From the IMG/VR virus record IMGVR_UViG_3300037189_023106, positions 1-29,115 of that record: 29,115 bases of DNA; one strand, written 5' to 3'. Below the pieces are notes generated by a model, which ran no database searches, had not been told where the DNA came from, and was given only the letters and a program-made list of their open reading frames with translations. Both the position numbers and the translations under genes were made by a program. Source of the stretch: a virus. Each line of letters opens with the position of its first letter. The stretch's first letter is position 1. Shown here one piece after another: positions 1 through 29,115 of this stretch.

Positions 1-1
1 A

Positions 2-1015
2 AACCTTGCAAGCGCAGTCACTGGCGAAACCGGAACCGGGGCACTGGTATTTGGGACAAGCGCAACTCTTGACGGAGTAACGCTTACCGCTACTGCCAGC
101 ACGCCAGTTATTCACGGAATTCAACTTCCTGCAACGCACGGGATTTCGTTTGAGGGCGCGACGGATGACGCCAACGAAACACGACTTGAGGCAACAGATC
201 CAACGGCGGATCGCACCATTGCCCTACCTGATGCAAGCGGTACGATTGCGCTTACCAATAACAAGCTTAGCGCGTTTGCTGCAACAAGTTCAGCAGAACT
301 TGCTGGCGTAATCTCAGATGAAACGGGAACTGGCGCACTGGTCTTTGCCAATACGCCAACCCTTGTCACGCCAAACATTGGCGCAGCAACTGGTACGAGC
401 CTTGTGCTTTCTGGCGACCTAACCGTCAATGGAACGACCACTACGCTTAATTCCACAACTGTCACCGTAGACGACAAGAACATTGAGCTTGGCTCAGTTA
501 CAAGCCCAACCAATACCACGGCTGACGGTGGTGGTATTACCCTTAAGGGAACAACTGACAAGACCATCAACTGGGTGAACGCGACCGCAGCATGGACTCT
601 TTCCGAGCACGTAGACCTTGCCAGCGGCAAGGTATACAGGATTAATGGCACGGAAGTCCTTAGCGGCACGACCCTTGGCAGCGGAGTCACTGGCTCAAGC
701 CTGACCTCGGTTGGCACGATTGCCACCGGCGTGTGGAATGGTACCGACATTGCAGTTGCAGACGGCGGTACGGGCGCAAGCACGGCAGCCGGAGCAAAGA
801 CCAACCTTGGATTTATGACCCGCTATTCTGGCAGCGCCACGTGGACTGCTGGAGAAGCGAAGGCTATCACCCATAGCCTTGGGACAAAGGATGTCACGGT
901 TGCTCTTTACAGCGGCGACGATCTGGTCTTTGCTGAAGTAGCCACCACCAGCACAAGCGTGGTGACGGTTACAATCAGCCTTGCTGGGACATATCGCTAC
1001 GTAATTATTGGGTAA
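2..1015 (+). CDS. Phage tail fibre protein, C-terminal part (5' end outside window)
   Basis: The reading frame is open from base 2, so the gene starts left of the window; the internal ATG at 404 is not the start. The visible 337 residues are rich in Ala, Gly, Thr and Val and look like a beta-rich fibre. The motif ETGTGALVF occurs twice (from about base 26 and base 320), followed by TL-x-T-type strands, a repeat common in phage tail fibres. The last 65 residues (KAITHSLGTKDVTVALYSGD onward, ending YRYVIIG) form a beta domain that recurs at the end of the next gene. Role by family and context: distal tail fibre or receptor-binding component. Exact receptor and trimerisation are not visible. Fibre assignment is good; the order of domains upstream is unknown. 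Confidence 0.75.
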   Translation, partial: NLASAVTGETGTGALVFGTSATLDGVTLTATASTPVIHGIQLPATHGISFEGATDDANETRLEATDPTADRTIALPDASGTIALTNNKLSAFAATSSAELAGVISDETGTGALVFANTPTLVTPNIGAATGTSLVLSGDLTVNGTTTTLNSTTVTVDDKNIELGSVTSPTNTTADGGGITLKGTTDKTINWVNATAAWTLSEHVDLASGKVYRINGTEVLSGTTLGSGVTGSSLTSVGTIATGVWNGTDIAVADGGTGASTAAGAKTNLGFMTRYSGSATWTAGEAKAITHSLGTKDVTVALYSGDDLVFAEVATTSTSVVTVTISLAGTYRYVIIG

Positions 1016-1051
1016 CTAGTTGAGAGCCGAGGGCTCTGGTAGGATGGCGCT

Positions 1052-1717
1052 ATGACAAAATTCATAGGTAATTCCATTACCCTGCCAAAGCTCTCGGCTG
1101 CTCCCAGCTCTCCCGCGTCTGGAGACGCCTACTACAACACCACAGATAACACTGCCTATGTCTATAACGGCACGTCTTGGCTAGATCTTGCTGCAAGTGG
1201 CGGCGGTTCTGGCGATATTACTGAAGTAATTGCTGGTGCTGGCCTAACAGGAGGCGCTACATCCGGCTCTGCCACCCTCAATGTAGGAGCGGGCACTGGC
1301 ATTACGGTCAACGCTGACGATGTGGCAATTAACACCGCAACCGTACCGCTAAAATCTGACAACCTTGGCGCGTTTGCTACCTCAACATCTGCCGCCATTG
1401 GTGTGGGGACCATTGAACTTGGTCACGCTACAGACACAACTTTGGCTCGTTCTGCCGCAGGAATAGTTGCGGTTGAAGGCGTTACGGTTGTAAGGCTATA
1501 TAGCGCCGCACTTACGGGGACGGGCACATCGTTTACCGTCACCCACGGGCTTGGCGCAGTGTGGGTCACCGTCATGGTTTATGATACGACCACAGGTAAA
1601 TACATTATTCCAGACCACACCATTAATCTTTCTTCTGGAACCCCAACGGGAACCGTAACCATCACCTTCCCCGCTTCCGTAACGGGGAGCAACTACAGGG
1701 TTGTTATCACAGGGTAA
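1052..1717 (+). CDS. Mosaic tail fibre / adhesin protein
   Basis: 221 residues, ATG preceded by AGGA seven bases upstream. Residues 8-45 carry the module LPKLSAAPSSPASGDAYYNT followed by VYNGTSWLDL, which also opens the three glycine-rich genes downstream. The C-terminal about 65 residues (VTHGLGAVWVTVMVYD ... YRVVITG) match the end of the preceding fibre gene instead. The middle has fibre-type strands such as ELGHATDTTLARSAAG. It therefore looks like a recombinant of the two fibre types flanking it. Likely a structural part of the tail tip or side fibre. A 6-bp inverted repeat (1023-1028 with 1032-1037) lies in the 36-base gap before it but has no U-tract and is not called a terminator. Confidence 0.7.
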   Translation: MTKFIGNSITLPKLSAAPSSPASGDAYYNTTDNTAYVYNGTSWLDLAASGGGSGDITEVIAGAGLTGGATSGSATLNVGAGTGITVNADDVAINTATVPLKSDNLGAFATSTSAAIGVGTIELGHATDTTLARSAAGIVAVEGVTVVRLYSAALTGTGTSFTVTHGLGAVWVTVMVYDTTTGKYIIPDHTINLSSGTPTGTVTITFPASVTGSNYRVVITG

Positions 1718-1726
1718 GGAGGTAAC

Positions 1727-2863
1727 GTGCCAAGCATCCAAACATCAGCACAGTTGCCAAAATACTCCTCAGCACCATCTAGCCCATCTGTGGGCGATAT
1801 TTATTTTGACACTACTGACAAAGAACCAAAGGTGTATGTCAACATTGACGGTACGCCTAAGTGGCTTGGCCTTGGGCAAAAAACTGTTGTTCAAGCATAT
1901 GCGCCAGGCTCATACACATGGACTCGCCCAACAAATGTGACATACCTTGATTTTATTTTTGTAAGAGGCGCAGGTGGCGGTGGGGCTAGTGGGCATTTAT
2001 TTGCTGGTCGAGGAACATCATCTAGCACTGGGGGAAATGGGGGAGGAAACTCTGCTGCATTACTGTATGCGTCCAATGTCTACGTTGGCGACACTGCAAG
2101 TTTTCCTGTGGTTGTTGGTTCTGGCGGGGCTGGCGGGGCTGCGCGAACATTTTCTAAAGGAGCGTCATCAACGTCAAACACGCAAACCCTTGGAGCCCAA
2201 GGCGGTCAAGGCGGCACAACATCGTTTGGAGATTTAACAGTTGTTGGAGCACTGGGTGGAAATGCTGGGACCACAATAAATACACAACCAACACTAAGGA
2301 ATCTTGCATCGTTCACTGGTATTTTTATGGCTAACTCTACAGAAATCTCTGGTCAATACGGCGGTCAGGGGAGCACTTCAATTGGCACAGGTGGAGCTGG
2401 AAATGCTTCAAGCGTACAACTTTCAAACTTTTTGTATTACAATCAATCAACATTAACTGCAACGGCTGGTGGAAGTCCATCTGGATCAGGCGGCTCTACG
2501 GCAACTGGAACGGCGGGAGCAGCCGCAGGCGCAGGAAATTCTGTTCTTGGCGGTGGCGGTGGAAGTGGCGGCGGGATTGCTGGGGCATCTGGGGCAACGG
2601 CGCGAGCTGGTGGCGCAGGTGGAACTGGTGGCGGTGGTGCTGCTGGTAGTTGTTTACATGTTCACATTGCGTCAACCTCAACTGTTTCTCGTACTTCTGG
2701 CTCTGGCTCTGCTGGCGTGCAGGGCGGCGGCGGCGGAGCTGGCGGATCAATTTCTTCTACCGCAGGTAGCACCACCATCTATGATGCATCCACAATATCG
2801 CTTACCTCTGGGGCGGGCGGAGCAGGTGGAGACGGTCTTATTATCATTGCGTATCAGGGGTAA
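1727..2863 (+). CDS. Glycine-rich tail adhesin, paralogue 1
   Basis: 378 residues with a GTG start and a strong Shine-Dalgarno (AAGGAGG, 1716-1722) overlapping the end of the previous gene. Residues 7-50 form the shared N-terminal module (LPKYSSAPSSPSVGDIYFDT, then VYVN and WLGLG). Next comes a conserved stretch SYTWTRPTNVTYLDFIFVRG leading to GAGGGG. The rest is mostly Gly, Ala and Ser with runs such as GGGGGSGGG, ending GAGGDGLIIIAYQG. Long Gly-rich stretches with interspersed hydrophobics resemble polyglycine-II adhesin tips of phage fibres such as the gp38-type adhesins; that is analogy, not proven homology. First of three tandem paralogues with nearly no spacing. Probable receptor-binding or fibre-tip protein. 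Low-complexity composition limits any finer prediction. Confidence 0.65.
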   Translation: MPSIQTSAQLPKYSSAPSSPSVGDIYFDTTDKEPKVYVNIDGTPKWLGLGQKTVVQAYAPGSYTWTRPTNVTYLDFIFVRGAGGGGASGHLFAGRGTSSSTGGNGGGNSAALLYASNVYVGDTASFPVVVGSGGAGGAARTFSKGASSTSNTQTLGAQGGQGGTTSFGDLTVVGALGGNAGTTINTQPTLRNLASFTGIFMANSTEISGQYGGQGSTSIGTGGAGNASSVQLSNFLYYNQSTLTATAGGSPSGSGGSTATGTAGAAAGAGNSVLGGGGGSGGGIAGASGATARAGGAGGTGGGGAAGSCLHVHIASTSTVSRTSGSGSAGVQGGGGGAGGSISSTAGSTTIYDASTISLTSGAGGAGGDGLIIIAYQG

Positions 2864-2866
2864 AAG

Positions 2867-4012
2867 ATGCCAGCATTTTTAACCAGTCAGAATCTTCCAA
2901 ACTATGCATCAGATCCTTCTTCGCCCGCAGACGGAGATGCATACTTCAATACGACCACAAACTCTGTGCGGATCTATGTAAATTCAACCGCCTTATCGGC
3001 TTCTCGTTGGGTTGACCTTGCTGGGTACCAAGTGGAAACATTTACGGCGGGTTCTTATACGTGGACTCGACCAAGCAACGTGACGCATTTAAAATTTGTC
3101 TATGCTATTGGTGCGGGCGGTGGAGGACAAAATGGCGAATTAAAAGCAGCCCGAGGCGCTATTACCACTGCAAATGGGGCAAGTGGCGGCGGCTATGGCG
3201 CAGTTGTCCGGATTGATAATTTGTATGTTGGGCAAAATTCTACAATTTCTGTCTCGGTTGCAACTGGTCAGATTGGGGCAACTGCCAAAACGTTTAGCAA
3301 ATCTTCGGGATCAACAACGACAAGCGCACAGGGGTATTCTGCAAGCACAGCATCATATAGCGCAACCACATTTGGATCGTATGTTTCTGCTGGATCTGGA
3401 AATGACTATCAAGGGGGCGTAGCAATTGGACCTTACTACGGAGCGGTTTTATATAATGGAGATCTTGGTGGTGGGGATGGCGGAACAATTGATTATTCTC
3501 CAGCAGATGCCGGCAGGTCCACATTTTCTGGAACTGCATTCACTAGGGCTGCTGCTTCAACAACTCAAGGAGGATTTTCTCCAACGGCAGGAAATGCATC
3601 AATCATTTCTGGATCATCCACGGGAATTCTTACGGCTGTTGCTAGCACAGTTTCTTCGTCAGAATCTGGGCTTCCGCCAGCAAGTGGAGGAGCATCTGGC
3701 GTATCAACCGCTTCATATCAGTTTACTGCACCCACGGCTGGCGATGGCGGGGGTGGAGGATCTGGCGGAGGTGGTTCCGCTGGCGCTGGTGCTGGTATGA
3801 GTATTGATAGTACTGGTGCAACAAGCGGTGTGTCTGTAAGCATTACTTCTGGAAAAGGTGCTAACGGAAATATTGGCTGCGGGGGTGGAGCATCAGGATC
3901 TGCTGTTCTTAGTGCCGCAACAGCACAATATGATGGTCTAACAATTAGCATGACAGTTCCAGCGGGGGGCAATGGTGGCGACGGCCGTATCTATATTGCC
4001 TATGTGGCGTAA
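2867..4012 (+). CDS. Glycine-rich tail adhesin, paralogue 2
   Basis: 381 residues starting three bases after the previous stop; the SD is weak (GGGG), so translation is probably coupled. The order of modules is the same as in its neighbours: LPNYASDPSSPADGDAYFNT, then VDLAG, then SYTWTRPSNVTHLKFVYAIG and GAGGGG, a long Gly/Ser/Ala region, and an end reading GGDGRIYIAYVA. The ends are conserved relative to paralogues 1 and 3, while the Gly-rich centre differs in both sequence and position of Gly runs. That pattern suggests a fixed attachment end with a variable surface. Function as a tail-tip adhesin is inferred from architecture and position next to other fibre genes. Confidence 0.65.
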   Translation: MPAFLTSQNLPNYASDPSSPADGDAYFNTTTNSVRIYVNSTALSASRWVDLAGYQVETFTAGSYTWTRPSNVTHLKFVYAIGAGGGGQNGELKAARGAITTANGASGGGYGAVVRIDNLYVGQNSTISVSVATGQIGATAKTFSKSSGSTTTSAQGYSASTASYSATTFGSYVSAGSGNDYQGGVAIGPYYGAVLYNGDLGGGDGGTIDYSPADAGRSTFSGTAFTRAAASTTQGGFSPTAGNASIISGSSTGILTAVASTVSSSESGLPPASGGASGVSTASYQFTAPTAGDGGGGGSGGGGSAGAGAGMSIDSTGATSGVSVSITSGKGANGNIGCGGGASGSAVLSAATAQYDGLTISMTVPAGGNGGDGRIYIAYVA

Positions 4013-4014
4013 TC

Positions 4015-5127
4015 ATGCCTAAAATCCTTACTAAATACAACATTCCAAATTATTCCAGCGCACCAGGAAGCCCTATTGCTGGCGACACGTATTTTGATAC
4101 AGGCACGGATAGCATTAATGTCTACGATGGAACAAATTGGTTTGCGCTGAATAGTAAATTAACTGTTGTTTCATTTCCGTTAAATTCAAGCACATGGTTG
4201 CGACCAGAAACGGTTACCGTTCTTGAATTTGCGTTTGCACGCGGCGCGGGTGGCGGTGGTCAATCTGGGCAGATAGTGATTGATACTGCAAACGGAACGC
4301 CTAACGCTAAAGGTGGAGGAAGTGGTGGATCTGGTGCTGTTGCCTATGCAATTGGCATTTATGTGGGCGGAGTATCCTCTGTTTCTGTAAATGTTTCACC
4401 TGGTGGAACTGGAGGAACTGCCGCAACCTTAGTAAAATCCTCAGGAACAGCCCTTGCGGCACAAACGATTACTGGCGGTGGCGCAGGGTCTACATCCGCA
4501 ACAACGTTTGGCTCATATCTATCAGCAGGCGCTGGAACCACAAATGCAACCTCAGGCTCTGCTGGGTCTGCTGGGTCAGCATCGGCAACCATCCACGGCG
4601 CAATTGTGGTGAACGGAGTTGCAGGACGGGCATCAGCAGTAACTGGTGGTGCTGCTGGGACTACTGGAATCAGTTCTGGAACTGGTGCCTCAACTTATTT
4701 TACAATGCACAATGGCACGCGAGTTGCTGGTGGAGACGGATCTGCTTCCTACATTACCACATACACAAATGTTTCAATCGTTTTGGGTGGGGCGGGGAAT
4801 GGCGGCTCTGCTGGGGACCTTGGCGGCGGCGGCGGAAGCGCTGGTAGTGCCACTCCAGCAACTGTTGGAAATGCTGGAAACGGTGGCGCTGGCGGCGGCG
4901 GTGCTGCTGGGGGATCTGTTTCCTTTGCGGCAAGCGCCAACGCTGTTATTACCGCCAACGCGGGAAACGGTGGCGCAGGGCAAAATGGCGGCGGTGGTGG
5001 TGGTGGTGGTAATATGGCAGTGCGGTTTGCTTCAACGACCACGTCTGCAAACTCAACACTGAACATTCAGGCGGGAGCGGGTGGCGCAGGGTCTGACGGA
5101 CTACTTATTATTGCATATCAAGGATAG
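4015..5127 (+). CDS. Glycine-rich tail adhesin, paralogue 3
   Basis: 370 residues; the ATG lies two bases after the TAA of paralogue 2 and has no SD of its own, so re-initiation is likely. N-terminal module IPNYSSAPGSPIAGDTYFDT with VYDGTNWFAL, then STWLRPETVTVLEFAFARG and GAGGGG. The C-terminal half holds the densest glycine blocks of the window (for example GGGGGGGGN near residue 330) and ends AGSDGLLIIAYQG. It shares the first about 90 and last about 15 residues with the two preceding genes. Likely an alternative or co-assembled receptor-binding subunit. Whether all three are on the same virion or expressed alternatively cannot be told from sequence. Confidence 0.65.
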   Translation: MPKILTKYNIPNYSSAPGSPIAGDTYFDTGTDSINVYDGTNWFALNSKLTVVSFPLNSSTWLRPETVTVLEFAFARGAGGGGQSGQIVIDTANGTPNAKGGGSGGSGAVAYAIGIYVGGVSSVSVNVSPGGTGGTAATLVKSSGTALAAQTITGGGAGSTSATTFGSYLSAGAGTTNATSGSAGSAGSASATIHGAIVVNGVAGRASAVTGGAAGTTGISSGTGASTYFTMHNGTRVAGGDGSASYITTYTNVSIVLGGAGNGGSAGDLGGGGGSAGSATPATVGNAGNGGAGGGGAAGGSVSFAASANAVITANAGNGGAGQNGGGGGGGGNMAVRFASTTTSANSTLNIQAGAGGAGSDGLLIIAYQG

Positions 5128-5136
5128 GAGAAAAGC

Positions 5137-5340
5137 ATGACACGATACGCGTTCACGGATGCAGACAATGTTTGCAAGCAGATTATTACTGGGGATTTGA
5201 CTGAGGAGCAGTTGGCGGTCTTTGACGCTGACTACGCGATTCTTTTTCAAGCCACGGCGCGACATGAGATCGGGCTTGAAGACCCAGCTCAAATTGGTTG
5301 GGTTCTGGTTGACGGAGTATTTACTGATCCAAACGCGTAA
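5137..5340 (+). CDS. Small fibre-associated protein
   Basis: 67 residues with SD GGAG eight bases before the ATG. It begins RYAFTDADNVCKQIITGDLT and ends GWVLVDGVFTDPNA. This layout, an N-terminal strand describing a variable followed by a terminal G-W-x-hydrophobic-x-D-G-x-F-x-x-P hairpin, is common in small proteins encoded right after phage tail fibre genes, which are thought to be fibre accessory or assembly factors. It is the last gene of the fibre series; the next gene has its own promoter. No catalytic motif. Family placement is by pattern only. Confidence 0.5.
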   Translation: MTRYAFTDADNVCKQIITGDLTEEQLAVFDADYAILFQATARHEIGLEDPAQIGWVLVDGVFTDPNA

Positions 5341-5379
5341 ACTGACAAGAGCAAATAAATAACGTAGAGCGCTAATGTG

Positions 5380-5408
5380 TTGATTGCCTAGCGCAATCAT
5401 CGGATAAT
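5380..5408 (+). promoter_or_regulatory. Sigma70-type promoter with inverted repeat in the spacer
   Basis: TTGATT (5380-5385), 17-base spacer, GATAAT (5403-5408), predicted start near 5415. An inverted repeat TGATTGC (5381-5387) / GCAATCA (5393-5399), 5-base loop, spans the -35 hexamer and the spacer, where a regulator could block polymerase. It would drive the surface-protein gene at 5441 separately from the fibre genes. No T-tract follows, so a terminator reading is less likely. Confidence 0.55.
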
Positions 5409-5440
5409 CTCACTGCCCACCAAACCGCAGCGAGGTGTCC

Positions 5441-7057
5441 GTGAATAAACTCTTTGTTATCGGTTGTACTTTGTGGCTTATTGCCGCAACGCTTGTGTAT
5501 TCCATTGTTGTTTCGCCAGTTCATGGCGCTCAAAACAGTTATGTAGATCGCACGCAAGACTTCTGGATTACTGTTCCCGAGCAAAGCCTCCTTCACATTT
5601 GGACTGATCTGTGTGACAACAGCACCGCTGGATGGTGCCCCGGAACCGTTGACTCCATGCTCTGGCTATATGACAGCAATGGAAATCTTATTGCCGCCAA
5701 TGATGACTCGTACACTGAGCACACGGGTGGATATTCCCTTGCTTCAACAATCCGAATTTCTGTTCCAGCGGGAAACTATCGAGTTCGTGCTGGCGTGTGC
5801 TGCGGAGACCCAACGGCAGATCGGTTCTATGGAAATCATTACTACATGATTAGCAACTTTGAGGCGGAGCTTGCGCCGGGAACTCCTTCGGCAACATGGA
5901 CCCCAACGCCCCCACCAACCCCTACACCCACACCTACCCCAACACCAACTCCTGAACCAACGCCAACCCCTACACCAGAGCCAACTCCAACCCCAGAGCC
6001 AGATCCGTACCTTAATGTTCCTACGGGACTCATGGTTACGGTTTATTCTGACGGAAGTGTCTACTTGACTTGGGATGCCCCAGAGGCAAGCAATGTGGAC
6101 ATTGAACGATACGGCGTTTTCTGGACAACAGGAGACCTTGCGGGTTGGGGGGCGCCAGCCTTGGGAACAAACATGACCATTGCCAACAGCGTATTTATTG
6201 AGAATGGAGGAGTTGATGCTACCTACACATTCTGGATTCGAGCAGACAACGACAGCCAACACGTGTACTCAGAGTCCTCACCAAGGGTTTCAGTGTTCGT
6301 GCCGCGTATCCCAGAACCCGAGCCAAGCCCAACCCCAACCCCTACGGAGGTACCATCCATTGAGCCAACCCCAGACCCGACTGCCACACCCGAGCCGACG
6401 CCCGAACCGACCGTGGAGCCTACCCCAACTCCTACGCGCGAACCTGTTCCTAGTGATCCTTCTAGCCCTGAGCCTACACCACGTCCTAGCCCGTCCGTAG
6501 ACCCGTCTAGGAGCCCCGTAGAGCCGAGTTTACCCCCAACCCCCTCTCCTAGCCCAGACCCAACAGAAACGCCCCTAGAAACCCCAATTCCGACGGAGGT
6601 ACCAACCCCTGAACCTAGCCCATCTGCTGCTCCTGAAAATCCGCTTGAGGCGGCTGGAGCTGCGGTTGAGGCTGTTGGAGAGGCAGTTGGTGCGGTTGCA
6701 GAAGCGGCTGCCGAAGCCGTAGGCGCTGCTGCCGAGGTAGTTGCAGAAGCAGTCGGCGCGGCGGTAGACAAAGTCGCCAATCTCGGTAAAGATATTACTG
6801 AAGAAAAGCGTCAGGAGCTTCGCACCGTTGTCGGCCCTGCCGTCATCATGACCCAGATTGCCCAGGCTGCTGCCGCTGCTGCGGGTGCCGCCCGAGGCGG
6901 TAATGGCGGTGGCGGTGGCGGATTTGGTGGCGGTGATGGTGGCGGCGATAAGCCCAAGGGCGGAAAGCGCTCGTCACGCAGGTCAGGAAATCGGGCTGCT
7001 GGGAAGTCCCCGGCAGGAAAGTCGGCCCCCAAGCCATTGAATAGGAGAAACCGCTGA
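5441..7057 (+). CDS. Secreted, probably membrane-anchored surface protein (PPC-like, Fn3-like, Pro-rich, Ala-rich)
   Basis: GTG at 5441 is preferred over GTG at 5435 because GAGG (5432-5435) is then correctly spaced; this gives 538 residues. Residues 1-30 are a Sec signal peptide (basic NK, hydrophobic core, cleavage near VHG-AQ). Residues about 33-145 form a beta-sandwich like bacterial pre-peptidase C-terminal (PPC) domains, with four cysteines suited to disulfides. Then come a Pro-Thr linker (PTPTPTPEPTP), an Fn3-like domain (about 190-290), a second Pro-rich linker, and an Ala/Val/Glu helical stretch. An uncharged hydrophobic segment (VVGPAVIMTQIAQAAAA) follows, then a Gly-rich and strongly basic tail ending NRRNR. 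Signal peptide, hydrophobic segment and basic tail suggest a type I anchored protein displayed outside the host. Role unknown; superinfection exclusion or surface modification are possibilities. A virion decoration is the alternative. Confidence 0.6.
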   Translation: MNKLFVIGCTLWLIAATLVYSIVVSPVHGAQNSYVDRTQDFWITVPEQSLLHIWTDLCDNSTAGWCPGTVDSMLWLYDSNGNLIAANDDSYTEHTGGYSLASTIRISVPAGNYRVRAGVCCGDPTADRFYGNHYYMISNFEAELAPGTPSATWTPTPPPTPTPTPTPTPTPEPTPTPTPEPTPTPEPDPYLNVPTGLMVTVYSDGSVYLTWDAPEASNVDIERYGVFWTTGDLAGWGAPALGTNMTIANSVFIENGGVDATYTFWIRADNDSQHVYSESSPRVSVFVPRIPEPEPSPTPTPTEVPSIEPTPDPTATPEPTPEPTVEPTPTPTREPVPSDPSSPEPTPRPSPSVDPSRSPVEPSLPPTPSPSPDPTETPLETPIPTEVPTPEPSPSAAPENPLEAAGAAVEAVGEAVGAVAEAAAEAVGAAAEVVAEAVGAAVDKVANLGKDITEEKRQELRTVVGPAVIMTQIAQAAAAAAGAARGGNGGGGGGFGGGDGGGDKPKGGKRSSRRSGNRAAGKSPAGKSAPKPLNRRNR

Positions 7058-7257
7058 TGAACTGGAAGAACATTGGATCGCAGATCATTAACGAACTTGT
7101 GTCGCAGTCGTGGACCATCTTTGGTCTGCTTGTGGGCTGGATTGTCCTCCCAGACGGCGAGACCCGAAACTTTGTTGGAGTAGTGTTGGCGTCTCTGTCA
7201 CTCGCGTGGCTGGTGACAATGCCGCTTCGCCTCTCGTGGGGCAGCGACGAGGAGTAG
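7057..7257 (+). CDS. Small two-helix membrane protein coupled to the surface protein
   Basis: 66 residues; its ATG shares one base with the TGA of the surface-protein gene (TGATG), so the two are translationally coupled. An SD (TAGGAG) lies within the end of that gene. Two hydrophobic segments, about residues 17-33 (SWTIFGLLVGWIVL) and 38-57 (FVGVVLASLSLAWLVTMPL), are joined by a short charged loop; the C-terminus is acidic (SDEE). Size and topology would fit a small holin, but a better holin candidate lies on the other strand at 7524-7922. Coupling instead suggests a membrane partner of the surface protein. Its stop codon directly abuts the stop of the convergent zinc-ribbon gene. Confidence 0.55.
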   Translation: MNWKNIGSQIINELVSQSWTIFGLLVGWIVLPDGETRNFVGVVLASLSLAWLVTMPLRLSWGSDEE

Positions 7258-7461
7258 TTAGCCGATAACGATATCGGTGTTCTGAGGGATCTTCTCTTGC
7301 CAGGCCCAGCCTGAACCCTTGTAGACAACTTTGGGGGCAGAGAAGGTCACTCGCATCTCACCGCTGCACTTCTCGCAGATGACCTTAGCATCATCAGACA
7401 TGGGTCGGACTACCTCTACTACAAGGTCACAAGGCTTGCATTGAAAGTCATATCTAGCCAT
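7258..7461 (-). CDS. FmdB-type zinc ribbon protein
   Basis: 67 residues starting at the ATG at 7461; a longer frame to 7491 would run back into the terminator hairpin and is not preferred. Starts MARYDFQCKPCDL, with CxxC pairs at residues 8/11 and 29/32, the spacing of a zinc ribbon. It continues to a KGSGW motif at the end, the classic outline of the FmdB/CxxC putative regulatory family (M-P-x-Y-x-Y-x-C-x-x-C ... KGSGF). Likely binds one zinc ion; the molecular role of the family is poorly defined, and regulation is only a name-based guess. It has no SD; the -10-like TATACT six bases upstream suggests a leaderless mRNA. Confidence 0.75.
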   Translation of the reverse strand: MARYDFQCKPCDLVVEVVRPMSDDAKVICEKCSGEMRVTFSAPKVVYKGSGWAWQEKIPQNTDIVIG

Positions 7462-7467
7462 ATTTGC

Positions 7468-7473
7468 AGTATA
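7468..7473 (-). promoter_or_regulatory. Extended -10 for a leaderless zinc-ribbon transcript
   Basis: On the minus strand TGT-TATACT is followed by exactly six bases (GCAAAT) and the ATG at 7461. A start point about seven bases below the hexamer would fall on the A of the ATG. No -35 match is present, because the hairpin at 7477-7504 occupies that area, but TGn-TATACT fits an extended -10. It lies three bases below the hairpin arm. Confidence 0.5.
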
Positions 7474-7476
7474 ACA

Positions 7477-7504
7477 GAAGACCCACCCCAAAGGGTGGGT
7501 CTTC
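7477..7504 (-). terminator. Perfect 12-bp hairpin terminator after the lysis genes
   Basis: GAAGACCCACCC (7477-7488) pairs perfectly with GGGTGGGTCTTC (7493-7504) around a 4-base loop. Reading minus, the arm ends GGGTCTTC and continues TGTTAT, a weak U-rich tail. It lies 19 bases beyond the holin stop and so probably ends the endolysin-holin message. Confidence 0.65.
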
Positions 7505-7523
7505 TTATTGCTGCTAGGAGAGA

Positions 7524-7922
7524 TTACTTGGTCTCTTCTGCATCAACTTCGTGGAACTCGTGGGCATCTTCGTTAGCAAGGCTTCCTGCAAGTTCATCCG
7601 GAATGCCATCCCCATCGGTGTCAATGGCGCTTCCAGTGATGTGCGAGGTGCTTGCCGCCTCTTCTCGAGCAACCTTAGCCTTGCCAACGCCGAACTTGGC
7701 ATCCTCTGGGTTCAAGGCGCGCACAATGATCTGAAGGCAGGCAGCAAGGCCAGCCGAGACCACGGTGCGGAAGTCGCCGCCCGAGATGTCAAGAAGCGGA
7801 ATGCCAAGACCGAGGGCAACGGCGATAGATGTCCCGAGGAAGGCGCGACCAGCCTCAAGGAGCATTTCGTCAATACCCGTGTTGTCCATAATCCACTTGA
7901 GCTTTGTCGTGATTGCGTTCAT
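7524..7922 (-). CDS. Holin, r1t-like, with acidic calcium-motif tail
   Basis: 132 residues from the ATG at 7922, chosen over an upstream GTG at 7958 because AGAGAGGG sits just before it and because the longer form would overlap the endolysin gene. Two hydrophobic segments (about residues 26-44 and 51-68, with SAGLAACLQIIVRAL) match the layout of r1t-type phage holins (two helices, the second starting V-S-A-G-L-A). It follows the endolysin gene by 11 bases. The C-terminal 60 residues are hydrophilic and acidic and contain DTDGDGIPDE (101-110), the pattern of a calcium-binding DxDGDGxxD loop. Role: pore in the host membrane releasing lysin at the end of infection. Family assignment is by pattern and context. 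Confidence 0.7.
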   Translation of the reverse strand: MNAITTKLKWIMDNTGIDEMLLEAGRAFLGTSIAVALGLGIPLLDISGGDFRTVVSAGLAACLQIIVRALNPEDAKFGVGKAKVAREEAASTSHITGSAIDTDGDGIPDELAGSLANEDAHEFHEVDAEETK

Positions 7923-7933
7923 AAATCCCTCTC

Positions 7934-8683
7934 TTACTTGTTTACGTGCTGACCGCACGCGGGGCAGGGCGCAGGCTTGACTGGCGCCACTGGCGCAGGA
8001 GCCGGCGCTGGAGTCTCAACTGGAGCGACCCAACCCTTTGGTGCGCTAACAATAATAACATGCTTAAATGCTGGGGCAACATGTGCCTTTGATACACGCT
8101 TGCTATCGGCGAGCTTTAGCAGGGTGTCCTCACTGATGAGAACGCCAAACTGCTCGTTACCCTTGCCCGAGCGCGTTGGGCATGCCCACTGCCAGCCAAG
8201 ATCCTTGTCCCAGGCGGCTGCGGTCATATGCCCATAACCGCTTGCAATGTGTTTAGGGTCTTTCTTATAGCCCCCGCCACCCTTGCCCCACCACTTAGCC
8301 CACTTTGTGTGCCAAGCGCTGATTTCAAGTCCGGCTGGATAGCCAATAGGCTGCTGAACCCAAACGCCAATGGCTGCGCCAGCCTTGGCTGAGGCAACTA
8401 CATCGTTCCAGTCTTTTGCCCAGCGGGCTTCTGCGCCAAGAACTTTTGCCGTCTTAATAAGATCGCCAAGAGACGATCCATTGTCGCTAACGCCCTGCTT
8501 TTCAACAAAACCAGTAGCCTTTGCCTTAGCGGCAATGCCATCGCCAGCGGAGAAATCTTTTCCTGCGGCGTATTTAAACGCCCACGATACGCATGCGGCA
8601 ATGCTTGACGGACCGCAGTCGTCTAAGATGCCGCCCTTTTCCTCGTGATCAAGCTGAGACTTGACCTTGAACTGGAGTGCCAT
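7934..8683 (-). CDS. Endolysin, C39-like cysteine peptidase / amidase
   Basis: 249 residues with strong SD AAGGAGGT before the ATG. Residues 20-32 (LDDCGPSSIAACV) give the cysteine nucleophile (Cys23) in the D-C-G-P-S context of C39-like papain-fold enzymes; His152 in GYGHMTAAAWD with Asp159 completes a plausible catalytic set. A Pro-Ala linker (about 220-238) is followed by CPACGQH at the C-terminus, a possible half zinc site or wall contact. No signal peptide is visible, as expected for a holin-released lysin. The holin gene follows directly. Cleavage of a peptide bond in peptidoglycan is inferred from family and context; the exact bond is not readable. Also similar in outline to C39 peptidases that process leader peptides, but context favours lysis. 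Confidence 0.75.
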   Translation of the reverse strand: MALQFKVKSQLDHEEKGGILDDCGPSSIAACVSWAFKYAAGKDFSAGDGIAAKAKATGFVEKQGVSDNGSSLGDLIKTAKVLGAEARWAKDWNDVVASAKAGAAIGVWVQQPIGYPAGLEISAWHTKWAKWWGKGGGGYKKDPKHIASGYGHMTAAAWDKDLGWQWACPTRSGKGNEQFGVLISEDTLLKLADSKRVSKAHVAPAFKHVIIVSAPKGWVAPVETPAPAPAPVAPVKPAPCPACGQHVNK

Positions 8684-8718
8684 GAAACCTCCTTATGTGA
8701 TTGCCAAAAGGCTTCCAT

Positions 8719-8747
8719 AGTTTATCCCGATCTGAAACTAGGGTCTA
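8719..8747 (-). promoter_or_regulatory. Candidate lysis-gene promoter
   Basis: Minus strand: TAGACC (8742-8747), 17-base spacer, TAAACT (8719-8724), start near 8712, about 29 bases before the endolysin ATG, leaving room for its SD. The inverted repeat CCATAG (8715-8720) / CTATGG (8745-8750) overlaps both hexamers. Each hexamer matches four of six consensus bases, so the call is tentative. Confidence 0.35.
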
Positions 8748-8772
8748 TGGCAAGGGATTCTGCGGCTAAAGC

Positions 8773-11700
8773 CTATAACTTAGCCTCAATTTCCTTAAGG
8801 CGTGTGTCAATATCAAGTAGTGCCCGAACTAGGAGCGCCTCCATCTCGTTTTGGGGAATGTTGACGGCAAGCACCGTAGTCTCTTCCTCGCTCCCAGTTG
8901 CAATCTCGGCCTCTTCACCGTTAATGTTCATGGCTTCAACCCAGTGCTTAAGGTCAGTTGTGGCAACTTGATCTGCAATAAATCCAAGGCGTGTTCCATT
9001 ATCCGCCACTGAGTCAGTGCGCTCATGAAGGTGTGGAGCTTTCCACTTAAATGCCACTGGGATAAGTTGTCGCAGGGTATCTATTGCGCCAGAAATCTCG
9101 GTAATTTCTTCCTTAAGACGTGAATCTGATGGTGTAGTAAGTGCAGCATACTTCCATCCACCTGCACTATAGACATAGAAGCGTGTGTTGGTGTTATCAA
9201 GTGCCGTCCCGCCGTTTGTAACCACGTCAGCAAATACGTCTTGGGTTCCTGTTCCATTTACGGTTGTGGTTGGGGCACCCGGCAAAGACTTAACAATAAG
9301 GCAGCCAGGTTGAGTACCAGACAAAGATACCTTTATATCCGCACCACCAAATTGCCATTGGCGACCATTTGTTCCAGCAAGATCAAGACTTAGTCCGCTT
9401 AATGAAGAACTTGCGTAAAGCGCACCATCAAAACCAATACTTCCGCTAGATGCAATGTCTCCAGTTGCAACAAATTTATCATCTGTTTTTAATGTATTTG
9501 CCGCTGATCGGTAAATGTTTGTATCTTTTCCAGAACCAAAGACAATCCCGCCATTTGCGGCAGTCTGTTGACCTTGAATTCCCATGGTGTCTGCAATGTC
9601 CGCGTCAAAAATAAGGGAGTCGTCGCCAACATAAACCGCAGGGTCTGCTCCGCCAGTTGCTGTCCTAATTGCCGTTGTTACAGAGAGATCCCCAGTGACA
9701 TTGAGCGTAGACGCAGATCCAGAGTAAAGGCTGGCTGGGCTTGCGCCGCCAAAGTCAAGGCCGTTTGCCCCAATCTCAATAACGTCGCGTGTAGTTGGTG
9801 CTCCAGCAGTTGATCCCTTGCCGCGTAGGCGAAGGTTTCCACCCTTGCTCGCGTCAACAACAATGCCAGCACCCTCATATGTGACTGCCTGGGTAACAAA
9901 GCCAGGTGTCCACGAGCGAACAACGGAACCTTCTTCAAACTGCGCGCCGTCTACGTAGACGCTATCCCCAATAGATCCAGTTCCGTACAAATGCAACGTT
10001 GGCTTAACCCAAATAACGCCAACTGGCGTAACAAAGGTATAGGTTATTCGGTACCAGCCCTCGGCATCTGGCGTGAACGATGCATAGTTTGCCGAACCAA
10101 GCGTTCCGTTAACGTCTGCAATCTCGCCGTAAGAGATTGCTTGAGTGTAGCCATCCCCTCGATAGACGCGGAGCTTCAGAGATCTTCCAGACAGAGAAAC
10201 TGGCTTGACGTATGCAGACATTGTATATCTGGTGTTAGGGATAACAGATACATCGTATTGAGCCGTTGCGCCAACAGTTGATCTATTTGGTTGAATGAAT
10301 GAAGCGCCAGTTCCCGTTGCCTTCCAGAGCGCTGATTTTGTGCCAAACCGATGCTGTTCTGAGTCAAGAACAAGTGTTCCGGTATCAGTGGTCCAATTGT
10401 CTGGTGGAACAGCAGAAGTATTGTACGTAAACGTCATATCGGTGATGTACGGTTTTGTGCCGTCATCAGACGATAGGCGGACAAGTGTCTGTAGGTAACG
10501 CTGTGTTCCGATCAATGAGCCAAGATCGGTACCCCACGTTCCAGTAGTTGCGGAAATAGTTGATGTTGCTCGGTACAATACTGCAGCTTGTGTGTTTGAT
10601 GGTGGCGGAGAGTAATCAAATGCCCATTGACCAGACGACGTAGAGTTAGCATCCCATCCATAAATCGCTTGACCCCAGCGTACCTTGAATGCCGATGTGG
10701 ACGACTCAGTAGAGGAAACATTTGCACTATCCCAGACTTCAATGGTCCACCAGTAAGCCGTTCCATTGACAAGACCAGTGATAGTTTGCCACCCTGTATA
10801 TCCAGATGCGGACGTCAACCAGGATGGAGCATCGGCATTTGCTGGTACTGAAAAGTTAGTATTAAGACCGTATTCCGCATCAACAACCTTTCCTGAATTG
10901 TAATAAGTAGTTGTCTTTGAGGAATTTGAATAGATCTTAAGACGCCAAGCAGTCTGACTTCCAGTACCACCACTCGTTGACCATGTAAATTTTGGAAGAG
11001 CATATTGTGTGGTTGTATCCCACTCGCGCGCATCGGAGAGATTTGTAATTGGGGCAATGCCGCTTGCCGAAGGGCTAGTAATAGTCACTGTTGGAGTTAC
11101 TGGAGCGCTTTCGGTATAGGTAACAGCAATATACGAAGCTGCCCCATTTACTCCGCCAACCCAGTCAGTTGAAGTACCAGCAGTTCCGGCTCCGTAGACG
11201 CTGCTATATGCATATGCTTGCTTTGAGTAGAACTCAATAAAGTCGCCAGTGGACTCTGCAACTTCGGTTGCCATGCGGATAAGAATTCCGTAGTTAGTCG
11301 CCCCCCCACCACCAGTGACGGACGTTGGAGCCCAAGCGCGAACAATGTCGCTAACGAGGTAGTTAACAGATGCGCCGCGAGTGGTTGTTCCGCTGTTAAG
11401 TGTTGCCTCACCGCTCGTCGTAATACCAGTAGTTGTGTTGATATATGCATTGGTGCTGCCTGTTGCAAACGTAGACCACTCAGTGCTATTTGAACCATTC
11501 CAGATTTCGTCGTTGCCGTACGTTCCTTCGGACCAAGACTTTGTGATTCTTGAGAACTTTAGATTGCCTGTATTTAAAGTTCCGTGCGTGTCTCGTGTGT
11601 AGCCGTTTTTAACGCCATCGTTGCTATTTGCAACTTTGAAATACAGGACAGCGTTAGTAATGCTTGCCATGCCGCTAAAGTCCGCATTAAACCCTAGGGC

Positions 11701-11838
11701 AGCACGCATGACGTATCCGCCATTCATGCCGATTGGCAAGTGCCAGTCTTGACCCTGTCCAAGGCTGCCGCCGCCAGCGCTATCTGGCTTTAAGATTGCC
11801 GAAGAGTCAATTGTTACTGGAAAATATCTTGTAGGCAT
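8773..11838 (-). CDS. Large tail fibre / tailspike with C-terminal S74 intramolecular chaperone
   Basis: 1021 residues. Residues 1-235 resemble DNRLRE-type beta-sandwich domains (SRITKSWSEGTYGNDEIWN). About 240-395 is an Ig/Fn3-like region (GLVNGTAYWWTIEVWDS). About 475-650 is a carbohydrate-binding-module-like jelly roll (NTRYTMSAYVKPVSLSGRSL, then VYVDGAQFEEGS). About 650-900 is fibre-like. The last 120 residues are a Peptidase_S74 chaperone: SDSRLKEEI at 904-912, LGFIADQV, and a final helix NEMEALLVRALLDIDTRLKE. Family knowledge: the chaperone trimerises the fibre and cuts itself off before the Ser of S-D-x-R-L-K; Ser904 and Lys909 are both present. The start overlaps the hub stop (TAATG). 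It probably binds host surface glycans. Confidence 0.8.
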   Translation of the reverse strand: MPTRYFPVTIDSSAILKPDSAGGGSLGQGQDWHLPIGMNGGYVMRAALGFNADFSGMASITNAVLYFKVANSNDGVKNGYTRDTHGTLNTGNLKFSRITKSWSEGTYGNDEIWNGSNSTEWSTFATGSTNAYINTTTGITTSGEATLNSGTTTRGASVNYLVSDIVRAWAPTSVTGGGGATNYGILIRMATEVAESTGDFIEFYSKQAYAYSSVYGAGTAGTSTDWVGGVNGAASYIAVTYTESAPVTPTVTITSPSASGIAPITNLSDAREWDTTTQYALPKFTWSTSGGTGSQTAWRLKIYSNSSKTTTYYNSGKVVDAEYGLNTNFSVPANADAPSWLTSASGYTGWQTITGLVNGTAYWWTIEVWDSANVSSTESSTSAFKVRWGQAIYGWDANSTSSGQWAFDYSPPPSNTQAAVLYRATSTISATTGTWGTDLGSLIGTQRYLQTLVRLSSDDGTKPYITDMTFTYNTSAVPPDNWTTDTGTLVLDSEQHRFGTKSALWKATGTGASFIQPNRSTVGATAQYDVSVIPNTRYTMSAYVKPVSLSGRSLKLRVYRGDGYTQAISYGEIADVNGTLGSANYASFTPDAEGWYRITYTFVTPVGVIWVKPTLHLYGTGSIGDSVYVDGAQFEEGSVVRSWTPGFVTQAVTYEGAGIVVDASKGGNLRLRGKGSTAGAPTTRDVIEIGANGLDFGGASPASLYSGSASTLNVTGDLSVTTAIRTATGGADPAVYVGDDSLIFDADIADTMGIQGQQTAANGGIVFGSGKDTNIYRSAANTLKTDDKFVATGDIASSGSIGFDGALYASSSLSGLSLDLAGTNGRQWQFGGADIKVSLSGTQPGCLIVKSLPGAPTTTVNGTGTQDVFADVVTNGGTALDNTNTRFYVYSAGGWKYAALTTPSDSRLKEEITEISGAIDTLRQLIPVAFKWKAPHLHERTDSVADNGTRLGFIADQVATTDLKHWVEAMNINGEEAEIATGSEEETTVLAVNIPQNEMEALLVRALLDIDTRLKEIEAKL

Positions 11839-14800
11839 TATGCGTATCCAAACGAACTGAGTTCAAATTGATTATTTGTTGCGGTTAGGTTGACCTGGGA
11901 AACGTTAGTTACTGATACCCACGCTGCAAGCTCGGCAGTTGTTGTCTTCGTAGTAACCACTGGGATTACAAATGATGACAATTCAAACGATGAGTTTGGA
12001 ATCATATTAGCACCGCCGGGCATTGCCCCAACAGTAATTGCAGTTGCGTTGATACCTTCGCCATCAATAGCGGCCGTAGTGGCGTCGTTGTATACAAGGC
12101 GAATTTGCCCATCCTTGATGTCAACCCTTTTAGTAGCGGTACCAGTGGACAGGTTGTAGGTTGCTAGGTCATTCAGCGTCAGGCCAGTAACATCCCAAAC
12201 AGCGCTCTTTTTGCTGCCGTCCGAGTTGTAGAAAATCATTTCAGAGAGTCCGTTGTCTCCAAGGCGCGAGTTGAACTGGATGTCTCCAGCCTTGATGCTT
12301 TCCGCGTTCAGGTTAGTAACGTTTACTAGAGCCGCATCAAGTTCTCCAGCAGTGATTCGGTCGGCAGAGATGCTTACTTCGCCGTCCGCGCTTACGTCAA
12401 CTTTGTCAATGGCTGCCCGAACCCAACCCTGAACTGTTGTACCTAGGTTGTTTTGGAACTCCGATGACTTGAATAGTTTTCCAAGGGATTCGGTATAGAC
12501 CATCTGCCCAATCGGATATTGAATATTTGGCAAGAACGTTTCGCTACCACCGCTGGTGATGTAGAACGAACTCGTGTTCTCGGTGACGGTGTAAATGACC
12601 TTTGGGACGTTGATGCCAAGTCCGCTGTAGGCGTTGTCAAAGCTGACGTTTACGTCTTCTGGGGTTACGGCAGTGCTTGTGCTTGAGTACCCAGTAATGA
12701 TTGGATCAGAGGTGGAGACGTCAATGGCGGCAAGTTTGTAGGCATAGAAAGTGCCAGGAACAAGATCGTTATCCGTATAAGACGCGGTTGCTACGTCTGG
12801 GGCGGTCGGCTGGGCGGCGCCAGAGATCGGCTCGCTGGTGCTTGCCTTATACCAAGTTCCAATTCTGTAAACCGATCCTGCGCCAGTCTGTGATCCAGTG
12901 GTCTGGTTTGCGTAGGTGAATGAATTTGGCGCAGGAACGCTGACGATAGTGAACGACCCGTTATACCCAGCGGGAACAAGGTTCTGAATCACAATCTCAT
13001 CGCCAGCCAGCAACCCGTGGTTAGATGACGTAGTAAGCGTTGCGACCGACCCAGTTCCTCCTGCCGCAGTGGTTGCCGCTCCTGCAAGGCTTAGTTCTGA
13101 CCTGAGAACGAGGAATCCACCAAAGGCAGCAGAGTTGATTAGGCTTGTCGGGTAATCCCACTTAACAGAGAGCTGCTTGCTTCCGGCGCTAACGTCTGGC
13201 AATGCTGGTGTAACGATGCCGCCAGATGTTGGCTGCCCTGGATACGGGCTTGGCTTTGGCGAAACATATGCAGAGTTCCCAGTGATATCCTGAAGACGCT
13301 GCTCAACAAGATACAACGTGTTCCTCTGAAACGCTAGGTCGCCGCCGAGCTGCACCCTGTAGTAGACATCCTGCCCAATAAGATATCCAACTTGCTTTCT
13401 GACGATGAGCGCCTCTGCAACGCCAAGTTCATTCCAGACAAACGGAACAACATCGCCAACATTGAGCGGTCCAGAGATGTGCTCAAACTCAAAGGACTTT
13501 AGAGCCTGACCCTTCTCTTTAAAGAACTTCCTTGCTGTTTCTAGGGCAAGAGTTGAATCAACAGCATCGTTTGAGACAATAGAGCCCTCAATCCTTTTGC
13601 CTCCGTTTTCCCAAACACCCTGAACAAAGTCGTAAGTGTTTCGGTATTGCGTAATCTTTTTTGCCCCAGTAAGAACGTCCACCTCTGTATACGGGGCGAA
13701 GAGATAGATCCTGTTTGCGGCCTCTCCGCTCTCTTCTGGGGCGCTTGGGTTCTCAAAGTCACGAAGATCAAGCCCAGAAACAGTGACGTTGTTCCAGTAG
13801 GCAAGGTCAGTAATGGTTTGATCGCTAAAGCCAAATGAGCCAGTAATCTTAGTTGCTTGAATATCGGTGTAATAAACACTGTGGCTTGAGGCAAAGGAAT
13901 CATGGTGCAGGACAATTGCCATTTGTGTTGCCGTGGCGGGGACAATGACGATGCCGTAGTTGCGTTCCCACTGGCTGGCAGTGACATACTTTTTGGAGAT
14001 TTGATACCCGTGAGCGTCGCCAACAACTGCTCCGGCCCCATTGTAAAACTTGATAACAGGATATGAATTGCTCGGCTGGCTTGCCTTCTGGCGCCACGAC
14101 CAGAAATACTGCTCGCCGCTGGCTACCGCAATGCGAGAGCCAGAGGCCATCTCCATGTCTTGATGATCGCTTCCGATGTAATAAGCAGCATCTCCCACGC
14201 CATAAGGCCCAGTCGTACCGTTGGAACTGAGTGTATAGCTCCCTAGGGTCCAGCCAGTAGATACGCCACCCTCAAACAAGCCATTGCTGACAAGGTCAAT
14301 CTGATTCTTGGGCTTGACAAAGATGTCAATTGTGAGATTCCCATCGCCATCCAGCGTGCCAGCATTGGCATACGCAACCCCAGTCCCAGGCTTGATCGTT
14401 GCCTCAATATTGCTACGCATATCGCCACCCTTGATCGGGGTAGGCGTAATTGTGCCGTCTGCGCTGACGCTTCCAACTGCTGCGCCTGAAGTAATGGTTC
14501 CAGATGTTGCCGTGACATAGGTGAATGTGCGCGACGATGGAACGGTTGCAATGGTGTATGAACCGTTCAAGGCCGCATAGCCAGTCGGCCCATTGGTTAG
14601 CGTGATGGTAAACGGATGCCCAACGGAGAAGCTGTGGTCGGCTGACAGAGTGATGGTTGCAATGTCCGCAGCCCGTGCTGCAAACGAAACAGCGCGGTTG
14701 ACGTTCGGGGTTTTTGGGCTCCACTTATATGCAGTGTTTAGGTCGTAGACGTTTGCTGCAAGAATACGGAACCTTGTGTCAAGGCCGGTAGCGTTATCGG

Positions 14801-15551
14801 TTGTAAGGAAGCCAGGAACAGTCACCGTTCCCGTGACTACGGAACTGATGCTATCTGGAACAGCCTTATATTGCTGAAGGGTCAGTTGGTATGGGCCAGC
14901 GCCAGTTACCGCAATAATCTGATGAACCCCGTCATACGTGTCATCACTCAGGTTAACCACAACGGTGTCGCCGATTTGCAGGTTTCGGCTATATGGCGTG
15001 CCGACGGCAATGCTGCTAACGGTGATTTTTGCAATGCCGCCAGTCCGTTCAGCAAGGGAAGGCGTAAAGGTGTACGTCTGGCTGGTTAGCACCTGCTTAA
15101 TGGTTGATTGCGCAAGAGGGGTGTATTCTAGGGATACAAATTCGCTTAGGAGTTCGGTGTAGTCAACCGCCTCAATAGAGCCAACAATTGCACCGCCGTC
15201 GCGCTGCTCGGACACTCGAGTGACAACGCCGCCCCAGAGGATAACGTGGGGGCTAACAGAAACATCGCGGATCTGGATCTCGGTGCGTGGTGGAACTTTC
15301 AGGCGGTAGTTTGGGTCGGCTAGAGCAGCAGTAATGCGCAATGCCTCAGTAGCGCCCGCATAGGCATTCCAGTTTGTCGTGCTAGATGGCAAGATTGTAT
15401 AGATGTCAGCGTGCAGGGTTGAAGATTGCCCCTGGTCGTTCTGCTCCCATTCAAGCGTGTCAAACTGGACATGTTTGCTAAAGTCATAGAAGGCGCCCTG
15501 GTCCGTTGCCCCAGAAAGCCGAGGCTGGATGTATACCCTCAGAGTTGCCAT
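11838..15551 (-). CDS. Tail hub / minor tail protein with Fn3, CBM-like and repeated beta-barrel domains
   Basis: 1237 residues, directly after the tape measure (TAA|ATG with no gap), the place of distal-tail or tail-associated hub proteins. Residues 1-140 resemble the first hub domain (IQIRDVSVSPHVILWGGVVT, then IEAVDYTELLSEF). A small beta-barrel of about 60-65 residues occurs at about 172-232, 296-362 and 834-897. About 420-570 is a jelly roll like CBM4/9 (NGLFEGGVSTGW ... VYYTDIQATK). About 600-760 returns to hub-like sequence. Fn3 strands surround the third barrel (SVKWDYP ... VPGTFYAYKLAAID). The last 50 residues begin like another jelly roll (MIPNSSFELSSF) but stop early. Probable role: closes the tail tip and carries glycan-binding modules. 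Confidence 0.75.
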   Translation of the reverse strand: MATLRVYIQPRLSGATDQGAFYDFSKHVQFDTLEWEQNDQGQSSTLHADIYTILPSSTTNWNAYAGATEALRITAALADPNYRLKVPPRTEIQIRDVSVSPHVILWGGVVTRVSEQRDGGAIVGSIEAVDYTELLSEFVSLEYTPLAQSTIKQVLTSQTYTFTPSLAERTGGIAKITVSSIAVGTPYSRNLQIGDTVVVNLSDDTYDGVHQIIAVTGAGPYQLTLQQYKAVPDSISSVVTGTVTVPGFLTTDNATGLDTRFRILAANVYDLNTAYKWSPKTPNVNRAVSFAARAADIATITLSADHSFSVGHPFTITLTNGPTGYAALNGSYTIATVPSSRTFTYVTATSGTITSGAAVGSVSADGTITPTPIKGGDMRSNIEATIKPGTGVAYANAGTLDGDGNLTIDIFVKPKNQIDLVSNGLFEGGVSTGWTLGSYTLSSNGTTGPYGVGDAAYYIGSDHQDMEMASGSRIAVASGEQYFWSWRQKASQPSNSYPVIKFYNGAGAVVGDAHGYQISKKYVTASQWERNYGIVIVPATATQMAIVLHHDSFASSHSVYYTDIQATKITGSFGFSDQTITDLAYWNNVTVSGLDLRDFENPSAPEESGEAANRIYLFAPYTEVDVLTGAKKITQYRNTYDFVQGVWENGGKRIEGSIVSNDAVDSTLALETARKFFKEKGQALKSFEFEHISGPLNVGDVVPFVWNELGVAEALIVRKQVGYLIGQDVYYRVQLGGDLAFQRNTLYLVEQRLQDITGNSAYVSPKPSPYPGQPTSGGIVTPALPDVSAGSKQLSVKWDYPTSLINSAAFGGFLVLRSELSLAGAATTAAGGTGSVATLTTSSNHGLLAGDEIVIQNLVPAGYNGSFTIVSVPAPNSFTYANQTTGSQTGAGSVYRIGTWYKASTSEPISGAAQPTAPDVATASYTDNDLVPGTFYAYKLAAIDVSTSDPIITGYSSTSTAVTPEDVNVSFDNAYSGLGINVPKVIYTVTENTSSFYITSGGSETFLPNIQYPIGQMVYTESLGKLFKSSEFQNNLGTTVQGWVRAAIDKVDVSADGEVSISADRITAGELDAALVNVTNLNAESIKAGDIQFNSRLGDNGLSEMIFYNSDGSKKSAVWDVTGLTLNDLATYNLSTGTATKRVDIKDGQIRLVYNDATTAAIDGEGINATAITVGAMPGGANMIPNSSFELSSFVIPVVTTKTTTAELAAWVSVTNVSQVNLTATNNQFELSSFGYA

Positions 15552-18500
15552 TTAGGAGAGCCTCCCTCCATTGACTCGGAACTGGCTTGCCTGAGCCTTG
15601 GAAATCTCGTTGGCAAGCTTGCGGATGTCATTGTCGCTTCGGATGACGGGATTGTTGACGTTGATTGTAACATTGTTAGCGCCCGCCATAGCCATCCCGC
15701 CGCCACCGAGCATGCCCATTAACTTAGAGGAAATGCTATTGTTTAGTACCATGCCATTTGAGCGCGGAACAAAAAGTTCCGGACCCTGCTCACCGACAAG
15801 GTGGAGTTGCCCAGCCCCTGTGTAGCCACCGCGTGCCAATCCAAGTCTTGTTAGTTTTGCCTCAATCTGGTTTTGGAACGTAACAAGGTTTTGGAAACCA
15901 GTTGTCTTAGAGAAGTATCCAACATCCATCCTTAGGCGACCAGCCACACTTTGCAGTCCAGTATCCTTCGCAAGTTTACCCTCAGCAATGCCCGTGGCAA
16001 TTCTTGCCTCAAACAACTTAACAAGTACATCTCGTGTCTTAAGGGCATATTTATCCAGTGCGTCATCTGGGTTTGCCGCAGCAAAGACCGCGCTAGTTAG
16101 GTCGGCAACCTTCTTGGCTTTTGCCACAAGATAGTCAGTTAGGAACTTGTATCCACCGTTCTCCATTGCATTAGCAAGCTCGCCACCCCAGTTGATATCT
16201 GGCATTGTTGGGTTTCCAATGTCGGCAAGGGCAGTATCAATAAGAGTATTCATTGTTGTCAATTGAGTCTGCATCATAGTCTTTGTGATGCCAAAGTTTT
16301 TCTCTAGGTCATCATAGAGTTGCTTGACGCGCGCCTCAATTTGATTTTTTCGCTGAGTTGCAGATAGGCTTGGGTTAGAGAGAATATTAGCAATGTCCTG
16401 GTTGTAGTCGTTGAACATGTTTTTCATTTCGTCAAGAATGAGCTGTTGGCCCTTCTTGAGTTCTTCAAGGCGTTTCTGGGTAGCCTTAGTCGCAGCAGCC
16501 CACTGACCAGAAGCCTTCACTTCGTCAAGAACGAGTTCAACGCCTTCTGATTGAAGTTTGTTGATGTCCTCGGCGTATTTCATTTGCGCTTGACGCATTT
16601 GAACGCCACGCTGCAGCGGATCAATAGACTCGTCGTACATGGATAATTGAGCCATTCCAAGGTCATACTCAGCCTCGGCAATTGCCTTAATGTGCTCTAG
16701 TTCGCGCTTGCGCTCCTTATCAATCTTGAGGCGCTCCTCAACTGCCTTAACACTCAGTTGACCATTGACAAGATCCTTATCTGTGATAGGAAGGATAGAG
16801 TCAAGAAGACCTCGGTATTCGTCAAAGTTACGAACAAGACCCTGAGCATTGGTTGCCTGTGCAAAACCCATTTCCTGCTCAATCTGTAGTTGCTCTTCAA
16901 GGGAAAGATTTGCTTCATCAAGACCGGTATATGGATTGACCCTTGAGGCTGGATTGAGAATCGCTTGCATTGCTCCTTCAGCCAGGGTCTGCATTGCGGT
17001 TGTGGCAACAGCCATCTCCTGCTTTGCCTTGGCAAGCAGCCAGTTCAAATACTCTTGATTCTTAACAGCATTTTTTTGCTGGTTTACAAGCAAGCCCATC
17101 TGGTCGGCAGTATCTTTAACAAGACCCTTAGTTTTGTCGCTCTGTACTATCATTTTAAGCTGATGGTCAATTTGCGCTTGACGCCAATACTTTTGCGTCA
17201 TTGGGTTTTCCATATCCTTGTTGTATTTCAGCGCCGCAGCATTAAATGCCGCAGCCTTATCTACAACTGCCTGCTCTTCCTCTGGTGTTAAGCCGGTTTC
17301 ATGAAGCTTGAAGAAACCAGTTCCGAAAAGACCCTGATCAGATTGCGCGGTAAATGATTCGCCTTTGCCAATCTTTGCAGCAGCACCAAGTTTACCTTCA
17401 GGCGCAACAGACATAATTTTGTCAAGAGCGACATATTCCTTAGTTGTAAGGGCATTAATGGGTCTCTGGAAATACTGAGACAGCGTTGGAGACGTCTTTT
17501 TAGCCCAGTCAGCATTTTTTCCCGCTCTTTCTTCAATTTGCGCATCGTTGATTGCCATAGCAATTGCCGCGCCGGCTGCAATAAATGCAACAGCGGCCAA
17601 CGCAAGTCCAGCGCTAACACCGCCCATTGCAGTTGTTAACTGAGTAAGTGCTGGCCCCAAAACTGGCATTCCAAGCATGACTGTCTTTAATTGAGCAAGA
17701 CCCGCTGCAAGCCCTGGGAAATTTGCGGCAGCCATAGCCTTGAGATTTGTCGCAACCATTTTGATGCCACTTGCAAGCTGTGTTGCCATTCCTGCTGGAA
17801 GAATGCTCTTCAGGGCGGCAAAGCCAGTCAGGGCCATTCCGACGTTTTGTACAACTCCACCAATAGACGCAACAGCTCCATCTCCAAATTGCATCAAGCC
17901 ACCAAGCATCATTGATGCCATGCCGATGCCGCCCATGCTGCTTGTAATGCCGCTCATCAGCATGCGACCAACTGGAGCGCCCCTTGCTACGTTTGGCGAT
18001 GATGGCCCAGGCTTATCTCCAGCAAAATTGATTGGCATCCCGCCAGGGGCTTTTCCGTAAGAGCCGGGAAGCATCGTCATACCCATGCCTGCTGCTCGTG
18101 CCTTCTGGGCAAGCATGTCAAACTTAATCATTAACTCATTGATCTTCCTACCGACTAGGGCAAACCCTGCAACAATCTTCCCAAATACAAAAGCCGTTCC
18201 AAGGGCAAGGAAGAGTGCGGTGAGTGGACCTTGGAAGAACTTAATCACGCGCAGAAGCTTTTCAATTGCGTCAACGATGAGGTCAATTGCTGGGGTAATT
18301 GCCTCTAGCGCAGCAGAAATCGTAACAATCGCAGAACTGCTAAATGCCGAGCCAAGTTCGGCGAACATTGGGATAATCTTTTGCTGGATGACAATGATAA
18401 GCGGCTCAAAGTTTGCAACGGTGCTATCAACTGCCGTCCTAAATCCAGCAAAGTTCTGGTCGTACGCAGTTTTTAGCAATCCGAGGGCGGTAGTGACAAG

Positions 18501-21176
18501 AATGATTTGGGTTAGGAATGGGTTTGCTGTCTGGAATGCAAACACCGCCTTTGTCAGTGCCGCCGCATAAATTAGAGATCGAGCAAAGTCATTCTGCAAC
18601 AGACCAAGAACAACCTTGATGCCGTTTGCAAGTCCGCCAAACGCTGCTTCAAATGCCATTCCGGTTGCCTTTGTCTTGTCCGAAAGGCCATTAAGCAGAT
18701 TGGAAAAGTCGCCAAATGATCTTACAACAATATTCATTACTTGCTTGCCAAGAACTGTCAAGGCATCAACAAGGACTGTTACCGCCTTGCCAAACTCAAT
18801 AGCTCGCTTCTTTACGTCATCCCTTTGAAGGAAATTTCCTAGTTCATATGTTGTATCGCGAATTGAGTTGTAAAGGGGCAAGAATGCGTCGGCGACGAGC
18901 GATTGAGATGTGTCAGCAACTGTGCTGAACGCACCAGCAAACGTCTTCGCCTGCTTCTCCATGCCACCGCCAAAGTCTTTTTCAAGACCAGCAAGAATTG
19001 CGCGTGATGCTGCTTCTCCTGAGATTTGTCCGTTTGTAGTAAGTCGTCGTACGGTTTCAATTGCGTTGCTTTCAAGTTGATGGAAAAGCGTTTGATATTG
19101 CGCTTTGACCATTTTGCGAGAGCCAGAACCATCTGTGGTAATTTCTCGCTTCAATTGCTCTGCGATGTATCGGTATCCACCAATACCAGCGTTTGCGAGC
19201 TGCATCATGTCGTTTTGGTAGACACGACCTGCTTGCTTCATCTGCCCAAGCGCATACGTAATACGTCGGAATGCGTCAGCGCCACCACCAAGTGCAGATA
19301 CTGCGTTACCGACCGCTACGATGCCGCCTTCAAATTTGCCAGTCTCTGTATTCTTTTTAAGAACTTCGTCAAGAGCAAATCCGAATGCGCGCATTCGCAG
19401 CGCAGATTCTTGAAGTTCGGCGAAACGGAATGGAGTTACGTTGGCAAACTCGCGAATTGTTCCAATGAGCCCTTTAGCAGCCTCTTCTGCGCTGCCATAT
19501 CCCATGCGGATGTAGTCAATCTTTGCACTTACATCTTCGCTAAGCGAAGCAGACTTGGACATCCCCTCGCCCATGGCAAGCGCTGCCTTTGATTGATTTT
19601 CAAACAACGTTGTAAATCCAACGGTTGCTTGCTCAATCATTGAGTTAAAGCTGATAATGCCGCCCTTTAGGTGGCCGAAGATTTGCCCTAGCTCAGATGC
19701 AATCCCTTGAAGAACCTGATAACCAGCAGCCATTCCAAGAACATTTTTAATCTGACCAGTAATGGCATCCTGCTGGCGAGCCATTCCCTGAATTGCGCGA
19801 CCAGCATTATTTGAGGCGGCGGCAACGGAATTAACCGATTGCGAATACGTTACCTGCGCCGCTGCTCGTTCTTGAACGGCTTGTTTGTAGCGAGGGTTAG
19901 ATAGTGCCTCCTGCTGGCGAAGCGTCTTGTGAAGGGCTGCTGCCGACTGTCGGTTAGCCTCAACCTCTTGCTGCAACTGAGCAATGACGCTCTTTGGCGC
20001 TGCGTTAGATGCTGCGGATGCTGCGGAGGTAGGTGCTGCGGCACCGCTGACTGCTGACTTAGCAGATCCTGCGGTGCTGCTTGCTAGTCGAGAAAGAGCA
20101 GAAGAGGCTCGCTCTGCGGATACCGCCAGAGCGCGAAGAGCGTTGCTGGCGCCGCCGTCTCCACCTTGAGCGCCACCGCCAAGGGTCTTCCCAGCAAGTT
20201 TGTTGGCAATTGGAAGGTTAGATGCGCCCTCAAGTTCCCGGCGCGTTGGGCGATTGACTGGTCCCGTTGGGTCATAGGACGCCTGCTTAAGCAGCGAGCG
20301 AAGACCTCCACCAAGTCGCGCCTGAAGCGCTGCTGCACTTTCTGCTGGGGCAGCCTGCGCTGCAATCTTTGTGGCAGCCTTAGTCGTTGCGGTTGTCTGC
20401 TCGGCAACAACCTTTGCGCTCTTTGCAGACTTTCCAGATTCTTCTGCAACAACTTTTGATGCCTTGGCTGTTTCTTGCTTTGCAGTAGACTCAACCTTTG
20501 CTGCTTCGGCAGCAACCACTGCCGCGCGGCTGGCATCTGTTCTTGCCTGCGATACCCTTGGGGACTCTCCCCTGTCAATGGATTGTTCTGCAATCTTATC
20601 GGCTGCCGCCCTAGGTACAACACTCTTTCCAACTTTCTCCTGAAGATCGCGAACCTGCCTTGCGGCAGATTCAATCATCCCCGTCTTTGTTGGCTTTCCG
20701 CCTTCAGAAAGTGTGCCTTGAAGTTTTTCAAGACCAGCCTTTAGCCCGGCTACCTTTGCTGATGCTCCAGTTGCGCTCTCCCCAAGAACTTTTCCAATCG
20801 CTCCAGCCCCACGAGTTGGATCAGATAGGGCACTAACGTTTTCCTTAAGCGTAGCAACTTGCCTGTTGAGCGCCTCGCTTGCCGCGCCAACTGGAACCTT
20901 CTTTGCCATGCTCTCAAGCTGTTGAAGGCTTGCCTTTGCATCGGCTAGGGCAACTCGGAATGCTTCTGGTGTCTGACCGCCCGCACCGCCCTTGCGTGCA
21001 TCTTCAACACCTTGACGAGTTGATGCCGCCTTGGCACCTGCGGCAGCAGCCTCGTTAAGCTTTTTGTAGGCAGCAAGAAGCGTAAGAATCTGCTTTTCGG
21101 CAGCCTCAAGACTTGCAAGGTTTTTAACACTTGCATCAAGTTCAAGCTGGATTTTTGTGACTTGATCGTCAGCCAT
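15552..21176 (-). CDS. Tail tape measure protein
   Basis: 1874 residues, the longest gene. Residues 1 to about 460 are Ala, Lys, Glu and Ser rich and largely helical. Around 470-720 lies the tape-measure core (GQIKNVLGMAAGYQVLQG, then GNAVSALGGGADAFRRITYA and MMQLANAGIGGYRYIAEQL). Hydrophobic helices occur near residues 872, 984-1010 and 1195-1215 (LALAAVAFIAAGAAIAMAI), as in proteins ejected into the host membrane. The C-terminal motif LVGEQGPELFVPRSNG near residue 1800 is a hallmark of tape measures. Its ATG overlaps the chaperone stop by eight bases. Family rule of thumb (about 1.5 angstrom per residue) would give a tail near 280 nm, which is an inference. Sets tail length and takes part in DNA entry. 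Confidence 0.92.
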   Translation of the reverse strand: MADDQVTKIQLELDASVKNLASLEAAEKQILTLLAAYKKLNEAAAAGAKAASTRQGVEDARKGGAGGQTPEAFRVALADAKASLQQLESMAKKVPVGAASEALNRQVATLKENVSALSDPTRGAGAIGKVLGESATGASAKVAGLKAGLEKLQGTLSEGGKPTKTGMIESAARQVRDLQEKVGKSVVPRAAADKIAEQSIDRGESPRVSQARTDASRAAVVAAEAAKVESTAKQETAKASKVVAEESGKSAKSAKVVAEQTTATTKAATKIAAQAAPAESAAALQARLGGGLRSLLKQASYDPTGPVNRPTRRELEGASNLPIANKLAGKTLGGGAQGGDGGASNALRALAVSAERASSALSRLASSTAGSAKSAVSGAAAPTSAASAASNAAPKSVIAQLQQEVEANRQSAAALHKTLRQQEALSNPRYKQAVQERAAAQVTYSQSVNSVAAASNNAGRAIQGMARQQDAITGQIKNVLGMAAGYQVLQGIASELGQIFGHLKGGIISFNSMIEQATVGFTTLFENQSKAALAMGEGMSKSASLSEDVSAKIDYIRMGYGSAEEAAKGLIGTIREFANVTPFRFAELQESALRMRAFGFALDEVLKKNTETGKFEGGIVAVGNAVSALGGGADAFRRITYALGQMKQAGRVYQNDMMQLANAGIGGYRYIAEQLKREITTDGSGSRKMVKAQYQTLFHQLESNAIETVRRLTTNGQISGEAASRAILAGLEKDFGGGMEKQAKTFAGAFSTVADTSQSLVADAFLPLYNSIRDTTYELGNFLQRDDVKKRAIEFGKAVTVLVDALTVLGKQVMNIVVRSFGDFSNLLNGLSDKTKATGMAFEAAFGGLANGIKVVLGLLQNDFARSLIYAAALTKAVFAFQTANPFLTQIILVTTALGLLKTAYDQNFAGFRTAVDSTVANFEPLIIVIQQKIIPMFAELGSAFSSSAIVTISAALEAITPAIDLIVDAIEKLLRVIKFFQGPLTALFLALGTAFVFGKIVAGFALVGRKINELMIKFDMLAQKARAAGMGMTMLPGSYGKAPGGMPINFAGDKPGPSSPNVARGAPVGRMLMSGITSSMGGIGMASMMLGGLMQFGDGAVASIGGVVQNVGMALTGFAALKSILPAGMATQLASGIKMVATNLKAMAAANFPGLAAGLAQLKTVMLGMPVLGPALTQLTTAMGGVSAGLALAAVAFIAAGAAIAMAINDAQIEERAGKNADWAKKTSPTLSQYFQRPINALTTKEYVALDKIMSVAPEGKLGAAAKIGKGESFTAQSDQGLFGTGFFKLHETGLTPEEEQAVVDKAAAFNAAALKYNKDMENPMTQKYWRQAQIDHQLKMIVQSDKTKGLVKDTADQMGLLVNQQKNAVKNQEYLNWLLAKAKQEMAVATTAMQTLAEGAMQAILNPASRVNPYTGLDEANLSLEEQLQIEQEMGFAQATNAQGLVRNFDEYRGLLDSILPITDKDLVNGQLSVKAVEERLKIDKERKRELEHIKAIAEAEYDLGMAQLSMYDESIDPLQRGVQMRQAQMKYAEDINKLQSEGVELVLDEVKASGQWAAATKATQKRLEELKKGQQLILDEMKNMFNDYNQDIANILSNPSLSATQRKNQIEARVKQLYDDLEKNFGITKTMMQTQLTTMNTLIDTALADIGNPTMPDINWGGELANAMENGGYKFLTDYLVAKAKKVADLTSAVFAAANPDDALDKYALKTRDVLVKLFEARIATGIAEGKLAKDTGLQSVAGRLRMDVGYFSKTTGFQNLVTFQNQIEAKLTRLGLARGGYTGAGQLHLVGEQGPELFVPRSNGMVLNNSISSKLMGMLGGGGMAMAGANNVTINVNNPVIRSDNDIRKLANEISKAQASQFRVNGGRLS

Positions 21177-21722
21177 TATTCAGCAACTTCGCCTTTACTT
21201 CTGGTGACCCAAATTGATGCACAAGGCTCTCAAACGACGAACCCGTGTTTGCAAAGGTGCTGCTGGAACTGCCTGATCGCGGCGACTTGCTCTTTTTCTC
21301 CATCTCAGCATCGCGCTTTTCCGCATATTCTGCGAACATCTTGAGCTGAGGGAGAGTGAGTTGGAGAAATTGCTCAGGCGTGAACCCGAAGGCGTCCGTA
21401 TAGGACGCCATCAGGCCACCCCAATCTATACTTCCCCAGCCGCTTCCGCTTTTCCCTCGGAAACCTCATCAGTCCCGAGAAGCCCGCTGGCTCGGAGCAC
21501 CTTGTCTACTTCTGTCTGCATCGTCTGCACATTAAAACGCTCGCCGACCTGAAGTTCGGTGATTGCTGGCTCTTCCTTGCGGATAACAAGCCAAAGGATC
21601 TTCCGAACAACTCCGAATCGTCCAAGGTCAATCTTGTCGAGTGGCCCGAACTGATCCTCAATCTCCGCTAGGTCGTTAAGGTTGAGTGCTCGCTTTGCCT
21701 TAAGTTCTGCTAGATCTGCCAT
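21169..21722 (-). CDS. Tail assembly chaperone, frameshifted GT-type fusion
   Basis: Produced if ribosomes slip back one base at GGGAAAA (21450-21456): join 21722..21450 with 21450..21169, 184 residues. After the shift the frame reads SGSGWGSIDWGGLMASYTDA and continues GFTPEQFLQLTLPQLKMFAEYAEK, with no stop. W-G-G-L followed by a T-P-E-Q-F-L-x-L-T-L-P-Q-L helix is the usual signature of the T part of actinophage-type GT chaperones. The ATG at 21411 inside this frame could also allow separate translation of an 80-residue protein, but the position of the slippery site makes the fusion much more likely. Role: binds the tape measure and recruits the major tail protein during tail assembly, and is absent from the virion. 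Confidence 0.85.
21426..21722 (-). CDS. Tail assembly chaperone, unshifted G-type protein
   Basis: 98 residues from the ATG at 21722 (GGGAG about five bases upstream). An upstream TTG at 21761 and ATG at 21743 are in frame but have no SD. Sequence LAELKAKRALNLNDLAEIED followed by an amphipathic region ending LLGTDEVSEGKAEAAGEV. It sits between the major tail protein and the tape measure, the fixed place of lambda gpG-like chaperones, and carries the frameshift signal seven codons before its stop. It would be the main product; the fusion the minor one. It is preceded by a 194-base spacer with a terminator and a new -10, so its expression is separated from that of the tail tube gene. Confidence 0.85.
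   Translation of the reverse strand: MADLAELKAKRALNLNDLAEIEDQFGPLDKIDLGRFGVVRKILWLVIRKEEPAITELQVGERFNVQTMQTEVDKVLRASGLLGTDEVSEGKAEAAGEV
21450..21456 (-). promoter_or_regulatory. -1 programmed frameshift heptamer GGGAAAA
   Basis: Minus-strand codons are GAG GGA AAA GCG; the heptamer G-GGA-AAA matches X-XXY-YYZ exactly and allows both tRNAs to re-pair in the -1 frame. The -1 frame then stays open into the downstream chaperone segment to 21169, while the zero frame stops at 21426. Confidence 0.85.
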
Positions 21723-21809
21723 TTTTCTCCCACTAGGCGACATACCATTGGGTAGCCGCAACTTGAACTAAGTCCGCATAAAGGGGTTTCCCTCAACGGG
21801 GACGGATGA

Positions 21810-21815
21810 AGTATA
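21810..21815 (-). promoter_or_regulatory. Extended -10 upstream of the chaperone genes
   Basis: Minus strand TGG-TATACT, five bases below the U-tract of the terminator at 21821-21841. It would restart transcription into the chaperone and tape-measure genes with a leader of about 80 bases. No convincing -35 is present because the terminator stem lies there. Confidence 0.45.
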
Positions 21816-21820
21816 CCAAC

Positions 21821-21841
21821 AGAAAAACGCCAGTTGGCGTT
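21821..21841 (-). terminator. Intrinsic terminator below the major tail protein gene
   Basis: Minus strand AACGCC-AACT-GGCGTT (arms 21836-21841 and 21826-21831) followed by TTTTTCTGTT. A short GC-rich stem with a T-run is a typical rho-independent terminator. It lies about 75 bases beyond the major tail protein stop and would keep chaperone and tape-measure mRNA below tail-tube mRNA. Confidence 0.65.
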
Positions 21842-21861
21842 ATTTATTTTCTGGGTGTTTT

Positions 21862-21893
21862 AACGGGCCGAGAGCCGAAGCTCCCGACCCGTT
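21862..21893 (-). promoter_or_regulatory. 14-bp hairpin with cUUCGg loop in the major tail protein 3' UTR
   Basis: Arms 21862-21875 and 21880-21893; on the minus-strand RNA the loop is C(UUCG)G, an exceptionally stable tetraloop, and two of 14 pairs are G-U. No U-tract follows, so it is not a classical terminator on its own. It may protect the 3' end of the abundant mRNA or assist the terminator 20 bases further on. A 6-bp repeat AAAGCC/GGCTTT (21898-21912) precedes it. The rest of 21723-21916 holds no gene that I can see. Confidence 0.6.
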
Positions 21894-21916
21894 TAGGAAA
21901 GCCCTAGGCTTTACTA

Positions 21917-22534
21917 TTACGCCTCAATGAGGACAACGGTTGGCTCAACCGTTCCGCCGCTTGACAGGGTCAAGAGCGACGTATCCACAACAGCCATGAA
22001 GTCAACATCCTGAACGATGATGTCTTCGCGGGTGAATGGAATGTTTAGCGCAGCCGTGTACGCCTTTGGAAGGTGGATCTTGACCGTCTTGGTTGAGTCA
22101 TCCGAACGCGAATGGGTAAAGCGAACGTACAGAGGGCGTGGGAGACCCGCGCCAGAAGTCGCTGCCTGACCGCTTCCGCCGGCAACTGCTGGATCAAAGA
22201 CCATAGTCCCGCTCTCGCCCTGACCGATTGTAAGGAAGGTGTTTGTGCTGTTCGCGTTGAAGAAGTTCTTCAAGCTCGCGACATTGAGTTCAACACGTCG
22301 GGCTCGCGCCTCAACCTTACCACCGTAGAAGGCCTTTGCAATAGCGTAGTTGTACTGACCGAAGAATTCCTTTTCCTGAAAATTGATGTCAAACTCGACA
22401 TCGCCAGCGATCTGACCAATCGTATAAACAGTGGTGTAGCCGCCTGCGGTTGAAGTGAAGTACGACGAGGTACCCTTCGCGCGCCCGCTAACCCAGTATG
22501 CGACTTCCAGTACGCCAGAACCAAGGCTAAGCAT
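21917..22534 (-). CDS. Major tail (tube) protein
   Basis: 205 residues with SD AAGGAGC. Beta-rich sequence including YTTVYTIGQIAGDVEFDINFQ cut by strand-turn patterns, a Gly/Ala-rich loop (AVAGGSGQAATSGAG), HLPKAYTAALNIPFTREDII and VQDVDFMAVVDTSLLTL, the usual end of siphovirus tube proteins where a conserved late strand describes the tube core. It lies between the tail terminator and the tail assembly chaperones, the fixed position for this gene. Function: hexameric rings stacked around the tape measure form the tail tube. Hairpin, terminator and new promoter directly after the gene fit its need for high copy number. Assignment is mainly by order plus composition. Confidence 0.8.
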   Translation of the reverse strand: MLSLGSGVLEVAYWVSGRAKGTSSYFTSTAGGYTTVYTIGQIAGDVEFDINFQEKEFFGQYNYAIAKAFYGGKVEARARRVELNVASLKNFFNANSTNTFLTIGQGESGTMVFDPAVAGGSGQAATSGAGLPRPLYVRFTHSRSDDSTKTVKIHLPKAYTAALNIPFTREDIIVQDVDFMAVVDTSLLTLSSGGTVEPTVVLIEA

Positions 22535-22551
22535 GTTCCGTGCTCCTTACT

Positions 22552-22947
22552 TTATGTCTTGATGATGTAAAACCGCATCAACCGTCGGAATTCAAAAGTC
22601 TGATCATCGTACCCATCGGCTTCATAAACCTTATGGAGTAGATGCATGACCGTTGATCCCGTAGTGATACGTTTGCGATTTAGCAATGTATCAATCCGCG
22701 CCGAGATCGTATTAAGTTCCGTGGCACTGACCTTGCTGGAGACAAGCAAATCCACAGTAATCCGATCAATCGCTAGACCTACATCGCTTCTGCCGTTAAG
22801 GACGGCAACCCTCACGGCGGGAAGATTTGACTTCCCTACGTGGGCGATGGGATAGACTTTCTTGTCCGTAGCCGTAGCAGCCAGAAGCCCCTGGAGAGAG
22901 CTATCGCCGCTCAGCGTGGAAAAGAGAGCCTCATACACACCAACCAT
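22552..22947 (-). CDS. Tail terminator / tail completion protein
   Basis: 131 residues. MVGVYEALFSTLSGDSSLQG, then KVYPIAHVGKSNLPAVRVAV, a central strand set (LAIDRITVDLLVSSK) and ISARIDTLLNRKRI. This alpha-beta pattern (helix at the start, Y-P-x-x-x ... P-A-V-x-V, alternating strands, late helix I-x-x-x-I-D-x-L-L) matches small phage tail-terminator proteins of the gp17/DUF3168 kind. It immediately precedes the major tail protein, as expected. It caps the finished tail and joins it to the head. First gene of the minus unit after the plus-strand cassette: no SD, with a -10-like hexamer six bases before the ATG. Confidence 0.7.
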   Translation of the reverse strand: MVGVYEALFSTLSGDSSLQGLLAATATDKKVYPIAHVGKSNLPAVRVAVLNGRSDVGLAIDRITVDLLVSSKVSATELNTISARIDTLLNRKRITTGSTVMHLLHKVYEADGYDDQTFEFRRLMRFYIIKT

Positions 22948-22953
22948 GCTGCA

Positions 22954-22982
22954 ACTTTACGACTGTTGCGCTAAATCATCAA
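22954..22982 (-). promoter_or_regulatory. Leaderless promoter for tail terminator and tube genes
   Basis: Minus strand TTGATG (22977-22982), 17-base spacer, TAAAGT (22954-22959), six bases TGCAGC, then the ATG at 22947. The gene above on this strand is separated by the whole plus-strand cassette, so a promoter is expected here, and the gene has no SD. Confidence 0.5.
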
Positions 22983-23014
22983 CCCTCTTTGGTTCTACGC
23001 AGATGTTTGTTACA

Positions 23015-23043
23015 TAGACAATAGCCGCAATTTGCGTAACAAT
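23015..23043 (+). promoter_or_regulatory. Leaderless-type promoter with palindrome in spacer
   Basis: TAGACA (23015-23020), 17-base spacer, AACAAT (23038-23043), seven bases, then ATG at 23051 with no SD. The spacer contains CGCAA-T-TTGCG (23026-23036), and a wider inverted repeat TTGTTAC (23007-23013) / GTAACAA (23036-23042) brackets it. The layout suggests control by a DNA-binding protein. Confidence 0.5.
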
Positions 23044-23050
23044 CCTTCTT

Positions 23051-23350
23051 ATGGCGAAATCACAAATCCCTGACGACCTTGCCACCTCCCAGGAGGAGGT
23101 TGTCGCCCTAGCCTATTGGAGGGGACACATGGACGCCCGTATGGATGACCTCTCACGAAGGGTTAGCAATATTGACGAAAAGGTCAATACCATTCATGAA
23201 GTTGTGCAGAAGATTGCCTCCGATATGAACGCCAAAGAAGCAACCGAGCAGCAGGCAAAAAGCGCCATCCGATGGTTGCTTCCAGACGCAACTGTTGCTA
23301 TTGCTGTTGGGCTTGGCATCCTTGCAATTGTGCTGAGGTTCATCCCTTAA
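23051..23350 (+). CDS. XhlA-like coiled-coil membrane protein
   Basis: 99 residues. Residues about 28-66 are a heptad-rich helix (MDDLSRRVSNIDEKVNTIHE) and residues about 77-97 a single C-terminal membrane segment (ATVAIAVGLGILAIVLRFIP). This resembles XhlA-type haemolysin-like proteins, which act with holins in some Gram-positive phages. It lies far from the holin-endolysin pair here, so a lysis role is uncertain; it may anchor something at the membrane. First of three plus-strand genes inserted in the minus-strand structural operon; the next gene has its own promoter. The 110-base gap after it contains a weak CACAC/GTGTG stem and that promoter. Confidence 0.55.
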   Translation: MAKSQIPDDLATSQEEVVALAYWRGHMDARMDDLSRRVSNIDEKVNTIHEVVQKIASDMNAKEATEQQAKSAIRWLLPDATVAIAVGLGILAIVLRFIP

Positions 23351-23379
23351 CCCTCCCCACACAAGTTGTGTGCACGGGC

Positions 23380-23407
23380 TTGTTTTATCTTATTGCCGTG
23401 GTATGAT
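23380..23407 (+). promoter_or_regulatory. Promoter of the HTH-phosphoesterase pair
   Basis: TTGTTT (23380-23385), 16-base spacer, TATGAT (23402-23407) preceded by TGG, i.e. an extended -10. Predicted start near 23414, giving a structured leader of about 47 bases before the ATG at 23461. Confidence 0.6.
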
Positions 23408-23459
23408 CTCCCCTGTGAGGAATATAGTCCGTCATACTATTGACGGAGGAAGGGGAGAT
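23406..23459 (+). promoter_or_regulatory. Nested inverted repeats over the Shine-Dalgarno of the HTH gene
   Basis: Outer arms ATCTCCCCT (23406-23414) and AGGGGAGAT (23451-23459) pair over nine bases and cover the SD GGGGAG. Inner arms TCCGTCA (23428-23434) and TGACGGA (23441-23447) with a 6-base spacer form a second stem or an operator. If transcription starts near 23414, most of the left outer arm is lost from RNA, so the outer repeat may act in DNA instead. Confidence 0.45.
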
Positions 23460-23460
23460 T

Positions 23461-23715
23461 ATGTCGGCAAGCAATAACCTGTTAGGCGAGATTCGCCAAC
23501 TGCAGGAGAAGAAGCACCACGGAGCCTCCTGCAGCGTTCGGGCGCTTAAGCGCAATCTGGACAAAGAGGCGCTGGCAGCCCTCTCTGAGGCATTTGCCGA
23601 GGAGACTATTGACTCGGTCACTATTGCTACGTGGCTGACCTCAAAAGGTCATAAGGTCAATTCGTGGACAGTCAACCGTCACCGACGTGGCTTGTGCTCG
23701 TGTGAACAGCGATGA
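23461..23715 (+). CDS. Small HTH-like DNA-binding protein (RHRRGxCxC type)
   Basis: 84 residues from the ATG at 23461 with SD GGGGAG; an in-frame upstream start at 23440 lies inside the inverted repeat and lacks an SD. Residues 24-45 (CSVRALKRNLDKEALAALSE) and 49-73 look like helices, the latter as helix-turn-helix (TIATWLTSKGHKVNSWTVNR), ending RHRRGLCSC. From general recollection, small phage proteins with C-x-V ... G-H-x-V-x-x-x-T-V-x-R-H-R-R-G-x-C are frequent in actinobacterial and aquatic phages and sit beside terminase or phosphoesterase genes. Possible roles: small terminase-like DNA recognition, or repressor of its own promoter. Overlaps the next gene by four bases (ATGA). Confidence 0.55.
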   Translation: MSASNNLLGEIRQLQEKKHHGASCSVRALKRNLDKEALAALSEAFAEETIDSVTIATWLTSKGHKVNSWTVNRHRRGLCSCEQR

Positions 23716-24920
23716 GTGAATTAGAGAAGCTCAGGTCGGTTCAATCCGCCAAGGAAAATGCTCGTCGCCCAAGGAAGGATCACCCAGAGGGCTGGGAGCC
23801 GGGCGTACGCTGGGATCAGAACAGCCGAAGTGGTGATATCACCGTCAAGCAGAATGGTCCACGCCCAGACTGGGATTCCCTCCTCCGTGAGTGGGGATTT
23901 GACCCAGAGGAGTTTGAGATCTCGGATGACACCATCCAGTTCCGAACGTGGGATGCCAACATCGGCGATGGGAATACCCAGCGTTTCTATTACTATCGAG
24001 CAACAATCCGCACACGGCAGGACCGTCCTGATACCGATGTCAATGCGCTGATTGCTGAGATCAAGAAGCACAAGCCGATCACCGTCACTTCTGGTGGCGA
24101 CCGGGCATTTGTCATTGCCATTTCTGACACGCAGATGGGTAAGGGCGAGGGTGGTGGCTCCGCTGGCGTTGTTGACCGATTCATTCGCGGTATTGGGCTT
24201 GTTGAGCAGCGCTTCAAGGAACTTGCAAAGGCTGGGCGTTCGTTTGACCGAGTGGTTGTGACCGGTCTTGGCGATCTTGTTGAGAGCACCGATGGGCACT
24301 ATGCGATGCAGGGATTCCAAGTGGACCTAGATCGCAGGGAGCAGGTAAAGGTGATGCGCCGATTGCTTGTGAAGGCATTGGAGCGCTGGTCAAAACTTGC
24401 CCCCAAGGTCATCGTGGCTGCCATTCCCGGCAACCACGGTGAGAACCGCAAGAACGGCAAGGCGTACACCACTTTCGGGGATAACGATGATGTAGCTGTA
24501 TTTGAGCAAGTTGCTGAGATTCTTGCAGCAAATCCAGAGGCATATGGTCACGTGTCTTTTGTAATGCCAGATAACGATCTGACCATTACGATTGATGTGC
24601 ACGGCACCATCATTGGTCTCGCCCACGGGCATCAGGCACGGTCTGGTGGGGCTGGTCCGATTGCCAAAGTGGCAAATTGGTGGAAGGGTCAGGCATTTGG
24701 CGAGCGACCAACTGGGGACGCCACGCTGTTGCTAACTGGGCACTTCCACTCGCTGCAGGTGGCCACACATGGGCACAGGACGCATATTCAGGCGCCATCG
24801 CTTGATGGTGGCTCTCAGTGGTTCACTGAGATGACTGGTATTGAGTCTCCAGGCGGTTTGCTTACTCTTACGGTTGGCGCAGACGGCTGGGACGATCTAA
24901 AGGTTATTAACTGCGACTAG
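23712..24920 (+). CDS. Calcineurin-like metallophosphoesterase
   Basis: 402 residues, translationally coupled to the HTH gene. Residues 132-350 carry the metallophosphoesterase motifs: ISDTQMG (Asp139, with Gln141 where most members have His), GDLVEST (Asp188), GNHGE (Asn241, His242), HGH (305-307) and GHFHS (His344, His346). Residues 1-125 form a separate N-terminal region (GWEPGVRWD, DWDSLLREWGFDPEEF, then RFYYYRATIRTRQ) of unknown function, perhaps nucleic-acid binding. Two-metal hydrolysis of a phosphoester is expected; the substrate (DNA end, cyclic nucleotide or other) is not evident. Coupling to an HTH protein hints at a DNA-directed nuclease. The stop codon shares CTAG with the stop of the convergent neck gene. 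Confidence 0.8.
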   Translation: MSELEKLRSVQSAKENARRPRKDHPEGWEPGVRWDQNSRSGDITVKQNGPRPDWDSLLREWGFDPEEFEISDDTIQFRTWDANIGDGNTQRFYYYRATIRTRQDRPDTDVNALIAEIKKHKPITVTSGGDRAFVIAISDTQMGKGEGGGSAGVVDRFIRGIGLVEQRFKELAKAGRSFDRVVVTGLGDLVESTDGHYAMQGFQVDLDRREQVKVMRRLLVKALERWSKLAPKVIVAAIPGNHGENRKNGKAYTTFGDNDDVAVFEQVAEILAANPEAYGHVSFVMPDNDLTITIDVHGTIIGLAHGHQARSGGAGPIAKVANWWKGQAFGERPTGDATLLLTGHFHSLQVATHGHRTHIQAPSLDGGSQWFTEMTGIESPGGLLTLTVGADGWDDLKVINCD

Positions 24921-25462
24921 CGACCCGATCTGATCTGTCGCGCTAGGCGATTCCGAACTTCTTTATTGAAAACCTGAGCGAGATCAGCGCTCAGGTTTTT
25001 CATTGTCTCCGTTCGGTCAAATTCATCTATACCCTCTGCAAAAAACCCGTATCTTGCTTCAACGCGGGGGAAATAACGTTCTCCTCCTTGGGATGGGTCT
25101 TGCGGATCAGCACCGTAGGTAACGCTAAAGTGACCTCTCCGACCCCGATTGCGCTCAAAGATGCTATACGGAGCACTTTCTGATACCAATGCTTTTTGTA
25201 GGCGACCAGTTTTGACTGGCGTACCAGCGTTCTCCGCCATGCTTCCCTTTGGTCGAGTGCGATGAAAAATCTCAGCAAGGCTGGTTCCGTACTGCACCCC
25301 GTATACTGCTTCCTCAAGTTTCTCAAAGGCAATATCTTGCATTCTTTCAATTGCGCCTAGAGAGGCATCGCTGCGCAGCGCTTTGCTAAGATTCTGCAGC
25401 TCGCGAACCATTCCCTCAAGCCCAGAAATGGCACCCCTAGAGCCGATTGTGGCGCGTGCCAT
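24917..25462 (-). CDS. HK97 gp10-like neck / head-tail joining protein
   Basis: 181 residues. It carries TPVKTGRLQKALV at 81-93, the P-V-x-T-G-x-L signature of the HK97 gp10 family, after an N-terminal helix (SGLEGMVRELQNLSKALR) and before a beta segment and a terminal helix (LAQVFNKEVRNRLARQI). It starts at a TAATG overlap with the head-closure gene, and the tail terminator follows on the same strand beyond the plus-strand cassette. Family knowledge: located at the neck, linking connector and tail terminator. About 30 residues longer than many members, with an insertion around 95-140 (PYSIFERNRGRRGHF ... RYFPRVEARYGFF) containing the strand that normally reads x-Y-A-x-x-V-E. Confidence 0.75.
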   Translation of the reverse strand: MARATIGSRGAISGLEGMVRELQNLSKALRSDASLGAIERMQDIAFEKLEEAVYGVQYGTSLAEIFHRTRPKGSMAENAGTPVKTGRLQKALVSESAPYSIFERNRGRRGHFSVTYGADPQDPSQGGERYFPRVEARYGFFAEGIDEFDRTETMKNLSADLAQVFNKEVRNRLARQIRSGR

Positions 25463-25791
25463 TATCGCTCTACTCGCTGCGCCTTCACAATGACATGATG
25501 GTTAAGCGTTTCTTGCGCAATACCGATAAACGTAAAGTCATATCCGTCCGCCCGGAGGATATCGGTCTGAACTGGACGGTCATCGCCCGTTAAAAACGGC
25601 AACCAGAATCGGTAGACCTCGTACTCCGAATACCCAGTATCTGCACCATTGAACGTGCCTTGCTGTTGCTGATAATGCCCCAACTTAGTCCAAACAGTGG
25701 TTGTGGAGATCGTTGGGGTGCCGTCAGCAGCGTGACCAGTTTGACCTACCCGAATAAGTTGGACCGAGGTCCTGAATCCCGGCAAGGCCAT
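25462..25791 (-). CDS. Head closure (stopper) protein
   Basis: 109 residues, small all-beta pattern: RTSVQLIRVGQTGHAADGTP, VWTKLGHYQQQQ, YEVYRFWLPFLTGDDRPVQT, then ILRADGYDFTFIGIAQETLN and a final HHVIVKAQRVER strand. This is the layout of SPP1 gp16 / head-closure proteins (strand with W-x-x, central Y-R-F-x-x-P, D-x-I-x-x-x-G-x-x-F-x-I, final strand), which stop DNA leaking and form the docking surface for the tail. Overlaps both neighbours by one base (TAATG), so it is tightly coupled with adaptor and neck genes. Confidence 0.7.
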   Translation of the reverse strand: MALPGFRTSVQLIRVGQTGHAADGTPTISTTTVWTKLGHYQQQQGTFNGADTGYSEYEVYRFWLPFLTGDDRPVQTDILRADGYDFTFIGIAQETLNHHVIVKAQRVER

Positions 25792-26705
25792 TATCGCACC
25801 GCAAGGAAACGATAGTTATCCAACATTGTAAGCGCAGCATTTGGGATGGCTCCGGGCAGAACGCCGCCCTTTGCGGGCATTGTTCCTTGCATTTCCATAT
25901 CTCCGACGCGAAGTCTGGTCAAGCCATTCATACCTTGCTTTGCAAGGCTATCCTTGGCGATGAGATCAACGGTGATAAGCGCAATTGCATCTTTAACATC
26001 ACTTGGGATGTACTGATACCCGTGCGTGTAGACAATCTCTGCAACTGGCTCAATCAGCCCAAGGGCTACAATTGCTGGGAAGAGGGAATATGTGACCGTT
26101 GCGAGGCTTGTGACCTCAACGTACCCACGGTCTGAATTAACAAAAACATCTGCAACCGTAAAATGTGCGTTCTGTTGATTACTTACATAGACGCGGAAGT
26201 CAGTTACTGCCACAATTGGCTTTTGGCGCGGGTAGACACGACGAGTCTTCTGCGACCAGTTATGGCGCTCAGTAGTCTGCTTTAGGGCAAAAGAATAGCC
26301 AACGTATGAGTCAACCAGCCTAGAGGCAATTCCAATGAACGAGTCAATAGTGGCGTCGGTCAGCGGGTTGCCAGATGGGTCGCTAAGGTCGCCCATTTGA
26401 TAGGAGCGGAACTCCTCGGCAGTGAGGTACCCAAGTGAGCGCCCAATAATCGTCGTATACGACCCCGCAGCGCTCGTTGAACTGTTAATGAGTCGGTAGG
26501 TGTGGAACTGCCCATCTGCCGCGCCATCGTCGTCGTAGGTATAAGCGCTGACGTTTGGTACAAGGGTAATAACCTGACCAATATTTGCCCATGTCCCAGT
26601 GCGGGCATCGGCATCTGCCTTGGTGTTCGCCCTGCCGATCTCAATTTTGTTGTAAGATACGATCTGCGTGGCGATATCTGAAACAGGGATAGTCAAACGA
26701 ATCAT
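25791..26705 (-). CDS. Head-tail adaptor protein with extra N-terminal Ig/Fn3-like domain
   Basis: 304 residues. Residues about 125-304 match connector adaptors of the gp6/gp15 kind: helix ATIDSFIGIASRLVDSYVGY, beta insertion with VTDFRVYVS, then PSDVKDAIALITVDLIAKDS and a C-terminal loop. Residues 1-90 form a beta domain (YNKIEIGRANT, then TWANIGQVITLVPNVSAYTY and FHTYRLINSSTS), resembling an Fn3 fold, absent from minimal adaptors of about 100-200 residues. Linker YLTAEEFRSYQMGDLSD joins the two. It binds the portal and passes DNA to the tail. No usable SD; a -10-like hexamer is six bases before the ATG. It restarts the minus unit after the glycosyltransferase gene. Confidence 0.7.
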   Translation of the reverse strand: MIRLTIPVSDIATQIVSYNKIEIGRANTKADADARTGTWANIGQVITLVPNVSAYTYDDDGAADGQFHTYRLINSSTSAAGSYTTIIGRSLGYLTAEEFRSYQMGDLSDPSGNPLTDATIDSFIGIASRLVDSYVGYSFALKQTTERHNWSQKTRRVYPRQKPIVAVTDFRVYVSNQQNAHFTVADVFVNSDRGYVEVTSLATVTYSLFPAIVALGLIEPVAEIVYTHGYQYIPSDVKDAIALITVDLIAKDSLAKQGMNGLTRLRVGDMEMQGTMPAKGGVLPGAIPNAALTMLDNYRFLAVR

Positions 26706-26711
26706 ACCTAG

Positions 26712-26740
26712 ATTGTCGTCAAAAGTAAGCCTTTCGTCTA
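26712..26740 (-). promoter_or_regulatory. Leaderless promoter of the connector operon, with inverted repeat at the -35
   Basis: Minus strand TAGACG (26735-26740), 17-base spacer, GACAAT (26712-26717), six bases, ATG at 26705. TAGACG is one arm of the inverted repeat TCGTCTA (26734-26740) / TAGACGA (26745-26751) in the divergent gap shared with the glycosyltransferase gene. Confidence 0.5.
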
Positions 26741-26793
26741 CGGCTAGACGATCTGCTAATCTAGGGGCATAGGCAATATATAGGGAGGCTTAA

Positions 26794-27663
26794 ATGAGCA
26801 AGAAGTCTAGGCAGAATCGGGAAGAGCAGCTTGCGCAAGAAGCGGCTGCAGATGTCCCAATGCCAAAAATCTACGTTTCAACCCCTTCTTTGGATGGGAA
26901 TATGAGTTGGGGGTACGTAAAGACTGTTCTTGATATTCAGCGTACCTGCATCAAGTGGGGTATGAAATTTGGCTGGCGAGTAGTTTGGGGAAACTCAATC
27001 TTGCCCCTTGCTCGGAATAAAATTGTCTCGCAATTTATGGCAAGTGGTTACGACTATCTTGTAATGCTTGATGGCGATATTGAAGTTGACGCAAAAGACG
27101 TCATTGGCGCTGTTGTTAGCGGGAAGCAATTTATTGGAATTCCATGCTCAAAGCGAGCGATGGATGTTGAACGACTTCAGCAGTTCACTATCGCCGCAGG
27201 ACCGGAGGCACCTGCAGAATCTCTTACATCATATTTTTGTGCCCCAAACTTTGTTGTTGAGGTTGGTATGAATGACGGACTTGATGAAGATGCCAAGGCG
27301 CTAAACCTTGTTAAGGCGACAAAGGTTGGAACTGGCTGCGTCATTTTGCACCGATCAGTATTTGAAAGGTTCCAAGAAGCATTCCCTGGGCGATCTTATC
27401 TTGAGCCAGATGGAGTTGGGGAAGAAGCCAAGGCTAAGCCACCGATTGAATCTTTTGAATATTTCCGTTACACCCTTGACGATAAAAAGTTCTTTATTGG
27501 TGAGGACTTTACGTTCTGTAACGATTGGCTTAGCACTGGTGGTGATATTTGGCTAAAGGTTGATGCGGTTACCCGACACTATGGGACAACCCATTTTACT
27601 TTTGACGCTGGCGCACTTCAGCCGCTGGCCAGTAAGCTTAGCCCTGAGGATATCGCTTCTTAA
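26794..27663 (+). CDS. Phage glycosyltransferase, GT-A-like
   Basis: 289 residues, plus strand, SD GGGAGG. MPKIYVSTPSLDG starts a Rossmann-like N-terminus; LARNKIVSQFMASGYDYLVM leads to LDGDIEVD with the D-x-D metal and nucleotide-sugar motif at 93-95. Then come FIGIPCSKR and KVGTGCVILHRSVFERF, IGEDFTFCNDWLSTGGDIWL with the Gly-Glu-Asp acceptor-site motif at 236-238, and His262/His267 near the end. This order matches phage GT-A-type glycosyltransferases. It probably adds sugars to a virion protein or host wall polymer; the substrate is unknown. It lies between capsid and adaptor genes on the opposite strand, a position typical of independently acquired (moron) genes. The 88-base gap before it has no convincing promoter beyond TGC-TAATCT (26754-26762). 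Confidence 0.75.
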   Translation: MSKKSRQNREEQLAQEAAADVPMPKIYVSTPSLDGNMSWGYVKTVLDIQRTCIKWGMKFGWRVVWGNSILPLARNKIVSQFMASGYDYLVMLDGDIEVDAKDVIGAVVSGKQFIGIPCSKRAMDVERLQQFTIAAGPEAPAESLTSYFCAPNFVVEVGMNDGLDEDAKALNLVKATKVGTGCVILHRSVFERFQEAFPGRSYLEPDGVGEEAKAKPPIESFEYFRYTLDDKKFFIGEDFTFCNDWLSTGGDIWLKVDAVTRHYGTTHFTFDAGALQPLASKLSPEDIAS

Positions 27664-27874
27664 CAACCCTTCGGCAGCCCATATTGATGGCTTGCGATAG
27701 GTTCTTTCTGTGGATCATTGCCTTGCCATTGGAGAAATTGTAATATTGACCATCTGGGAATGAGATAAGACCCTCAAAAGGCCCACGGACCTCAATGCGT
27801 TGCATCGGGTCGTATTCTCTTGCCGCCATTTGGGCAATCTTTTTGGCTGCTTGGTAAAGTCGGTTATCGTCCAT
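27638..27874 (-). CDS. Small protein of unknown function below the capsid gene
   Basis: 78 residues from the ATG at 27874; the frame stays open to 27922 but the longer start would lie across the terminator hairpin. Sequence begins with a charged helix (MDDNRLYQAAKKIAQMAARE), then a beta-like middle (RIEVRGPFEGLISFPDGQYYNF) and a basic end (GCRRVVKKRYPQG). I do not recognise a family. Its 3' end overlaps the convergent glycosyltransferase by 26 bases. No SD, but a -10-like TATTTT is six bases before the ATG. The mixed helix-strand composition with regular hydrophobic spacing supports a real gene over a shadow frame, although the overlap leaves some doubt. Confidence 0.5.
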   Translation of the reverse strand: MDDNRLYQAAKKIAQMAAREYDPMQRIEVRGPFEGLISFPDGQYYNFSNGKAMIHRKNLSQAINMGCRRVVKKRYPQG

Positions 27875-27880
27875 GCTTAT

Positions 27881-27918
27881 AAAATAGCAGAGGGCTGGCA
27901 TTTCTGCCAGCCCTCTGC
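27881..27918 (-). terminator. Perfect 14-bp hairpin after the capsid gene, fused to a -10 element
   Basis: GCAGAGGGCTGGCA (27887-27900) pairs with TGCCAGCCCTCTGC (27905-27918) around a 4-base loop. On the minus strand the stem is followed directly by TATTTTATAAG, a weak U-tract that is also TGC-TATTTT, an extended -10, six bases above the ATG at 27874. It lies 22 bases beyond the capsid stop. Confidence 0.7.
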
Positions 27919-27940
27919 TCATCTAGGCTCCTAACGGAGA

Positions 27941-29115
27941 TTAGACGGTTACGCGGATCTTCGCGTTGAACTGTGGCGCCTTGTTTGAGAGACCAAACAT
28001 TACATACATAATGTAGAGTCGCGAAAGGGCACCGTTGACCCCGACTGGGATCTCAAGGGTCGTGATGCTATCCGCACCGAGGTACGGCATGCTCCACGCA
28101 TCCTCATCAATGACGTACATATCGCGGTAGTTCGCCGTCGTTGGCGACGTTACCGTGTACGAGCCGATGGAATCGCCCGCAACCGCAAGGATTGGGAGCG
28201 CGCCAGCAGCGGTAACAACCTGGCCGAACGTCGCGCCTGCAGCCTGATCGGTCTGCGCTGGTGCGTTGTAGCGGACAAGGTTCGTCAGCTCGTTTACGAG
28301 ACCAGCGTAGTCCGTTGGCGAGCAAACGATTGCCGATGGGTTACCACCGTTGTCAAGGATTGAGCCAACAGCGCTGTTAATCGTGGCGAGATAGGAAGCA
28401 GTTCCCTTCGTCGCGATAATGCCCTGTGCTGCAGCCGAACCCAAGAGCTTGCGGAGACCGTCAAACCCGTTCGCGTCATACGCGCCGAGCTCGGTGGTCG
28501 CGCCTGCACCCGAGGTGACTGTGGCGTTACCCTGGAAAAGAGTCTTCTGAAGCTTGTGCGCAATGGCGGTTACGCCAGAGGCGAGCTCCGAAGAAAGACC
28601 GTTGAAAGGCGAGCCACCCTGCGTAAGGGCGAACTGGCTCTTCAGCGTGATACCACGGCGGGTCGCAAGCACAGCGACGTTAGTCGTCTGGCGAGCGTAG
28701 GTCGCGGCGTCATCGGTTACGGTACCGGTCTCCGTCTGGAAGACTGCGTCACCGTAAGCGGTCTGCTGGTTGAACGCGTGCACAAGACCGTTTGCCGGCT
28801 CCTTGCGAATGCGCTCAAACATTGGGAAGCGCTTTACGAACAGCGAATAAAGGATTGGCTCAAGGTCCTGACGGATAAGAGCCGCACCACCGCTGGCGTC
28901 CAGCAACTTGGTGATGTTTGGATTGGCTGCCGCAAGGCGATTGAGGATATCAGCCGAAGCCTGCTTCCCCGTCTCGCGACCGGCCTGAATGTCAAGGGCC
29001 TCACCGAGTTCCGACGTGTTCATCTTGCCAAACTTCTTGCGAAGTTCGCGCTGAACAGCGTATGCCTCGGCAACGTCCAGATTATCGCCACCCTCTCGGC
29101 TGACGATTGCGGTGT
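27941..29115 (-). CDS. Major capsid protein (5' end outside window)
   Basis: At least 390 residues. The ATG at 29023 is probably internal: the same frame stays open to the window edge and reads as protein (DNLDVAEAYAVQRELRKKFG) continuous with MNTSELGEALD. Features of the HK97 fold: N-terminal helical region, a stretch rich in TET/TTxV strands (FQTETGTVTDDAATYARQTT), then LATRRGITLKSQFALTQGG, a long helix (SSELASGVTAIAHKLQKTLFQGN), an A-domain segment with GGNPSAIVCSPTDYAGLVNELT, and a final strand set (LSRLYIMYVMFGLSNKAPQ ... KIRVTV). It is followed by a strong terminator, as expected for the most abundant virion protein, and by connector genes in the usual order. Confidence 0.8.
   Translation of the reverse strand, partial: TAIVSREGGDNLDVAEAYAVQRELRKKFGKMNTSELGEALDIQAGRETGKQASADILNRLAAANPNITKLLDASGGAALIRQDLEPILYSLFVKRFPMFERIRKEPANGLVHAFNQQTAYGDAVFQTETGTVTDDAATYARQTTNVAVLATRRGITLKSQFALTQGGSPFNGLSSELASGVTAIAHKLQKTLFQGNATVTSGAGATTELGAYDANGFDGLRKLLGSAAAQGIIATKGTASYLATINSAVGSILDNGGNPSAIVCSPTDYAGLVNELTNLVRYNAPAQTDQAAGATFGQVVTAAGALPILAVAGDSIGSYTVTSPTTANYRDMYVIDEDAWSMPYLGADSITTLEIPVGVNGALSRLYIMYVMFGLSNKAPQFNAKIRVTV

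Follow-up and report, generated by a model that had tools for sequence, protein, structure and literature searches.

A coupled gene pair of metagenomic phages predicted to encode a membrane-anchored surface protein with exchangeable tips and a two-helix partner

Anatomy of the gene pair

The window that we analyzed is a 29,115-nucleotide stretch of viral DNA, positions 1 to 29,115 of IMG/VR record IMGVR_UViG_3300037189_023106, and it contains two overlapping genes on the plus strand. Gene A (5441..7057) encodes a modular, predicted exported surface protein of 538 aa, as judged from its open reading frame, its domains and its relatives. Gene B (7057..7257) encodes a 66-aa protein in which hydropathy and alignment place two membrane segments, linked by a conserved VLPxGxTRxxxG turn, and its start overlaps the stop of gene A by 1 nt. 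An earlier reading made from the letters of this DNA (the sequence-only reading) had described the modular layout of A, the two membrane helices of B and the one-base overlap; on each of these points the open reading frames, the hydropathy profiles and a structural model agree with it.

The product of gene A, to which all residue numbers below refer, consists in order of a signal peptide, a tip, a first stalk, an Fn3-like domain, a second stalk, a membrane-proximal helix, a membrane segment and a basic tail. Translation begins at a GTG codon at 5441, the position at which the near relative L002 has ATG. The predicted signal peptide (5441..5530, plus strand, as are all features of A; residues ~1-30, from MNKLF to VYSIVVSPVHGA, with cleavage before Q) was recognized from hydropathy and homologues and is of the signal peptidase I type, its cleavage site lacking a lipobox cysteine. 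Signal peptides and topology were called throughout by simple hydropathy and not by dedicated predictors; by this measure the two hydrophobic segments of A are residues 6-24 (mean 2.26) and residues 463-481 (mean 1.48).

The tip (5531..5890) is a predicted beta sandwich that resembles the PPC domain in fold and motif only: the match to PF04151 reaches 17.5 bits (E=0.0076) and misses the Pfam cut-off of 25.9 bits, and the assignment draws in addition on alignment and an AlphaFold model. The PPC-like domain and its motif SxLWLYDxxGxLIAxNDD are kept in 31 aligned relatives. Cysteines occur in A at residues 9, 58, 66, 120 and 121, the last four of which lie in the tip and are conserved. Beyond the tip come the Pro-rich stalk 1 (5903..6007; residues 155-189, 35 residues) and the Fn3-like domain (6008..6301). 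A search of Pfam with A returned no fn3 match, and the Fn3 assignment comes from the AlphaFold model (mean pLDDT 76.5, pTM 0.45), which shows an Fn3 fold, and from Foldseek, whose matches are Fn3 proteins; one of them, a phage "Fibronectin type III" protein, aligned with the domain at 1.6 A over 103 columns with 34% identity. A second Pro-rich stalk (6302..6643; residues 288-401, 114 residues) brings the stalks to 149 residues, which at 0.31 nm per residue would span ~46 nm when fully stretched out; the median stalk length in the relatives is ~41 nm.

The C-terminal part of A begins with an Ala/Glu/Val-rich helical repeat region (6644..6826) that ends in an NLGxDI(T) motif found in 59 of 59 relatives. 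It is followed by the predicted membrane segment (6827..6895, including VVGPAVIMTQIAQAAAAAAGAA), identified by hydropathy and alignment and marked by a conserved polar TQxAQ motif, and by a Gly-rich basic tail (6896..7054). As its last 54 residues include 14 K/R and 2 D/E, the tail would lie in the cytoplasm by the positive-inside rule.

Recurrence and coupling of A and B

Scans of IMG/VR confirmed that the family recurs beyond chance, with relatives of A at 32 loci and relatives of B at 38. The alignment of B drew on 86 IMG/VR loci, of which 80 were kept, and there are 59 non-identical A-B pairs after identical and truncated pairs are dropped; these counts take in related phages and are not numbers of independent events. 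The sequence of the window's lineage is wholly metagenomic, and gene calls in the relatives are mechanical. All 59 pairs share the C-terminal motif NLGxD..(E)ER..A...V.PAVI.TQ.AQ.A..AA in A. The sequence-only reading had staked its surface location on a signal peptide being kept in homologues, and a crude signal-peptide test was passed by 56 of the 59 A proteins, compared with 7 of 653 other ORFs (1.1%) at the same loci. The three A proteins that failed appear to have signal peptides nonetheless, with one arginine too many or a wrongly placed start.

Outside these records the family is scarce. Neither blastn with the A-B pair nor tblastn with gene B matched any GenBank phage, tblastn with the distant B of L069 gave at best noise (E=2), and no Pfam or PHROG family spans the pair. 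The sole relative among GenBank phages is a 944-aa "hypothetical protein" of Actinomycetia phage DSL-LC01 (WJZ48438.1), which is 41% identical to A over the Fn3 region. It has the same architecture as A, with a B-like hairpin fused at its C-terminus, and differs in its length and its Thr-rich stalks. The statement that no named system has this layout thus holds for Pfam, PHROG and GenBank phages, where this one unannotated CDS is all that we found. Scanned once for motifs of B, 84,980 bacterial species yielded no B, a motif-based result that distant forms could escape; an apparent bacterial homologue of B, L072, was a spurious coincidence with an aminotransferase.

The two genes are tightly coupled. 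They overlap by 1, 4 or 8 nt in 43 of the 59 pairs (by 4 nt in 35), and in DSL-LC01, L113 and L114 the A protein and the B-like hairpin form one ORF. L112, of the same lineage as DSL-LC01, has A and the B-like gene as separate genes with the 1-nt overlap seen in the window; directly behind the B-like gene of L112 there is a further two-helix gene of 73 aa (L112:9511-9732). The similarity of the hairpin to B itself is weak: the fused tail of DSL-LC01 scores a non-significant 2.1 bits against the B HMM, where shuffled sequences reach 11, and profile comparison gives a marginal match (probability 11%, E=0.003). The argument from fusion therefore leans on the order of the genes, their topology, the existence of a split form in L112 and the Fn3 and PA14 modules held in common. 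The Fn3 region, the PA14 domains and the layout connect the DSL-LC01 lineage to the window's family, and a tip profile from the window's lineage finds the PA14 domains of L112 (E=1e-14) and L114 (E=1e-13). We regard the fusion as the best evidence for joint action of A and B. Because a signal peptide and anchor are predicted across lineages, the coupling is conserved, and fusion occurs in a remote lineage, a picture of A as a protein that is exported, anchored in the membrane and active together with B is well supported as a prediction. It was also the central claim of the sequence-only reading, an anchored surface protein with a membrane partner, which accordingly stands as a prediction.

Neighboring genes on the fiber and lysis sides

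Upstream of A we noted a candidate promoter, TTGATT-17-GATAAT (5380..5408, plus strand), and an approximate ribosome-binding-like stretch of GAGGTG type (5430..5435, plus strand) in a context common to L002. That the pair has a promoter of its own can be upheld only in part: a similar site is present in L002 and L059, whereas the search found 1 site against 1.4 expected by shuffling, and in most relatives A overlaps another gene at its start. This third gene encodes a 61-aa protein with a coiled coil and a membrane helix and is located immediately upstream of A, whose start it overlaps in most cases. It accompanies 36 of the 59 pairs by a first test and three more by profile, and in seven further pairs it lies ~250-350 nt upstream of A; examples with an XhlA-like layout are L007:9819-10004, L102:3160-3345 and L106:8779-8964. 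It was not found in the window or its closest relatives. Since the third gene is so widespread, the typical unit appears to consist of three coupled genes, and the window has kept two of them.

The pair lies directly downstream of fiber-like genes in the window and most relatives. Window ORF 1727-2863 matches tail-fiber assembly in PHROG, and L102 has a fiber with an S74 chaperone upstream of A-B. In L067, L079 and L095, and probably in L076 and L058, glycosyltransferase-type genes take the place of the fiber. The pair is thus met beside fiber clusters in most phage relatives, with some behind glycosyltransferases instead and none in bacterial genomes by B motifs. The genes directly upstream of the cassette at L095:6369-8211 and L079:7073-8134 are glycosyltransferases of the Caps_synth and GlcNAc types.

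Adjoining tail-fiber genes, together with the frequency of Fn3 domains in minor tail proteins, are what one would see if A were itself a virion component, for instance a minor tail adhesin whose N-terminus is merely signal-peptide-like. We consider this very improbable, given that a predicted signal peptide and C-terminal membrane segment occur in all lineages against the low background among other ORFs, that the obligatory partner is a two-helix membrane protein, and that the conserved tip cysteines fit an oxidizing location.

Lysis genes are also close to the pair in many records, with 33 of the 59 loci having an endolysin gene within ~2.4 kb (downstream and on the same strand in 11) and L113 and L114 having a VanY endolysin beside their fused A-B gene. 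Read in this light, A-B and the upstream coiled-coil gene would be accessories in a lysis cassette, with the small, two-helix B as holin or antiholin and A as a spanin-fashion tether that helps in breaking an outer wall or glycan layer; the XhlA-like layout of the 61-aa gene fits as well, and its PHROG match to "hemolysin" is weak (E=0.038). Such a role seems to us unlikely. The endolysin is ~11-21 kb from A-B in six records and 64 kb away in a seventh (some of these records are closely related), a holin-like two-helix gene distinct from B stands beside the endolysin, and B matches no holin family in Pfam or PHROG. Measured against u-spanins, which have an N-terminal lipobox, a C-terminal helix and a diderm host, A has the C-terminal helix and no lipobox. 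Moreover, a hairpin fused to an ectodomain of 700-1100 aa is a poor fit for a pore, and a wall-breaking device is not expected to exchange tips. Because the distance to the endolysin varies, we take the constant neighbor of the pair to be the adsorption or glycan side and not lysis.

On the minus strand of the window, 7934-8683 encodes a candidate endolysin of the C39-like cysteine-peptidase type (GGILDDCGPSS), for which neither a convincing Pfam match nor a match in GenBank phages was found, and 7524-7958 encodes a two-helix holin-like protein; these are conserved across the family. A small FmdB-type zinc-ribbon ORF (7258-7491, minus strand) is convergent with B, and the two stops abut. Subtilases are encoded near the cassette at L113:11913-13331 and L039:1-720, and that of L113 starts in a signal-peptide-like manner.

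Tip exchange and the proposed role of the pair

Three tip folds were found on the same anchor: the PPC-like fold, PA14 and a CBM-like beta sandwich. The PPC-like tip is that of the window and most relatives, and its two branches can be aligned. PA14 (PF07691) exceeds the 24-bit Pfam cut-off in L102 (30.1 bits), L111 (30.5 bits), L039 (28.4 bits) and L112 (48 bits), and the A protein of the window has no PA14 domain by the same family; in L039 and L035, PA14 stands in place of the Fn3-like domain. Among solved structures, the PA14 domain of L112 is matched best by RsgI3 and also by another PA14 protein. The CBM-like tip belongs to no Pfam family, and its model (pLDDT 77) matches the jelly roll of carbohydrate-binding modules, including CBM29, CBM35, CBM6 and related modules, at TM-scores of ~0.4-0.5. 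All three are types frequent in glycan-binding proteins, and we predict that the tips bind glycans.

Even where the flanking genes of two phages are ~90-100% identical, their tips can differ. L102 and L104 have endolysins that are 97% identical and several neighbors at 97-100%, with unrelated tips; L106 and L107 have identical B proteins and unrelated tips; and between L005 and L075 the tip is swapped within the PPC superfamily. In the other direction, the tips of L094 and L101 are 98% identical with endolysins at 71%, and those of L103 and L104 are 96% identical with fibers at 54%. These comparisons were made at the protein level, as the DNA aligner scored shuffled DNA at 74%. As tips differ in near-identical phages and recur in distant ones, we conclude that they move as modules. 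When tip profiles were run against all ORFs of the fetched loci, the matches were A proteins alone, with none in fiber genes. Tip and neighboring fiber show weak covariation (partial rho 0.34 across 144 pairs that are not independent, with shared ancestry as a confounder), so masking of the phage's own receptor is not required, and the target of the tip may be the own receptor, competing phages or other surfaces.

Several known systems offer a comparison. The superinfection-exclusion lipoprotein Ltp of Streptococcus phage TP-J34 consists of an anchor, a Ser-rich spacer and an active domain (PMC3952083), and A, as known from sequence, resembles it as a phage-encoded protein with a predicted host-membrane anchor, a low-complexity spacer and a distal domain that would be exposed on the cell surface, which for Ltp is Gram-positive. 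Ltp differs in having a lipid anchor, a repeat domain, a Ser-rich spacer and the tape-measure protein as its target, whereas A is anchored by a C-terminal helix, is paired with a two-helix protein and bears exchangeable tips of lectin type; an Ltp-type lipobox cysteine was not found at the A cleavage site. Cor (T1, HK022, N15, phi80) and Llp (T5) are likewise encoded downstream of genes for tail fibers or receptor binding: directly behind tail fiber clusters lies the cor locus, which has two extra membrane proteins (PMC13164509), and llp adjoins a receptor-binding gene, such proteins stopping unproductive adsorption to fragments of lysed cells (PMC9586334). Cor and Llp keep phage off infected cells and debris, an effect that we propose for A by analogy. 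Unlike A, they are small lipoproteins of the outer membrane, act by jamming FhuA from its periplasmic side and have neither stalk nor lectin-type tip, and A, at 538 aa and without a lipobox, falls outside their size and lipobox class. CwpV of Clostridioides difficile, a large surface protein of modular build with variable types of repeat, confers phage exclusion; it differs in being a host-encoded cell-wall protein that blocks after adsorption (PMC4737114). By analogy, A-B would act like Ltp, Cor and Llp, yet it stands outside all three families.

Our preferred reading, which we hold tentatively and at somewhat less than an even chance, is that A-B is a display cassette that would present a tip of glycan-binding type on the outside of the infected cell and thereby hinder adsorption. 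The signal peptide would export A, the C-terminal helix would hold it in the cytoplasmic membrane, and the two-helix hairpin of B may pack on the A helix to stabilize or cluster A. The Pro-rich stalks, long enough to pass a thick wall, would carry the tip through the envelope, where it may bind a glycan carried by the host surface or by an arriving phage; the bound tip would then hinder further phages on the infected cell and progeny on debris. The fiber-adjacent position, the exchange of tips and the precedents of Ltp and Cor/Llp are what point to control of adsorption, and an adsorption block fits this anatomy, gene position and analogy best. Counting against exclusion, A is not a lipoprotein, unlike the Ltp- and Cor-type proteins; in addition, exclusion proteins are usually expressed early, and the A-B pair sits among late-type genes.

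The same tip exchange would also fit varied targets of adhesion, in which the tip sticks infected cells to neighbors, particles or glycans in the manner of a flocculin, reaching new hosts or protecting the cell. In layout, a membrane-anchored repetitive stalk with a PA14/GLEYA tip does resemble yeast flocculins, but the hosts are presumed to be planktonic lake bacteria, and we rate adhesion as rather improbable. To a surface sensor, whose tip would detect an outside ligand and pass a signal to B along the A helix, for instance to time lysis, we give a still smaller chance. RsgI anti-sigma factors, host-type sensors with one membrane helix and interchangeable glycan-binding (PA14 or CBM) ectodomains, make the idea attractive, as do the RsgI3 match of L112, the conserved TQxAQ in the A helix and the obligate pairing with B. 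RsgI proteins, however, are bacterial, have the opposite topology and carry a cytoplasmic anti-sigma domain, whereas the tail of A has no recognizable cytoplasmic domain and no regulator is encoded with the pair.

More broadly, A-B, in many phages together with the coupled coiled-coil membrane gene, may represent an unnamed cassette class with a constant anchor and swappable glycan-binding tips, in which B senses or controls the surface and the whole serves as tip-programmable exclusion or as a lysis-timing sensor; we think this possible and, on balance, doubtful. If an adsorption role is true, large phages of uncultured lake bacteria would re-dress their hosts with programmable adhesins, and there would be named genes with which to test superinfection control in freshwater bacteria. 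The best-studied surface-acting phage exclusion proteins (Ltp, Cor and Llp) are lipoproteins, and A would be a modular, stalked addition to them. The tip swaps between near-identical phages are natural experiments on specificity.

The host of the window's lineage may differ from that of DSL-LC01. A host call by the large terminase was set aside, as it gave weak matches to many unrelated phages. WhiB was absent from 17 of 17 records searched in the window's lineage, and an actinobacterial host is therefore unsupported for the window. Two records of the DSL lineage (L112 and L113) do encode WhiB, and the two lineages may infect different phyla.
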